A stretch of DNA of 38,881 nt from a virus: positions 1-38,881 of the IMG/VR virus record IMGVR_UViG_3300044529_000040. The stretch is one strand, 5' to 3'. How positions within the stretch are numbered: position 1 is the first letter of the stretch; the number at the start of each line of letters is the position of its first letter. The translations under genes were made by a program, and so were the position numbers. Shown piece after piece: positions 1 to 38,881 of this stretch. The notes beneath the pieces were generated by a model. The model searched no databases, was not told the origin of the DNA, and was given only the letters and a program-made list of their open reading frames with translations.

Positions 1-105
1 CTTGCCGGACGCCATGACGGTTGAAAATTCCGAGGCGGTCGGCAGTCCGAGACGGGCCTTATACCACTCCGTTGACCCTTGCTCGCATGTGTGAATCTGG
101 ATCAT
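1..105 (-). CDS. YqaJ-type exonuclease, N-terminal part cut by the contig end
   Basis: This is the first 35 codons of the exonuclease gene that is complete at 38209-38859. The ATG at 105 overlaps the stop of the ERF gene (ATGA), which shows the two are consecutive in one operon once the circle is closed. It is a duplicate view of one gene, not a second gene. Confidence 0.9.
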   Translation of the reverse strand, partial: MIQIHTCEQGSTEWYKARLGLPTASEFSTVMASGK

Positions 106-127
106 TTGCGATCTCCGGGGAAATCGC
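1..127. repeat. Terminal direct repeat, left copy
   Basis: These bases are identical to 38755-38881. An exact 127-base overlap at both contig ends is what a k=127 assembler leaves on a circular or circularly permuted molecule, so it most likely marks a closed genome, not a biological terminal repeat. P22-like phages package headfuls and have permuted ends, which fits. A true short terminal repeat cannot be excluded from sequence alone. Confidence 0.95.
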
Positions 128-887
128 CCGCAGCGTCGGCCTTGAGGGCCTTGGAGCGCTTGTTGTAGAGTTCGACGACGGATTTCAGTTCGTCGCCATC
201 CAGCAGCTTGGACACGCCGTCGTAGTGCTTGGCCTTCCACGCCCTAAGCCCGTCTATGCCCTCCGCGAGATTGATGGCGGCGATGGCCTCTTGCGCCACC
301 ACGCTCATGCCGCCCGACTTGCCGTCGTCATCCTCGCCGCGCGTGGTGATGTTGAGCAGGGCCATGGCAGTGTAGCGCTTGCCGTAGCTGGTGGATGATC
401 CGACCGCTTGGACGGCGTTCTTGCTTCCGCTAGAGTCGTGCGGAAGCGTCATGGTGGTCTCTTCGCTGTGGCCGTCCCGGTGGCTGAGAACGCCTGTCAC
501 GGTGATCTTGCCGTCGCCCGCAAGGCCGGTGCGGAAGGACAGGGCGAAACCGTGATTGGCCAGGATTGGCTTTATGGCCGCGTTGATGTCTTCCCAAAGC
601 GCGTAGCGGGACTGATAGGTCTTGCCCTTGTCGATGCTAATCCCGCCCCGCTCAGTGATCTCCGGAAGCTCGGTCTGCATGGCCGCCAGCGCCGCCGCGA
701 AAGCCGCCTTGGCGGTGCGATCGGATACGCGCTCGTAAAGCCCCATGAGCCTTTCGAGCTTATCCACGTCCACGGCTGGATCGCTGGCCGCCCGGCTGAT
801 AACAGCCATGAGGGAGCCAGCCTCGGTCAGAGGGACGATTTCGCCGGTCGGCATGTTGTCCAGGTCAGTTTTGGCTATAGCCTTCAT
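102..887 (-). CDS. erf: ERF-family single-strand annealing protein
   Basis: The product (261 aa) resembles the ERF superfamily of phage recombinases, which anneal complementary single strands during recombination and genome circularisation. The most diagnostic stretch is GSSTSYGKRYTAM at residues 163-175, matching the family's Gly-Ser-x-x-(S/T)-Tyr-x-x-Arg-Tyr signature. An acidic, lysine-rich tail follows. The frame stays open to 1139, but ATG 887 is chosen because GGAG lies just upstream, the extension is proline/arginine-rich low-quality sequence, and ATG 887 overlaps the stop of the preceding micro-ORF (ATGA). The next gene in the operon is the YqaJ exonuclease, giving the usual exonuclease plus annealase pair, like lambda Red in layout. 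P22 itself is the type case for Erf. Confidence 0.88.
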   Translation of the reverse strand: MKAIAKTDLDNMPTGEIVPLTEAGSLMAVISRAASDPAVDVDKLERLMGLYERVSDRTAKAAFAAALAAMQTELPEITERGGISIDKGKTYQSRYALWEDINAAIKPILANHGFALSFRTGLAGDGKITVTGVLSHRDGHSEETTMTLPHDSSGSKNAVQAVGSSTSYGKRYTAMALLNITTRGEDDDGKSGGMSVVAQEAIAAINLAEGIDGLRAWKAKHYDGVSKLLDGDELKSVVELYNKRSKALKADAAGDFPGDRK

Positions 888-1027
888 CTTCCACTCCACG
901 CCGCAAAGGCGATGTCTGGTGATTGGGGGTCGCGAGGCTGGGTGGTTGTGATCTGCGCGAACAGGCTCACCACACCCCCGAAAGCGACCAGGGCGAATAG
1001 GGATAGGATGGTCTTGGGGGTGATCAT
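884..1027 (-). CDS. 47-aa putative membrane micro-protein (62-bp repeat copy 1)
   Basis: ATG 1027 overlaps the stop of the upstream gene (ATGA) and its own TGA overlaps the ERF start (ATGA), so it is translated within the operon. The N-terminus ([20 protein letters not shown]) is one hydrophobic segment that could be a membrane anchor or uncleaved signal. The tail is polar and ends with PQSPDIAFAAW. A paralog at 2895-3029 has an identical first 20 residues and a similar C-terminal SPD(I/L)xFA motif. Function unknown. Confidence 0.65.
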   Translation of the reverse strand: MITPKTILSLFALVAFGGVVSLFAQITTTQPRDPQSPDIAFAAWSGR

Positions 1028-1028
1028 G
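967..1028. repeat. 62-bp perfect direct repeat, copy 1
   Basis: Identical to 2969-3030 over all 62 bases and then diverging on both sides. It covers the start codon and first ~20 codons of two leftward micro-ORFs. The copies lie 2,002 bp apart and flank the pentapeptide-repeat gene and four further small genes. Confidence 0.95.
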
Positions 1029-1407
1029 CGGCGCGATCTCCTTGTTCATCCAAGCCAAGGGCGCTGCGCAGTCGTCTCGCCGCGATCTCGTAGGCGTCGG
1101 CATGGGAGCCGTAGGACGTGGAGTTTCTGGCGCGTTCATCCAGCCACGCGAGAACCTCCATCACAGCTCCGATCTGGGGGCGCGTAATGGACGCGACGCG
1201 GGGAGTGTCAGCGCGCATGAAGGCTTTGGCAGACGCGTCATAGCGAAGCGCGTCAGGATGCAGCGCGCGGTACTCATTCAATGTCGCCGACGCTGTTTGC
1301 GTGGTGACGTAGAAGGTTTTGACCAGATCGCCGCGCGTGAAGCGTTCCCCGGCTTCAAGCTTTTGAGTGATCCAATCGTAGCGCTGTTTCATGGCCCATG
1401 TCGCCAT
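1024..1407 (-). CDS. Small winged-helix/HTH-like protein
   Basis: The protein has 127 aa. Residues about 7-66 read as a helix-turn-helix followed by a wing: a TRGDLVKTFYVTTQTASATL segment (recognition-helix-like, many small and polar residues), then a short strand pair. This resembles the DNA-binding N-terminus seen in DeoR/WYL-type proteins, but the likeness is by eye. The C-terminal half (about 75-127) is helical and arginine-rich. The start overlaps the stop of the upstream gene as TGATG and the end overlaps the next start as ATGA. A DNA-binding role is plausible; target unknown. Confidence 0.7.
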   Translation of the reverse strand: MATWAMKQRYDWITQKLEAGERFTRGDLVKTFYVTTQTASATLNEYRALHPDALRYDASAKAFMRADTPRVASITRPQIGAVMEVLAWLDERARNSTSYGSHADAYEIAARRLRSALGLDEQGDRAA

Positions 1408-1775
1408 CAGAGCCCCCTCTGCCGCTCTTCCCAGCGGCTCTCAGCGGCGTCATGGGCGCGCCCGGCCTCGACCTCGCGCGCCTCGGCGAGCATGTCGTCT
1501 TCGTGGGCCTCTAGCTTTTCGATGACGTCTTGTTCGAAGTCGTCATCCGGCAGGTAGCCGTAGCCCATATCCCAGGGGCGCGACTTTCCCTCGACCAACT
1601 CAAGCTTGATGTCTTCGACGATATCGGGCGAACCGGAGTCGTAGTTCTCAGGCGGACCAAAGCGGCCCGTTTCCGGCGAACCCCAGGCCACGGTATAGGA
1701 GAGGGTGACCTCGACCTCTGCGGTCGGTTCGTCGCCGCCCCATTCGAGCGATGCTGTATAGGTGTACCGGCTCAC
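1407..1775 (-). CDS. Hypothetical phage protein, 122 aa
   Basis: Unrecognised. The start is GTG at 1775, overlapping the preceding stop as GTGA. The first ~60 residues look beta-rich (alternating Tyr/Val/Thr, YTASLEWGGDEPTAEVEVTL), with acidic and aromatic residues in the middle. The last ~45 residues are a charged helix rich in Glu and Arg. It looks like a small cytoplasmic early protein of the recombination operon. Confidence 0.75.
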   Translation of the reverse strand: MSRYTYTASLEWGGDEPTAEVEVTLSYTVAWGSPETGRFGPPENYDSGSPDIVEDIKLELVEGKSRPWDMGYGYLPDDDFEQDVIEKLEAHEDDMLAEAREVEAGRAHDAAESRWEERQRGL

Positions 1776-1888
1776 CGCACCACCCCCACGCCATACCGCG
1801 CCAGCAGTGCAGCCCCGCCGAAAACAGCAGCGCCAAGGATGACGTATTCAACGAAGCGCCAGATCGGGGAGCGCTGAGCGGGGTTCAT
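1772..1888 (-). CDS. 38-aa single-span membrane micro-protein
   Basis: ATG 1888 has a very strong Shine-Dalgarno (GGGAGG) a few bases upstream and its TGA overlaps the GTG of the next gene. Residues ~13-36 are a clear transmembrane segment (FVEYVILGAAVFGGAALLAR) after a short basic N-terminus. The reading frame is also open upstream to 2032, but the internal ribosome-binding site argues for a separate start here. Function unknown. Confidence 0.6.
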   Translation of the reverse strand: MNPAQRSPIWRFVEYVILGAAVFGGAALLARYGVGVVR

Positions 1889-2032
1889 GCCCGCCTCCCT
1901 GCGCGCAGACCACGGGCGCCACGAACGCTGATCTCCGGTTCCTCGGTCAGCAGCCGTTCGCGGATCGGCGTGCCCGAACGTGCGGATCACGAGGTTGTTG
2001 ACGTTGCGGACCTCGTAGGTGATGGGGGTCAT
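1885..2032 (-). pseudogene. ~48-aa small protein interrupted by an apparent 1-base insertion
   Basis: ATG 2032 overlaps the stop of the pentapeptide-repeat gene. The frame starts [19 protein letters not shown] and then, after the GGG at 1975-1973 (minus strand), the frame one base over reads naturally (TPIRERLLTEEPEISVRGAR) to a TGA at 1885 that overlaps the strong-RBS ATG at 1888. The span is 148 bp, one base over 49 codons. Without correction, the first frame runs on and fuses to the 38-aa membrane protein, giving 86 aa. A sequencing or assembly indel, a real frameshift mutation or a true fusion are all possible; the indel reading fits the operon's overlap pattern best. Confidence 0.5.
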
Positions 2033-2883
2033 CAGGCGGACTCCGCGTCGGCTTTAGCATCGACTTCGATGCCCAGGATCGCCGCCAGGTCAAGCGTCCA
2101 CTCCAGCGCCTTACGCGCCGCGAAGCCGCCGCCGGTTTCCTTGCCGTCGTCACCGACTTTGCCGGGCTCGTCGCCTGGACTGATCATCATGAACCAGCGC
2201 TCCGCCGGTCGGGCGGAACTGTGATCCAGACTTTGACCACTGACGCCGCGCGGCTGCGCTAGCGTGCCCACCAAGCATGCGCACTCAGTGCTGGGGTCGC
2301 CATAAGTATCGCCGTCCACTTGGCCGGCGCGAAGCTTGGCGATCAAATGGCGCATCTCGACGGGGATGGCGCGCAGGCTTAGGATCGTGGCCCAAAGGTC
2401 GGCCTTGAATGGCCGCAAGGCTTCTTCCGAGAGGTCGGCCCCCGAGAGGTTGGCCCGCGAGAGGTCGGCCCCCGAGAGGTCGGCCCCCGAGAGGTCGGCC
2501 CCCGAGAGGTCGGCCCCCGAGAGGTAGGTCCCCGAGAGGTCGGCCCCCGAGAGGTAGGCCCCCGAGAGGTCGGCCCCCGAGAGGTCGGCCCCCGAGAGGT
2601 CGGCCCCCGAGAGGTTGGCCCGCGAGAGGTCGGCCCCCGAGAGGTAGGCCCCCGAGAGGTCGGCCCCCGAGAGGTAGGCCCCCGAGAGGTCGGCCCCCGA
2701 GAGGTCGGCCCCCGAGAGGTAGGCCCCCGAGAGGTCGGCCCCCGATTTCACCGCAGCCCTTATCGCCAAGCCCAACTTGATCGGTTGTCCAGCGGTCGGA
2801 TCACATTCGATCTCGACCTTAATCTCCGCGAGCCATGGATAGCGGCGCGGGATGGTAAAAAGCTCTTTCGTGATCGTGGTCAT
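2032..2883 (-). CDS. Pentapeptide-repeat protein
   Basis: The protein (283 aa) has an N-terminal leader (1-48), then 21 consecutive pentapeptides (residues 49-153) of the form A(D/N/Y)LSx. These should fold as a right-handed quadrilateral beta-helix. The ~130-residue C-terminal region is ordinary sequence with no repeats. Some bacterial pentapeptide proteins mimic DNA and block gyrase (Qnr/MfpA), but this array is almost pure ADLSG and nothing shows such a role here. SD AGGA precedes ATG 2883. The gene sits in the early leftward operon ahead of the recombinase genes and lies between the two copies of the 62-bp repeat. Confidence 0.9.
2425..2739. repeat. Tandem 15-bp array encoding pentapeptides
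   Basis: Twenty-one 15-bp units, mostly ccgagaggtcggccc on the plus strand with single-base variants (gtaggccc, gttggcccg, gtaggtccc). The near-identity at DNA level, third positions included, shows recent amplification or continuing homogenisation instead of old divergence. Unit number is likely to vary between relatives and may be miscounted by short-read assembly. Confidence 0.95.
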
Positions 2884-2894
2884 GTGCTGGTCCT

Positions 2895-3029
2895 TCAGTG
2901 AGAAGCGAAAACGAGATCAGGCGACCTGGGCTCACTCGGCCTGTCCGCGCTGCGCTGAGCGGCTGTGATCACCACACCCCCGAAAGCGACCAGGGCGAAT
3001 AGGGATAGGATGGTCTTGGGGGTGATCAT
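2895..3029 (-). CDS. 44-aa putative membrane micro-protein (62-bp repeat copy 2)
   Basis: The first 20 residues are identical to the micro-protein at 884-1027, and the C-terminus repeats its pattern ([10 protein letters not shown] against QSPDIAFAAW) with unrelated sequence between. ATG 3029 overlaps the stop of the preceding 39-aa ORF (ATGA), and the TGA is followed by the AGGA that serves the pentapeptide gene. One hydrophobic helix predicts a membrane location. Function unknown. Confidence 0.62.
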
Positions 3030-3030
3030 G
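2969..3030. repeat. 62-bp perfect direct repeat, copy 2
   Basis: Same 62 bases as 967-1028. It is shorter than the assembler overlap seen at the contig ends, so it should not have caused a misassembly. Confidence 0.95.
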
Positions 3031-3145
3031 GGTAACCCCACGATCCGCCGATGCGCGCGAACTCAGCGAAGCCGGGCTCTAATCCGCGACTACGGGCGGT
3101 AGGAACGCGGGGGAGGAAACGGCCTTGGGGATCGCGGCGGGGCAT
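3026..3145 (-). CDS. 39-aa basic micro-protein
   Basis: ATG 3145 overlaps the stop of the 94-aa gene (TGATG) and the TGA overlaps the next ATG (ATGA). These two overlaps are the main evidence that it is translated. The peptide begins MPRRDPQGRFLPRVPT and is arginine/proline-rich with no hydrophobic segment. Similar short phage peptides with a GRFxP motif occur, but no function can be given. Confidence 0.5.
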   Translation of the reverse strand: MPRRDPQGRFLPRVPTARSRGLEPGFAEFARIGGSWGYP

Positions 3146-3429
3146 CACGCGACCTCCCGCTGTTCATCATGCCAGCGATCCGCTTCGTCCTCTGCGGTCC
3201 AGGCACGCGGTTGGCCGTCTTTCCAATCGGCATATTCGCGGGCGAGCTGGTCGAGGTCGATCAGGCCCAGAAGGCGCTCGGCGAGCCATTGGTCAGCGTC
3301 CGGCGGTTCCGGCGCGGTCATGGAGAACCGCTTGATCCCGCGTTGGCGGGCGTCGAAGGTCTCGCGCGCTTCGTCGAGCAGGACCGACAGCGAATAGCCG
3401 ATGTTGGTGTCTAGGGCGTCGCGGGACAT
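3145..3429 (-). CDS. Hypothetical early protein, 94 aa
   Basis: Unrecognised, mostly helical and acidic, with several Trp residues in the last third (WKDGQPRAWTAEDEADRW). ATG 3429 overlaps the upstream stop as TGATG; a GTG at 3432 is also in frame. It lies in a run of small leftward genes directly downstream of the divergent control region, where phages usually keep host-takeover and anti-host genes. Confidence 0.7.
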   Translation of the reverse strand: MSRDALDTNIGYSLSVLLDEARETFDARQRGIKRFSMTAPEPPDADQWLAERLLGLIDLDQLAREYADWKDGQPRAWTAEDEADRWHDEQREVA

Positions 3430-3716
3430 CACGCGGCTTCCTCGGCTTGGGGCTCATCACCGATCAGGCGGTCTAGGAGATCGACGAAGCGCTGATATTC
3501 GGCGGCCTGCTCCGCGTGCCACGCAGCGGCCTTCGGCTCCGGAAAGGGGCGGCCGACACCGGCCGCTTCGCAAGCGGCGTTGGCGGCTTCCTGATCGGCC
3601 GTGAGCGGCTTGGGCGTGTAATAGGCCACCATGGCCAACTGGCGGACGCGAAGGAGCTTCAGCGTCTCGCGGTCGGTTTCGGCGGCTTGAGCGGTCTGGG
3701 CTTGCATGGGGTTCAC
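3429..3716 (-). CDS. Hypothetical early protein, 95 aa
   Basis: Unrecognised helical protein. GTG 3716 is preferred over ATG 3707 because a GAGGG element lies at good spacing. It has a Gln/Ala-rich start, a central EAANAACEAAGVGRPFPEP segment and a C-terminal helix (FVDLLDRLIGDEP). No membrane segment or metal-binding pattern is visible. Soluble cytoplasmic early protein. Confidence 0.7.
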   Translation of the reverse strand: MNPMQAQTAQAAETDRETLKLLRVRQLAMVAYYTPKPLTADQEAANAACEAAGVGRPFPEPKAAAWHAEQAAEYQRFVDLLDRLIGDEPQAEEAA

Positions 3717-3719
3717 GGC

Positions 3720-3917
3720 TCAGCCCTCCCAGCCAGAGGTCAGACCGAGGTGCGGCGTGAAGGTGTATTTCTTGCCGGACTTTGGGCTCCAGAGGCGATA
3801 CTCGCCGGGCGTGGGAACCTTGCAAACGACCTCCAGCGTCAGGAACCCCACCTGAACGGTGGCTCCATCGCTCCAGTCTTGCTGTGCCCGGCGGCGGTAG
3901 GTGGTTGAATGTTGCAT
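3720..3917 (-). CDS. First gene of the leftward operon, 65 aa, unknown
   Basis: ATG 3917 with GGAG at normal spacing, about 25 nt downstream of the likely transcription start. The product looks like a small beta-rich protein: a basic N-terminus (TYRRRAQQDW), strands VQVGFLTLEVVCKV, then EYRLWSPKSGKKYTFTPHLG. It is not recognised. Being first after the promoter, it should be the earliest leftward product. Confidence 0.75.
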   Translation of the reverse strand: MQHSTTYRRRAQQDWSDGATVQVGFLTLEVVCKVPTPGEYRLWSPKSGKKYTFTPHLGLTSGWEG

Positions 3918-3947
3918 GGGGTTGCTCCGGTTCGATGGGTTGGATTG

Positions 3948-3975
3948 AACCTACAGGAACGGAATAGGGTGTCAA
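3948..3975 (-). promoter_or_regulatory. Putative leftward early promoter
   Basis: On the minus strand a consensus -35 TTGACA (3975-3970) is followed after 16 nt by a weak -10 TAGGTT (3953-3948). Transcription would start near 3941, giving a short leader with an SD before ATG 3917. The weak -10 suggests an activated or low-level promoter. The adjacent candidate operator half-site supports regulation. Confidence 0.5.
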
Positions 3976-3981
3976 CACGTA

Positions 3982-4022
3982 ACGCAACATTTTTTGTAGT
4001 TGACGCGCTCCATGTGTTGCGT
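3982..4022. promoter_or_regulatory. Inverted pair of ACGCAACA/TGTTGCGT sites, candidate operator
   Basis: ACGCAACA (3982-3989) and its exact reverse complement TGTTGCGT (4015-4022) are separated by 25 nt. The first lies just upstream of the leftward -35; the second runs into the first base of the rightward -10. Such placement between divergent promoters is typical of phage operators. The 65-aa HTH protein encoded at 4034 is the obvious candidate ligand. Confidence 0.5.
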
Positions 4023-4027
4023 ATAGC
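4000..4027 (+). promoter_or_regulatory. Putative rightward early promoter, predicted leaderless transcript
   Basis: TTGACG (4000-4005), 16-nt spacer, TATAGC (4022-4027), then six bases before ATG 4034. The start site expected about 7 nt after the -10 coincides with the A of the ATG, and no Shine-Dalgarno is present. Leaderless repressor mRNA is known for lambda cI from PRM. Confidence 0.55.
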
Positions 4028-4033
4028 TACGTC

Positions 4034-4231
4034 ATGGACCCGATTGACGATCAAGTCGTAGCCCTTCAGGCGCGCATCTTTGCCAACCGCTTGCGCCTGG
4101 GCGCAGTGCTGGGCCGCGCTAACCTGCACCGTTCGTCATGGTCAAGGTGGGTCAAGGGAAGCCAGCCGAGGCGGTCCACGTTGAAGCGTGTTCATGCGGC
4201 TGTCGATGAGCTTGTGGGGGAGCAGGTATGA
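4034..4231 (+). CDS. Small Cro/XRE-like helix-turn-helix regulator
   Basis: The protein has 65 aa. Residues ~13-60 fit a five-helix XRE-type HTH: FANRLRLGAVLGRANLHRSS, then the recognition-helix-like SSWSRWVKGSQPRRSTLKRV. Size and position opposite the leftward operon match a Cro or short repressor that controls the divergent promoters. No dimerisation or cleavage domain is present, so it is not a full CI. Its transcript is predicted to be leaderless. Its TGA overlaps the next ATG (ATGA). Confidence 0.75.
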   Translation: MDPIDDQVVALQARIFANRLRLGAVLGRANLHRSSWSRWVKGSQPRRSTLKRVHAAVDELVGEQV

Positions 4232-4491
4232 GCATTAGCATCGACGTTCACGTTTGCGACTTTCCGGATGACCAAATCCTAGAGGCTGCGATTGATATTC
4301 TGGACCGCATAAAATCATCCGACCGCGCTTATGACCGCTCAATGGTCAACAGGTTCCGCGTGTCGCTGAGCGTGTTCGAAACCGCAGACGACCTGCCACC
4401 GCCATCAACCGCCGCGAGGATACAGACCCGCGCTGAACTGTTAGCGCTTGCCAATACCGGCGCAATCACATTCGCTTCTGGACAACGCTAG
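4228..4491 (+). CDS. Hypothetical early protein, 87 aa
   Basis: Unrecognised. ATG overlaps the preceding stop. Acidic N-terminal half (VHVCDFPDDQILEAAIDILD) with alternating strand and helix, a basic middle, then a Pro-rich linker and a short helix. It probably acts in the cytoplasm as part of the regulator operon. Confidence 0.7.
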   Translation: MSISIDVHVCDFPDDQILEAAIDILDRIKSSDRAYDRSMVNRFRVSLSVFETADDLPPPSTAARIQTRAELLALANTGAITFASGQR

Positions 4492-4677
4492 ATGACCGTC
4501 CGCGCCGGATACGAACGCCTCCACACCCTCCTTACCGGCGAGCCCCTAAAGCCCGCTGCACTCCCTCAACTGGGCCAGGCCCTGTCCGAACAGATCAAGC
4601 GCGGAGGCCGGGGCTCTGACATAGCAGCGGCGAAGCTGGCAGGGGTCAGGCTGGCTGAGATGGTGATGGACCGATGA
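4492..4677 (+). CDS. Hypothetical small protein, 61 aa
   Basis: ATG follows directly after the previous TAG, and the end overlaps the GcrA start by 4 bp. The sequence is helical with a glycine-rich turn (SEQIKRGGRGSDIAAAKLAG). Unrecognised; its coupling to gcrA may set GcrA translation level. Confidence 0.65.
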   Translation: MTVRAGYERLHTLLTGEPLKPAALPQLGQALSEQIKRGGRGSDIAAAKLAGVRLAEMVMDR

Positions 4678-5162
4678 GCGAATGGAGTGAGGAGGAAACC
4701 GAGTACGCCATTCACGCCTCCATGACGCTAGGCCACAGCGCCTCGATAATTGCCCGGCACCTTCGACGGTTCACGCGCAACGCGGTGATCAGCAAGCTCA
4801 GCCGCATGGGCTACAAGCGCCAGTCCGCCGCGAGGCCAACCGTTCAAGAACCCTACCCCAAACGCAAAGCCACCATAGCACGAAGGGCCGCTCCTGCGCC
4901 ACTTCCCAAGCTTGAGATTCCCCCGCCGACAGTGCGCACGCCATCGGCCCCGGTGCTTCTAGAGGCCCTGCGCCTCGGCTCCTGCCGCTACCCGGTGAAC
5001 AACCCCCCGCGTGGTTATGGCGACCTCACGCTATTCTGCGGAGCCGTCACCGACGAAGGCAGCTATTGCCCGGATCACGCCAGGATATGCCTTGTTCCTA
5101 TTCCACCACGCGGAGCTAAGAGCGCGAGCGAGCTGGCGCGTGGGTTGAGGCGGACGGCATGA
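4674..5162 (+). CDS. gcrA: GcrA-family cell-cycle regulator
   Basis: GcrA is an alphaproteobacterial sigma70-associated transcription factor that acts at promoters carrying N6-methyladenine in GANTC sites. This 162-aa protein has the typical arrangement: N-terminal HTH with SEEETEYAIHASMTLGHSAS and FTRNAVISKLSRMGYKRQ (residues ~4-50), a proline-rich basic linker (about 55-95), and a C-terminal Cys/His domain with GSCRYPV, LFCGA and YCPDH. The C-terminal domain of cellular GcrA contacts RNA polymerase sigma domain 2. A phage copy could redirect host cell-cycle transcription or activate phage promoters. The MT-A70 methyltransferase lies one small gene downstream. The start overlaps the preceding stop as ATGA. 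Confidence 0.85.
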   Translation: MSEWSEEETEYAIHASMTLGHSASIIARHLRRFTRNAVISKLSRMGYKRQSAARPTVQEPYPKRKATIARRAAPAPLPKLEIPPPTVRTPSAPVLLEALRLGSCRYPVNNPPRGYGDLTLFCGAVTDEGSYCPDHARICLVPIPPRGAKSASELARGLRRTA

Positions 5163-5344
5163 ACCAGACCGTCATCAAAGCCCTACGCCTTGCCAGAGAT
5201 TTCGCCGAGGCCGAAGTAGACAACCGTTCCTGCGCTGGCGGCTCGATGTCCGACTACATCAACGAGGCTCAAGAGGTCGTGGACGCCATTGATGCGGCCC
5301 TGGCCGAATTGCTCCCCCGTGAAGCTGAACGAGGGGCGGCATGA
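5159..5344 (+). CDS. Hypothetical small protein between gcrA and methyltransferase, 61 aa
   Basis: Both ends overlap neighbours by 4 bp. Two amphipathic acidic helices are seen (VIKALRLARDFAEAEV and YINEAQEVVDAIDAALAELL). No known domain recognised. It might bind a partner protein; that is only inferred from its helical make-up and position. Confidence 0.65.
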   Translation: MNQTVIKALRLARDFAEAEVDNRSCAGGSMSDYINEAQEVVDAIDAALAELLPREAERGAA

Positions 5345-5937
5345 GCGCGCTACCCCAAGGTCCGTTCGCTGTAATCCTCGCCGATCCGCCATGGCAGTTC
5401 AACAGCCTGTGGGGCGGACGGCCGAAGCAAACCGAGGCTGGGTATCCCTCGCGCGCCATCGATGCTCATTACGACACGATGTCCATCGATGAGATTTGCG
5501 CGCTGCCAGTGGCGAGCGTCGCAGCCGACGATTGCGTGCTGTTCATGTGGACGTGCTGGCCTGTCCTGCAGAAGAGCTTCCGCGTTCTGGACGCCTGGGG
5601 ATTCACCTACAAGACGTGCGGCTTCTCATGGATGAAGGCCGACCCATACCGGCTATTCGCCGACGATAAGACGCCATTCGCGGGCATGGGCTACTGGACC
5701 CGCGCGAACACCGAACCGTGCCTGCTCGCGACCCGTGGAAAGCCAAAGCGCATGGCCAAGGATGTGCGGCAAGGGATCATTGCCCCCCGCCGTGAGCATA
5801 GCCGCAAGCCCGACGACATCCACGGCCGGATAGAGCGTCTGGTCGCTGGCCCCTACCTCGAGCTGTTCGCGCGGCAAGAGCGTCCAGGCTGGGCTGCCTG
5901 GGGCAACCAGACCGACAAATTCGCGAGGGTTGTATGA
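5341..5937 (+). CDS. MT-A70 family DNA N6-adenine methyltransferase
   Basis: Motif IV DPPW is at residues 15-18 in the context AVILADPPWQF, the hallmark of MT-A70-like methyltransferases. Further family-like stretches are DCVLFMWTCWPVLQ (about residues 60-73), GYWTRANTEPCLLATRGKPK and the C-terminal PDDIHGRIERLVAGPYLELFARQERPGW split over two short blocks. Length (198 aa) is normal for phage members. It should transfer methyl from SAM to adenine N6 in DNA; target site unknown. No cognate nuclease is visible, so it acts as an orphan: host-restriction evasion or epigenetic control, the latter suggested by nearby gcrA. Confidence 0.88.
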   Translation: MSALPQGPFAVILADPPWQFNSLWGGRPKQTEAGYPSRAIDAHYDTMSIDEICALPVASVAADDCVLFMWTCWPVLQKSFRVLDAWGFTYKTCGFSWMKADPYRLFADDKTPFAGMGYWTRANTEPCLLATRGKPKRMAKDVRQGIIAPRREHSRKPDDIHGRIERLVAGPYLELFARQERPGWAAWGNQTDKFARVV

Positions 5938-5965
5938 TCCTCCTCTCCCTCTGGCGCGGCGAGCT

Positions 5966-6160
5966 ATGAGCAGACCCCCTCAAGTCGCCACTCCCGAGCA
6001 AAGGGCTGAATGGCGTCTTAAGTCCATGCACGTCATAAGCGGATGGCCCAAGCTTCCGCGTGGAGGGCCTGTAGGACGTGATCGGCGGTTTGTGCGGCTC
6101 GTGATTGAAGAAGCTCGGCGGGCTGGCTTGTGGGGCTCGCGTGAGGACTTGACGGCTTAG
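5966..6160 (+). CDS. Hypothetical basic protein, 64 aa
   Basis: The ATG at 5966 overlaps the stop of an 11-codon ORF that begins inside the methyltransferase stop (ATG 5934), so translation may be passed on by coupling. The protein is rich in Arg and Trp (PEQRAEWRLKSMHVISGWPK; RRFVRLVIEEARRAGLWG). The frame is open back to a TTG at 5930. Unrecognised. Confidence 0.6.
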   Translation: MSRPPQVATPEQRAEWRLKSMHVISGWPKLPRGGPVGRDRRFVRLVIEEARRAGLWGSREDLTA

Positions 6161-6181
6161 GTTGTTCGGAGGAAAGTGAGC

Positions 6182-6213
6182 GGGCGGGGAGTGTGTCACC
6201 ACTCAACCCGCCC
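6182..6213 (+). promoter_or_regulatory. Strong GC hairpin in the leader of the HTH gene
   Basis: GGGCGGG (6182-6188) pairs with CCCGCCC (6207-6213), and inside it GAGTG (6189-6193) pairs with CACTC (6200-6204), leaving a two-base AA bulge and a 6-nt loop. This gives 12 base pairs. No T-run follows, so it is not a classical intrinsic terminator. It is in the only sizeable gap of this operon, just before a 15-codon ORF, and could be an attenuator, a protein-binding site or an mRNA processing site. Confidence 0.55.
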
Positions 6214-6236
6214 AAGCCACTAGCGCGGGGGCGCCA

Positions 6237-6284
6237 ATGACTAAACAAACCATACAGACGCTTTGCAACGGTTTCAAGCCGTGA
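6237..6284 (+). CDS. 15-aa leader peptide, possible coupling ORF
   Basis: ATG 6237 opens MTKQTIQTLCNGFKP and ends in a TGA that overlaps the GTG of the next gene as GTGA. The downstream GTG has no Shine-Dalgarno of its own, so this ORF may bring ribosomes to it. A GGGGG run lies upstream. The evidence is positional only. Confidence 0.4.
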   Translation: MTKQTIQTLCNGFKP

Positions 6285-6838
6285 GCTTCCACGCGGTTGT
6301 TGCAGCATTGGACATCGCCAAGCTCGATCCTGGCGCCAAGTTCCTTTTGGTCGTTCTCGGTAGTTACGCCAACACCGACAACACGCTTTGGCCGTCTCAG
6401 GACAGGCTCGCAAGCGACACATGCATGAGCCCTCGAACCATCCGAACGCACCTGACCACATTGGAGGAAAGGCTGCTTATCAAAAGGGAGCATAGGCGCG
6501 TCGGAAACCGCCAGACAAGCGACCTGATAACCCTGCTTTTTGTACCGGCAAAATCTGCCACCACAAGCGGTTTTGAGGCGGCAAAATCTGCATCTTCAGG
6601 CGGCAAAAAACGTCATTCTGAGGTGGCAAATATTGCCACCAAACCTGTAATAGAACCAATAATAGAACCTGTAACCCGCGCGCGCGAGGCTGTCCGCTCG
6701 CCGCATGAGAGCGGCGAACAGCCTACCGCACCCGCAGCGAATGAAGACAGAGCGCAGATTGCGGCGGCGATGAAATCGTTAACGGTGGAATTGGCCGCCG
6801 CGCGCAGACCCCCACAACCGAGAAGGATCGCCAGATGA
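6281..6838 (+). CDS. HTH (helix-turn-helix_36-like) protein, possible replication initiator
   Basis: From GTG 6281 the product has 185 aa and begins with the layout of phage HTH_36 proteins: SFHAVVAALDIAKLDPGAKF, then LWPSQDRLASDTCMSPRTIR and a following helix plus wing (THLTTLEERLLIKREHRRVG). The remainder is low-complexity, rich in Ala, Ser and Pro. Proteins with this domain often serve as phage replication initiator or loader proteins; no helicase or polymerase is seen in the genome, so an O-like role that recruits host replication is reasonable but unproven. The frame is open from TTG 6263; GTG 6281 is preferred because it matches the family N-terminus and overlaps the leader ORF stop. 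Confidence 0.72.
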   Translation: MSFHAVVAALDIAKLDPGAKFLLVVLGSYANTDNTLWPSQDRLASDTCMSPRTIRTHLTTLEERLLIKREHRRVGNRQTSDLITLLFVPAKSATTSGFEAAKSASSGGKKRHSEVANIATKPVIEPIIEPVTRAREAVRSPHESGEQPTAPAANEDRAQIAAAMKSLTVELAAARRPPQPRRIAR

Positions 6839-7074
6839 CCCGCACCGAATTTCGAGCCAAGGTAGTCGATGAACTCGGCGAGGATTTCGCCTACAGCTAT
6901 TTCGACCGCTCCAAGTTCAAGGAAGGTGCTGACCCGGTGCTTTTCCCGTGGTCGGGCGTAGCGGCTGAGCGCTGGAGAACACGCGCCCGACAATTCCTGA
7001 AAGATGCGGGCGTTCGGCTCGGCGAGAGGATGCAGATCGGCGAATGGAAAAGCTCATTCGCGGGGCCAGCCTAA
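6835..7074 (+). CDS. Hypothetical protein, 79 aa
   Basis: ATG overlaps the preceding stop by 4 bp. Soluble, mixed-charge protein with many aromatics (FAYSYFDRSKFKEGADPVLF; SGVAAERWRTRARQFLKDAG). Unrecognised; paired with the HTH gene, so it may help in replication or regulation. Confidence 0.7.
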   Translation: MTRTEFRAKVVDELGEDFAYSYFDRSKFKEGADPVLFPWSGVAAERWRTRARQFLKDAGVRLGERMQIGEWKSSFAGPA

Positions 7075-7110
7075 GCGCAACCCACCCTCTCCCCCAAGCG
7101 TTATCCCCCC

Positions 7111-7290
7111 ATGCTGATTCACATCATCATCGCCCTAGCCGTCCTTGGCCTCGTGTGGTTCCTATTCGCCAGGTACATCCTGCCGCTGCTGCCGGCGCCG
7201 CTGCCCACGATCCTGACGGTGCTGTTCGTGGTGGTTATCTGTATCTGGCTGCTGGAGTCGTTCGGGGGTGTGGGGCTGGGGAGGTTGTAG
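7111..7290 (+). CDS. Two-span membrane protein, 59 aa
   Basis: ATG 7111 to TAG 7290. Two strongly hydrophobic helices (LIHIIIALAVLGLVWFLFAR and TILTVLFVVVICIWLLESFG) flank a short Pro-rich turn, and the tail ends GGVGLGRL. The layout recalls a family of tiny bacterial and phage inner-membrane proteins annotated as Thivi_2564-like; that recollection is not checked. It is last in the early rightward operon and is followed by a hairpin. A holin is less likely, since a better candidate sits next to the lysozyme. Confidence 0.75.
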   Translation: MLIHIIIALAVLGLVWFLFARYILPLLPAPLPTILTVLFVVVICIWLLESFGGVGLGRL

Positions 7291-7298
7291 GACCTCCC

Positions 7299-7322
7299 GC
7301 CCGGAAGCCTAGGCCTCCGGGC
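7299..7322. terminator. Hairpin between convergent genes, likely bidirectional terminator
   Basis: GCCCGGA (7299-7305) pairs with TCCGGGC (7316-7322), with GCC/GGC pairing inside the loop region. It lies between the stop of the rightward membrane-protein gene and the stop of the leftward gene at 7337. No clear T-run on either side. Confidence 0.5.
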
Positions 7323-7336
7323 TGCTGGTGAAGGGG

Positions 7337-7549
7337 TTAGGCCGGGTCAGCGAAATAATCGGCGTCGGCATCAAACAAGCCGTCCCTGCGGATCATGGCC
7401 ACAAGAACCTGATCGCCAGCCGAGCCATCATAGGCATACACAAGCCAGCTTTCGGCGCCGTCGTCCTCGATTTTGGCGATACGCACGCCTACCAAATCCG
7501 AAATGTCACGGCGTGAAATCAGTGTTCCGTCATCTTCACGAAAAGCCAT
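7337..7549 (-). CDS. Hypothetical protein, 70 aa
   Basis: AGGAGG at ideal spacing fixes the start at ATG 7549, although the frame is open to 7642. The sequence alternates strands and charged turns (DGTLISRRDISDLVGVRIAK; SWLVYAYDGSAGDQVLVAMI), which suggests a small beta-rich fold. Unrecognised. It forms a two-gene leftward unit with the next entry. Confidence 0.72.
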   Translation of the reverse strand: MAFREDDGTLISRRDISDLVGVRIAKIEDDGAESWLVYAYDGSAGDQVLVAMIRRDGLFDADADYFADPA

Positions 7550-7574
7550 CTTCAATTCCTCCTGTCTGTTAGGG

Positions 7575-7766
7575 TTATTGTATGCCCTTCGCGCACAAAT
7601 CAGCGAGTATGGGCAAATCAATTTCGTCGCAGGGATACCCACACCGCGCCAGCCAGTCCGCGAGACGCGAGACGCCCCAACCCAGGCGCGCTCCGATATA
7701 TTCGGAGGACGCCGTGCCGTGATCAGTGATTAGTTGTTTGATGGCCGCTTTGCGAATTTCGTGCAT
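7575..7766 (-). CDS. Small HTH-like protein, 63 aa
   Basis: ATG 7766 has GGAGG upstream. The helical sequence MHEIRKAAIKQLITDHGTAS followed by EYIGARLGWGVSRLADWLAR resembles a winged or simple HTH, with a Cys-containing tail. It is divergent from the ribbon-helix-helix gene at 7883 and could control it or itself. No clear promoter for this strand was found. Confidence 0.6.
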   Translation of the reverse strand: MHEIRKAAIKQLITDHGTASSEYIGARLGWGVSRLADWLARCGYPCDEIDLPILADLCAKGIQ

Positions 7767-7848
7767 CTATCATTCCTCCAAGCCCCAACCGGGCCTATGA
7801 GTGAACCATGAACCCATTCTGATGATATGTAAAGAAGAAAAAGCACGG

Positions 7849-7876
7849 TTGACGCAAATTCTTTCCGCGCTATGAT
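7849..7876 (+). promoter_or_regulatory. Putative promoter of the RHH regulator, predicted leaderless transcript
   Basis: TTGACG (7849-7854), 16-nt spacer, TATGAT (7871-7876), six bases, then ATG 7883. No Shine-Dalgarno lies in the gap. The geometry is the same as that of the promoter at 4000-4027, including the identical -35 hexamer. Confidence 0.6.
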
Positions 7877-7882
7877 GGGCCC

Positions 7883-8149
7883 ATGAGAAAGCCCCTGTTC
7901 AACATGGAAATGCCCGACGACGTGCGCGAGGCGCTGGAGCGGGTCCGTATCAAGCTCGGTTGCAGATCGCATGGGGAGACGGTGCGGAAGCTGATCGCGG
8001 AGAACGACCCATCGTGGGTTAATCCGTCCGCCGTGTCGTCCAGAATAGCGGACAGTTTGCGCCAGGCCGTGGCTGGCGAATCCACCGCGCGCACATTCGG
8101 CCCAATCACCCCGGCCCTCGGCTCCCGCCTCAAAAAGACCAAACCCTAG
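7883..8149 (+). CDS. Ribbon-helix-helix-like regulator, 88 aa
   Basis: Residues ~6-39 fit an Arc/CopG-type ribbon-helix-helix: a short strand (LFNMEMPDD), helix VREALERVRIKLG, then SHGETVRKLIAEND. The second half is a Ser/Ala-rich linker with a basic end (SRLKKTKP). RHH proteins bind DNA as dimers through the beta ribbon. It stands alone just before the late region and is a good candidate for controlling late transcription or the divergent pair at 7337-7766. Start chosen from the promoter spacing. Confidence 0.72.
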   Translation: MRKPLFNMEMPDDVREALERVRIKLGCRSHGETVRKLIAENDPSWVNPSAVSSRIADSLRQAVAGESTARTFGPITPALGSRLKKTKP

Positions 8150-8182
8150 CCGTTTGCCCTAGCGTCGCTGTGTGGTAACGTC

Positions 8183-8204
8183 CCGCTCAACACCGATTGA
8201 GCGG
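8183..8204 (+). promoter_or_regulatory. Hairpin in front of the late region
   Basis: CCGCTCAA (8183-8190) and TTGAGCGG (8197-8204) form a perfect 8-bp stem with a 6-nt loop. The second arm runs up to the GGAGCGG that precedes ATG 8213. It could be an operator, a terminator without T-run for the RHH transcript, or a translational control of the first signal-peptide gene. Confidence 0.5.
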
Positions 8205-8212
8205 AGCGGCGC

Positions 8213-8590
8213 ATGAGGCGAACACTGACTCTTGTGGGCCTTTGCTTGGCGCTGCTGTCGCGGCCCGCGCTGGCGGCCCAGCAACCCTTGGCCTCCCAAG
8301 CCGCTGAATCCTGCCACACATGGCAGAACGCGCGCGTGCTGACGGGGGTGTCCGGCTACGTCGGCGCGGCGGCCTGGATCATGCTGTTCGACGCCAATGT
8401 CGCCCCCGCTAATGGAGCGGTAAACCCCATTGCCTGGGCCTATGTCTCCACCGCAGGAAGCTGGTCGATCTGGTACGACGGCAACCCGGCCCAATTCCTC
8501 AACGGCGTTACCGTCTGCGCCAGCTCAACAGGCCCCCTGACCTTCACGGCCTATTCGACCAACACCGTGTTTTCGGCGCAGGTGCAGTGA
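8213..8590 (+). CDS. Secreted/periplasmic protein with Sec signal peptide, 125 aa
   Basis: A classical signal peptide (MRRTLTLVGLCLALLSRPALA, shown here as positions 1-21) is followed by a probable cleavage site before AQQPLASQAA. The mature part (~104 aa) is beta-rich with a pattern of Trp/Ala/Tyr and two cysteines (ESCHTW early, TVCASS late) that could form a disulfide in the periplasm. No family recognised. The motif AAQQPLASQA recurs in a 32-aa ORF at 31513. The gene is upstream of two other signal-peptide ORFs. Virion proteins normally assemble in the cytoplasm, so export is unexpected. Confidence 0.75.
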   Translation: MRRTLTLVGLCLALLSRPALAAQQPLASQAAESCHTWQNARVLTGVSGYVGAAAWIMLFDANVAPANGAVNPIAWAYVSTAGSWSIWYDGNPAQFLNGVTVCASSTGPLTFTAYSTNTVFSAQVQ

Positions 8591-9984
8591 TGCGCAGGCT
8601 TTTCGCCGCCGCCGCGATTTGCGCACTACTGGCGGCGCTCCCCGCCCGTGCTCAGCAGATCATCGTCCCGCCGTCCGGTGGCGGATCGGGCGGCTGCACC
8701 ACCAACTGCACCTTTACGTCGGTCACGACGGGGCAGGCATCGGCGTCAGGGGCCACGACCGGGCCCATAGCCCAAGGCACGCTGTCGTTTTCCGACACCG
8801 GCCTTGCACAGTCCTGGCAGGCGTCCATCGCGGGCTACCTGCAAACGGTTCTGCAGAACACGAGCAACAATGCCGCAGCCTCCGCTGACTATATCGTCAC
8901 GAACGACCAAGGGACGGCGACCACCCACTACGGCGACTTCGGGATCAACTCGTCCACATTCAGCGGCACAGGAAGCCTGGCCCTGGCGGGCGCGACCTAT
9001 CTCTACAGCCAAACCGGCGATCTGGTCATCGGCAGCAACACTGCCAATGCGGTGCACTTCCTGGCCAACAACGCCGCGACCGACGCCATCACGATTTCAA
9101 GCGCAAACGCCGTCACGATCAATGGAACGCCGACGCTCGTGCTGACCAACGCAACCGGACTCGTGGCGTCCACAGGGACCACGGCGACCGGCACGCCGTC
9201 ATCCTCGACCTATCTGCGAGGCGACAATACCTGGGCGACGCCGTCCGGAGGATCGGGCTGCACGGTCGGCGGCACGGCGGGCCAGCTCGTCTACAACAAC
9301 GGCTCAACCGGGTGTTTGTCGTCATCGGCCACTGTCACAAGCGGCGGGCAGGTCACGTTAGGCGCTGGGTCGGCATCGGCTGCACCCCTTAATATCCCGG
9401 CCGGGACCAACCTTACAACGGCGTCCGCAGGCGCCATCGAGTTCGACGGAACGGCATTCTACGCCGACCAAGCCGCCAGTACGCGGGGCGTGATCCCGAC
9501 TCAGCAATGGTGCGTGCTCTCCGCCAACTTCACCCTGACCTCGCAGACGGCCGCTCAGCCGGCGTTCAACTGCACGGCCAACGGGGCGGTGACGCTTCCG
9601 GTGGGGACATATTCTTTTGATATCGTTGCGGCGATGACTGGCCTTTCATCGACCAGTGGGGCCTACGGATTTGCGATAGGTGGAACGGCGACGTTAACTC
9701 AGGGCTGGGCGTCGCTCGCCAACAAGATTACCACCCTGACCACATCGGGTAGCGCGCTTACCGGCGAATATTCTACCGCAGCCAACACCGGCATTATGTC
9801 GGCGAACGCTAACACCAGTGCTGTGTTCATGATTAGGGGCATCCTCCGTGTCACCGTGGCCGGAACCGTGATCCCGGAGGTCTCCCTCGGTGTCGCCTCT
9901 GCAGCCGTCATCCAGGCTAACAGCTATGCGGTCTTCACGCCCATTGGCTCGTCAAGCGTCACGAACGTCGGGAACTGGAACTGA
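8590..9984 (+). CDS. Signal-peptide, tail-fibre-like repetitive protein, 464 aa
   Basis: ATG 8590 overlaps the preceding stop (TGATG). The first ~22 residues are a Sec-type signal (LFAAAAICALLAALPARA). Then comes a Gly-rich linker with GGCTTNCTFTSVTTG, a long Ser/Thr/Ala/Gly-rich beta region (about 60-300) typical of phage fibre shafts (for example STYLRGDNTWATPSG, a fibre-like motif), and a distinct C-terminal domain from QQWCVLSANFTL to the end. A fibre or adhesin is the natural call, but the signal peptide would send it across the inner membrane. It may be a secreted surface protein, or the signal may serve another purpose. Confidence 0.7.
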   Translation: MRRLFAAAAICALLAALPARAQQIIVPPSGGGSGGCTTNCTFTSVTTGQASASGATTGPIAQGTLSFSDTGLAQSWQASIAGYLQTVLQNTSNNAAASADYIVTNDQGTATTHYGDFGINSSTFSGTGSLALAGATYLYSQTGDLVIGSNTANAVHFLANNAATDAITISSANAVTINGTPTLVLTNATGLVASTGTTATGTPSSSTYLRGDNTWATPSGGSGCTVGGTAGQLVYNNGSTGCLSSSATVTSGGQVTLGAGSASAAPLNIPAGTNLTTASAGAIEFDGTAFYADQAASTRGVIPTQQWCVLSANFTLTSQTAAQPAFNCTANGAVTLPVGTYSFDIVAAMTGLSSTSGAYGFAIGGTATLTQGWASLANKITTLTTSGSALTGEYSTAANTGIMSANANTSAVFMIRGILRVTVAGTVIPEVSLGVASAAVIQANSYAVFTPIGSSSVTNVGNWN

Positions 9985-9987
9985 TCA

Positions 9988-10188
9988 ATGTTCTGGAAAG
10001 CATTTATCGGGTGTTTAAGCGCGGCGCTGATCTCCTGCCCGTCACTTGCCCAGACCATCATTCCGGGAGGCGGTAGCAGTTCCGGCGGCTGCACCACCAA
10101 CTGCACGTTCACGTCGGTCACCACCGGAGCCGCTGCGAGTTCATCGGTAATCACGACGTTGCCCATCGCTCAAATCATGCTATCTTAG
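9988..10188 (+). CDS. Truncated paralog of the signal-peptide fibre-like protein, 66 aa
   Basis: A signal peptide (MFWKAFIGCLSAALISCPSL, ending near residue 21) is followed by a Gly/Ser linker and GGCTTNCTFTSVTTG, identical in protein to the same segment of the preceding gene. It then follows the parent loosely (TTLPIAQIMLS against TTGPIAQGTLS) and stops. It is either a shortened duplicate that still works as a small secreted peptide or a remnant. DNA identity across the shared module is high. Confidence 0.6.
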   Translation: MFWKAFIGCLSAALISCPSLAQTIIPGGGSSSGGCTTNCTFTSVTTGAAASSSVITTLPIAQIMLS

Positions 10189-10213
10189 GCCTAACAGACC
10201 CCGGAGTGACCTC

Positions 10214-10390
10214 ATGTCCATGTTCAAGAACGACGTCGGCGGAACGCGCCCCCCCGCTCAATCCAGCGCCCCGCAAAAGACCGCCGTAGGCTCAGGCTCG
10301 CGCCCCACCGCCAGCAAGATCGGCATCCAGACCACTGCGGCGGCAGACCCCCGCACCCTGGGCAGGGCGCCGAGCGGCTGGCTCAAGTAA
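10214..10390 (+). CDS. Small hypothetical protein, 58 aa
   Basis: ATG 10214 with GGAG upstream. A low-complexity, basic and Ser/Thr/Pro-rich sequence with a C-terminal LGRAPSGWLK. No membrane segment. Such short disordered proteins are common ahead of terminase genes; role unknown. Confidence 0.6.
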   Translation: MSMFKNDVGGTRPPAQSSAPQKTAVGSGSRPTASKIGIQTTAAADPRTLGRAPSGWLK

Positions 10391-10471
10391 CTGCATAGGG
10401 CTCCACTCCTCACGGGCCGCACGCGGGAGCGATCCTCAAAGCCGATCCTGATCGTATCACTGCCGGGAGCC

Positions 10472-10490
10472 CAGGGGCGTTGTCCCCCTG
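10472..10490 (+). terminator. Weak terminator-like hairpin
   Basis: CAGGGG (10472-10477) pairs with CCCCTG (10485-10490), 7-nt loop, followed by TTTG. It lies in the 143-bp gap 10391-10533, in which I see no gene. The short T-run makes termination only partial at best; it could reduce read-through between the signal-peptide genes and the packaging genes. Confidence 0.4.
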
Positions 10491-10533
10491 TTTGTAGACG
10501 GCAAAGGACGGAATCCCGCACTAAGGAGACCCC

Positions 10534-10719
10534 ATGGACCCCGACGAAACAGACGCCGCGCCAGACCCCGCCAACACCGACCTGGCCGTAACGCTTGAGA
10601 GCGCCAACACCATGTCACAGCTTCAGCTTCAGGCCCTGGCCGACGCTCAGACGGACTCGGACGCCCGCCAGCAAGTTTTCATCGCCGCAGCCTTCGCGCA
10701 GAACTTCCCGAATGGCTAA
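10534..10719 (+). CDS. Small acidic hypothetical protein, 61 aa
   Basis: ATG with AAGGAG at good spacing. The first ~20 residues are acidic (DPDETDAAPDPANTDLAVT), then a helix rich in Gln/Leu/Ala (SQLQLQALADAQTDSDARQQ). Unrecognised. Confidence 0.65.
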   Translation: MDPDETDAAPDPANTDLAVTLESANTMSQLQLQALADAQTDSDARQQVFIAAAFAQNFPNG

Positions 10720-10855
10720 GCACCCCAGCAACAACCTCGGCAAGTGGCTTCACCCGCCCAAGGCCCAGGTCACATCCAAGCCCATCCCCCATCAAACCAC
10801 CAAGGCCACCACAGCCAAGGGCGCGATGCACGGGACGGGGAAGAAGCATAAGTAA
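10712..10855 (+). CDS. Small very basic protein, 47 aa
   Basis: ATG 10712 lies within the end of the preceding gene (8-bp overlap). The product is Lys/His/Pro/Thr-rich (LHPPKAQVTSKPIPHQTTKA, ending GTGKKHK) and probably disordered. A nucleic-acid-binding or packaging accessory role is possible by charge alone. Confidence 0.55.
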   Translation: MAKHPSNNLGKWLHPPKAQVTSKPIPHQTTKATTAKGAMHGTGKKHK

Positions 10856-10900
10856 GCAACCGCCGCTGTTGCAATTAGATCAATCGCTTAGGAGCTAAAC

Positions 10901-11176
10901 TTGGCCGCCCGCAAGACGCCGTCATCAGGGGGCAAGCCGGACAAGCTCATGAGGGACGCCATTTCCCTCGCCCTGCACCGAGAAGCTAAGGCCGCCGACG
11001 GCACAATGACCAAGAAGCTTGTGCTGGTAGCCAGCGCCTTGGTGGATAAAGCGATCGACGGAGACATAGCCGCGATCAAGGAAATCAACGACCGCATGGA
11101 CGGAAAAGCCGTGCAGCCGCTTGAGGGCACAAACGACGGCCCGCCCATTCAGCAAGTCATACGATGGCTGCGGTAG
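10901..11176 (+). CDS. terS: Probable terminase small subunit
   Basis: TTG 10901 with GGAG at normal spacing gives 91 aa. The pattern KPDKLMRDAISLALHREAKA and IDGDIAAIKEINDRMDGKAV fits the short phage small-terminase/DUF5681-like proteins that precede large terminases; it is compact and helical with a basic N-terminus. It overlaps terL by 13 bp. By position it should recognise the packaging start site and regulate the large subunit. The family match is by eye. Confidence 0.68.
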   Translation: MAARKTPSSGGKPDKLMRDAISLALHREAKAADGTMTKKLVLVASALVDKAIDGDIAAIKEINDRMDGKAVQPLEGTNDGPPIQQVIRWLR

Positions 11177-12465
11177 AGGAGATCATCGTCCCCTATAAGC
11201 CGCGTGAGCCGTTCAACGCCTTCCACGACAGGGTGGAGCGCTGGGCCTGCATCGTCGCCCACAGACGCGCCGGCAAGACCGTGGCCGCCATCAACGAGCT
11301 GATCAAGGGCGGCTTTGAGTGCGACAAGGTAGAGCCACGCCTGGCCTATATCGCGCCGTACTTCGCCCAAGCCAAGGACATCGCCTGGGGCTACCTGAAG
11401 CGCTACACGGCAGCGATACCGGGGGCCACGCCCAACGAAAGCGAGCTGAGGGTCGATCTGCCCAACGGGGCACGCATCAGGCTTTATGGCGCAGACAACT
11501 TCGACCGTATGCGCGGCATCTATCTGGACGGGGTCGTGCTGGACGAGTTCGCGGACATGGACCCCAGGGCGTGGTCCGAGGTCATCAGGCCCGCCCTGGC
11601 AGATCGTGGCGGCTGGGCGGCGTTCATCGGCACGCCAAAGGGCCGCAACGCCTTCTGGGAGATATACGAGCGCGCCATCAGTTCTGACGATTGGTTCGCG
11701 CTCAGGCTCAGGGCCTCAGAGACGGGGCTTATCCCGCCGGCTGAACTTGACGCACTGGGCCGTGAGCTATCGCAGGATGAATACGCCCGCGAGTTCGAGA
11801 CCAGCTTTGAGGCGGCGATCGAGGGCTCGTACTACGCGCAGCAGCTTAACCAAGCCGAGAGCGACGGACGGATCAGCAGCGTGCCGCACGATCCTGGCCT
11901 TGAGGTTCACGCGGCGTTCGACCTGGGCATAGGTGACAGCACGGTGATTTGGCTGGCGCAGTTCGCGGGTCGCGAGATCAGGCTGATCGATTACATCGAG
12001 AACAGCGGAGTCGCCTTGGACTGGTATGCAAGAGCCCTGCGCGAACGTCCCTACTTGTACGCACCGCTCATCTTGCCACATGACGCACAGGCAAGAGAGT
12101 TGGGGACAGGCAAGAGCCGCACCGAGATGCTGGAGGATATGGGCTTCAAGACCCGCATAGCGCCGCACCTGGGCCCCGCTGACGGCATTGAGGCGGTGAG
12201 GCGTCAGTTGCCCAGGACTTGGATCGACGCCAAGCGCTGCGAGCCTGGGCTGCGGGCGATCAGGGACTATCGCGAGAAGGTCGATCCCAAGCGCCGGGTG
12301 AGTCTGGGCCCATTGCACGACTGGACCAGCCATGCCGCCGACGCCCTGCGCTACTTGATGACGGCCTACGAGGAGCCTAAACTCAAGCGCGAGGAGCCGC
12401 AGGAACTCAAGCGGTTCTACACAGTCAGCCCAGAGGAGGCGGGAACATCATGGATGGGGTCGTGA
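11164..12465 (+). CDS. terL: Terminase large subunit
   Basis: A 433-aa packaging motor. The ATPase domain has Walker A AHRRAGKT (residues 32-39), Walker B VVLDEFAD (about 124-131, D127/E128) and the coupling motif GTPKG (about 156-160). The nuclease domain begins near AAFDLGIGDS (about 250-260), where the first catalytic Asp is expected, and continues to DWTSHAADALRY (near 390), carrying the late acidic residue. It binds the portal vertex, translocates DNA and cuts it at head filling. Length and motif spacing are normal for this class. Confidence 0.95.
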   Translation: MAAVEEIIVPYKPREPFNAFHDRVERWACIVAHRRAGKTVAAINELIKGGFECDKVEPRLAYIAPYFAQAKDIAWGYLKRYTAAIPGATPNESELRVDLPNGARIRLYGADNFDRMRGIYLDGVVLDEFADMDPRAWSEVIRPALADRGGWAAFIGTPKGRNAFWEIYERAISSDDWFALRLRASETGLIPPAELDALGRELSQDEYAREFETSFEAAIEGSYYAQQLNQAESDGRISSVPHDPGLEVHAAFDLGIGDSTVIWLAQFAGREIRLIDYIENSGVALDWYARALRERPYLYAPLILPHDAQARELGTGKSRTEMLEDMGFKTRIAPHLGPADGIEAVRRQLPRTWIDAKRCEPGLRAIRDYREKVDPKRRVSLGPLHDWTSHAADALRYLMTAYEEPKLKREEPQELKRFYTVSPEEAGTSWMGS

Positions 12466-12641
12466 AACTGCATGAAGGGATGCGTTGGTACGACATTGCA
12501 TCCGACTCATTCTACGGTCACCGCTGCGCCGTCATCGACCTGTTCGTGCGTGAAGCGCTGCGGATTGGCTTTGGTCAGCAGGATGTGCAAGCACTTCGCG
12601 CATATGTGGTCCAGCAGTGGCGGGCGCGGGTTTACCGATGA
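12450..12641 (+). CDS. Hypothetical protein, 63 aa
   Basis: ATG 12450 lies inside the end of terL (16-bp overlap). Soluble helical protein with aromatic N-terminus (HEGMRWYDIASDSFYGHRCA) and basic C-terminus (YVVQQWRARVYR). Unrecognised; first of several tiny coupled genes between terminase and portal. Confidence 0.65.
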   Translation: MDGVVKLHEGMRWYDIASDSFYGHRCAVIDLFVREALRIGFGQQDVQALRAYVVQQWRARVYR

Positions 12642-12721
12642 CCTGCAACGGCCCCCGCGAGACAGACGACAGCGGCGATGACGAGCGCCGCTGTCCTTGC
12701 CACTGGATGAAGCGCAGGTGA
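12638..12721 (+). CDS. 27-aa Cys-containing micro-protein
   Basis: ATG overlaps the preceding stop (ATGA) and its TGA overlaps the next GTG (GTGA). The peptide MTCNGPRETDDSGDDERRCP continues CHWMKRR, with three Cys and one His in CN...CPCHW, which could bind a metal. Small size limits certainty. Confidence 0.45.
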   Translation: MTCNGPRETDDSGDDERRCPCHWMKRR

Positions 12722-12939
12722 CCGTCATCACCTATAGCGAGCACGAGTACTGGTCCATCATCCACGGCGAGAATGTCGCGCGTGTCAGCGTGCCGGATGA
12801 ACAGGGCCGCGAATATTGGACGATTGTTCCAACGGGCGGATCAGGTTATCGTAAGCGCCGCGAGGCCGCGATTGAGATGTGCCTTGAGGCCATGAGGCGG
12901 GGCTTGCAGCCGGGGGAAGTGAGGACCAGAACATGTTAA
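12718..12939 (+). CDS. Hypothetical protein, 73 aa
   Basis: GTG 12718 is chosen because of its overlap with the preceding stop; the frame opens at 12697. Strand-rich start (TVITYSEHEYWSIIHGENVA), a second strand pair (REYWTIVPTGGSGYRKRREA) and a C-terminal helix. Unrecognised. Confidence 0.65.
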   Translation: MTVITYSEHEYWSIIHGENVARVSVPDEQGREYWTIVPTGGSGYRKRREAAIEMCLEAMRRGLQPGEVRTRTC

Positions 12940-13082
12940 CCGTCGAAACAATGATGCGCGAGTTGCGCCCCTACATCATAGGGTCGTGGATCGACCACTT
13001 GCGCGCCAAGCGCAGAGCGGAGCTGCGATTCGGCATTGATCGGCCAGGCCCGACCTTCGGCCTTCACAAGCGCGCAAAGTGA
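12933..13082 (+). CDS. 49-aa basic micro-protein
   Basis: ATG 12933 overlaps the end of the previous gene; TGA at 13080-13082 is followed by the GAGG that serves the next start. Helical and Arg-rich (RELRPYIIGSWIDHLRAKRR). A possible small DNA- or protein-binding peptide. Confidence 0.55.
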   Translation: MLTVETMMRELRPYIIGSWIDHLRAKRRAELRFGIDRPGPTFGLHKRAK

Positions 13083-13089
13083 GGACCAC

Positions 13090-13320
13090 ATGAACAGGCG
13101 CTCGCTCATAGCATCGATGTTCGCGCTTCCGCTCGCGCCAAAGGCAGTGGAAGCGCTGCCGCCAGAGCCTGTGGCCGTGCCGTCCACGACCGCTTTAAGC
13201 GGCATGACCATGACGCTAGAATTCACCGAGCGCTACCTCAGGCCAGCCGCTAAAACCCTCGCGGCGCAAATCGAAGCAGACGCGATCAACCAATCCAGAT
13301 TGTTTGACCCGTGCAACTAA
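13090..13320 (+). CDS. 76-aa protein with coat-protein-like segment
   Basis: ATG 13090 has GAGG upstream. The N-terminus (MNRRSLIASMFALPLAPKAV) has an RR pair and a hydrophobic stretch like a signal or anchor. Residues 39-68 (MTMTLEFTERYLRPAAKTLA and following) align well with residues 90-118 of this phage's coat protein (LTLTIEEFSERYAKPAAAEL and following): same T-(M/L)-T-(L/I)-E, F-(T/S)-ER-Y, (R/K)-P-AA, LA-Q. It may be a coat-derived accessory peptide used in head assembly or a decoy. Function not known. Confidence 0.7.
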   Translation: MNRRSLIASMFALPLAPKAVEALPPEPVAVPSTTALSGMTMTLEFTERYLRPAAKTLAAQIEADAINQSRLFDPCN

Positions 13321-13430
13321 CCCCCGTCCGCCTCATAGGCTGGTCCTTCGCGCTGATCCTCGGCGCTGTGGCCTGGGGCATTGTGGTCACGGCGCTGGTG
13401 TTCACCTACCAGATCGCGCGGGGGCTCTAG
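13311..13430 (+). CDS. 39-aa single-span membrane micro-protein
   Basis: GTG 13311 lies within the end of the previous gene and its TAG directly precedes the portal TTG. A single hydrophobic helix (SFALILGAVAWGIVVTALVF) is flanked by a basic N-terminus and a C-terminal YQIARGL. Likely inner membrane. Function unknown. Confidence 0.6.
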   Translation: MQLTPVRLIGWSFALILGAVAWGIVVTALVFTYQIARGL

Positions 13431-15647
13431 TTGGCAGACGATCCCGCCCGCATCCGCACCGGCAAGCCTCAACTGCCCCCCACCACAGCGGGCATGAACA
13501 AGATCGCGCCCATCGACACCGGCAAGGACGACAAGGGCACATACCTCGGCGCCACACCGGAGGATGAGGACGACGCCAAACTGCTGGAGCGCATCCGCAA
13601 GCGCATGGAGCTATGCGTCAAGAAGGAGAGCGGCAACCGCAAGGCCGCCATCGAGGACCGCAAGTTCATGGCGGGAGATCAGTGGCCTGCCGACGAGGCC
13701 GCGAAGCGCAACACCGATCACCGGCCTTGCCTGACGATCAACAAGCTGCCGACCTTCGTCAACCAGATCACCAACGACCAGCGCCAGAACCGCCCCGCCA
13801 TCAACGTCAGCCCCATCGGCGACAAGTCCACCAAGGACGCGGCGAAGATGTACAAGGGCATGATCAGGGCCATCGAGCGCGATAGCGTGGCCGACATCGC
13901 CTATGACACCGCGTTCTCCGACGCGGTGGTCAGCGGCTTTGGCTATTGGCGCATCCTGACCGAGTATGAAAGCCCCGACAGCCTGCACCAAGTGATCGTC
14001 ATCAAGCGGGTGAGGAATCCCTTCACGGTCTATCTGGACCCCTTCCACCAGGAGCCTGACGGCTCCGACAGCCGCTATGGCTTCATCACCGAGCGCATCC
14101 CGCGCGAGGACTTCGAGGACGAATACCCTGACGCCGACCCTGTCCCGTTCCTTGAAGGCGGCGCGGGCGAGAGCTTCAAGGACTGGATCGGCAAGGACGA
14201 CATCCGCATTGCCGAATACTTCGAGATCAAGACCAAGAAGCGAACCTATGTGAAGCTCGCCAACGGCCATGAGGGCTGGAAGGACGAACTTAGCGATAGC
14301 GTCCGAGCGAAGATGGACGTGCTTGAGGAGCGCGAGGCGGACGTGCCGGCGGTGAAATGGTACAAGGTCAACGCCATGCAGGTGTTGGCGGAGGCCGACT
14401 GGCTGGGCCAGTGGATACCCATCGTCAAGGTCATCGGCAACGAGATCGACATCGAGGGCGACGTCAAGATCAGCGGCCTGATCCGCAACGCCAAAGACGC
14501 CCAGCGGATGATGAATTATTGGGAGACGAGCGCAACCGAACTCATCGCCCTTGCCCCCAAAGCCCCCTGGCTGGTGGAGGAAGGCCAGATCGAGGGCCAT
14601 GAACGGCAGTGGAAAGAGGCCAACCGCAAGAGCTTCCCGTTCCTGCAGTACAAGGGCACGAGCCTCGCAGGCAAGCCCGTCCCGCCGCCTCAGAGACAGC
14701 AGTTCGCGGGTGTGCCCGCGGGCGTGCAGCAGGCCCTGCAGAACAGCGCCGAGCATATGATCGCCACCACGGGCGTCAGGTTCGATGCGACCAAACAGGA
14801 GCGCATGAACGACGAGTCGGGCGTGGCCGTGCGCGAGCTGGGCCGCAAGACCGACCTGGGCTCATTCCACTACGTCGATAACCTCTGCCGCTCGCTGCGC
14901 CACTCAGGCCGCATCCTCGTCGATCTGATCCCCAAGGTTTATGACGAAAAGCGTATCGTCACGATCCTCAACCCGGACGACACCGAGGAAAGCATCCAGA
15001 TCGACCCGCACCAGAACGAGGCGTTCAAGGAACAGCCCCGAAGCGCGACGCAGACCAGCATGAAGGTGTTCAACCCGACCATGGGCCGCTACGGCGTGAC
15101 CATCACCATCGGGCCGAGCTTCGCGACCAAGCGGGTTGAGGCGGCCGAGAGCATGATGGCGTTCGCCAAGGCCATGCCGCAGAGCGCGCAACTGATCGCC
15201 GACCTGATCGCCAAGTATCAGGACTGGGAGGGCGCCGAGGAAATGGCGTCGCGCCTGGCCAAGGCCGTGCCTGCGCAGTTCCTGACGGCGGACCAGAAGG
15301 ACATCCCGCCGCAGGTTCAGGCGATGATCCAGAACCTCGAAAGCCAGGTTAAGCAGATCACCGGCCAGCTACAGGCCGCGATGAAGGAGCTGGACGACAA
15401 GGGCCAGGACCGCCAGATCGCCAAGGACAAAATCGAGCGCGACTTCGAGGCCAAGATCATTGCGGTTATTCAGAAGGCCGAGGCGGTTCAAGTGCAACAG
15501 GTCGGCTCCAAAATCGACCGCTTGGCAGAAGACCTAAACCGATTTATACAAAGTGCCACGCTTGATCCAAAATCAGGCGGCGCGTCGTCAGACGCAGGGG
15601 CTACGGTCCCAGGCTCTTCGGAGCCGAACTCCGCACCTGCCGGATAA
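13431..15647 (+). CDS. P22-type portal protein
   Basis: 738 aa, close to the 725 aa of P22 gp1. The start is TTG directly after the preceding stop. Family features include the early DRKFMAGDQWPADEAAKRNT and LPTFVNQITNDQRQNRPAIN blocks (about residues 78-125), a membrane-free alpha/beta wing and stem region, and a long charged C-terminal helix (about 620-700) with coiled-coil character like the P22 barrel. It forms the dodecameric ring at one vertex through which DNA enters and leaves and to which the gp4-like adaptor binds. Neighbours (terL, scaffold, coat) support the call. Confidence 0.92.
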   Translation: MADDPARIRTGKPQLPPTTAGMNKIAPIDTGKDDKGTYLGATPEDEDDAKLLERIRKRMELCVKKESGNRKAAIEDRKFMAGDQWPADEAAKRNTDHRPCLTINKLPTFVNQITNDQRQNRPAINVSPIGDKSTKDAAKMYKGMIRAIERDSVADIAYDTAFSDAVVSGFGYWRILTEYESPDSLHQVIVIKRVRNPFTVYLDPFHQEPDGSDSRYGFITERIPREDFEDEYPDADPVPFLEGGAGESFKDWIGKDDIRIAEYFEIKTKKRTYVKLANGHEGWKDELSDSVRAKMDVLEEREADVPAVKWYKVNAMQVLAEADWLGQWIPIVKVIGNEIDIEGDVKISGLIRNAKDAQRMMNYWETSATELIALAPKAPWLVEEGQIEGHERQWKEANRKSFPFLQYKGTSLAGKPVPPPQRQQFAGVPAGVQQALQNSAEHMIATTGVRFDATKQERMNDESGVAVRELGRKTDLGSFHYVDNLCRSLRHSGRILVDLIPKVYDEKRIVTILNPDDTEESIQIDPHQNEAFKEQPRSATQTSMKVFNPTMGRYGVTITIGPSFATKRVEAAESMMAFAKAMPQSAQLIADLIAKYQDWEGAEEMASRLAKAVPAQFLTADQKDIPPQVQAMIQNLESQVKQITGQLQAAMKELDDKGQDRQIAKDKIERDFEAKIIAVIQKAEAVQVQQVGSKIDRLAEDLNRFIQSATLDPKSGGASSDAGATVPGSSEPNSAPAG

Positions 15648-15716
15648 AGCAGGGCTGCGCACGGGTACGCATTACCCGGATGATCGCCAGATCAACCCCC
15701 CCCCGAAGGATCAGCC

Positions 15717-16616
15717 ATGCCTGATGCGACCGCTATAGACATGCTCGAAACCACCGCCCGCCCCGGTCCCGCCCTGTCGGCGACCAGCGATGCGCCGCAG
15801 CCTGTCGCCAGCGAACCGGAAGCTCCACCCGCCCAGACCACCGAGCCGGTGGTTGGCGATGAGGCGTCCCCCGAGCCCACGCAAGAGACCAAGCCCGAAC
15901 CCAAGGAAGACAAGACCGATCCCGCCGTAAAGGCCGCGATCACCAAGGAGCGAAATCGTCGGCGAGAAGCCGAGGAGCGCGCCGCCAAGTCCGACGAGCG
16001 CATTGCCCAGCTTGCCGCCGCCCTGGAGGCCGCGACCAAGAAGCCCGAACCCAAGCCGCTCGACCGCCCCAGCCGTGAACAGTTCACTGACCCGGACGCC
16101 TATGACGAGGCCCTGGTGGAGTATGCCTCGCAGAAGGCGGCCGAAAAGGCCATCGCCGAAGAGCGCCAGCGCGCCGCTCAGGAAACAAAGGCCCGCCAGC
16201 AGGAAAAGACCGCATCCGATTTCCGCTCGCAGATCGAAACCTTCAAGGCCGATCACCCCGACTTCGACGAAGTTTTCACCGAAGACCTGCCCATTTCCCC
16301 CGCGATGACCGACGCCATCGTCAGTTCGGACAACGCGGCGCAGATTTCATACTGGCTGGGCCAGAACCCGGACGAGGCCAAGCGCATCAACGACCTGCCG
16401 CCGGTCAAGGCGATCTACGAGATTGGGCGCATCGCGGCGCAACTGGCCGCCCCTCCCCCTGTCCAGCGCAGTGCGCCCAAGCCCGCCCCCATCAAGCCGG
16501 TCGGTCAAAGGACCGGGACCGGCGCCAAAGACCCGGCGGAGATGTCCACCGAAGAATACGCCGCCTATCGCAATGCCCAGATCAGAGGAGCGAACGGCCA
16601 CGCCGTCACTCACTAG
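15717..16616 (+). CDS. Scaffolding protein (P22 gp8-like)
   Basis: 299 aa, close to P22 scaffold (303). N-terminal ~75 residues are Pro/Glu/Thr-rich and disordered; residues ~75-180 form a long charged coiled coil (ERNRRREAEERAAKSDERIA; KAIAEERQRAAQETKARQQE); a C-terminal basic helical part could bind coat. It directs procapsid assembly and then leaves. It lies between portal and coat, as in P22. A 5-bp hairpin at 15662-15678 in the short gap before it is too weak to call. Confidence 0.85.
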   Translation: MPDATAIDMLETTARPGPALSATSDAPQPVASEPEAPPAQTTEPVVGDEASPEPTQETKPEPKEDKTDPAVKAAITKERNRRREAEERAAKSDERIAQLAAALEAATKKPEPKPLDRPSREQFTDPDAYDEALVEYASQKAAEKAIAEERQRAAQETKARQQEKTASDFRSQIETFKADHPDFDEVFTEDLPISPAMTDAIVSSDNAAQISYWLGQNPDEAKRINDLPPVKAIYEIGRIAAQLAAPPPVQRSAPKPAPIKPVGQRTGTGAKDPAEMSTEEYAAYRNAQIRGANGHAVTH

Positions 16617-16629
16617 GTAAAGGAAGACC

Positions 16630-17817
16630 ATGAGCACGAACGCCCTTCTCACGCCGTCGCTGATCACCAAGGAAACCTTGGTGATGCTGGAAAACAACCT
16701 TGTCGCCGCAGGCAAGGTCAACCGCCAGTTCGAGAACCAGTTCGTGAAGATCGGCAACGCGATCACGGTGCGCAAGCCCAACCGCTTTACCGTGACCTCT
16801 GGTCCCGGCCTGTCCATCCAGAACATCTCCGAGCCCTCGACCTCGATCACGATCAGCAACCAGAAGCACGTGGACTTCCAGTTCACGTCGCAGGACTTGA
16901 CCCTGACCATCGAGGAGTTCTCCGAGCGCTACGCCAAGCCCGCCGCCGCCGAACTGGCCAACCAGCTCGACTATGACGTCCTGACCAACACCTTCCTGTT
17001 CTCCAACCTCGTGGGCACGCCCGGCACGGTTCCGGCGACCTTCGCCGCCCTGGCCGCCGTCGGCCAGCGCATGGATGAGAACGGCGCCCCGCAGGACGGG
17101 CGCACCCTCATCCTCAACCCGGCGGCCTACTGGTCTCTGGCGGGGGGGCTGATCACGCTCTATGTCAAGTCGGTGGCCGAGCCCGCCCTGAAGGGCTTTT
17201 TGGCCAACATCGCCAACTTCATGATCTTCGAGGACCAGAACGTCCAGCAGTTCACCAACGGCAACTATGCCGGGAGCGGCGTGGTCAACGGCGCGGGCCA
17301 GACCGGCTCTGTACTGGTCACCAACGGCTGGACGGCCTCCAAGACCGGTCTGATGACCCCCGGCACGGTGTTCAACATCGCGGGCGTGTTCAACGTCAAC
17401 CCGAAGAACCGCCAGTCCACCGGCACGCTGAAGAATTTCACCGTGACCTCGTCCTCGTCCTCGGACGGCTCGGGCAACGCGACCCTGAACATCTCCCCCG
17501 CCATCACCACCAGCGGCGCCTATCAGAACGCCTCGGCCAGCCCGGCCAACGGCGCGGCGATCACCGTCATATCGGGAACCGCCAACACCGCCTATTTCAA
17601 CAACATCGCCTTCGTGCGTGACGCCATTGGCCTTGTGACCGTGCCGCTGGAGTTGCCCGAGGGCGTCGATTTCCGGGCGCGCGAAATGTACAAGGGCATC
17701 TCGATGCGCATCATCAGGGCCTACGACATCAACAACGACGTGTTCCCCGCCCGCATCGATATTCTGTACGGCACCAGCCAGTTCTACGACGAACTTGGCG
17801 TGCGCCTGACGAACTAA
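16630..17817 (+). CDS. Major coat protein (P22 gp5-like)
   Basis: 395 aa with AGGA before ATG 16630. The N-terminal part (SLITKETLVMLENNLVAAGK; VRKPNRFTVTSGPG) and the block VDFQFTSQDLTLTIEEFSER (81-100) followed by YAKPAAAELANQ match the P22 coat family, an HK97-fold shell protein with an inserted domain. The middle (about 210-320) is rich in Gly/Thr/Ser and corresponds to the insertion-domain region. Position after scaffold supports it. Confidence 0.9.
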   Translation: MSTNALLTPSLITKETLVMLENNLVAAGKVNRQFENQFVKIGNAITVRKPNRFTVTSGPGLSIQNISEPSTSITISNQKHVDFQFTSQDLTLTIEEFSERYAKPAAAELANQLDYDVLTNTFLFSNLVGTPGTVPATFAALAAVGQRMDENGAPQDGRTLILNPAAYWSLAGGLITLYVKSVAEPALKGFLANIANFMIFEDQNVQQFTNGNYAGSGVVNGAGQTGSVLVTNGWTASKTGLMTPGTVFNIAGVFNVNPKNRQSTGTLKNFTVTSSSSSDGSGNATLNISPAITTSGAYQNASASPANGAAITVISGTANTAYFNNIAFVRDAIGLVTVPLELPEGVDFRAREMYKGISMRIIRAYDINNDVFPARIDILYGTSQFYDELGVRLTN

Positions 17818-17832
17818 GGGCTATTCATCGCG

Positions 17833-18051
17833 ATGACGACACACGCCATGCCCAAGGGTTGGAAGAACCCGATGCGCACCCCGCTCTACCGCGTGGTCGT
17901 GGAAGCGCGCGGCGAGAAAGAACCCATCGCGGTGACCCCTGGCCTGTTGAAGGACGCGGCGGAGGAATTTGCCGCAGCCATCCGCGCCATGATCGCGCGG
18001 GGCCTTGAGAGAAACTGGACCAATCCGACTGTTGTCCTCTGCCACATATAA
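17833..18051 (+). CDS. Hypothetical protein, 72 aa
   Basis: ATG 17833 (or ATG 17848). Contains a strand (LYRVVVEARGEKEPIAVTPG) and an amphipathic helix (AAEEFAAAIRAMIARGLERN), a layout seen in small dsRBD-like or regulatory folds but not recognised as any family. Between coat and decoration genes, so probably a head accessory. Confidence 0.65.
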   Translation: MTTHAMPKGWKNPMRTPLYRVVVEARGEKEPIAVTPGLLKDAAEEFAAAIRAMIARGLERNWTNPTVVLCHI

Positions 18052-18063
18052 GGACCGACCATC

Positions 18064-19515
18064 ATGGGCATCGTTACCGCCGCCGTTAACCCGAATGAAA
18101 GCGCCTATTCCCAGATCGGCGGCAACGATCCGAACGGCACTCAGTTCGGGTCCCTGAACGTCCCGCTGGCCTTCTTTGGCGGCACGCCCGTTGCCCAGCC
18201 CGCAGGCAACAGCCAGGCGGCCCAGGTGCGCGGCGCGGCGGCGGGCATCGTCTCCACCTACAGCACCTTCCAGACCAACGTGCAGAGCGCGGGCGTGGGC
18301 GTCATCACCAGCGCCGAATACGGCATGACGGTGATGCAGGGCACCACCACCAACAGCCGCCTGCTGGTGACCTCCGGCGACATGATCTACATCAACAAGC
18401 CGACCGCTCAGGCCGGGCTTGGCGTGGGCAATGTGCGGGTCTCCGCCTCCAACGTCATCGGCGTGACCCTGACCAACTACACCGCCGCCACCATCACGCC
18501 GACCACCAACCAGACCTATTCCATCGTGGCGATTCGCGGCCTGCCGACCATCTCGGCCACCCTGAGCCCCGCCGCCGTCGCTCCCAACACCACCATCGAA
18601 CAGCAGTTCACCATTGTTCCGACCGCAGCGGCCCCGCAAGGCATCGCGGCGGGCTCCCTGGTGCAGGTGTCCAAGCCGACCTCTCAGGCGGGCCTGGACA
18701 TCGTCGGTTGCCGCGCTGTGTCCAACAACGTGGTCGGCATCACCTTCGCCAACGTGACGGCTGCCACCATCACGCCCACGGCGTCGGAGTCCTATACCAT
18801 CCAGTCGCTGCAAGCCCTGGACGCCCTGAACAACTACCTGACCTTCTCGCTGAACTTCGGCGCCATCGGCGCTATCGGCGCGGGCCTGGTCATCTCGGCG
18901 GGCAACGTCACCTGCGGCGGCGTGCTGGCGTCCGACATCCCCATCGGCCCACCCGCGCAGGTTACCGCCCAGGCCGCCGCGACCAACGCTACGGCCCCGA
19001 TCTTCTCCATCCTCGGCGCGAACACCCTGACCCCCTACTTCCTGTCGGCGGGCACGGGCGCGACCCCCACGGCCAACCTGACCTATGACCAGCTGGTGTT
19101 CCGCCTCAACCCGGCCGCCCCGCTGGTGATCTACACGCCCGCCCTGGCTCCGGTCTCTGTGGCCGCCAACACCACGGCGGAGCAGACCTTCACGGTGACG
19201 GGCCTGATCGCCTCAACTCCGGTGTGGGTCAACAAGCCCTCATGGACGGCGGGCCTGGGTATTGCCGGGGTGCGCGTCTCCGCCGCCAACACCCTGGCGA
19301 TCAACTACGCCAACACGTCCGCCGCCGCCATCGTCCCGCCGTCCGAGACCTATATCATCGGCAACTTCCAACAGGTCGCGGTGGGCGCCACCACGTCCAA
19401 CACGTCCGGCGGCGCGGTCAGCCAACCGGCGGTGACGGCCCTGAACCAAGGCCTCAACCAGCTTTACGCGGTGCGCAACGGGCTTGTCGGGCTTGGCTTG
19501 ATCGCGGGCGCATAG
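18064..19515 (+). CDS. Head decoration/fibre-like protein with three repeats
   Basis: 483 aa. Three beta-rich modules at about residues 80-157, 163-249 and 358-436 share (V/I)xKPTxQAGL, G(V/C)R(V/A)S, NVVGI and TAATITPT-like positions; the third is more diverged. Between the second and third is a ~100-residue different domain. The C-terminal AVTALNQGLNQLYAVRNGLV helix could trimerise. The position directly after coat suggests a shell-decorating or head-fibre protein with Ig-like modules that bind the capsid surface or the host cell. Function inferred from architecture and place. Confidence 0.7.
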   Translation: MGIVTAAVNPNESAYSQIGGNDPNGTQFGSLNVPLAFFGGTPVAQPAGNSQAAQVRGAAAGIVSTYSTFQTNVQSAGVGVITSAEYGMTVMQGTTTNSRLLVTSGDMIYINKPTAQAGLGVGNVRVSASNVIGVTLTNYTAATITPTTNQTYSIVAIRGLPTISATLSPAAVAPNTTIEQQFTIVPTAAAPQGIAAGSLVQVSKPTSQAGLDIVGCRAVSNNVVGITFANVTAATITPTASESYTIQSLQALDALNNYLTFSLNFGAIGAIGAGLVISAGNVTCGGVLASDIPIGPPAQVTAQAAATNATAPIFSILGANTLTPYFLSAGTGATPTANLTYDQLVFRLNPAAPLVIYTPALAPVSVAANTTAEQTFTVTGLIASTPVWVNKPSWTAGLGIAGVRVSAANTLAINYANTSAAAIVPPSETYIIGNFQQVAVGATTSNTSGGAVSQPAVTALNQGLNQLYAVRNGLVGLGLIAGA

Positions 19516-19527
19516 TAGGCTGGGAGC

Positions 19528-20313
19528 ATGGAAAAGCTCCCCGCCGTCGCCTTCGCCACGCCATCGCTCAACCATTCGGTGGCGATGGAGTTCCTGACCT
19601 CCATGCTGCAGACCGATTGGCTGCTGCAGGCAAGAAACTATAACCGGGTCTATCTGAACCATTGCGGCGACCAGTTCATCGCCAAGGCCCGCAACAAGCT
19701 GATGAACGACTTCCTCGTCAACCACCCGGACGTGGACAACCTGTTCTTCATCGATGACGACCTGGGCTGGCCCGCCGCCAAGGTGCTGGAGTTCTGCGAA
19801 CGGGACGAAGACATCCTGTGCGGCGTCTATCCCAAGAAGTCCGAGGAGCCCGACTGGCCGGTTGTTGTGGCGGGCATCGACGGCTCGCTGGAGGAAAAGG
19901 ACGGGCTCATCCGGTGCGTCAGGGGCCCGACCGGCTTCATGCGCATCAAGCGCCGCGTGATCGAGGCCTTGTTGCCCCACGCACCCCCCTTCCTCGATAT
20001 CGACCTGAAGGGCGAGACAATCCAGACGCCAGGCTGGTTTGCCTCCGGCGTGGCCCCTGACGGCTGGTTCTGGACGGAGGATTACATCTTCTGCGAGAAC
20101 GCCACGCGCATGGGCTTTGAAATCTGGATGGACCCCGACATCGACTTCACCCACCGTGGAAACAAGGCGTGGAAGGGCAACGTCACCACGACCCTGCCCA
20201 CCTTCCGCGAGCGGGCCAAACAGTCGCACCTTGAGAAGCTGAGGGCCGAACAGATTGCCACCGACGTGATCGAAGGCCAGTTGATCCAACCCGCGCAGGA
20301 GAGTGCAGCGTGA
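19528..20313 (+). CDS. GT-A-fold glycosyltransferase-like protein
   Basis: 261 aa. An N-terminal nucleotide-sugar-binding-like start (LPAVAFATPSLNHSVAMEFL), the acidic metal motif FFIDDDLGW (D76-D78, DxD-like), and the later FWTEDYIFCENATRMGFEIW with a downstream FTHRG His resemble family-2-type glycosyltransferases. No membrane segment, so it acts in the cytoplasm. Placed between the decoration protein and gp4-like adaptor, it may glycosylate a virion protein; alternatively it may modify host glycans. Acceptor unknown. Confidence 0.8.
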   Translation: MEKLPAVAFATPSLNHSVAMEFLTSMLQTDWLLQARNYNRVYLNHCGDQFIAKARNKLMNDFLVNHPDVDNLFFIDDDLGWPAAKVLEFCERDEDILCGVYPKKSEEPDWPVVVAGIDGSLEEKDGLIRCVRGPTGFMRIKRRVIEALLPHAPPFLDIDLKGETIQTPGWFASGVAPDGWFWTEDYIFCENATRMGFEIWMDPDIDFTHRGNKAWKGNVTTTLPTFRERAKQSHLEKLRAEQIATDVIEGQLIQPAQESAA

Positions 20314-20747
20314 GCGAGTTCCAGAAGTATCCGCTTATGATGGCCCATCCGGGCTTCCGGCCCGCCAAGGTCAGCACCACGCCCTACGAAAGCACCCCGC
20401 AGGTGTTCCCGCCCGTCACTGTCAACAACGAGGACGAGGAAGAATACCACGCCGCCCAGGGCTATGTTCCTGCTGGCAAGGGCGATCCGTCCGCCTATGC
20501 GATGGCCCACGCCTCTCCGCCGCCGGACAACTACGAGCCGCAGGAATATCCCAAATGGGTGAATGGCGTCCTGTTCAACACCAAGCAGGACGAGGACGCC
20601 CACGAGTGGCCGTCGCAGGCCGCACCGGAGCCCGCCCATGAGCCTGTGGACTATGAGGCCCAGATTGCAGCCCTGACGGCGCAACTGGCCGCTGCGCAGG
20701 CCCCCAAGAACCGTGGCGGGCGCCCGCGCAAGCAACCGGCGGCCTAA
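20310..20747 (+). CDS. Hypothetical virion-region protein with AT-hook-like tail, 145 aa
   Basis: GTG start overlaps the preceding stop. Mostly disordered, Pro/Glu/Tyr-rich, with a short helical stretch (YEAQIAALTAQLAAAQ) and a C-terminus NRGGRPRKQPAA, in which GGRPRK is like an AT-hook that binds DNA minor groove. Such tails recur in head proteins of related phages. Could be a minor head or DNA-binding protein. Confidence 0.68.
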   Translation: MSEFQKYPLMMAHPGFRPAKVSTTPYESTPQVFPPVTVNNEDEEEYHAAQGYVPAGKGDPSAYAMAHASPPPDNYEPQEYPKWVNGVLFNTKQDEDAHEWPSQAAPEPAHEPVDYEAQIAALTAQLAAAQAPKNRGGRPRKQPAA

Positions 20748-21497
20748 ATGACCACAGCGTCGGATATCATCACCGACGCCTACACCATGCTCGGGGTGTA
20801 TGGCACGGGGTCGGCCATAGCCTCGGCGGACATGCAGCTGGGCCTGTCGTGCCTGAACGACATGCTGGACTCATGGTCCAACGAAAGCCTGACCACCTTC
20901 GCCACCCTTGAGCAGTCCGCCGTCCTCGTGCCGGGTCAGCAGTCCTACACCATCGGGACCGGCGGGCAGTTCAACATGACCCGCCCGATCCGTATCCTGG
21001 AGGGGCCGGGCACCGCCTATGTGCAGGACTTCAACGGCAACAACTATGACATGGAGGTCGTGCCCAGGGACAAGTGGAACCTTTATTCCAACAGGTCGGC
21101 CCTGATCACGTCGGACTTCCCGACCATCCTGTTCTACGACAACCAGTTCCCGCTTGGGATCATCAACATCGCCCCGTTCCCCACCATCGCCTACACGATG
21201 TTCTGGGACAGCTACCTGCAACTGGTGGATTTCGCCAACATCAACACGGCAATCAGCCTGCCGCCCGGCTATACGCTGGCGCTCAAGACCAATCTGGCTG
21301 TGGCGCTTCAGCCCTACTTCGACAGCGCGCAACTCAGTCAGGTGATCATCACTCGCGCCCTGGAAAGCAAGGGCAACATCAAGCGGTCCAATATCAGGCC
21401 GACCGAGGCGCTGTATGACAACGAGATCGTGTCGCGCGCGAACGTGAGTTATTCGCCTTATACGGACTCGGTAGGTAGCTCGGTCGGGTCTAGGTAA
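20748..21497 (+). CDS. Head-to-tail adaptor (P22 gp4-like)
   Basis: 249 aa (P22 gp4 is 166). The N-terminal helical part (ASDIITDAYTMLGVYGTGSA; LGLSCLNDMLDSWSNESLTT) matches the gp4/tail-accessory-factor family, which binds the portal ring after packaging and closes the head. The middle and end are beta-rich extension. Synteny with gp10-like 22051-23478 supports it; the HNH gene at 21545 interrupts the pair. Confidence 0.85.
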   Translation: MTTASDIITDAYTMLGVYGTGSAIASADMQLGLSCLNDMLDSWSNESLTTFATLEQSAVLVPGQQSYTIGTGGQFNMTRPIRILEGPGTAYVQDFNGNNYDMEVVPRDKWNLYSNRSALITSDFPTILFYDNQFPLGIINIAPFPTIAYTMFWDSYLQLVDFANINTAISLPPGYTLALKTNLAVALQPYFDSAQLSQVIITRALESKGNIKRSNIRPTEALYDNEIVSRANVSYSPYTDSVGSSVGSR

Positions 21498-21521
21498 ATG
21501 ACGTTGTAGCATGTAGTATGT

Positions 21522-21540
21522 AGCCCTCAACAGGAGGGCT
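21522..21540 (+). promoter_or_regulatory. Hairpin that sequesters the HNH gene ribosome-binding site
   Basis: AGCCCTC (21522-21528) pairs perfectly with GAGGGCT (21534-21540) across a 5-nt loop. The AGGAGGG Shine-Dalgarno of the GTG at 21545 is in the loop and 3' arm, so translation should be low unless the hairpin is melted. A comparable device, hairpin occlusion of the RBS, is known for T4 homing endonuclease I-TevI. Confidence 0.65.
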
Positions 21541-21544
21541 GGTC

Positions 21545-22054
21545 GTGGATAAACGAGTCATCGACTTAACGGGTAAAAGGTTTGGGGCGTGGACGGTGCT
21601 GCAAATTAGCGAACTGGTCGGAAAGCATCGGAACTGGACCTGTCGCTGTGACTGCGGAACGGTGCGCGAGGTTCGCGGACAGCCCCTGCGGAATGGAGCA
21701 TCACGTTCCTGCGGCTGCATTACCGCAAAGCTGACGTCCGACAAGAAGACCAAACACGAAAAGGCGCAGCCCAGCCGCTATTGGTCGCCCGAATACCGCG
21801 CCTTTCGCTCGATGCACCGGCGCACTCGCGCAAGCAACACGCAACACCGACCCCTTTATTTCGACAGGGGCATCACCGTTTGCGAGCGATGGTTCAGCTA
21901 CGAGTACTTCATCATCGACATGGGCTTGATCCCGCGCCCCGGACACACCCTGGACAGGATCGACAACGATAAGGGCTATTCCCCCGATAATTGCCGGTGG
22001 GCCGACAAGAAGACCCAGGCCGTCAACCGACGACGCACTGTCGGCTCGCGATGA
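21545..22054 (+). CDS. Free-standing HNH homing endonuclease
   Basis: 169 aa, GTG start. An N-terminal zinc-ribbon-like cluster (TCRCDCG and SCGC, Cys 33/35/37/56/58) is followed by a basic linker and an HNH core: H134 in [20 protein letters not shown], with N141 and N149. The latter sequence is typical of phage/intron HNH nucleases. Lying between two otherwise adjacent tail genes and with its own hairpin-masked RBS, it looks like an inserted homing element. The end overlaps the next gene's ATG. Confidence 0.85.
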
Positions 22055-23478
22055 ACTACCCCAAGACGCCATTTCTGGGAGTCGCCTACGTCGCACGGTC
22101 CAAGACCCTTGCGGACCAGCAGTGCATCAACCTGTTCCCCGAGATCGTCGAGAGCAAGTCCGGCGCTGCGGTAGGGGCGTTCTATGGGTGTCCGGGGCTA
22201 CTGCTCCAACTGACCGTGGACGGCGGGCCGATCCGGGGCATGCTGGTCGCCATGGGCTACCTGTACGTGGTCTCCGGCGCCGGCCTCTATCAGGTCGATC
22301 AGTATTACAACAAGACCCTGCTGGGCACGCTGGCGACCTCCACCGGCTTCGTCAGCATGGTGGCGAACCAAACACAGGTTGCGGTGTTCGACAGCGTGGG
22401 CGGCTATTCCTGGGCCAGCGGCTCGTTCGCGACCATATCCCTGCCGTTCTCCAATCCTGGCCTGGCGGCCTATATGGACGGCCTGGCGGTCTGCACGCAG
22501 GCGGGGACCTTCAATCTGTGGCAATCCAACGTCAACGACCTGACGACGTGGGGAAGCCTGAATTTCACCACCGAGGACGGTTCGGCGGATAATGTCGTTT
22601 CGATCATCGAGTTTCACAACCAGTTGGTGGTTTTCAAACAGGGATTCACCTGCTTTTACATCAACGCGGGCCTCAACGGCTTTGTGTTTCAGAGGCTGAG
22701 CGGCGTCTATGCCGAGACCGGCTGCGCGGCTCCCAACAGCGTGGCGAAGGTGGACGAGGCGGTCCTCTGGCTCGGGCAAAACGCCCAGGGCGGCAAGGCC
22801 GTCTATATGATGAAGGGCTACGAGCCGCAGCGGGTTTCGACCCACGCGATTGAGTACGCCATAGCCCAATATTCCACCGTCTCGGACGCGGTTGCCTTCT
22901 GTTATTCCCAGGAGGGCCACAAGTTCTATGTGCTGACCTTCCCGACCGGCAACGCGACGTGGGTTCTGGACCTGACCGCGACGCAAAAGATGGGCATCGC
23001 GGCGTGGCATCAAAGGGCCGCGTTCTCGAATGGCGCGTTCAGCCAGTACCAAGCCCAGACACAGGCCTATTTCAATGGACTGGTGCTGGTCGGAGATTAT
23101 CAGAACGGCAACATCTACTCGCTCAATCTGGACACCTACACCGACAACGGCGCTCCCCGCAAATGGGTGCGAAGCTGGCGGGCGGTGCAGGAGGCCAAGT
23201 ACGAGCCGACCAAGTTCAACTTCCTCGAAGTGTTTTGCGAGACCGGCAACGGTGAAACACCGACCGCCAATCCTCAACTGGTCCTTCGCTACAGCGACGA
23301 CTCCTTCTCGTGGTCGCCTGAACTTTTCCAGCCCTTGGGCGCCCAGGGCAACACCGGCAACCAAATCCGGTGGAACCGCCTTGGCATGACGCGGCGGGGC
23401 CTGTCCTCGGACCGGATATTCGAGCTGTCCAGCACCGACCCCTTCAAGGTAGCCCTGCTCGCGGCTGACATCGGATGA
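22051..23478 (+). CDS. Tail hub/DNA stabilisation protein (P22 gp10-like)
   Basis: ATG 22051 (ATGA with the HNH stop) gives 475 aa, very near P22 gp10 (472). A beta-propeller-like series of strands with repeated short G-x-x-W/Y motifs and the family opening [20 protein letters not shown] followed by NLFPEI are seen. gp10 forms the hexameric hub of the short tail beneath gp4 and keeps packaged DNA inside. The upstream extension of the frame to 21991 overlaps the HNH gene and is unlikely. Confidence 0.87.
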
Positions 23479-24161
23479 CCGTTCAGCAATCCACCGGCGT
23501 TCCCAACCAGAACAGCCCTTTCGTGGCGGGACCTAACAATTCCATCACTCAGGTCTGGTACTTCTTTCTCCAGCTTCTTTATCAACGCACTGGCGGCATC
23601 TCGGGCAACACCTTCGTGCAAACCGGCGTGGTGGTGGAATATGCCGGGGCCACCATCCCGGATGGATACCTCGCTTGTGATGGCTCGGCGGTGTCTCGGA
23701 CAACCTTCTCCGCCCTGTTCCAGGCCATCGGCACGACATGGGGCGACGGCGACGGAACCACCACCTTCAACGTCCCTGACCGCAGGAACAACTTCGGCAT
23801 TGGGGCGAGCGCCACCTATCCGCTGGGCTCAACGGGTGGGGCTTCAACCGTAGCGCTGGCGATCGGCAACCTTCCGGCCCACAACCACCCGGTCATCGAC
23901 CCGCATCACAACCACGCCCTGACGGACCCTAATCACGACCACGCCGAACAATACACACCGACGCCGGGGGGGGCTGTCACCGGCATGGCCAGCCTGCCGG
24001 GGACAGGTTCGGGGGTGTCTAACGTGCGAACGCAGAGTTCATCCACCGGCATTACGCTCGCCTCCGCTGCCACTGGCATCACCATCGGCAACACCGGATC
24101 AGGAACCGCCTTCTCCATCATCCCGCCCTATGCGGCCATGAATTACATGATCAAGACATGA
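23475..24161 (+). CDS. Tail collar-domain fibre protein
   Basis: 228 aa. Residues ~50-110 form a phage tail collar domain (ATIPDGYLACDGSAVSRTTF; DGTTTFNVPDRR). A His-rich section follows (LPAHNHPVIDPHHNHALTDP and NHDHAE), where HxH pairs may bind iron at a fibre tip as in T4 gp37. The C-terminus ends IIPPYAAMNYMIKT, the usual collar-fibre end. It probably trimerises and serves as a short tail fibre or needle-like part, taking the gp26 position of P22 order. Confidence 0.85.
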   Translation: MTVQQSTGVPNQNSPFVAGPNNSITQVWYFFLQLLYQRTGGISGNTFVQTGVVVEYAGATIPDGYLACDGSAVSRTTFSALFQAIGTTWGDGDGTTTFNVPDRRNNFGIGASATYPLGSTGGASTVALAIGNLPAHNHPVIDPHHNHALTDPNHDHAEQYTPTPGGAVTGMASLPGTGSGVSNVRTQSSSTGITLASAATGITIGNTGSGTAFSIIPPYAAMNYMIKT

Positions 24162-24706
24162 GCAACCCGTTCTGGATAACCGGCCTTCCGAGGTCTCGCA
24201 CGGCGTGGTTCGCTGTCGCCATGCGGGGGCCCAGGTCTAGCTGCGCTCACGAACTGACCGCCACCTGCCAATCGCTCGTCGAGCTGAAAAGCCGATGGCT
24301 CTACGGCTCGGCGGCGGAGTACCGGGGCAATTCGGATTCCGCGTGCGGCCTGAACATCGAACGCATCATGGCTGACATCAGGCCCCGCACCCTGATCATC
24401 CGCAGGCCCATCGGCGAGGTCATGGATAGCCTGTCGAGGTTCATGGGTTATGACCTGAAGCCCATAGCCGGACAGATGGAGCGGCTGGACGACGCTCTGG
24501 ACTTCAAGCACGCGCTGATCAAGGCCGTGGCCTATAAAGACCTGACCGACCGCGAATGCCTGTCCAACGCGGTTGAGTGGCTGGTTCCTTGTCAGGTTAA
24601 CAACGCCCTGTCGCTGATGACGTTTAACATCCAGGCCGAACGGGACTATGCTCTAGCTTTGATGCGCGCGCCGCATTCCCACTGGCATATGCAGGAGGCC
24701 GTGTAA
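24158..24706 (+). CDS. Sulfotransferase-like protein
   Basis: 182 aa. ITGLPRSRTAWFA (residues 7-19) has the form of the PAPS 5'-phosphosulfate loop, and RTLIIRRPIGEVMDSLSRF (about 77-95) resembles the 3'-phosphate-binding motif (R...S). If active it would transfer sulfate from PAPS to a hydroxyl or amine. Alternatively it is a degenerate P-loop protein, since it is shorter than typical sulfotransferases. Context: among tail genes and near a glycosyltransferase. Overlaps both neighbours. Confidence 0.65.
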   Translation: MSNPFWITGLPRSRTAWFAVAMRGPRSSCAHELTATCQSLVELKSRWLYGSAAEYRGNSDSACGLNIERIMADIRPRTLIIRRPIGEVMDSLSRFMGYDLKPIAGQMERLDDALDFKHALIKAVAYKDLTDRECLSNAVEWLVPCQVNNALSLMTFNIQAERDYALALMRAPHSHWHMQEAV

Positions 24707-25728
24707 TGCCGTTTTTTGGTGGCGCCCTCATCGCTGGTATCGGCTCTCTATTCAGCGGCGGCGCGGCGACTGGCGGCCTCGTGGCGGGCCTTGGTAGCGT
24801 AGCGGGGTCTCTCATTGGCGGAGATGCGGCTACAAGCGCGGCTCAGACCCAAGCCAACGCCGCCAATCAGGCTGCGCAAATCCAGCAGAACGAGTTCAAC
24901 TCGGTCCAGCAGCTCGAGCAGCCCTATGTCCAGTCCGGCAATAGCGCGCTGTCCCTGCTGAATTATGGCCTGGGGACCGGCCCCGCGCCCAATGGCGGCG
25001 GCGCGGCGCCCGACTTCGCGGCCTATGTGCAGAACAACCCTGACCTGCTCGCGGGGTTTCAGAAAGACCAGGCCGACAATAATCCTAACTCGTGGGGCAA
25101 CACCGAGGCCGCGTGGGGCCAGAAGCAGTGGGATTTGTACGGCCAGAATGAAAACCGGGGCTTCACGCCCACGACAGGCCAGGCCGCGCCATCCTCCACG
25201 GCGGCTGGCGGCATCACATCCGGGTCGCTTATCGCCCCCTTCAACCCCGCCAACCTCAGCCAGACGCCCGGCTATCAATTTCAGCTCCAACAGGGCGAAC
25301 AGGCCGTCACCGACCAGGCGACGGCGACAGGCGGGGTGGGCGGCGGCAACACCCTGAAGGCTCTGATGAACTATGGGCAGGAGCTGGCCTCCACCACCTA
25401 CCAGCAGCAGTTTAACGACTACTTGGCCCAGCAGCAGCAGCAGTTGGGCGCCCTACAGACGGCGGCGGGCTCCGGGCAGAACGCGGCGGCGGGCCTCGCT
25501 TCGGCCGGACAGACCAGCGCCAACAACGTCGGCAATCTGCTGACCAGCGGCGCGGCGGCTACGGCGGGCGGTCAGGTTGGCGCTGCCAACGCCATCACGG
25601 GCGGCATTAACAACCTGTCCAGCAACTACCTGCTCAGCCAGCTTTTGAACAATGGCGGGGGCTCTGCGGCGGGTGGCGCAAGCGGCCTGGCCCTGGATAG
25701 TTCCCTGGCCTCTCTGTTCGGAAGTTAG
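24706..25728 (+). CDS. DNA ejection protein, P22 gp7-like
   Basis: 340 aa. The N-terminal ~45 residues are hydrophobic and glycine-rich (FFGGALIAGIGSLFSGGAAT), as in gp7-type proteins that insert in the membrane. The characteristic block LSQTPGYQFQLQQGEQAV and GGGNTLKALMNYGQELASTT (about 185-235) is shared with phage DNA transfer proteins. C-terminal half is Gln/Ala/Gly-rich. Expected inside the head and ejected with DNA to build a channel. Confidence 0.85.
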   Translation: MPFFGGALIAGIGSLFSGGAATGGLVAGLGSVAGSLIGGDAATSAAQTQANAANQAAQIQQNEFNSVQQLEQPYVQSGNSALSLLNYGLGTGPAPNGGGAAPDFAAYVQNNPDLLAGFQKDQADNNPNSWGNTEAAWGQKQWDLYGQNENRGFTPTTGQAAPSSTAAGGITSGSLIAPFNPANLSQTPGYQFQLQQGEQAVTDQATATGGVGGGNTLKALMNYGQELASTTYQQQFNDYLAQQQQQLGALQTAAGSGQNAAAGLASAGQTSANNVGNLLTSGAAATAGGQVGAANAITGGINNLSSNYLLSQLLNNGGGSAAGGASGLALDSSLASLFGS

Positions 25729-25731
25729 CGC

Positions 25732-27180
25732 ATGGCCCTTGATCCAGAAATCAGCCTTAAGGTCCAGCAGCCCAACTCGCTCCTGTCGATGTATGGAGAC
25801 GCCTTGGGCGTGGTCAAGCAGCAGCAGGAAGTCCAGGCCCAACGGCAACAGTTGCAGTCACAGAACACGCTTCGGCAAATCCTGAGCGACGCCAACAACA
25901 TCGACCCTGAGACCGGCGCCCCTAACGCGAATGGCATCAAGGCGGTGATGGCTGTCGATCCGTCCGCCGGCATGAAGGTCGCCGAAAGCGCAGCGACCAT
26001 CGAGAACCAGCGATCCGAGGCCAAGTCCCGCACCAGCGCGGAGAACATCAAGGTTCTGGACGCGGTGGACGAGGATGTCATTTCCCCGGCCCTGGAAACC
26101 TATGACGACAACCTCGCCAAGCTCGGCCCGGACGCGGCCAGGGCGACGGCGCAGGAAACCTATGCCACCGCCCGTCAATCGCTGATCAGCAGCGGGGTTG
26201 TGCCTAAGACATTGCAGGACCAACTGCCGACCGAGTTTGACCCGGTCAAGCACGCGGCCCAGTCCAAGACCTATCGGGCGTGGAAGGAAAAGCAGAAGGC
26301 GGACAAGCTCGCTCAGGACAAGGAGCAAGACGCCAAGGACAAGTTCGAGCGCCAGGAGAAGGATCGGCTATCCCAGGAAGACCGGCAGTTCAAGGTCGAG
26401 ATGGCCCGCATTGGTGAGGAAGAACACCGCGCCGACGAAGGCAAGTGGCAGGTTCTGCACGACCCCAAGACGAACACCGATTATCGGTACAACACCGCGA
26501 CAGGCCAATCCACCACGCTGGATATGAAGCCATATTCGCCGCAGGGGGCGTCCAAGATCGGCGGGGGGTCCGCCCGATCCGCCGCTGCGCTGGCGGCCCA
26601 AAAGTACGTTGAGGACAATCCGAACGCCACACCGGATGACATCGCCAGCTTTGCAGCGAAATTCAAGGAACGCGGGGCTGCGGCCACGGCCTTCGGCACG
26701 GGTAAGCAGGGGCAGCAGGTCGCCTCGTTCAATGTGTCCATCGCCCACCTGCACACGCTGGGGCTGCTGGCCGACGCATTGCACAACGGCGATCTGGTGG
26801 CCGCCAACAAGCTCGCCAAAACCGTGCAGCAGGAAACCGGCAGCGCCGCGCCTTCCAATTTCGAGGCCGCCAAGGGCATCGTGGGCGACGAAATCGTTAA
26901 GGCTGTGGTGGGGTCCGGCGGAGCCCTCGGCGACCGCCAGAAGGCCCAGGACTCGATCAACAAAGCCAGTTCCCCCAAACAATTGGCGGGTGTGATCAAG
27001 ACCTATAAGGACTTGATGGCGGGGCAGGTTCGGGGGCTCAAAAAGGAATATGAGAACTCTACGGGCCTAACCGACTTTGACGACAAGTTGTCGGACGCGA
27101 CCAAGGCTGAACTTGGCGTTAGCGGTGGAGGCCAGCCCAAGAGGCGCGTCTACGACGCCAACGGGAACCTTGTGCAATGA
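25732..27180 (+). CDS. DNA ejection/internal virion protein, P22 gp20 position
   Basis: 482 aa, same size as P22 gp20 (471). N-terminal helical region with a Gln-rich coiled coil (VVKQQQEVQAQRQQLQSQNT), a long charged coiled coil at about 180-230, and a helical C-terminal half (VSIAHLHTLGLLADALHNGD). The assignment to gp20 comes from order (gp7-gp20-gp16) and composition; sequence identity cannot be claimed. Confidence 0.75.
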   Translation: MALDPEISLKVQQPNSLLSMYGDALGVVKQQQEVQAQRQQLQSQNTLRQILSDANNIDPETGAPNANGIKAVMAVDPSAGMKVAESAATIENQRSEAKSRTSAENIKVLDAVDEDVISPALETYDDNLAKLGPDAARATAQETYATARQSLISSGVVPKTLQDQLPTEFDPVKHAAQSKTYRAWKEKQKADKLAQDKEQDAKDKFERQEKDRLSQEDRQFKVEMARIGEEEHRADEGKWQVLHDPKTNTDYRYNTATGQSTTLDMKPYSPQGASKIGGGSARSAAALAAQKYVEDNPNATPDDIASFAAKFKERGAAATAFGTGKQGQQVASFNVSIAHLHTLGLLADALHNGDLVAANKLAKTVQQETGSAAPSNFEAAKGIVGDEIVKAVVGSGGALGDRQKAQDSINKASSPKQLAGVIKTYKDLMAGQVRGLKKEYENSTGLTDFDDKLSDATKAELGVSGGGQPKRRVYDANGNLVQ

Positions 27181-29276
27181 CCATCGTCGCTCAGTCATCC
27201 GATGGCGTCGAGCACGAGTTTCCCGATGAAACCAAGCCCGAGGTTATCGACAAGGTCATGAAGGCCTATGCGCGTGAGCACACGGCCAAGCCTACGCCAT
27301 TGCAGACGGCGAGGAACGGGCAGGATTGGGACAAGGCCCCACTGTCATCCAATCCAATCAAGGCCGCTGTCTCTGGCGAGAACCAGGCCATTGAGAGGCT
27401 GGGGCTGGATTGGCAGACATGGTTTGGGGGCGCTAAGGCGGGCGGCAAGCAGTCCATGGACGACGCGCACACGGCGGCGGACGCGGGAGACCGGCTATTC
27501 AGCCTCGCCCCCGGCAGCGACATCGCGGAGCTAATCCAGCACCCCATCGGCGAAGCGACCGCAAGCGCCATCAAGGGTCCAGCCAGGGCCATCACACCGG
27601 CGGTCAACGCCGTCGGCAAGCCGCGCACGCCTGACGAAACGGCGAGAGACCTCGCCAGCACGGCGGGACTCGGAGCGTCTATGGCGGCACTCTCTAAATC
27701 ACCCGTCGCGGAGGTGCGCAGCGCCAAGGTTGGCGATAAAACCGTCGCGTCAGCCTTGAGCGCCTTGTCCAAGGTTGGGCGAACCGCCGCCAATAAGGCT
27801 AAGGCTGTAGCGGGCGACAGGGACGCCGCGATCCACGAGGCCCATCAGGCCGTGCTTGATCGGATTGATAAGGGTGCTGCAGCCGGTGGGGCAACAGCGC
27901 AAGACATTCTGGACTTGGCCAAGGTCAACCCCGGAAAACCCTTCACGATCATGGACGCCAACAGCCAGCCCGTGAAGGCCCTGGCTGGCCGTACATACCG
28001 GCAAGGGGGCGAGGCGGGCCAGCGCATCAAGAACACGCTCCTTGACCGCACCAAGGGCCAGGGCGCGCGCATGGAGGCCGACATCAAGGGCGCAATCGCC
28101 CGCAAGGCCCAACAAGAAGCCGTGGCAGCCCTGCAGCGGTCGCGCGCCGCTGCCGCTTCTCCTCTATACGAAGCGGCGTTTGAGGCCAATCCGGCGGTTC
28201 GCACGCCTGGCATTGACGCGGTGATAAAGACCCCCGCCGGGAGCATGGCTGTTCGCAGGGCCGTCACCAAGATGAAAAACGACATGTCGGGCTTTGTGGT
28301 GCGCGGCGGTCCACCGCCTGACGTAGAGCCCGGAGCCTCGCTCATTGTTCCAGGCGCCCCAGAATCTCGCCTTGGCGACCCGGCGACGCAAACGTCCTTT
28401 AATCTGCGCACGCTCGATTACACCAAGCGGGCGCTGGACGACATGATCAGCGTTTCACACCGCGCCGGTAAGGCGGACGACGTGCGCATCCTCGTCGGCT
28501 TGAAAAACAAGCTGGTCGAGGAATTGGACGCGGCTGACAAGAGCGGGAAATATGCGCAGGCGCGGGCGGCGTATTCCGGCCCTACCCATAGCCTTGAGGC
28601 GGTGGAGTTCGGCAAGCGCGCCCTGGCGCCAAGTTCATCGCCGGAGGAAATAGCCGGGGCCATTAGAAAGATGACGATTGGAGACAGGGAGTTTGCCAAG
28701 ATCGGCCTGGCGGACGCGCTGAGGGCCAAAATCGGCAACAAGCGCATCACGCAGAACGCCGCAATGGAATTGGCCAACACTCCGACGCTGCAGGCCAAGC
28801 TGCGCCCCTTTTTCAAGACCCAGGGCGACTACGAGAAGTTCATCAGTTCGGTTGCGGCTGAAGATACGATGTTCAACACTCAATACGAGGTTATCGGAAA
28901 TTCCAAAACCGCCGAACGTGAGGCCGAGGACGGTGGGGCCCTTCGCACGGCGGCAAGCGTGGCCAAAGGCGCGATGCATGGCGCGGCGGGCAACCACCTG
29001 GGAATGCTCCGTCATGCCGGACAGGCCCTAGGCGATATTGCCGCGCGCCCCAATCCGACGACATCGGCGGAAATCTCGCGGATCATGACCGGAAACGTCA
29101 ACGACACGGCCAGCATCGCAAGGAAGCTGTTGGAGGCCCACGCGGCCCGCACAAACAGGAGCCCCACCAACTATCTTGCTCATGCCACCAGGGCCGTCAA
29201 TCCGCTCGTGCAGCATCGGGGCCCTAGCGCTGCAGCCGTACTGCCGGCCGCACCAATTCAGCAACCACCCCAATGA
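27177..29276 (+). CDS. DNA ejection/internal virion protein, P22 gp16 position
   Basis: 699 aa (P22 gp16 is 609). It opens with a short beta/helix unit (DGVEHEFPDETKPEVIDKVM) typical of phage internal proteins, followed by a largely helical Ala/Lys-rich body and no clear enzymatic motif. Both ends overlap neighbours by 4 bp. Likely the large ejection protein that crosses the cell envelope with DNA. Confidence 0.72.
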   Translation: MTIVAQSSDGVEHEFPDETKPEVIDKVMKAYAREHTAKPTPLQTARNGQDWDKAPLSSNPIKAAVSGENQAIERLGLDWQTWFGGAKAGGKQSMDDAHTAADAGDRLFSLAPGSDIAELIQHPIGEATASAIKGPARAITPAVNAVGKPRTPDETARDLASTAGLGASMAALSKSPVAEVRSAKVGDKTVASALSALSKVGRTAANKAKAVAGDRDAAIHEAHQAVLDRIDKGAAAGGATAQDILDLAKVNPGKPFTIMDANSQPVKALAGRTYRQGGEAGQRIKNTLLDRTKGQGARMEADIKGAIARKAQQEAVAALQRSRAAAASPLYEAAFEANPAVRTPGIDAVIKTPAGSMAVRRAVTKMKNDMSGFVVRGGPPPDVEPGASLIVPGAPESRLGDPATQTSFNLRTLDYTKRALDDMISVSHRAGKADDVRILVGLKNKLVEELDAADKSGKYAQARAAYSGPTHSLEAVEFGKRALAPSSSPEEIAGAIRKMTIGDREFAKIGLADALRAKIGNKRITQNAAMELANTPTLQAKLRPFFKTQGDYEKFISSVAAEDTMFNTQYEVIGNSKTAEREAEDGGALRTAASVAKGAMHGAAGNHLGMLRHAGQALGDIAARPNPTTSAEISRIMTGNVNDTASIARKLLEAHAARTNRSPTNYLAHATRAVNPLVQHRGPSAAAVLPAAPIQQPPQ

Positions 29277-30592
29277 GGGTTCTCGTCATCGATGTAGAAT
29301 TGATGGGCCTGGACTTCTGCATCCGCGCCGCTGAGGACGGCCACGATGTCCGTTGGTGCCGTGTCACCAAGCATCCGATGGGCCGGGGCTTTCATGGCGT
29401 GAAGGTCATTGACGACTGGCGGGCCTCGATGGCGTGGGCGGGCAAGGATGGGCTGATCGTCACGACGGGGAATGCTAAATTTCTCCCCGAGCTTGACCGC
29501 TTCAGGGACCTGGGTTTTCGCATCTTCAGCCCGACGGTCGCCTCAGCCGCCCTAGAGATAGACCGCGCCAAGGGCATGGAGGCGATGAAGGCGGTGGGGA
29601 TCAATCTGCCCCACTATGAGCAGTTCCCGACGCTTGAGGCTGCGGAAGCCTTCGCCCGCAAATCCGACAAGGCCTATGTGTTCAAGCCGCTGGGCTCCGA
29701 GGACGACAAGAGCTCCACCTATGTCAGTTCGTCCCCCGCCGACATGGTTGGCTGGATTCAGCGCAAGAAGGCCCAGGGCATGACCCTCAAGGGGCCGTGC
29801 ATGCTGCAAGAGAAGATCGACATGGTGTCGGAGCTTGGCGTTTCGGGCTGGTTCGGCCCCGAAGGCTTCCTGCCCGGCAAATGGCAGATGTGCTTTGAGC
29901 ACAAGAAGCTGATGAACGACGAGAAGGGCCCCAACACCGGAGAGATGGGCACGGTCTGCAAATACAGCGAGACCGACCGGCTAGCCGAGGAAATGTTGCT
30001 GCCGATGGAGCCCATCCTGAAGACCCTCGGTCACCGGGGAGACTTCGCCATCGGCTGCGGGATCGACAGCAAGGGCAAGGCATGGCCGTTTGAGTTCACC
30101 TGTCGCTTGGGCTGGCCCGCGTTCTTTATCCAGATGGCGTCGCACAAGGGCGATGTCTGCCAATGGATGCGCGACCTTCTGGACGGGAAGGACACCCTCA
30201 AGGTCGATTACAGACCGGCCATCGGCGTTGTCATGGCCCAGCCGCCCTTCCCGCAATGGAACGGCAAGCCGGATTGCGTGGACGGCAACCCCATATCCGG
30301 CATGGAGGACGTTTGGGATCAGGTCCATCCCTGCATGATGCAGATCGGCAAGGGCCCCTACATGGACGACGACAAGGTCAAGGAAGGCCCGATTTACCAG
30401 ACGGCGGGCGAGCAGATTTGCGTGGTGACCGGCCTGGGCTCCACTGTGGCGAAGGCGCGCAAATCGGTTTATGGCGCGGTGGATCAGGTCGGCTTTTCGG
30501 ACGCGATTTACCGCACCGATATTGGCTTGAAATTAGAGCGGGAATTGCCCAAGCTACACAGTCTCGGGTGGGCGCTGGGGATTGACTTCTAA
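29273..30592 (+). CDS. PurD-like ATP-grasp ligase
   Basis: 439 aa, the length of bacterial PurD (GAR synthetase). N-terminal nucleotide-fold start (MRVLVIDVELMGLDFCIRAA); ATP-grasp lysine region AYVFKPLGSEDDKS (K138); acidic LQEKIDMVSELGVSGWF; a PurD-like GPNTGEMG (219-226); EFTCRLGWP (274-282), equivalent to the EFNxRFGDPE metal site but with the usual Asp replaced by Trp. That change and several missing PurD residues suggest a different substrate. It sits between ejection and tail-fibre genes, not with nucleotide genes. An amine- or amino-acid-linking role is inferred from family only. Confidence 0.78.
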   Translation: MRVLVIDVELMGLDFCIRAAEDGHDVRWCRVTKHPMGRGFHGVKVIDDWRASMAWAGKDGLIVTTGNAKFLPELDRFRDLGFRIFSPTVASAALEIDRAKGMEAMKAVGINLPHYEQFPTLEAAEAFARKSDKAYVFKPLGSEDDKSSTYVSSSPADMVGWIQRKKAQGMTLKGPCMLQEKIDMVSELGVSGWFGPEGFLPGKWQMCFEHKKLMNDEKGPNTGEMGTVCKYSETDRLAEEMLLPMEPILKTLGHRGDFAIGCGIDSKGKAWPFEFTCRLGWPAFFIQMASHKGDVCQWMRDLLDGKDTLKVDYRPAIGVVMAQPPFPQWNGKPDCVDGNPISGMEDVWDQVHPCMMQIGKGPYMDDDKVKEGPIYQTAGEQICVVTGLGSTVAKARKSVYGAVDQVGFSDAIYRTDIGLKLERELPKLHSLGWALGIDF

Positions 30593-31497
30593 TGGTCGCC
30601 GTCAACCTGTCTCCCGACATCATCCAGCAATTCACCGACAACAGCGGCGCCCTGCTGAACGGCGGAAAACTGTTTGTCTATAACGCCGGAACCACCACCA
30701 AGGCCACGACCTACACCGATTCCACGGGATCGGTCGCGCAAACCAACCCCATCGTGCTTAACGCCAGAGGCGAGCCGCAGAACACCCTGGGCGCCTCGGT
30801 CGGCATCTGGCTCCCCCCCGGACAGTCCTACAAGTTCGTTCTGGCCCCGGCGAGCGATACGGACCCGCCGACCAATCCGTTCTGGACAGAAGACAACGTG
30901 CCCGGCGCCATCACGCCTACGCAGCAGATTTTTACGTCCGGTTCGGGCACATACACGAAGCCCGCTGGCGTCCTTTGGATTCGCGTTCGCTTGATCGGCG
31001 GCGGCGGCGGCGGAAGCGGCGCCGGAACGTCCCCGGGCACGGGCGGTACTGGCGGCAATACGACTTTCGGCACGTCTCTGCTGACCGGCTCCGGCGGCAG
31101 TCCTCCCGCCGGCGGCGCGGCCAGCGGCGGCAACGTCAACTTGACCGGCGGCGCTGGCGGCTATCCTGTCCCTGGGCTCACAAATGCACCGGGGGGAAGT
31201 GGGGGAAATGGCCCGTTTGGCGGTGCGGGCCAAGGTGTTTTCTCGGGTAATGCCGGCGAAGCGGCGGCCACCAACACCGGAAGCGGCGGCGGCGGCGGCG
31301 GGACAAGCACGGGAACCTCGCCGGGCGTCGGCGGCGGCGCAGGCGGTTATGTTGAAGCCATCATTAATTCGCCGTCGGCCACCTATTCCTATGCCGTAGG
31401 GGCCGGCGGAACGGCCGGAACGGCGGGCACTGGAGGGGCGGCCGGGGGCGCTGGCGGCTCGGGCCTGATCATCGTGGAAGAACATTATGGATATTAG
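30592..31497 (+). CDS. Tail fibre/adhesin with glycine-rich tip domain
   Basis: 301 aa. Residues 1-~110 read like a phage tailspike head-binding domain (LLNGGKLFVYNAGTTTKATT; ARGEPQNTLG). From ~115 the QIFTSGSGTYTKPAGVLWIR opening leads to a very Gly-rich domain (more than 40% Gly locally) ending LIIVEEHYGY. Such glycine-rich domains form polyglycine-II-like receptor-binding tips, as in T2/S16 gp38 adhesins. Likely the host-recognition protein; it follows the ejection genes and precedes lysis. Confidence 0.78.
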   Translation: MVAVNLSPDIIQQFTDNSGALLNGGKLFVYNAGTTTKATTYTDSTGSVAQTNPIVLNARGEPQNTLGASVGIWLPPGQSYKFVLAPASDTDPPTNPFWTEDNVPGAITPTQQIFTSGSGTYTKPAGVLWIRVRLIGGGGGGSGAGTSPGTGGTGGNTTFGTSLLTGSGGSPPAGGAASGGNVNLTGGAGGYPVPGLTNAPGGSGGNGPFGGAGQGVFSGNAGEAAATNTGSGGGGGGTSTGTSPGVGGGAGGYVEAIINSPSATYSYAVGAGGTAGTAGTGGAAGGAGGSGLIIVEEHYGY

Positions 31498-31512
31498 GGC
31501 CCGGAACAGACA

Positions 31513-31611
31513 ATGAGCAAGCGCACCATGGTCCTTTCCGCCATGTTTGCCGCCTTGGCCCTGCCCGCCATCGCCGCGCAGCAGCCGCTCGCGTCGCAGG
31601 CCGTGACCTAA
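31513..31611 (+). CDS. 32-aa signal-peptide micro-ORF sharing AAQQPLASQA
   Basis: ATG 31513 opens a 20-22-residue Sec-type signal (MSKRTMVLSAMFAALALPAI) that is followed by AAQQPLASQAVT and a stop. The same ten residues follow the signal peptide of the 125-aa protein at 8213, but the codons differ at many third positions. It may be a truncated paralog or a short secreted peptide. No SD is obvious. Confidence 0.5.
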   Translation: MSKRTMVLSAMFAALALPAIAAQQPLASQAVT

Positions 31612-31617
31612 GCTAGC

Positions 31618-32019
31618 ATGGCGCAAATCCTCCCCTGGGCTCAACTCGTCGGCCTCATGGTCACCGTGGTCATAGCCGCCATGGCCCTGCGCAACAGCCG
31701 TGGGGATTCGGCCTATCAGCAGGGCATCGACTCTGAGAAGAGGACACGGGACGGCGCGGCGCAATCCGCCCTCACCGTAGAACTGGCGCAGAAGTTCGAG
31801 CAGCTCGTGGGTGATATGAAGGCCGAGGCCGAGCGGTTCCGCGCCCATGACCGGGACTGCATCCGAGACAAGACACGCATGGCTGAACAGATCGGCCAGA
31901 ACACCGACAACCTGAAGGCGCTGACCCGCGTGGTCAATAACCTCGAACGGCGGGCCGGATATGTGGCGCGCGATGATGCTATCGCCGACACACGCGAAAA
32001 GCTGACGGGGAAGGCGTGA
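31618..32019 (+). CDS. N-terminal TM plus coiled-coil protein, spanin- or holin-like
   Basis: 133 aa. Residues ~4-25 are a transmembrane segment (PWAQLVGLMVTVVIAAMALR), followed by a charged, helical region (LTVELAQKFEQLVGDMKAEA; NTDNLKALTRVVNNLERRAG) that would face the periplasm. This fits an inner-membrane spanin, and the gene is immediately upstream of the lysozyme; no o-spanin lipoprotein is identified. Lysis role inferred by position. Confidence 0.62.
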   Translation: MAQILPWAQLVGLMVTVVIAAMALRNSRGDSAYQQGIDSEKRTRDGAAQSALTVELAQKFEQLVGDMKAEAERFRAHDRDCIRDKTRMAEQIGQNTDNLKALTRVVNNLERRAGYVARDDAIADTREKLTGKA

Positions 32020-32459
32020 TGGTCGATCCAATCCTGCAAGCCCAGATCGAACGTGACGAAGGCCTGAGCCTTACCGCCTATCCCGATCCGCTATCTGGCG
32101 GCGAGCCTTACACGGTGGGGTGGGGTTGCACAGGCCCCGACATAGGACCAACCACCGTCTGGACGCAGGAACAGGCTGTAGCGGCCCTGCAGGAGCGCCT
32201 GGAGGCCAACCAGACGGCATTGCTCACTGCGCTGCCCTGGGTTGCCCAACTGACCCCGCCGCGCCAGCGCGTGCTGTCCAACATGCAGTACAACATGGGC
32301 CTGAATGGCCTGCTCGGCTTCCGCCACATGCTGGCCGCCTGCCAAGCCGGTCAATATAGCCAAGCGGCTGAGCAGATGCTATCATCGCACTGGGCCAATC
32401 AGGTTCCGCAGCGCGCGACAAGGCTTGCCGAGCAGATGGAAAGCGGGGTTGATCAGTAA
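32019..32459 (+). CDS. Endolysin, GH24 (T4-type) lysozyme
   Basis: 146 aa from ATG 32019 (GTG 32016 also possible). The catalytic pattern of T4 lysozyme (E11, D20, T26) is seen as E14 in ERDEGLSLTAYPD, D23 and T32 in YTVGWG. It cleaves N-acetylmuramic acid to N-acetylglucosamine bonds in peptidoglycan. No signal peptide or anchor, so it needs a holin to reach the wall. The start overlaps the upstream stop as TGATG and the end overlaps the next gene as TAATG. Confidence 0.93.
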   Translation: MVDPILQAQIERDEGLSLTAYPDPLSGGEPYTVGWGCTGPDIGPTTVWTQEQAVAALQERLEANQTALLTALPWVAQLTPPRQRVLSNMQYNMGLNGLLGFRHMLAACQAGQYSQAAEQMLSSHWANQVPQRATRLAEQMESGVDQ

Positions 32460-32695
32460 TGCAGCTTCCTGACACCCGAGGCTGGGCGCTGCTGGGCCTG
32501 TTCCTGCTGACCACCTACCTGTTCACGCTGGTCGCAATTAATCCCAAGCTGGCCGATGTGCAGCTTTTCGGCGTGCTCGCGACGGCGGTTATCAGCGGCG
32601 GATTCGGCGGCGCCCTCGGATTTTTCTTCGGGTCCAGCAAAAGCGGCGCGGACAAGGACGCGACCATTGCGACCCAACTCGACAAGCAACCATGA
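32459..32695 (+). CDS. Putative class II holin, 78 aa
   Basis: Two transmembrane segments (about 9-29 WALLGLFLLTTYLFTLVAI and 37-60 FGVLATAVISGGFGGALGFF), a short loop and a charged C-terminal tail (SGADKDATIATQLDKQP). Directly follows the lysozyme. Size and topology fit a holin that releases the lysozyme. Other small membrane proteins in the genome are less well placed. Confidence 0.72.
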   Translation: MQLPDTRGWALLGLFLLTTYLFTLVAINPKLADVQLFGVLATAVISGGFGGALGFFFGSSKSGADKDATIATQLDKQP

Positions 32696-32961
32696 ACCCA
32701 ATCGCCATCTACGGCCTTCTCATAGCGATGGCCGCTGTTGTTAACATCCCCTTCCTGCTTACCCTCCTGACCAAAAGGACCAATCCCATGCCCGTCATCG
32801 CTTCCTTCCAGCCGCTCCTCGACGAACTCGCCGCCAATACCGCCGCCGCCGTGGCGCTCAAAACCCAACTGGCGAACACCCCCGCCGCTCAAGACCTGAC
32901 GGATACCCAGGCCGCGCTTCAAGCCGCGCTGGACGACCAGAAAACGGCGTTGGGGGCGTAA
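32692..32961 (+). CDS. Membrane-anchored small protein in lysis cassette, 89 aa
   Basis: One N-terminal hydrophobic segment (AIYGLLIAMAAVVNIPFLLT), then a helical Ala/Gln/Leu-rich region (LLDELAANTAAAVALKTQLA). ATG overlaps the holin stop (ATGA). Could be an antiholin or spanin component; an internal ATG at residue 33 (32788) would give a soluble form. Confidence 0.6.
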   Translation: MNPIAIYGLLIAMAAVVNIPFLLTLLTKRTNPMPVIASFQPLLDELAANTAAAVALKTQLANTPAAQDLTDTQAALQAALDDQKTALGA

Positions 32962-32962
32962 G

Positions 32963-33253
32963 ATGGGCAGCCTCCTCGCCCTAGGCTCAACGCTGTTCAC
33001 CCTTCTCGGCGACCTCCCCAAGGTCTTGCAGGCCATTCTCGGCCTCAAGAAATTGGTGATCGACGTGGAGGCCACTGGCGTTGATGGCCCTACGAAGCTT
33101 GCCAATGTCCTGAACGACTTTGAGGTCATGCTCAACGACATCAACCCGACGTGGGGCGGCGAGTTCGCTCCCATCGCCAAGGCCGTGGAGGATGCGGTCA
33201 ACCTGATCGTGGCGGACTTCAACCTGTTCAAGAACGCCGCGCCGACGAGTTAG
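32963..33253 (+). CDS. Last late gene, 96 aa, unknown
   Basis: A helical protein with an N-terminal hydrophobic stretch (LLALGSTLFTLLGDLPKVLQ) that may interact with membrane, then amphipathic helices. Unrecognised; similar proteins occur next to phage holins. Its TAG (33251-33253) overlaps the stop of the opposing gene by two bases. Confidence 0.65.
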   Translation: MGSLLALGSTLFTLLGDLPKVLQAILGLKKLVIDVEATGVDGPTKLANVLNDFEVMLNDINPTWGGEFAPIAKAVEDAVNLIVADFNLFKNAAPTS

Positions 33254-33504
33254 CGCATCGGGCGGTTGCTATTGGCCATGGGCGTAGCCCCCTCACGCGA
33301 GCGCTTTCGGGGCATTCCCAACCATGCGCCGCACTCGAACTCGTCTTCCTCGTCGTCAACGTCATATTCGTTGTCATCGTCGTAACCGGGCGGACGGTCG
33401 TCGCAGCAATCGCGAAGACCCGTGCACGTTCCCCCGATCCAAGCGCAGAACGGCCTGCCATCGTGATCAGCCGCGTCGGTCGGAGATTGCGGGTCGTGGC
33501 TCAT
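33250..33504 (-). CDS. Acidic Cys-containing protein at end of leftward operon, 84 aa
   Basis: Contains PFCAWIGGTCTGLRDCCDDR (four Cys) and then a highly acidic run (DDDNEYDVDDEEDEFECG), with a basic C-terminus. Perhaps a zinc-binding acidic mimic. Its stop TAA overlaps the stop of the converging late gene. Unrecognised. Confidence 0.6.
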   Translation of the reverse strand: MSHDPQSPTDAADHDGRPFCAWIGGTCTGLRDCCDDRPPGYDDDNEYDVDDEEDEFECGAWLGMPRKRSREGATPMANSNRPMR

Positions 33505-33507
33505 CCC

Positions 33508-33699
33508 CTACCCCTCCCCATGTAGCTGTAGGGCTGCGCGGGCGGCATGGAGCGCGACCGGCCCAAATCGGACGGATGAAAACTGGAAGTCGGGATCGGT
33601 GACGTGTTCTAGGGTGCCCTGGCAAAGCTCGACCTTGCCAGCCTCTTCCTGAAGCCACCCTAGGAAGGCGTCGCTGTCCCAGTAGATGATTTCCGTCAT
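33508..33699 (-). CDS. PIN-domain-like N-terminal fragment, 63 aa
   Basis: The N-terminus EIIYWDSDAFLGWLQEE resembles the start of PIN-domain nucleases (strand, then D, then helix), with D8 and D10 candidate acidic residues. The rest of a PIN domain (~90 more residues with further acidic sites) is missing; the last 30 residues look unrelated. It may be a truncated toxin or a different fold. ATG overlaps the stop of the upstream gene (ATGA). Confidence 0.45.
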   Translation of the reverse strand: MTEIIYWDSDAFLGWLQEEAGKVELCQGTLEHVTDPDFQFSSVRFGPVALHAARAALQLHGEG

Positions 33700-34328
33700 C
33701 CCACAGCCCGCAACAGCCCTCGGATATCGTCAATGGATGGAAGGTCTCTGTCATCGGGCAGCGGAGCTATGGCGGACGCCTCAATGCTGACTGGCGTCCC
33801 GTTGCGGCGGTAGTGTACGAGGCCCGCCACCTCGACCCGCTTGCGAAAATTCCCGAAGGCTTCGGCGAGCATGTCCTCTGGCACGTAGCATTTGACCGTG
33901 ATCCTAAGGGCGGCGTCCCTCACCCGTAATTCAAGACCGCCCTGATCTTGTATCGCCTCTAGACGCCCCTCAACCGTCCCGTAGTCCTTGTAATCGACCC
34001 TAAAATCCTCGCGGATGGTCTCCTGCGCCTGCTCCATATCCCCAGACACAGCCTCCAGATCAGCCCTGGCCTGAGCCTCTCTGGCCTGAGCCTCTCTGGC
34101 CTGAACCTCTCTGGCCTGAACCTCTCTGGCCTGAACCTCTCTGGCGCGAGAGGAGTCGGGGTCGGGGTCAGCGGCGCGGGTGTTCCATGCGGCGAGCAGG
34201 AGTCGAACATCTGCGCAGGCCACCAATGCTTGGTCGCGATTAAAGCGCTCGCCCGGTTGCGTGTGAACGGCTGGGTTGTCGGTCGCGTATTTCAACCGCT
34301 CAATCGCCCTAATCAGTTCATCCGACAT
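33696..34328 (-). CDS. Mosaic protein: phage N-terminus, AREVQ repeats, C-terminal OB-like domain
   Basis: AGGAG upstream fixes ATG 34328 (210 aa), though the frame runs to 34538. Residues 1-55 are a phage-like small helical unit (ELIRAIERLKYATDNPAVHT); 62-86 are five tandem pentads (AREVQ x3, AREAQ x2) that would continue as a charged coiled coil; residues ~112-210 (TVEGRLEAIQDQGGLELRVR; GLVHYRRNGTPVSIEASAIA) are a beta-rich domain. The downstream coupled ORF is PIN-like, a layout that recalls a toxin with its partner. Confidence 0.65.
   Translation of the reverse strand: MSDELIRAIERLKYATDNPAVHTQPGERFNRDQALVACADVRLLLAAWNTRAADPDPDSSRAREVQAREVQAREVQAREAQAREAQARADLEAVSGDMEQAQETIREDFRVDYKDYGTVEGRLEAIQDQGGLELRVRDAALRITVKCYVPEDMLAEAFGNFRKRVEVAGLVHYRRNGTPVSIEASAIAPLPDDRDLPSIDDIRGLLRAVG
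34071..34145. repeat. 15-bp tandem repeat (AREVQ/AREAQ)
   Basis: Five copies of a 15-bp unit, on the plus strand ctctctggcctgaac with a single a/g change between versions. Unit length equals that of the pentapeptide array at 2425-2739, but the sequence is unrelated. Confidence 0.9.
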
Positions 34329-34485
34329 GGTTAGCTCCTGGGGGTTGGGAAACAGGCCGCAGCCCGGCGCGTTTTGCCTGCTGCCACAGTATTTCTTCCA
34401 TGGTCTCTGGGTTGCGGTGCAGGCGGCACAGATCAAGCGACCCCCACCGGGCCAGCTCGCGGCAAGCACGACAGTGACGCTGCAT
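34318..34485 (-). CDS. 55-aa zinc-finger-like protein
   Basis: ATG 34485 with a GGGG element. Contains HCRACRELARWGSLDLCRLH: C5-x2-C8 ... C20-x2-H23, a probable zinc site. Its TGA lies within the start of the next gene. Short but the Cys/His spacing and the overlap favour translation. Confidence 0.6.
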   Translation of the reverse strand: MQRHCRACRELARWGSLDLCRLHRNPETMEEILWQQAKRAGLRPVSQPPGANHVG

Positions 34486-34488
34486 CCC

Positions 34489-34917
34489 CTACGCCCCCGT
34501 CTCTTTCGGTGAGGGGGAGAGGGCGCGGGCGCATACATCGGTCATGGCGAGGTTAGTTTCGGCTTTTCTATCACCGTCTTCCGTGTGTTTTGCAGTGTGC
34601 TGGCTGGCGTAAAAGGCAAACTGTTGGCGACACTGTTCAAGCGCCGCGTCCTTCCGCTCTATCTCGGATTGGAGGGCGGAGAGTTGGGCTTGGAGGGAGT
34701 CGGCGCGGGCTATACTGTTTGGAACGTCTGCTGGTGTGGGAAAGTCGTAAGGCTTACCAGCAGCCAGCATGTCATGCGCCGCCATCCATTTATGGGCGAG
34801 CATGGACACTTCAACATTGCGATCCCGCGCCTCCGCCAGTTCACGCTCTGCCTCGGCGTTCAACTCTTTAGCCAAGCGGGCGAGGGTGGAGGCTCTGTTA
34901 TCGGGGGATGGGGTCAT
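34489..34917 (-). CDS. Coiled-coil protein, 142 aa
   Basis: ATG 34917 is chosen because it overlaps the preceding stop (ATGA); 34944 is open upstream. Two helical coiled-coil sections are seen (ARLAKELNAEAERELAEARD and SLQAQLSALQSEIERKDAAL). No catalytic motif. Unrecognised phage protein. Confidence 0.7.
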   Translation of the reverse strand: MTPSPDNRASTLARLAKELNAEAERELAEARDRNVEVSMLAHKWMAAHDMLAAGKPYDFPTPADVPNSIARADSLQAQLSALQSEIERKDAALEQCRQQFAFYASQHTAKHTEDGDRKAETNLAMTDVCARALSPSPKETGA

Positions 34918-35105
34918 CGTTTGCGACCCTTCTCGATCAGCCAAAGTCCAAGGCCGGTCAGGAAATTGGCGTATTCAATCGAGCCGTCATCGTGCTCGAT
35001 CAGCCATCCGTCTGTCTTTTTCCTGGCGCGGAAAGCGAGATATCCCTTACGGTGAGCCATACGCGGTTCCTTGAGGTCGTTGCTGCTGATGGAGTAACCG
35101 CTCAT
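34914..35105 (-). CDS. Hypothetical protein, 63 aa
   Basis: Start could be ATG 35105 or ATG 35060 (AGGA with 7-nt spacing). Basic N-terminus (AHRKGYLAFRARKKTDGWLI) and a GLGLWLIEKGRKR end. Small beta-rich protein likely. Unrecognised. Confidence 0.6.
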   Translation of the reverse strand: MSGYSISSNDLKEPRMAHRKGYLAFRARKKTDGWLIEHDDGSIEYANFLTGLGLWLIEKGRKR

Positions 35106-35154
35106 TCCCCATTCCCCTCAGATAGAAGGGCGCGGGGGGAGGTGGAGTGGGTTG

Positions 35155-35421
35155 TCATAGTGTTTGCCTTCCCACGAAACCTATGGCTTTCCCGTCGAAC
35201 TCCTCATCGCCGACCATGAAGGGCAGATTGGCGTTGCTTCCGTCGATGGCCATGGTTGGATGAGCTGGCGTGCAGCCGAACGGCATTCCTCGGAACCGAG
35301 CGATCCCGTCGCAGTTCAGGCAGCGCCCGGTGACCTCGGCATATTTGATGTTAGTGTCCGTCATACGCGCGACGGCTATGTGGAATGAAAATTCCAGGTG
35401 CGGGCATTGTGTCTCGCTCAC
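35155..35421 (-). CDS. Conserved phage protein with CxxC, 88 aa
   Basis: GTG 35421 is chosen because it overlaps the preceding stop (GTGA), giving ETQCPHLEFSFHIAVARM at the start; the upstream extension to 35853 overlaps two real genes. A zinc-ribbon-like GRCLNCDGIARFRG is followed by a Gly/Asp-rich end. I recall similar short proteins in other phages of high-GC hosts, unchecked. Function unknown. Confidence 0.68.
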   Translation of the reverse strand: MSETQCPHLEFSFHIAVARMTDTNIKYAEVTGRCLNCDGIARFRGMPFGCTPAHPTMAIDGSNANLPFMVGDEEFDGKAIGFVGRQTL

Positions 35422-35621
35422 GCCCCACCCGCCGCAACCCGAGCGCGGGCGTCGTTTATTCGCCGCCACTTTGATTCCAACGCGATGCGCCGCCTGCATG
35501 TTTTGCAACGCCAGCCCGCTTTGCCTATGTGCTGCAAATTTTCTTCCGTAAGAGCGTGACCCATCAAGCAGGTCTTCACGGGCAGCCGCTCTATCTCGTC
35601 CAAGGGGAGGGGTGTGGTCAT
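35418..35621 (-). CDS. Small zinc-ribbon-like protein, 67 aa
   Basis: ATG 35621 overlaps the preceding stop (ATGA). Contains CLMGHAL and WRCKTCRRRIALESKWRR: C-x2-GH ... C-x2-C, common in HNH-associated and small DNA-binding proteins, but without an HNH core. May bind nucleic acid. Confidence 0.66.
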   Translation of the reverse strand: MTTPLPLDEIERLPVKTCLMGHALTEENLQHIGKAGWRCKTCRRRIALESKWRRINDARARVAAGGA

Positions 35622-36088
35622 GTCGCGACCAGTTGCTGAGCAAGGGCAGCAACCTCGCGCTCGACATAGGCGATGTCTCGGTACTGCTCGTCGTGGAAAA
35701 GGCCAAATCCCCGGTCTCGCGAAAAGGCCGGGCAAAGGTCCCCAGAATGCGCGCAATCGAACCCAAACCACCAAACATCGTCTGGCTTTCCGGGCTCGGG
35801 AATATGGCAAATGCCTTGTGATGGGTCAGCGGAGTCCTGACAGCCAGACGCAAAAGTCAGGCCCCCGTGAGCTTCAATACCAGCTTTGGAATAGGCGTCG
35901 TCATAATCCACCTTGTATAGCGGATGGGCCGAATCGACGCCGACATATCCGCAAAGTGCGCCGCTTGGACCGCGCACAATAAGGCACGGCAGGCCGGTCT
36001 TTTCGTCCGTCCACTGCCTCTTGTCGGGCTCAGATTGCCAAGGCCCGTCGTCCCAATCGGACTTATCAATCGTGCTGTACTCGATCAT
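35618..36088 (-). CDS. Conserved hypothetical protein, 156 aa
   Basis: ATG 36088 overlaps the preceding stop. The pattern GYVGVDSAHPLYKVDYDDAY, EAHGGLTFASGC and DVWWFGFDCAHSGDLCPAF is well marked and I recall it from many phage and bacterial proteins of unknown role. Conserved His, Cys and Asp suggest a metal site. Cytoplasmic. No function claimed. Confidence 0.75.
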   Translation of the reverse strand: MIEYSTIDKSDWDDGPWQSEPDKRQWTDEKTGLPCLIVRGPSGALCGYVGVDSAHPLYKVDYDDAYSKAGIEAHGGLTFASGCQDSADPSQGICHIPEPGKPDDVWWFGFDCAHSGDLCPAFSRDRGFGLFHDEQYRDIAYVEREVAALAQQLVAT

Positions 36089-36171
36089 CTCACAAACCTT
36101 TCAAAACCAGTGCAATACCCAAGCGCGGAGGCGATCAGGAGGAGTAGGGCTAGGGGGCGGAGGAGGGTCAC
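36085..36171 (-). CDS. 28-aa hydrophobic micro-protein
   Basis: GTG 36171 overlaps the HNH stop (GTGA) and its TGA overlaps the next ATG (ATGA). The peptide is mainly one hydrophobic helix (RPLALLLLIASALGYCTGFE). Overlaps at both ends are the reason for calling it. Confidence 0.5.
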   Translation of the reverse strand: MTLLRPLALLLLIASALGYCTGFERFVR

Positions 36172-36590
36172 AGCCGCCTCATGGGAACATGCTGGTTTGG
36201 GAAGCCTGCGCTTTGCAGCCGTGACGGCTCGCGGCATTGCTCGGCCTTTTTGCGAAGGCGCCGGGCCTTGGCGATCATCCGCACATCGAGGTCGGTTTTT
36301 TGCCTGTGGTGGCTGACACAGAGGGCCTGTAGGTTCTCGTCGCCGTCCGATCCGCCAAGCTCCAGCGGGATCAGGTGATCGATCTCCAGCCCTTTAGCCT
36401 CATCGCACCCCGGATAGGCGCAGGCGTGGCCGTGGGCGGCGAGGATGCGCTCGCGCCTCGCCTTGGTCATCCCGGCGCGTGGTGTGGCGTCCTGAGCCGC
36501 CCTGGCGGGTTTGGCGGGTGCGCGGGCCTGGCGCTTGATCTTGCGGGCTGCGGCCAGGGTGGCGCGTTCGGCGGCGGTGTGTCGGATCAT
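36168..36590 (-). CDS. HNH endonuclease (McrA-like)
   Basis: 140 aa. Basic N-terminal ~45 residues, then CAYPGCDEAKGLEIDHLIPL, GGSDGDENLQALCVSHHRQK: a complete HNH with zinc-type Cys pair, DH, N and HH. Such genes often lie near phage packaging or recombination genes and can act as nicking or homing enzymes. Both ends overlap neighbours. Confidence 0.85.
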   Translation of the reverse strand: MIRHTAAERATLAAARKIKRQARAPAKPARAAQDATPRAGMTKARRERILAAHGHACAYPGCDEAKGLEIDHLIPLELGGSDGDENLQALCVSHHRQKTDLDVRMIAKARRLRKKAEQCREPSRLQSAGFPNQHVPMRRL

Positions 36591-36835
36591 GCGCCGACCC
36601 CCTTACAAACGTCGCATCGGCGCTCGCATTCGTCGCAGCCGCCTTCCGGGTCGATGCAGGCGTATTCCTCGAAGCAACTGTAGATGACGCCCTCGCCACC
36701 GCAGTTCCAGCACTCGGCCTGATCGTCGAAGTCGTAGTCCTCAAGTGCTGGTCCGGGGTCTTGGCCCTCAGCGCGAAGCTTCTCTGCGTCCGCTTCAAGT
36801 GCGGCGTTCATGTCTGTGTCGGTGCTATGGGTCAT
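36587..36835 (-). CDS. Zinc-ribbon protein, 82 aa
   Basis: N-terminal acidic helical region, then four CxxC-like sites: CWNCGGEG, SCFEEYAC, GGCDECERRCDVCKG. The CxxCxGxG character resembles the DnaJ central zinc domain. No J-domain. May bind a metal and serve in protein or nucleic-acid contact. Confidence 0.7.
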   Translation of the reverse strand: MTHSTDTDMNAALEADAEKLRAEGQDPGPALEDYDFDDQAECWNCGGEGVIYSCFEEYACIDPEGGCDECERRCDVCKGVGA

Positions 36836-37119
36836 GCCACCCTCCGCCGCTGCGCATCTATCAAGGCGTTATCGCAATCCGCGACTCCCACCCCCGTCAG
36901 CCTGTATCCAACGCCCGGTTCATTGCGCACCGCTCCAGGGTCCATAGCGGCCCGGATGGCTTTCAGGTGATGCTCAAGGCCTGAGACGGTGACAGGGCCG
37001 ACTGACGCGAGCTGCGCGGGCGTCACCACGTCGCCACGGGCTTCGTAGAGCATCGTGACCATACGGGCGCGGGTGCGGGTGAGGGCGAACCATTCGAGGA
37101 ATATGGCGGGGGTGTTCAT
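36832..37119 (-). CDS. Winged-helix DNA-binding protein (OmpR C-terminal type), 95 aa
   Basis: Pattern LYEARGDVVTPAQLASVGPV, VSGLEHHLKAIRAAM, then NEPGVGYRLTGVG matches a trans_reg_C winged helix with its GxGYRL wing. No receiver domain, so it is a free-standing regulator. Possible role in controlling the leftward operon or the host. ATG overlaps the upstream stop. Confidence 0.75.
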   Translation of the reverse strand: MNTPAIFLEWFALTRTRARMVTMLYEARGDVVTPAQLASVGPVTVSGLEHHLKAIRAAMDPGAVRNEPGVGYRLTGVGVADCDNALIDAQRRRVA

Positions 37120-37628
37120 GCGGCTTCCGTTTTCGGAATGGCGGCGACGGGCGTTCCGAGCAGATCGGCCAGGACGTTCAAGACCGCTTCCTTGCTGGCC
37201 TGAAATTCCTGCTTTCCCATGGCCCTGACCGACTGACTCTTGGCCGTGTAGACGATCACCACGGCCTCGCGGACGATCACCACGGCATAGTCATCCATGG
37301 GCTTGATAAAGGCCGCGACACGCTTGGCCTCGGCTTTGCTGGCGCAGACCACGGATCGTTCGTCGCGGAAGCCCGCTTTCACGAGCGCCCAGCGCCGCAA
37401 ATGGTCTGGCGAACCAAATCGCTCTGATTGCTCGTCCGGCAGACTCAGCCAGCACTCACGAACCGCCGCGAAATAATGACGATGTGAGGGAGGAGAGCGC
37501 CCCTGGACCGGAGCGAGATCGACAATTTCTCCCGCGCCATAGTGCTCTCGCGCGCGCTTCGCGAAGCTCGGAACGGGCGTGAACGTAATGCCGTCAAACA
37601 TCATGGGAATGGCCGGGGCTTCGGTCAT
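37116..37628 (-). CDS. Conserved phage early protein, 170 aa
   Basis: The pattern SHRHYFAAVRECWLSLPDEQ, DHLRRWALVKAGF and TAKSQSVRAMGKQEFQASKE is characteristic of a family that I recall from recombination regions of phages with unclear function. It has mixed alpha/beta character with conserved Arg/Lys. Adjacent to nuclease genes, so a role in DNA processing is possible. Confidence 0.72.
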   Translation of the reverse strand: MTEAPAIPMMFDGITFTPVPSFAKRAREHYGAGEIVDLAPVQGRSPPSHRHYFAAVRECWLSLPDEQSERFGSPDHLRRWALVKAGFRDERSVVCASKAEAKRVAAFIKPMDDYAVVIVREAVVIVYTAKSQSVRAMGKQEFQASKEAVLNVLADLLGTPVAAIPKTEAA

Positions 37629-38212
37629 TGAACGTTCCTCCAGCTCTTACCGACCTGAACCTTCGATATGGTGCTGGGACCGACGCCAAACCGACGCGCC
37701 AATTCGGACCCGGGAGTCACGCCTCGGCCGCGACGGATCGCCAACACGTCAGCGTCGCTGAGCTTGGCGGCGGGGTGACGATATCCGGCCACCACGGTTC
37801 CGTGCTCGACTTTATCAGCGGCGTTTTCGGCGCACGTAGCCCAGCGCAGGTGGCGCGGGTTCACACAGGCATCGTGGCCGCGACCGCAGGAGTGCGCAGC
37901 CTCGTGCTTCATGCTCGGAGCAGGCCCGTGCGCGAGTTCGCACATAATGCGGGTGGGCTTTGCGCCCTTCATGTGGGCGCGGCCATCTGGATGCCGTGCA
38001 AACGGCCAGATCAAGCATTCATCCGATAAATGTCCGACGTGCTCTTGTAACCAACGCCTCGGCTCGCCGCGCTTGGACAGATGCTTGAGGACAACGTTCG
38101 GATCGCCATGTCGCTTCCAGCGCTCATAGTGCAGCCTGCAAAAGCCAAAGGCGATCAGGCCGCGATTGCAACCCGACACGGTACACGGTTTGTCGCTCGC
38201 CCAGGCGCTCAT
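37625..38212 (-). CDS. HNH homing endonuclease with HTH tail
   Basis: 195 aa in three parts: an N-terminal CTVSGCNRGLIAFGFCRLHY zinc finger, a central HNH (HEAAHSCGRGHDACVNPRHLR) and a C-terminal HTH (DADVLAIRRGRGVTPGSELA then FGVGPSTISKVQVGKSW). This layout matches phage free-standing homing enzymes with NUMOD-like HTH. Between the exonuclease and the conserved early gene. Confidence 0.85.
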   Translation of the reverse strand: MSAWASDKPCTVSGCNRGLIAFGFCRLHYERWKRHGDPNVVLKHLSKRGEPRRWLQEHVGHLSDECLIWPFARHPDGRAHMKGAKPTRIMCELAHGPAPSMKHEAAHSCGRGHDACVNPRHLRWATCAENAADKVEHGTVVAGYRHPAAKLSDADVLAIRRGRGVTPGSELARRFGVGPSTISKVQVGKSWRNVQ

Positions 38213-38859
38213 CCGGCCAACAGGAGGGCGTTGTTGGCGCCCTCCTGCCCCTGGCCGTAGTTACGGATGCGCGCCACGAGCTGGGCGAGTTCGGCATTGA
38301 AATCATCTACTGCGGCGGCGAGCCCGGCGATGTATGCTTCATCCCGACAGACGCGGACGATCAGCACCGGCATCTTCGGCCAGTAGGACACGAAATCGAG
38401 ATAGTCGCGCTCGCATACCCAAAGCGCGCCCTGGCATTGGGCCTTGTGTTCCGGTGGCAGATCGTTGCGGAGCAGGCGCTCGACTTGAACCGAGGGCTTG
38501 GCGGTCTTGATCTCCAGCAGCCCATCGTCGCCGATCAGCGCGTCTGGGCTGCATCCCTTGGGGCCGTTGGTGATGAAACCGACCAGTTCGGGGTCAGCTT
38601 CATTCAGGAAGGCGTAGTGCTCGCGCGCTGCGGCTTCCATGACCTTGCCGCGCGCCATGTCCGCGCTTTGGTAGGTTTCCTCGGCTTCGCCCGCGACGAT
38701 CTCCCCGGCCAGCCGGTAGAGGTATTTCTTGCGGGTGACGCTTTCGCCGCCGCCCTTGCCGGACGCCATGACGGTTGAAAATTCCGAGGCGGTCGGCAGT
38801 CCGAGACGGGCCTTATACCACTCCGTTGACCCTTGCTCGCATGTGTGAATCTGGATCAT
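38209..38859 (-). CDS. YqaJ/lambda-exonuclease-type recombinase nuclease
   Basis: 216 aa. N-terminal GSTEWYKARLGLPTASEF (residues 10-27), then PDALIGDDGLLEIKTAK with D106, E116 and K118 as the PD-(D/E)xK core, and QCQGALWV (Q141/Q143) downstream. Degrades one strand from DNA ends so that the ERF annealase can pair the exposed strand. Its ATG overlaps the ERF stop across the closed junction (position 105). The next gene is the HNH nuclease. Confidence 0.9.
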   Translation of the reverse strand: MIQIHTCEQGSTEWYKARLGLPTASEFSTVMASGKGGGESVTRKKYLYRLAGEIVAGEAEETYQSADMARGKVMEAAAREHYAFLNEADPELVGFITNGPKGCSPDALIGDDGLLEIKTAKPSVQVERLLRNDLPPEHKAQCQGALWVCERDYLDFVSYWPKMPVLIVRVCRDEAYIAGLAAAVDDFNAELAQLVARIRNYGQGQEGANNALLLAG

Positions 38860-38881
38860 TTGCGATCTCCGGGGAAATCGC
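38755..38881. repeat. Terminal direct repeat, right copy
   Basis: Exact copy of 1-127; contains the start of the YqaJ gene and the end of erf. See the left copy for interpretation. Confidence 0.95.

Follow-up and report, generated by a model that had tools for sequence, protein, structure and literature searches.

The protein of phage particles is usually taken to be unmodified. Among the described systems closest to the locus considered here, the archaeal virus STIV encodes A197 (PDB 2c0n), a minimal viral protein of GT-A fold that is essential for the virus and possibly glycosylates its coat (review PMC10551542). For the mycobacteriophages Che8 and Rita, which encode glycosyltransferases of their own, glycans on the major capsid protein were reported, according to the account of Freeman 2023 given in PMC11256854, and in Maravista, a relative, the glycosyltransferase genes are described as lying near the 3' end of the genome. 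In phiKMV-like phages, the gene encoding the GNAT protein Rac overlaps the first structural gene and so touches the virion operon, and its product acts on the host RNA polymerase (PMC7552054). Of the two other enzymes discussed below, one has its closest solved fold in the protein-tyrosine sulfotransferases TPST1/2, and the other matches, by profile, PurD (GAR synthetase), which combines an ATP-grasp with a GARS C domain.

The stretch of DNA analysed here (the window, a virus record of 38,881 bases) is a contig of a podovirus with a P22-type coat, the coat protein showing 40% identity over 99% to P22 coat proteins and 40% identity to the coats of Vibrio phage VvAW1 and Xanthomonas phage PBR31. 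According to the original prediction, three modifying enzymes, namely a glycosyltransferase (GT), a sulfotransferase (ST) and a PurD-like ATP-grasp ligase, are embedded among the virion genes of this phage, each next to a decoration, fibre or ejection gene. All three open reading frames were confirmed (Table 1), as was their tight placement. GT starts 12 nt past the end of the decoration-like gene, the ST and collar fibre genes overlap by 4 nt (ATGA) and ST abuts ejA, while the ATP-grasp gene shares its first 4 nt (ATGA) with the end of ejC, and the following fibre gene begins at the ATP-grasp stop codon.

Table 1. Features of the late operon of the window, with the evidence for each assignment.
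Feature	Coordinates	Strand	Evidence
P22-type coat protein	16630..17817	+	tblastn to P22 coat proteins
Putative multi-domain head decoration protein, directly 3' of coat; candidate glycosylation target	18064..19515	+	Several related beta-rich repeats in sequence; long form occurs with GT
GT-A fold glycosyltransferase (GT), D-D-D metal motif, 261 aa	19528..20313	+	phrog_1574 1e-22; AlphaFold model; A197 structural match
Small protein co-conserved downstream of GT	20310..20747	+	Same place in relatives
P22 gp4-like tail accessory factor	20748..21497	+	Same profile matches annotated P22 tail accessory factor of MW202691
P22 gp10-like DNA stabilization protein	22051..23478	+	Same profile matches annotated stabilization protein of MW202691
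Collar-domain tail fibre	23475..24161	+	Pfam Collar 1e-19
PAPS-sulfotransferase-fold protein (ST), 182 aa	24158..24706	+	5'-PSB loop, R-x7-S, fold, Sulfotransfer_3 in relatives
Ejection protein A (ejA)	24706..25728	+	phrog_598 DNA ejection 3e-24
Putative ejection protein B (ejB)	25732..27180	+	Position; conserved order
Putative ejection protein C (ejC)	27177..29276	+	phrog_5880 5e-51; position
PurD-like ATP-grasp ligase, phage-carried paralogous clade (EFTxRxGWP motif), 439 aa	29273..30592	+	Pfam GARS_A/GARS_C; PDB PurD profile match 2e-37; motif tests
Second tail-fibre-like gene	30592..31497	+	phrog_863 5e-9

Between the gp4- and gp10-like genes (21545-22054) lies an HNH-endonuclease-like ORF, recognised by eye (no Pfam match), which is found only in some relatives (L013, L017, L065) and is probably a mobile insertion. 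Elsewhere in the window, proteins with apparent signal peptides are encoded before the terminase (8213-10188), two of them sharing SGGCTTNCTFTSVTTG after the signal, and a pentapeptide-repeat-like protein (ADLSG repeats) is encoded on the minus strand (2032-2883).

GT gave, besides its best PHROG match, weaker matches to PHROGs glycosyltransferases, and its alignment profile a weak sequence match to A197 (0.0015). When an AlphaFold model of GT (pLDDT 88) was compared with solved structures, A197 was the best match (Z 18.6, 2.4 A over 165 residues; 21% identity), establishing the GT-A fold, followed by the glycosyltransferase domain of the lysyl hydroxylase LH3 (Z about 17); polysaccharide glycosyltransferases appear lower in the list. 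Foldseek also listed a PBCV-1 glycosyltransferase described as involved in major capsid glycosylation. The DxD metal motif reads DDD in 10 of the 11 family members and DAD in the other. Unlike A197, the window GT is not an archaeal virus protein; its phage belongs to a different host group than the mycobacteriophages whose glycosylation is recounted in the source cited above, and, unlike those of Maravista as described, the gene abuts a decoration gene.

Within the close GT clade, all loci covered from coat to gp4 combine GT with a long decoration protein (358-492 aa, with several repeats), whereas loci lacking GT mostly have no decoration ORF or a short one (124-140 aa). Exceptions were seen on both sides: one locus (L053) encodes a decoration protein of 469 aa without GT, and MW202691 and L033 carry a divergent GT without this decoration protein. 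The pairing supports, without proving, the decoration protein as the GT target. Within the virion-modification reading, it is glycosylation of this protein or of the coat that has the best support. The GT of MW202691 (L005:27027-28304) has a long C-terminal extension, and a weak methyltransferase-like Pfam match (0.0034) was seen in one GT family member, probably this one.

For the window ST itself, a Pfam search returned no match; Sulfotransfer_3 was matched by 13 of the 38 family members (best 1.1e-7). A PRSxTxW-type 5'-phosphosulfate-binding loop (5'-PSB) is present in all 38 and the 3'-phosphate-binding R-x7-S in 36 (R83/S91 in the window), while a Walker A motif is absent from every member. 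The 5'-PSB loop and R-x7-S are the PAPS-binding elements of the sulfotransferase superfamily. The ST model (pLDDT 93) best matched protein-tyrosine sulfotransferases: the only two Foldseek matches under 1e-3 were TPSTs (best 1.5e-4), and comparison with TPST (VIA) gave Z 12.2 and an rmsd of 3.4 A over 161 residues, with carbohydrate sulfotransferases lower in the list. The sulfotransferase fold thus ranked ahead of the P-loop kinases, by the small gap to the best kinase at Z 11.0; with kinases so close behind, the fold alone would not decide the identity of ST, and it is the motifs that do. Although ST shares both PAPS-binding elements with TPST1/2, it comprises 182 aa and has an invariant His (H31) some 19 residues after the loop; the pointer to a protein tyrosine as its acceptor is the resemblance of fold only.

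One distant ST subfamily is encoded in the DNA-metabolism region of a Pseudomonas siphophage, indicating that the family is not tied to virions. The 5'-PSB (PRS) loop and R-x7-S are intact in Pseudomonas phage Ab18 gp36 (L295:3495-4046) and in L296:3495-4037, which belong to the ST family. ST relatives in Pseudomonas and Stenotrophomonas phages, located away from ejection genes, are annotated as hydrolase or nucleotide triphosphate hydrolase; for the Pseudomonas phages, the 'hydrolase' label is likely a mis-annotation.

The ATP-grasp protein matched Pfam GARS_A and GARS_C above cut-off, and its family profile matched PurD structures in the PDB at 2e-37. Residues K138, Q179, E209, K211, E274 and R278 are invariant in all 55 phage members, as are T222-G223-E224 and T276, marking an ATP-grasp domain. 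The hallmarks of PurD itself are missing. The protein scored 81 bits against TIGR00877, whose cut-off is 288, and neither R-[LF]-G-D-P-E-x-[EQT], which we take to be the PROSITE PS00184 signature of PurD, nor the N-terminal G-x-G-G-R-E-H loop occurs in any of the 55. In place of the GGREH loop and RFGDPE signature, 46 of the 55 members carry EFTxRxGWP. Relatives at 27-30% identity were found in archaea, Patescibacteria, Bacteroidota and other bacteria (L226-L289), most of these cellular proteins containing E-[FW]-T-x-R-x-G-[WYF]-P. Of 11 genomes with a relative, cellular or prophage, 9 also encode a PurD above cut-off. Since PurD features are missing and a separate PurD is usually present, this clade is a PurD paralogue also carried by phages. 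None of the 55 phage members matched a PHROG, such that a widespread phage family is missing from that collection, and similarity-based annotation would probably misname the protein phosphoribosylamine-glycine ligase. The neighbours of the cellular relatives offered no functional clue.

Searches of viral contigs by two-sequence alignment revealed 148 ATP-grasp and 47 ST relatives, where single-protein scans of the same contigs had revealed neither. ATP-grasp is thus present in some 150 viral contigs, mostly without GT and ST. Of 80 loci in which ATP-grasp has a gene upstream, 74 show it behind a large gene at the place of ejC, occasionally separated from it by a small gene; the large genes comprise five protein families and would, by their order, be ejection proteins. 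The same arrangement is seen in Paraburkholderia and Rhodanobacteraceae prophages and in a contig from an alphaproteobacterial MAG, where the ATP-grasp protein is 72% identical to that of the window and GT and ST are also present. In the prophages of Paraburkholderia sp. C35 and P. rhynchosiae, ATP-grasp is accompanied by hydroxylase and GNAT genes. Many relatives encode a small protein with an LHELVEAYL motif between ejC and ATP-grasp (L010:6451-6954 and equivalent positions); it was not found in the window and gave no Pfam or PHROG match. One ATP-grasp gene (L008:14595-16763) contains an in-frame, LAGLIDADG-containing insertion that starts CFTPDSEVLT, with a Cys first, and whose end directly precedes the invariant TGE loop; it is a candidate intein. 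Inteins usually choose active sites.

Among near relatives, the ATP-grasp protein remains 97-99% identical while ejB drops to 23-52% and ejC often aligns only in part. Such replacement of ejB/ejC was observed among window positions 24706-29276, L044, L054, L057, L060 and L064, with flanking genes mostly more than 90% identical. The ejection genes hence behave as an exchangeable cassette between ST/ejA and ATP-grasp, an exchange possibly linked to host adaptation. Because ejB and ejC are swapped while ATP-grasp is retained, adjacency to ejC is no sign that ejC is the substrate, and either protein is unlikely to be a specific substrate of the ligase. The ejC C-terminus was considered as a shared ATP-grasp substrate and set aside, given the swapping of ejB/ejC and the lack of a common motif, by eye, among the upstream C-termini.

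At the other end of this cassette, most loci have directly before ejA a gene for ST, for a GNAT acetyltransferase, for an Asp/Asn beta-hydroxylase (PF05118 matched above cut-off) or for a cupin-like protein. The three enzyme families are unrelated to one another, and two of them at times stand side by side. In 87 loci with gp10 and ejA, the slot holds ST (21), ST and hydroxylase (8), ST and GNAT (2), GNAT (11), hydroxylase and GNAT (4), hydroxylase (2), the cupin-like protein (18) or an unlabelled gene (21), with parsimony on the gp10 tree requiring at least 22 changes of content. By our count, a recognised ST, GNAT or hydroxylase is present in 14 of the 49 loci that were reached through the gp10 anchor only. 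PHROGs calls the cupin-like family short tail fibre, and it is therefore not counted as an enzyme here; accordingly, not every slot gene encodes one. The slot gene of L106 has a SET domain just below the Pfam cut-off; the related P26218 gene gave no Pfam match. The beta-hydroxylase lies between ST and ejA in L021, L023, L028, L055, L058, L063 and L132. As speculation, in the tandem of ST and beta-hydroxylase (eight loci) one enzyme would make the hydroxyl that the other sulfates.

The original prediction looked to co-occurrence of the three genes in relatives, and this was borne out in part. Of 49 virus records that were searched over their whole length, 13 have GT, ST and ATP-grasp, yet each gene is also found without the others; the records were chosen by ST or ATP-grasp matches, and these counts do not describe a random sample. 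All 16 records with GT have ST and 13 have ATP-grasp; of the remainder, L003 and L024 are short fragments stopping at or soon after ST, while L033 reaches past the ejection genes and probably represents a true absence. ST and ATP-grasp occur without GT in L053, L058, L103 and others, and ATP-grasp is alone in 16 of the 49. A clear ST match was seen in 33 records, 11 of which have neither of its partners. Loci that combine ATP-grasp with a slot gene of the GNAT, cupin-like or hydroxylase type, and that lack ST and GT, are common. The gp10-like protein has about 590 relatives in viral contigs, and in a search anchored on it, covering the best 80, GT and ATP-grasp were almost confined to the window's lineage within that wider group. 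The trio is therefore a true trait of the lineage, yet its members are not bound to occur together. Changes in ST and ATP-grasp on the gp10 tree showed no correlation, in a comparison of low power with too few independent pairs. The order deco-GT-gp4-gp10-fibre-ST-ejA-ejB-ejC-ATP-grasp is kept in independent contigs, and dN/dS among close relatives is 0.03-0.05 for GT, 0.03-0.04 for ATP-grasp and 0.06-0.14 for ST, as compared to about 0.06 for gp10. All three enzyme genes are thus under purifying selection in relatives and, given also the shared order, their grouping is not due to chance.

The chief rival to action on the virion is host-directed action, in which these enzymes would serve late host takeover by modifying host proteins of transcription, translation, the cell wall or the stress response, and would owe their place in the late operon to timing alone. 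Rac provides a precedent, a phiKMV-like GNAT leading to cleavage of the host RNA polymerase alpha subunit (PMC7552054), although its gene overlaps the first structural gene and the GNAT genes seen here are placed before ejA. The insensitivity of the ATP-grasp sequence to replacement of the adjoining ejection genes and the distant ST subfamily in a DNA-metabolism region also point this way. Against such a role stand the fixed place beside virion genes, which is kept despite different ejection proteins and also where no window-type coat is recognisable, and the way GT keeps, with few exceptions, to the long decoration protein; we regard host takeover as rather unlikely, if still the strongest competitor. 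Late modification of a host surface polysaccharide or released receptor, preventing superinfection or the rebinding of progeny, seems distinctly less probable. Polysaccharides, too, are substrates of GT and ST families, and such enzymes do appear lower in the fold comparisons, but no flippase or sugar-synthesis gene was recognised by eye in the window, and the beta-hydroxylase and GNAT partners of the slot are not polysaccharide enzymes.

That the three are morons, passengers carried along without connection and without a part to play in the particle, would fit the absence of each from some relatives; the order shared by divergent contigs, purifying selection comparable to that on gp10 and the overlap or abutment with neighbouring genes make this improbable. 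Least probable of all is that the ATP-grasp protein is an auxiliary metabolic PurD boosting purine synthesis, as its GARS_A/GARS_C domains and PurD profile match might suggest: the low TIGR00877 score, the lack of both PurD motifs in every phage member and the location after the ejection genes speak against it, and the proposal was rejected on the motif tests and the separate PurD of genomes with a relative.

We favour, at about even confidence, the reading that these are separate late modifying enzymes in fixed operon slots, most likely acting on the phage's own virion proteins; the catalytic activities, the substrates and the virion proteins as targets are what we infer. Judging from position and overlaps, the three would be transcribed late, together with the virion genes. 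GT would probably transfer sugar from a host nucleotide-sugar to the multi-domain decoration protein encoded beside it or to the coat. ST would probably use host PAPS to sulfate a hydroxyl on the collar fibre or an ejection protein, and sulfation of such a protein is plausible. The ATP-grasp ligase, for which the assignment is least certain, might use ATP to form an acyl-phosphate and join an amine or amino acid to a carboxylate by an amide or related bond, its target probably being a conserved one other than ejB or ejC. The enzymes would make separate modifications and not serve one sulfated-sugar pathway. Of the virion-modification reading as originally put forward, the parts that stand are the genes themselves, the trio order kept in the window's lineage, the protein- or sugar-modifying folds and the late virion operon. 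A single route to a sulfated or amino-linked sugar is not supported, since each enzyme occurs without the others and ST and ATP-grasp changes are uncorrelated, at low power.

A literature search found no description of an ST or ATP-grasp gene in an ejection operon, nor, in the papers searched, of an enzyme slot before ejA. Virion-directed modification is itself of a known kind, and what sets the present case apart is the ATP-grasp family absent from PHROGs and the pre-ejA enzyme slot; to our knowledge, protein sulfation in a phage particle would also be new. Tentatively, short-tailed phages may practise a modular late post-translational modification of the particle, comprising sulfation, beta-hydroxylation then sulfation, acetylation and ligation by a PurD-derived ATP-grasp enzyme, with the slots fixed and the ejection proteins exchanged. 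The conserved position before ejA, with its sulfotransferases, hydroxylases and acetyltransferases, and the ATP-grasp family offer concrete single-gene tests of the chemical tailoring of injected or surface virion proteins.
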